Assembly: GCA_002690755.1 (NCBI GenBank)
Contig: NZFT01000083.1
Coordinates: forward strand, 1-10,973
Source: Phycisphaerae bacterium
GTDB taxonomy: Bacteria; Planctomycetota; Phycisphaerae; Phycisphaerales; SM1A02
Reading direction: 5' to 3'
DNA length: 10,973 nt
Part shown: positions 1 through 10,973 of the stretch, piece by piece
How the letters are laid out: the number at the start of each line of letters is the position of its first letter
How positions within the stretch are numbered: the first letter of the stretch is position 1
Translations under genes and position numbers: made by a program
The notes under the pieces: model-generated
What the model was told of the DNA's origin: nothing
Databases searched by the model: none
Seen by the model: the letters and a program-made list of their open reading frames with translations, nothing else

Positions 1-1563
1 GAACAGGGGCGGGACCTTTGGCTGCTGACCATCAACAACCCGGAGACCGGCGGCGACCGGTCGAAGCCCGGCATGTGGATCGACGGCAACGTCCACGGCA
101 ACGAGATCCAGGCGGCCGAGACCGTTCTCTACACCGCGTGGTACCTGCTCGAGGGGTACGACGAGGTCGAGGCGATTCGCAAACTGGTCGACGAGAACGC
201 CTTCTACCTCCTCCCGATGGTGAATCCCGACGGACGGGCGGGCTGGTTCCGCGATCCGGGGACGCCGCACTCCAACCGGACCGGCCTGCGGCCGACCGAC
301 AACGACTTCGACGGTCTGTTCGACGAGGACGGCCCCGACGATCTGAACGGCGACGGGTTCATCGGTCGCATGTGGCGGCGCGATCCGAATGGAACCCACA
401 AACGAAGCGAACGCGACCCGCGGATGTTCGAACGGGTTCCCGCGGTCCCCGGGCCGGACGGTCGGATCATGCGGGGACAGTGGTCGATGGCGGGCAGCGA
501 AGGCATCGACAACGATGGTGACGGCCGGATCAACGAGGACGGCCAGGGCGGGTACGACATGAACCGCAACTGGCCGAGCGACTGGCAGCCCAGTCACGTG
601 CAGCGCGGCGCGGGGACGCACCCGTTCAGCTATCCCGAGACGCGTTGCGTCGGCGACTTCATCCGGGCCCACCCCAACATCGCGGCGGGGCAGAGTTATC
701 ACAACACCGGTGGCATGATCCTGCGCGGCCCCGGCGCCGCCTACGAAACCGGAAACTATCCGCAGGCGGATCTGGCGGTCTACGACGCGCTCGGAAACGC
801 GGGCGAGGAGATGCTTCCGCACTATCGCTACATGGTGATTCACTCCGATCTCTATCCGGTCCACGGTGGATTCGTGAACTGGCTCGCCGAGGGACTCGGC
901 GTGATCTCGTTCACGAACGAACTCTGGACGGATCGCCGGATCCTGCAGGATGGTGGCCGCGGCCCGGGCGACGAGGAGGCGCGGATGCGCTGGGAGGACC
1001 GGGTCCTCTTCGGCCAGACCTTCAGCGACTGGACCGAGGTCGAGCATCCGGAGTACGGAACCGTCCTCGTCGGCGGTGGCGACAAGTGGTCGAGTCGCAC
1101 GCCGCCCCCCTTCATGCTGGAGGAGGAAGCGCACCGGAACTTCGCGTTTACCATGTTCCACGCGGCGGAGATGCCGAGGCTTCGGGGACACGACGTGGTT
1201 GTGAAGGATCTCGGGGGCGGCCTCTGGCAGGTCGACCTGGAGATCGCCAACGATGCGTTGATACCGTCCCGCACCCAGCACATGCGAGCGAAGGGGATCG
1301 GGCGTCCCGACATCCTGGTGTTCGAGCCTGCCGACGGCACGGAAATCCGACTCGCGGGGCCGGTCGCGAACCGGTTCGCCCCCACCTTCGAACCCGCGAA
1401 GCATCGACCGGAACGCCTGCTGGTGCAGGGTGGCGTTCCCGGCCGGGGCATCGCGACGTTCCGCTACGTGCTGGAGAGCGACGGTCCTCCCTCGGGCACG
1501 TTCGGCTATTCGGCCGAGAAGGCTTCGGACATCTCGATCCCCCTCGAGGTCGCCGCGGAATGA
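1..1563 (+). CDS. M14-family zinc carboxypeptidase-like metallopeptidase (5' partial)
   Basis: The frame is open at base 1, so the true start lies upstream; 520 residues are visible. Numbering from the window edge, VHGNE supplies the first zinc pair (H32, E35), NPDGR (75-79) and YDMNRNWP (185-192) are substrate-pocket motifs of M14 peptidases, GQSYHNTGG carries the third zinc ligand (H234), and FTNELW supplies the likely catalytic Glu (E307). Known M14 enzymes use Zn to cleave C-terminal or amide-linked residues from peptides. Two Asp/Gly-rich loops resembling EF-hand or dockerin calcium loops sit between motifs (about 100-120 and 170-181). The last ~130 residues look like a beta-rich accessory domain. 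A signal peptide would be expected but would lie outside the window. The family is clear; the substrate cannot be told. The stop codon overlaps a mini-frame leading into the next gene, which suggests co-transcription. Confidence 0.93.
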   Translation, partial: EQGRDLWLLTINNPETGGDRSKPGMWIDGNVHGNEIQAAETVLYTAWYLLEGYDEVEAIRKLVDENAFYLLPMVNPDGRAGWFRDPGTPHSNRTGLRPTDNDFDGLFDEDGPDDLNGDGFIGRMWRRDPNGTHKRSERDPRMFERVPAVPGPDGRIMRGQWSMAGSEGIDNDGDGRINEDGQGGYDMNRNWPSDWQPSHVQRGAGTHPFSYPETRCVGDFIRAHPNIAAGQSYHNTGGMILRGPGAAYETGNYPQADLAVYDALGNAGEEMLPHYRYMVIHSDLYPVHGGFVNWLAEGLGVISFTNELWTDRRILQDGGRGPGDEEARMRWEDRVLFGQTFSDWTEVEHPEYGTVLVGGGDKWSSRTPPPFMLEEEAHRNFAFTMFHAAEMPRLRGHDVVVKDLGGGLWQVDLEIANDALIPSRTQHMRAKGIGRPDILVFEPADGTEIRLAGPVANRFAPTFEPAKHRPERLLVQGGVPGRGIATFRYVLESDGPPSGTFGYSAEKASDISIPLEVAAE

Positions 1564-1592
1564 GCACGCCCCGCCGGATGACGCAACCGTGA
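1560..1592 (+). other. 10-codon mini-frame overlapping both flanking genes
   Basis: ATG at 1560 overlaps the peptidase stop (ATGA), and the frame MSTPRRMTQP ends at a TGA (1590-1592) overlapping the GTG start of the flavoprotein (GTGA). The spacing would let one ribosome terminate and restart twice, a translational-coupling arrangement. It could also be the remnant of a longer flavoprotein N-terminus lost to a one-base frame change. Only the geometry is seen; translation is inferred. Confidence 0.35.
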
Positions 1593-2860
1593 GCAGGGAG
1601 TCGGTCGACGTCCTCATCGTGGGTGCGGGTGCCGCGGGGCTCATGGCCGCGATCCATGCCGGTCGGGCGGCCGGTCCGGACACCCGGATCCTCGTCGTCG
1701 ACGGGGCGAGGAAGATCGGGGTGAAGATTCTCGTCGCGGGTGGTGGCCGCTGCAACGTCACCCACCACGAAGTCCGACCGGAGGACTACGGGGGGTCGAG
1801 TCGGAACGCGATCCGCAAGGTGCTTCGGGCCTACCCGGTCGACGAGGTGGTGGCGTTTTTCGCCGCCGAAGGCGTCGTTCTGAAGCGGGAGGAGACCGGC
1901 AAGCTCTTTCCCACCACCGACAAGGCGCAGACCGTCCTGGACGCCCTGCTCAACGCCGTCTCGAAGGCCGGCGTCGAACTTCGTCATCCGGTGCGGATCG
2001 AGTCGATCGAACGAGGCGAGGACGGATTCATCGTGTCGGGACTCGAATTCGAGGCGACGGCGCAGCGGGTGGTGCTCTGCACCGGCGGCAAGGCGCTGCC
2101 GAAATCCGGTTCCGACGGCGCCGGACTGGAGATCGCACGACGGCTCGGCCATTCCATCACCGATGCGGTCCATCCGGCCCTCGTTCCGCTCGTGCTCGCC
2201 GACGTCGATCCGATCCGTGAACTCGGTGGCATCGCCGCCCCCGTGACCTTGATGATTCGAGGCGGCAACGGTCGGGCGATCGCCGAATACACGGCCCCCC
2301 TGCTCTGCACGCACTTCGGAGTCTCCGGTCCGGTGGTCCTGGACGCCAGCCGGTACCTCCTCGCGGCCCGGGCCGCCGGAGACGACGCGATCGCGGTCGT
2401 GCGCTGGCTGCCCGACGTGGATCGCGATGAATTCGAACAGTCGATGCTCGGCGCCCCGGGTGGGGCGACGTGCCAATCGCTCCTGAAGGGGCGATTGCCG
2501 GATCGACTGCTCCGCATGCTGCTCCACGCCGCCGGGGTCGAGCCGGCGGATCGGGTGCGGGGGCTCGCGCGCGATCGCCGAAGATCGCTGCTCGACGTGC
2601 TCTTCGAACACCCGTTGGTCGTGGTGGGCGACCGGGGTTACACCTTCGCGGAAGCCACGGCCGGCGGGGTCCCGCTTTCCGAGATCAAACTCGATTCTAT
2701 GGAGTCGCGTCTGGTCGCGGGACTTCATCTCGCCGGTGAGATCTGCGACGTCGACGGACGCGTGGGCGGGTTCAATTTCCAATGGGCGTGGGCGAGTGGC
2801 CGGGTGGCCGGTGGTGCGGCGGCCTCGATCCACGAGGCCTCGATCCACGCCGCGTCGTGA
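1589..2860 (+). CDS. HI0933/BaiN-family NAD(P)/FAD-dependent oxidoreductase
   Basis: A 423-residue flavoprotein of about the usual family length. The FAD-binding Rossmann motif GAGAAG is at residues 12-17 and an acidic residue ends the second strand (D38). The family signature GGGRCNVTH follows at about 51-59. TGGKALPKSGSDGAG lies mid-protein, and GEICDVDGRVGGFNFQWAWA (from residue 383) is the C-terminal FAD-contact signature. Relatives include HI0933, E. coli YhiN and the bile-acid reductase BaiN; most members have no proven substrate, so none is assigned. The GTG at 1589 is chosen because the Rossmann strand starts within eight residues and a GGA lies 10 bases upstream; in-frame codons further up lie inside the peptidase gene. 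It overlaps the preceding mini-frame, so an operon with the peptidase is likely. The final residues come from a 15-bp tandem duplication. Confidence 0.93.
   Translation: MSRESVDVLIVGAGAAGLMAAIHAGRAAGPDTRILVVDGARKIGVKILVAGGGRCNVTHHEVRPEDYGGSSRNAIRKVLRAYPVDEVVAFFAAEGVVLKREETGKLFPTTDKAQTVLDALLNAVSKAGVELRHPVRIESIERGEDGFIVSGLEFEATAQRVVLCTGGKALPKSGSDGAGLEIARRLGHSITDAVHPALVPLVLADVDPIRELGGIAAPVTLMIRGGNGRAIAEYTAPLLCTHFGVSGPVVLDASRYLLAARAAGDDAIAVVRWLPDVDRDEFEQSMLGAPGGATCQSLLKGRLPDRLLRMLLHAAGVEPADRVRGLARDRRRSLLDVLFEHPLVVVGDRGYTFAEATAGGVPLSEIKLDSMESRLVAGLHLAGEICDVDGRVGGFNFQWAWASGRVAGGAAASIHEASIHAAS
2821..2850 (+). repeat. 15-bp tandem duplication at the flavoprotein C-terminus
   Basis: Two adjacent 15-base copies (2821-2835 and 2836-2850) match at 14 of 15 positions and encode ASIHE followed by ASIHA. 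The unit is in frame, so it only lengthens the C-terminal tail beyond the conserved FAD-contact motif. It looks like a recent slippage duplication. Confidence 0.85.
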
Positions 2861-2912
2861 CTCGGGGCGGGTCTTCGATGATGGAGGTCGGTAGCATGGC
2901 GTCGACGAAGCG

Positions 2913-2986
2913 GGGCTGGTAGCTCAGCGGCCCAGAGCCCCCGACTCATAATCGGCGAGACCCCGGTTCGAATCCGGGCCGGCCCA
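2913..2986 (+). tRNA. tRNA with CAU anticodon (elongator Met or Ile2)
   Basis: A full cloverleaf can be drawn: a 7-bp acceptor stem (GGGCTGG with CCGGCCC, one G-T pair), D stem GCTC/GAGC, anticodon loop CTCATAA with CAT at 2947-2949, a 5-base variable loop, T stem CCCGG/CCGGG with loop TTCGAAT, and discriminator A. G1-C72 and the absence of three G-C pairs in the anticodon stem argue against initiator tRNA. CAU tRNAs of this shape are either elongator Met or the lysidine-modified Ile tRNA reading AUA. The anticodon core GACTCATAATC resembles Ile2, but this is not decisive. The outermost anticodon-stem pair is a C-C mismatch. CCA is not encoded. It lies 52 bases after the flavoprotein and 9 bases from the converging ATPase gene. 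Confidence 0.95.
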
Positions 2987-2995
2987 TCTTCTTCG

Positions 2996-5251
2996 TCATG
3001 CCGCGTTGGCGGTCGCGCCGGCTCGGGCGGCGTCGATGCCGGCCTGCCGTTCCCGTGCCAGCGAGCGTCGGAGTCGGATGGCGTTTCCAATCACCGAGAT
3101 GTCGCTGCACGCCATCGCCCCCGCCGCGATCAGCGGTCCGCTGGTGCCCAGGAGACCGAATGCGGCGGCGGGGATCGCGATGGAGTTGTAGAGGAAGGCG
3201 AGGAAGAGATTCTGTCGGATGGTTCGCAGCGTCCGACGGGCGAGGTGGATCGCGTCGGGGACGGAGGTGACCCGGTCCGGTGGCACCACCACGTCCGCCG
3301 CCTCGATGGCGGCGCCGGTTCCGCCGGCCATCGCGATGCCGAGGTCGGCGGCGGCGAGGGCCGCGGCGTCGTTGATGCCGTCCCCCACCATCGCGGTGCG
3401 CCGATCGCGTCCCGAGACGACTTCCAGTTTGGAGTCGGGGGTCGCTTCCGCGATGATCTCACCGTCGGCGAGCCCCACCATCCGGCCGATCCGACGCGCC
3501 GAGTCGGTCCGGTCCCCGGTGAGCATGCGGACGTCGATACCCATCGCGCGGAGACGGGTGATCGCCTCCGCGGCATCGTCGCGTGGCTCGTCATCGACGA
3601 AGAACCGCGCGACGGGGACGTCGTCGATTTCGACTCGACAGCTCGCGGCCTCGTCCCGAAGGACCCGGATCCGCCGTCCGTCGACGGTGGCGGTCACGCC
3701 TTCGCCGGGCGTCGCCTCGAAGTCCCGGGCGGCGGGAATCTCGATTCCTCGACGCCCGGCCTCCTCGAGGACCGCCCGGGCGATCGGATGCTCGCTTCCG
3801 GATTCGGCGGCCGCCGCGGCGGCCACGATGAACGTCTCGTCTCCGGTGGTCTCGACGAAGTCGATGCGGGTCACCCGGGGTCGACCGACCGTCAAGGTGC
3901 CGGTCTTGTCGAAGACGACCGCTTCGAGCCGGCCCGACGACTCGAGGCTCGCGGCGCTCTTGATGAGGATTCCACGCCGACTCGCCTCCCCCGCGCCGAC
4001 CATCACCGCCATCGGCGTGGCGAGCCCGAGGGCGCAGGGGCACGAGATGATCAGGACGGTCACTGTGCTGACCACCCCGGTGTTCCAGTCGCCCATGATG
4101 AACCCCCATCCGAACAGCGCGGCCGCCGCCACCGAAAGCACGGTGGGGACGAAGATCGAGGACACCCGGTCCGCGAGTCGCTGGATCGGGGCCTGGCTCG
4201 ACTGGGCGTTCTGAACGAGGTTCGCGATCCGCGCGACGGTCGTGTTGTGACCATCGACCGTGGCCTCGAGTTTGAGGAGTCCGTTTCCGTTCAAGGTGCC
4301 CGCGACCACCGGGTCCCCCGGGCCGCGCGGAACGGGCAGCGGCTCGCCGGTGACCAGTGATTCGTCGACCTCGCTCCGGCCCTCGAGCACGCTGGCGTCG
4401 ACGGGGATCCGACCGCCGGGACGTACCAGGTAGACGTCGCCGACGTTGATCCGGGAGCTCGGGACGTTCGTGGTTTCACCGGATTCGTCGACGCGTTCGG
4501 CGACTTCCGGCTGAAGTTCGAGCAGATCCCGCACCGCGGTACTCGCCCGCGCCGAGGCCTTGGCTTCGAGGAAATGGCCGAGGCTGATGACGCCGAGCAG
4601 GGCCGCGCTTTCCGCGAAGTAGAGTGGAAGGCTCGCCCATGTTCCCGGATCGGCGAGGGCTCGCTGCGCGGTGAAGACGATCAGGCTCCAGACGAACGCG
4701 GTCGTCGCCCCGATCGAGACCAGGGTGTCCATGTTGGTCCCGCCACGGCGGGCCGCCGTGAACGCGGATACGTAGAACCCGCCTCCGGCGACCACCAGCA
4801 CCAGCAGGCCGCCAAGCATCATGATCCAGGGGACCCATTCCGCGCCGTGGCCCACGGTCCAGTGGAGGATTTCGAGTGGAATCCAGACCCCGATCCCGAC
4901 GATCGCGCGACGCTTCCACATCCGAACGGTGCGGGCCTGGGAGAGCTCCATCCGGGAGCGGGTCTCCGCGAGGTCTTCCCGGACCTCCAGAAACTCGCCC
5001 TGGAACCCTCGAGATGCGATCACCTGCAGCGTCGGGTCGACCTCGAGCCGGCCCTCGACGACGGCAAGCCCGCTGGTGAAGTCCACGGTCGCCGACTCGA
5101 CCTCCGTCCGGCCCCGCAGGGCCGTTTGGAGCTCGCCGGCGCAGCCGGTGCAGTGCATGCCCTCGATTCGATAGCGGCGGGTGGCCGGCGGTTCGCTGGC
5201 AACGCCGTCTGAATCTGTATCGCGGTCCGGAGAGATCGACATCGGTTCCAT
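2996..5251 (-). CDS. P1B-type heavy-metal (Cu-like) translocating ATPase
   Basis: A 751-residue membrane pump that uses ATP to export soft metal ions, most like the Cu(I) exporter CopA. The order is: one N-terminal metal-binding domain with GMHCTGC (C34, C37); membrane helices from about 115; the actuator motif TGEP (301-304); CPC in the transport helix (404-406); the phosphorylation motif DKTGT (D448); the HP signature SEHP (486-489); GEGV; TGDRTD (579-584); and MVGDGIND (621-628). Cu-type residues Y688-N689 are present in TM7, but in TM8, where CopA proteins have MxxSS, this protein reads MACSD (M713, D717), so metal selectivity may be altered. The nucleotide-binding domain also seems short: the usual stretch after GEGV with a GN-LM motif is missing. 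ATG 5251 is used; an ATG at 5242, preceded by GGAACCG, is an alternative. It is transcribed divergently from the secA leader gene. Confidence 0.93.
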   Translation of the reverse strand: MEPMSISPDRDTDSDGVASEPPATRRYRIEGMHCTGCAGELQTALRGRTEVESATVDFTSGLAVVEGRLEVDPTLQVIASRGFQGEFLEVREDLAETRSRMELSQARTVRMWKRRAIVGIGVWIPLEILHWTVGHGAEWVPWIMMLGGLLVLVVAGGGFYVSAFTAARRGGTNMDTLVSIGATTAFVWSLIVFTAQRALADPGTWASLPLYFAESAALLGVISLGHFLEAKASARASTAVRDLLELQPEVAERVDESGETTNVPSSRINVGDVYLVRPGGRIPVDASVLEGRSEVDESLVTGEPLPVPRGPGDPVVAGTLNGNGLLKLEATVDGHNTTVARIANLVQNAQSSQAPIQRLADRVSSIFVPTVLSVAAAALFGWGFIMGDWNTGVVSTVTVLIISCPCALGLATPMAVMVGAGEASRRGILIKSAASLESSGRLEAVVFDKTGTLTVGRPRVTRIDFVETTGDETFIVAAAAAAESGSEHPIARAVLEEAGRRGIEIPAARDFEATPGEGVTATVDGRRIRVLRDEAASCRVEIDDVPVARFFVDDEPRDDAAEAITRLRAMGIDVRMLTGDRTDSARRIGRMVGLADGEIIAEATPDSKLEVVSGRDRRTAMVGDGINDAAALAAADLGIAMAGGTGAAIEAADVVVPPDRVTSVPDAIHLARRTLRTIRQNLFLAFLYNSIAIPAAAFGLLGTSGPLIAAGAMACSDISVIGNAIRLRRSLARERQAGIDAARAGATANAA

Positions 5252-5317
5252 GCTACGGAGTTCCGCGATTCAGGTTCGTTCTCTGGGGTACGAGGGGTCC
5301 GAGAGCCGATCTTCTCG

Positions 5318-5331
5318 TTGCAGGGATGCAA
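5318..5331. promoter_or_regulatory. Inverted repeat TTGCA-N4-TGCAA, possible operator
   Basis: Perfect 5-base half-sites spaced by GGGA, about 67-80 bases upstream of the ATPase start and about 19 bases upstream of the -35 of the leader promoter. The position suits a dimeric regulator acting on either promoter. It does not match the CueR or CopY operator patterns I know. A short palindrome can arise by chance. Confidence 0.25.
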
Positions 5332-5349
5332 TCCCCGGGTGGCGGCGTC

Positions 5350-5379
5350 TTGATTCATCACCCGGATCGCGGATACGCT
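5350..5379 (+). promoter_or_regulatory. Candidate sigma70-type promoter for the secA leader/secA unit
   Basis: TTGATT (5350-5355) and TACGCT (5374-5379) are separated by 18 bases and precede the leader ORF by about 50 bases. The -10 resembles the TACACT element upstream of tRNA-Lys in this same window, which supports a shared local consensus. No experimental start site is implied. Confidence 0.45.
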
Positions 5380-5431
5380 GCTCTATCTCACTCAGGAGTC
5401 CTCATCGGGACCTTCCAGGCGACTCGAACGC

Positions 5432-5773
5432 ATGAACGCCTCCGACCCTCAACCTCGCGACACGACCCCCGTCAGCGCCCTGGCGACCATGCTGGCCGCC
5501 GCCGTCGTGCTGTCCGTGGGCGTGGCGAGCGGCAGTCTCGGGGCCCTCGCACCCGCCGCCGCCGTCAACGCGGTGTTCATGGGCGGAATGCGCACCGTCG
5601 CGACGCCGGGAACCGTGCATCCGTCCCTTCGGACCGAGGCGCCCCGAAGTCGTTCGGTGCTCGCGGTCGCGAAGGCGGATCGTCGGATCGTGCCGGCCGG
5701 GGCCGCCCGGATCGCGATCGCCGGCCCCTCGGGGCCCGCCGCGTCGAACCTGCCACCGCCGCACGCGGGCTGA
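5432..5773 (+). CDS. 113-residue exported/membrane small protein upstream of secA, candidate arrest-peptide leader
   Basis: No family is recognised. Codon use is strongly G/C at third positions, like the neighbouring genes, which supports real coding. A hydrophobic Ala/Val/Leu stretch at about residues 17-45 looks like an uncleaved signal or signal peptide, although the short N-terminus is not positively charged. The middle is basic (several Arg/Lys, 67-86) and the end is Gly/Pro-rich: RIAIAGPSGP at 93-102, then PPP at 108-110 and only HAG before the stop. A short secreted ORF directly before secA, with an AGP motif and a terminal polyproline, parallels SecM-type stalling leaders, although SecM's critical Arg before AGP is Ile here. 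No strong Shine-Dalgarno precedes ATG 5432, so the start is uncertain. An ordinary small secreted protein remains possible. Confidence 0.6.
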   Translation: MNASDPQPRDTTPVSALATMLAAAVVLSVGVASGSLGALAPAAAVNAVFMGGMRTVATPGTVHPSLRTEAPRSRSVLAVAKADRRIVPAGAARIAIAGPSGPAASNLPPPHAG

Positions 5774-5928
5774 GTCCCCCGTCGTCCCATCCCGGACGAC
5801 GGCCGCCGGCTCCCTGCGTCTTCGTTTCAAATCACACCGACTCCATCCACGCCGGCCGTCTTCAGGCCAGGGCGTGTCTTGATCGACCGACGTTCCGTCG
5901 GGCGGTCGTTTCCCGAAAGGATCCCGTC
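5774..5928 (+). promoter_or_regulatory. Structured secA intercistronic leader with mutually exclusive helices
   Basis: Helix A is a perfect 9-bp stem (5779-5787 with 5794-5802, 6-base loop) starting 5 bases after the leader stop codon. Helix B pairs 5798-5805 with 5853-5860 (8 bp, perfect) and reuses part of the 3' arm of helix A, so the two cannot form together. A third hairpin (5884-5889 with 5903-5908, or 5887-5892 with 5896-5901) ends just before the secA Shine-Dalgarno. A ribosome at the end of the leader ORF would abut or melt helix A. Pairings were found by hand; no energies were calculated. No T-tract follows helix A, so a simple terminator is unlikely. Confidence 0.5.
5915..5921 (+). 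promoter_or_regulatory. secA ribosome binding site
   Basis: GAAAGGA sits 7 bases before ATG 5929. It decides the secA start and excludes the much longer upstream reading of the same frame (from 5326), which would run through the leader gene out of frame. Confidence 0.75.
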
Positions 5929-10110
<4,182 letters not shown>

Positions 10111-10120
10111 GCCCGTCGAC

Positions 10121-10148
10121 TTGAAGACGGAGCCGGAGTCGCTACACT
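10121..10148 (+). promoter_or_regulatory. Sigma70-type promoter of tRNA-Lys
   Basis: TTGAAG (10121-10126), a 16-base spacer, and TACACT (10143-10148). The tRNA 5' end at 10155 lies 7 bases past the -10, so transcription would begin at or next to the mature end. It starts 10 bases after the secA stop, so the tRNA may also receive read-through from secA. Confidence 0.65.
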
Positions 10149-10154
10149 CGTCCC

Positions 10155-10227
<73 letters not shown>

Positions 10228-10323
10228 TTGGTACGGAATGCGTCTGATCGACCTTCCGCAGCGTGAAGATCGTCGTTTCGGCGGTTGAAGTTCGCCCCGG
10301 GCTCCGGCCCGAGACCAGATCCA
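10228..10323 (+). other. Transcribed 3' trailer of tRNA-Lys; possible small RNA
   Basis: Between the tRNA and the terminator no convincing coding frame is seen. A hairpin with a UCCG tetraloop closed by C-G (CGGGC/GCCCG, 10298-10311) lies shortly before the terminator stem. UNCG loops are unusually stable in RNA. The segment may be just a processed trailer or a small RNA released with the tRNA. Confidence 0.35.
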
Positions 10324-10368
10324 AAGGACCCCCGCGAGCGGCGACGCTTCCGGGGGTCCTTCTTTTTT
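10324..10368 (+). terminator. Strong intrinsic terminator downstream of tRNA-Lys
   Basis: A perfect 11-bp stem (AAGGACCCCCG at 10324-10334 with CGGGGGTCCTT at 10351-10361) with a 16-base loop is followed by a run of six T (10363-10368). It ends the tRNA-Lys transcript and probably any read-through from the leader-secA unit. Confidence 0.93.
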
Positions 10369-10553
10369 CTGACACCTTCGCATGAGGAGGCGATCGAAGT
10401 CGGCCTTCGCCCGATCCGAATCCCCCCTCGATGGATTCCGCCCGGGGGATTGATGTCGCGTTTTTCGCTGGATTGGTGTCACGGGCCCGGATGGTGTGTC
10501 TACGGACCTCCGACCACGCTTCCGTCCAACCCCGACGAGGAAGGAACTCCGAC
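10369..10553. other. Intergenic stretch with no recognised gene
   Basis: These 185 bases after the terminator hold no supported gene. An 8-bp inverted repeat (AATCCCCC at 10419-10426 with GGGGGATT at 10444-10451) is present, with a run of five T some 9 bases later, too far for a good terminator. The promoter of the following miniprotein should lie here, but no clear -35/-10 pair stands out. Confidence 0.5.
10537..10545 (+). promoter_or_regulatory. Strong ribosome binding site of the 35-residue miniprotein
   Basis: GAGGAAGGA lies 8 bases before ATG 10554. It is the best Shine-Dalgarno match in the window and the main reason to accept this tiny ORF with this start. Confidence 0.65.
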
Positions 10554-10661
10554 ATGCTCACCGAGGATCTCATCACCGTGGCCTGGACCACCGCCTGCAT
10601 CGCCGCGAGCCTCTACGCCTTCCATCGATGGAATGTCGGAGGCGTCTCACCGGACCACTGA
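10554..10661 (+). CDS. 35-residue single-span membrane miniprotein, function unknown
   Basis: The product begins MLTEDLITVAWTTACIAASL and ends in a short polar tail with HRWN and PDH. Residues about 6-22 are hydrophobic enough for one membrane span, with charged residues (E4, D5) before it and H24, R25 after it, which favours an N-out orientation. The strong Shine-Dalgarno and the in-frame stop support translation. The same frame is open further upstream to 10431, but that part shows no supporting start signal. No family is recognised. Three hairpins start about 50 bases after the stop and may end its transcript. Confidence 0.5.
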   Translation: MLTEDLITVAWTTACIAASLYAFHRWNVGGVSPDH

Positions 10662-10712
10662 CCCCCGTTCGACGGCCATTTTCAGGGAATTTGGAATCGA
10701 GAGAGAGAGCGC

Positions 10713-10795
10713 GTGCCCCCGGGCACGGGACACGACACGGCTTCCGGGCCGTGTCGTGTCGTTTCGGCCCTGAGAAGGCCGGGATCATGCCCGGC
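10713..10795. repeat. Cluster of three tight hairpins (possible T-poor terminator)
   Basis: Hairpin 1 is GTGCC/GGCAC (10713-10726). Hairpin 2 is a perfect 13-bp stem (10729-10741 with 10748-10760, loop TTCCGG), the longest perfect stem in the window. Hairpin 3 is GCCGGG/CCCGGC (10778-10795). Only GTTTC follows hairpin 2, so none is a textbook terminator. They separate the miniprotein from the next promoter and could block read-through or protect the 3' end of the mRNA. Confidence 0.6.
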
Positions 10796-10799
10796 GGAC

Positions 10800-10808
10800 T
10801 GCTAGAAT
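10800..10808 (+). promoter_or_regulatory. Extended -10 promoter of the right-edge gene
   Basis: TGC followed by TAGAAT (10803-10808) matches five of six consensus -10 bases plus the TGN extension. No -35 is evident 17 bases upstream, where hairpin 3 lies; extended -10 promoters can work without one. Transcription would start near 10815, just before the tandem repeat. Confidence 0.5.
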
Positions 10809-10820
10809 CCTCACGCGAAT

Positions 10821-10908
10821 CCGCAGCACCTCCGCAGCACCTCCGCAGCACCTCCGCAGCACCTCCGCAGTACCTCCGCAGTACCTCCGCAGTACCTCCG
10901 CAGTACCT
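10821..10908 (+). repeat. Eight-copy 11-bp tandem repeat
   Basis: Eight uninterrupted copies of an 11-base unit: four read CCGCAGCACCT, then four read CCGCAGTACCT. There are no spacers, so it is not a CRISPR array. The period is close to one DNA helical turn. It lies between the extended -10 promoter and the start codon at 10931, so it should be transcribed as 5' leader. Confidence 0.97.
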
Positions 10909-10930
10909 CGCCGACCGGAAATTCAGCGTC

Positions 10931-10973
10931 ATGCGTCATCTTCACGCCATTCTTGCCGCCGCCCTCCTCCCGT
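10931..10973 (+). CDS. Start of a putative secreted protein gene (3' partial)
   Basis: Only 14 codons are visible: MRHLHAILAAALLP. A positive N-terminus followed by an Ala/Leu run is what a signal peptide start looks like. A GGAA lies 10 bases upstream, a weak Shine-Dalgarno. The promoter-leader-ATG order supports a real gene, but the product cannot be named because the sequence ends here. Confidence 0.45.
   Translation, partial: MRHLHAILAAALLP

Follow-up and report, generated by a model that had tools for sequence, protein, structure and literature searches.

A candidate uA_LPPP arrest-peptide leader upstream of secA in a Phycisphaerae bacterium and its relatives

Our study identified, in a stretch of 10,973 nucleotides from a Phycisphaerae bacterium (contig NZFT01000083.1; hereafter the window), an upstream open reading frame (uORF) of 113 codons directly before secA, which, judging from its sequence and by analogy with characterized relatives, is highly likely to be an arrest-peptide leader of the uA_LPPP kind that tunes secA. 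What points to this reading is the genus-wide gene order and homology, the purifying selection on a C-terminal block of the encoded protein, and an XPPP tail close to the stop codon. Relative to the published class, the new elements are its generality among the relatives of the window, a consensus for its C-terminus, and a link between efp and secA.

The uORF (5432..5773, + strand, the same strand as secA) runs from an ATG at position 5432 to a TGA stop at 5771-5773, and 155 nt separate this stop from the secA ATG at 5929. Its designation as a putative secretion-monitoring arrest peptide draws on the list of open reading frames, on its place before secA and on coding selection. The 113-aa product reads MNASDPQPRDTTPVSALATMLAAAVVLSVGVASG...ARIAIAGPSGPAASNLPPPHAG; its C-terminus is AGPSGPAASNLPPPHAG, with the tail NLPPPHAG followed by the stop. 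By hydropathy and direct reading of the sequence, a signal- or transmembrane-like hydrophobic segment occupies approximately residues 17-32 (5480..5527, + strand) and is preceded by R9, and about 75 residues lie between this segment and the LPPP motif (L107-P110, located by motif search at 5750..5761, + strand). An earlier note, made from the sequence alone, had described a signal-like ORF of 113 residues just ahead of secA on the same strand, and both the coordinates and the homologues in the genus agree with that description; its two caveats, namely an Ile where SecM has an Arg and a weak Shine-Dalgarno (SD) sequence for the ORF itself, also agree with the sequence. The protein has no family match in Pfam or NCBIfam. 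The uORF is nevertheless a real gene, beyond chance: homologues are found before secA, and a profile of the protein matches 13 database proteins, some of them from the same genomes.

The downstream gene, secA (5929..10110, + strand; its 1393 aa are encoded at 5929-10107), was identified by Pfam and NCBIfam matches, and its ribosome-binding site (RBS; 5917..5931, + strand) consists of the SD element AAGGA at 5917-5921, a spacing of 7 and the start codon. Divergent from the uORF-secA unit lies a copper-type P-type ATPase gene with an HMA domain (2996-5251, minus strand; Pfam/NCBIfam), and further upstream the region 73-2860 (+ strand) has matches to an M14 zinc carboxypeptidase and to an HI0933-like flavoprotein (TIGR00275). 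Near the contig end, a repetitive stretch on the minus strand (10573-10932; translation EVLRRYCGGAAEVLRRCCGG...) contains the greatest C-over-G excess of the window (10808-10829).

The class to which we compare this uORF was described by Fujiwara et al. (2024, PMC10987492), who reported, under the name uA_LPPP, secA uORFs from the Planctomycetota orders Phycisphaerales, UBA1161 and WQYP01, a set characterized by LPPP within the last 15 residues and comprising 52 sequences, 45 of them with LPPP. According to the same report, in vitro arrest by a uA_LPPP homologue is complete on B. subtilis ribosomes (fAP 1) and modest on E. coli ribosomes (fAP 0.51), and its translation arrest index in vivo is 22.4 for the former species against 1.59 for the latter; changing L110, P111 or P111/P113 reduces the arrest, and toeprints show the P site occupied by codon three of LPPP (PMC10987492). 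The ORF of the window is likewise small, without a known family, directly before secA on the same strand, and carries LPPP in its last 15 residues; its C-terminus is conserved beside a diverse N-terminal part, and the spacer from the hydrophobic segment to the motif, longer than 30 residues in the class, is about 75 residues here. It is thus very probably a further member of the published class of secA leaders and a putative arrest peptide. By analogy, the stall would place P109 (5756-5758) in the P site and P110 (5759-5761) in the A site.

Conservation within the genus was examined by searching the uORF protein against 61 genomes, 8 of them from its genus. The uORF lies just before secA in seven of these eight; besides the genome of the window, they are one with 78% identity to the protein of the window (G002) and five with 45-51%. 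From the remaining genome (G004, 68% complete), neither the uORF nor secA was recovered. Outside the genus, whole-sequence matches among the 61 genomes were weak (best E 6.6e-4), and the strongest of them were not at secA. Substitutions were counted in three species pairs, matched by similarity. In the C-terminal block GPSGPAASNLPPP (residues 98-110; 5723..5761, + strand), which spans GPSGP to LPPP, the counts were 0 nonsynonymous and 17 synonymous changes, against 44 and 43 in the middle of the uORF (Fisher p 3e-5); the first 45 residues showed 22 and 31, and the final three residues 2 and 1. Since the block combines no nonsynonymous change with 17 synonymous ones, the conserved element is the peptide rather than the DNA, and it ends in LPPP. 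In a comparison of 14 sequences, the window included, G98-A103 and L107-P110 were invariant, and the two subgroups of the genus differed at residues 104-106. The expectation that the ORF and its C-terminus would be conserved in relatives is thereby borne out, with a constrained block standing beside a drifting middle.

To follow the leader beyond the genus, we used a set of 79 loci, namely the window and the best 80 of 190 SecA relatives, less two (L067 and L099) in which the start of secA or the DNA before it is missing. It is important to note that 53 of the 80 relatives carry titles such as Phycisphaerales or Phycisphaerae, that several loci are near-duplicates, and that eight frames are cut by the contig start (18 codons are left in L134 and 49 in L082). 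An open frame with an [LMIVT]PPP tail precedes secA in all 79 loci from the best 80 of 190 relatives; the tail is LPPP in 69, MPPP in 6, IPPP in 2, VPPP in 1 and TPPP in 1, and it is preceded by D in 35 loci and by N in 24. From PPP to the stop there are 1-5 residues in 77 of these 79 loci (2 residues in 30, 3 in 38, 4 in 6, 5 in 2, and 1, 7 and 11 once each), and GPSGP occurs in the tail of only 6. As a background, frames open for 80 codons or more at the same loci end in [LMIVT]PPP plus 1-5 residues in 2 of 3082 cases, and in [DN][LMI]PPP plus 1-5 residues in none of the 3082. The hydrophobic segment is also retained: a 15-mer with a mean hydropathy of at least 2.0 was found in 64 of 74 scorable uORF frames of the 79-locus set (best 80 of 190 relatives), against 4% of background open frames, which are mostly non-genes, and in that set the median distance from the end of the hydrophobic stretch to the motif is 75 residues and the minimum 43. 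An overlapping set of 30 whole-genome loci gave the XPPP tail in all 28 with usable upstream DNA (L037 and L049 have too little), including the variants QPPP (L048) and APPP (L058). These results indicate that, among the loci examined (best 80 of 190 relatives), a uA_LPPP leader is the norm rather than an exception, and they refine its consensus to mostly [D/N]-[L/M]-PPP, followed by 2-3 residues and the stop.

We also hand-picked 40 further loci of the class, 38 from 87 genomes that matched and 2 from the 61-genome search (L141-L170 were not scanned separately). Among these 40, an XPPP tail close to the stop was present in families f5 (3/3), f6 (2/2) and f11 (17/17; 16 LPPP and 1 QPPP), in 9 of the 14 usable loci of f9, and in none of the three loci of f14, f20 and f26. 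The other five f9 loci comprise two with LLAPP plus a few residues, one whose PPP lies 14 residues before the stop, and two without anything alike. By their sequence, the LLAPP tails are a drifted form of the leader motif: L186 has LLAPPP where L176 and L180 have LLAPP, a few residues before the stop, and this drift might represent a natural conversion of the arrest motif. In the sister families, no XPPP tail was found in 40 loci among the matches listed, with families f8, f12, f17, f19, f21 and f22 not included; this absence is not firm, because the secA start looks wrongly chosen in at least 8 of the 40. Searching the whole phylum with the N-terminal part of SecA lacked sensitivity beyond the class (29 of 199 genomes), and this search was left out of the results.

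In the mechanism that we propose, the N-terminal signal-like segment would direct the nascent chain to SecYEG/SecA, and at about 109 residues the LPPP motif in the peptidyl-transferase centre would halt elongation with P109 in the P site. Active export would pull the chain and free the stall, allowing the last proline, three more residues and the stop to be reached; slow export would leave a lasting stall and lead to more expression of the downstream secA. We infer that the peptide of the window arrests, is released by export and acts on secA in this manner. The spacing reported for secA-type monitoring substrates (PMC10987492) resembles the median of 75 in our set. Weighing against this reading are the EF-P encoded in the genome, since this factor relieves many PPP pauses; the modest in vitro and slight in vivo stalling of E. 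coli ribosomes by the homologue; the f9 family with only 9/14 tails near the stop; and the lack of a class-wide opening of the RBS. The earlier note had proposed a secretion-monitoring leader of secA related to SecM; the gist of that proposal stands, given a constrained C-terminus and a class that arrests ribosomes elsewhere (PMC10987492), and its attribution to the SecM family and motif does not.

The RNA around the stop codon and the secA start was analysed by folding. As the earlier note had pointed out, a perfect 9-bp hairpin (5779..5802, + strand; arms 5779-5787 and 5794-5802, 6-nt loop) begins 5 nt after the uORF stop, and the 42-nt window from the first base past the stop has a z of -3.1 relative to dinucleotide shuffles. 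At nine close loci the post-stop z ranges from -1.0 to -3.1, and the sequence of the hairpin is not conserved. In the 79-locus set (best 80 of 190 relatives), z falls below -2 just after the stop in 20% of loci, compared with 3-9% for windows starting 20-120 nt before the first base past the stop; this peak is not sharp, because other leader windows reach 14-18% of loci with z below -2. A search of Rfam gave no match in 5200-6100. We modelled the stall by masking the leader up to P-site +16, with ensemble folding at the 79 loci. A ribosome stalled at LPPP in the window would have the post-stop hairpin in front of it, and the hairpin remains folded in the masked model. Over the 79 loci (best 80 of 190 relatives), masking changes the mean RBS accessibility from 0.486 to 0.494, against 0.475 to 0.482 in the swapped-RBS control; it raises accessibility in 38 loci and lowers or leaves it in 41, with no gain on stalling relative to controls (RBS p 0.83, SD p 0.97). 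Pairing between the footprint and the RBS has a mean of 0.088 in the same 79 loci, against 0.055 for swapped RBSs (MWU p 0.007) and 0.040 for shuffles, the latter rank difference not being significant (p 0.47); it exceeds 0.25 in 12 of the 79 loci (best 80 of 190 relatives), against 8.4% of swapped-RBS controls, and is 0.02 in the window. With a small pairing excess and no accessibility gain, an anti-SD role of the PPP codons is thus poorly supported and would hold at best for a subset of loci. The secA start region is, if anything, less folded than shuffles. A conserved SD-masking switch thus finds no support in the folding, in which RBS accessibility does not rise beyond controls over the 79 leaders (best 80 of 190 relatives).

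These results bear on the alternative explanations of the leader. The proposal that it is a true SecM relative, arresting at a GIRAGP-like AGP and opening an SD-masking hairpin, could appeal to the AGP in the window, to the hairpin after the stop and to the slight rise in accessibility, from 0.44 to 0.51, that masking brings to the RBS of the window. Despite that rise, the claim that a stalled ribosome opens the secA SD found no support in the folding, since only 38 of 79 loci gain and the RBS is not freed in general. As a motif, AGP was tried and discarded: it is present in only 2 of the 79 leaders (best 80 of 190 relatives), its A is replaced by S or D and the residue before it varies within the genus group, and what persists near the stop is LPPP. 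Of the two C-terminal elements expected to be kept, PPP is thus retained (79/79) and AGP is not; together with the lack of a Pfam or NCBIfam match, this makes kinship with SecM barely credible. The same arrest peptide might instead act on transcription, with the ribosome at LPPP keeping Rho off a C-rich stretch so that the polymerase reads into secA, as in TnaC. From the uORF to the secA RBS the sequence is C-rich and G-poor, with a rut-like composition (5774..5906, + strand), and the best 78-nt C-over-G stretch there starts at 5776, at the 99.65th percentile of the window. Among the 79 loci (best 80 of 190 relatives), C exceeds G in 67 post-stop leaders (mean C 0.345, G 0.260), against 51 uORFs and 39 of the first 600 nt of secA, and 10 efp-secA gaps of sister families have C 0.210 and G 0.213 (p 7e-4 against the leaders), although this control set is small and its source DNA much less GC-rich. 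The closeness of the motif to the stop (77/79, best 80 of 190 relatives) and an RBS that is on average not sequestered would fit such a role; untranslated leaders here may, however, be C-rich for other reasons, and a ribosome at LPPP reaches only to about the stop codon, so that we hold protection from Rho to be possible but doubtful. It is very improbable that the uORF simply encodes some small membrane or exported protein, with a PPP tail unrelated to secA regulation: it does look like a small signal-bearing protein, matches no known family and shows some N-terminal constraint (the 22 nonsynonymous and 31 synonymous changes given above), but its middle drifts, and across families little persists apart from the XPPP tail and the position directly ahead of secA.

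The relation of the leader to EF-P deserves special attention. The own genome of the window encodes EF-P (one match above the cut-off, at G000:C78; 59 of 61 genomes have a match), so the stall must operate with EF-P present; a second EF-P match in this genome, rated 5.94% contaminated, lies below the family cut-off (G000:C125:16809-17369) and may be either a paralogue or a contaminant. Among the matches listed, 19 of 43 sister-family loci without a detected leader have efp at most about 410 nt upstream of secA and in the same orientation (L207, L208, L224, L225, L227, L228, L234, L236, L239, L240, L250, L251, L252, L254, L255, L256, L258, L259 and L260). By family, again among the matches listed, the counts are f10 2/2, f13 1/1, f18 2/2, f20 5/9, f23 4/6, f24 4/5 and f26 1/1, with 0 of 17 loci in f7, f14, f15, f16 and f25. 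In 117 stretches of the LPPP clade (0.3 to 9.5 kb, f9 and f11 included), EF-P was found once, convergent and downstream of secA; this arrangement is seen in G058 and L100. Among the publication titles listed on EF-P and secA and on arrest peptides of planctomycetes, none concerned an efp-secA neighbourhood. The presence of efp beside secA in sister families implies that the two genes share a history, and, with a motif that is itself PPP, it lends some weight to the idea that the leader senses EF-P, that is, polyproline translation capacity, besides or in place of export; the suggestion by Fujiwara et al. that missing EF-P accounts for the uA_LPPP stall on E. coli ribosomes in vitro (PMC10987492) points the same way. 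We nevertheless regard such sensing as unlikely, considering that the signal-like segment and its spacing, needless for an EF-P sensor, are kept, that arrest by two RAPP peptides is reported to be refractory to EF-P (PMC12992588), and that the stalling by uA_LPPP is strong in living B. subtilis cells (PMC10987492). More speculative, and decidedly improbable, is a scenario in which, in this class of bacteria, a PPP-arrest leader took over the control of secA from co-transcription with efp and acts as a two-input gate, where export force would free the stall and EF-P supply would set its strength.

If such a gate were true, SecA output would follow both translocation and polyproline translation capacity. 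The efp-secA neighbourhood of the sister families offers a direct way to test whether EF-P and the control of secA are linked. For the export-monitoring leader that we favour, the natural variants MPPP, QPPP, RPPP and LLAPP provide material on what turns plain polyproline into a signal for regulated arrest in cells with EF-P.

Several known systems can be compared with this leader. In TnaC, a ribosome stalled beside the stop codon keeps Rho off, in response to tryptophan; a ribosome stalled by the stop could similarly shield the C-rich stretch of the window leader, whose peptide, however, is longer, bears a signal-like segment and does not involve tryptophan sensing. In the RQH family (ApdA, ApdP, ApcA, RAPP-like), too, sec/yidC uORFs carry an arrest motif with proline close to their C-terminus, and the ribosome stops when codon three of the motif occupies the P site, whereas the R/Q/H-A/G/D-P/G/S-P/G motif of this family is absent from the last 15 residues of the uORF of the window. 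The arrest site of E. coli SecM lies a few codons before its stop, as the putative one of the uORF does. Both SecM and the uORF are secA leaders, SecM with a secretion signal and the uORF with a signal-like segment, and the release by export known for SecM is what we propose here; the uORF differs in having LPPP, without GIRAGP, FxxxxWI or any W, and the folding of its leader class gives no sign of an SD-masking hairpin opened by the stall. The closest resemblance is to uA_LPPP, with which the uORF shares its nature as a small secA uORF of Planctomycetota, an N-terminus that is signal-like by hydropathy, LPPP in the last 15 residues and a diverse N-terminal part. The genus of the window adds a fixed GPSGPA stretch ahead of [N/D]LPPP; otherwise the two appear to be of the same kind, and by analogy the peptide of the window would arrest in the same way.
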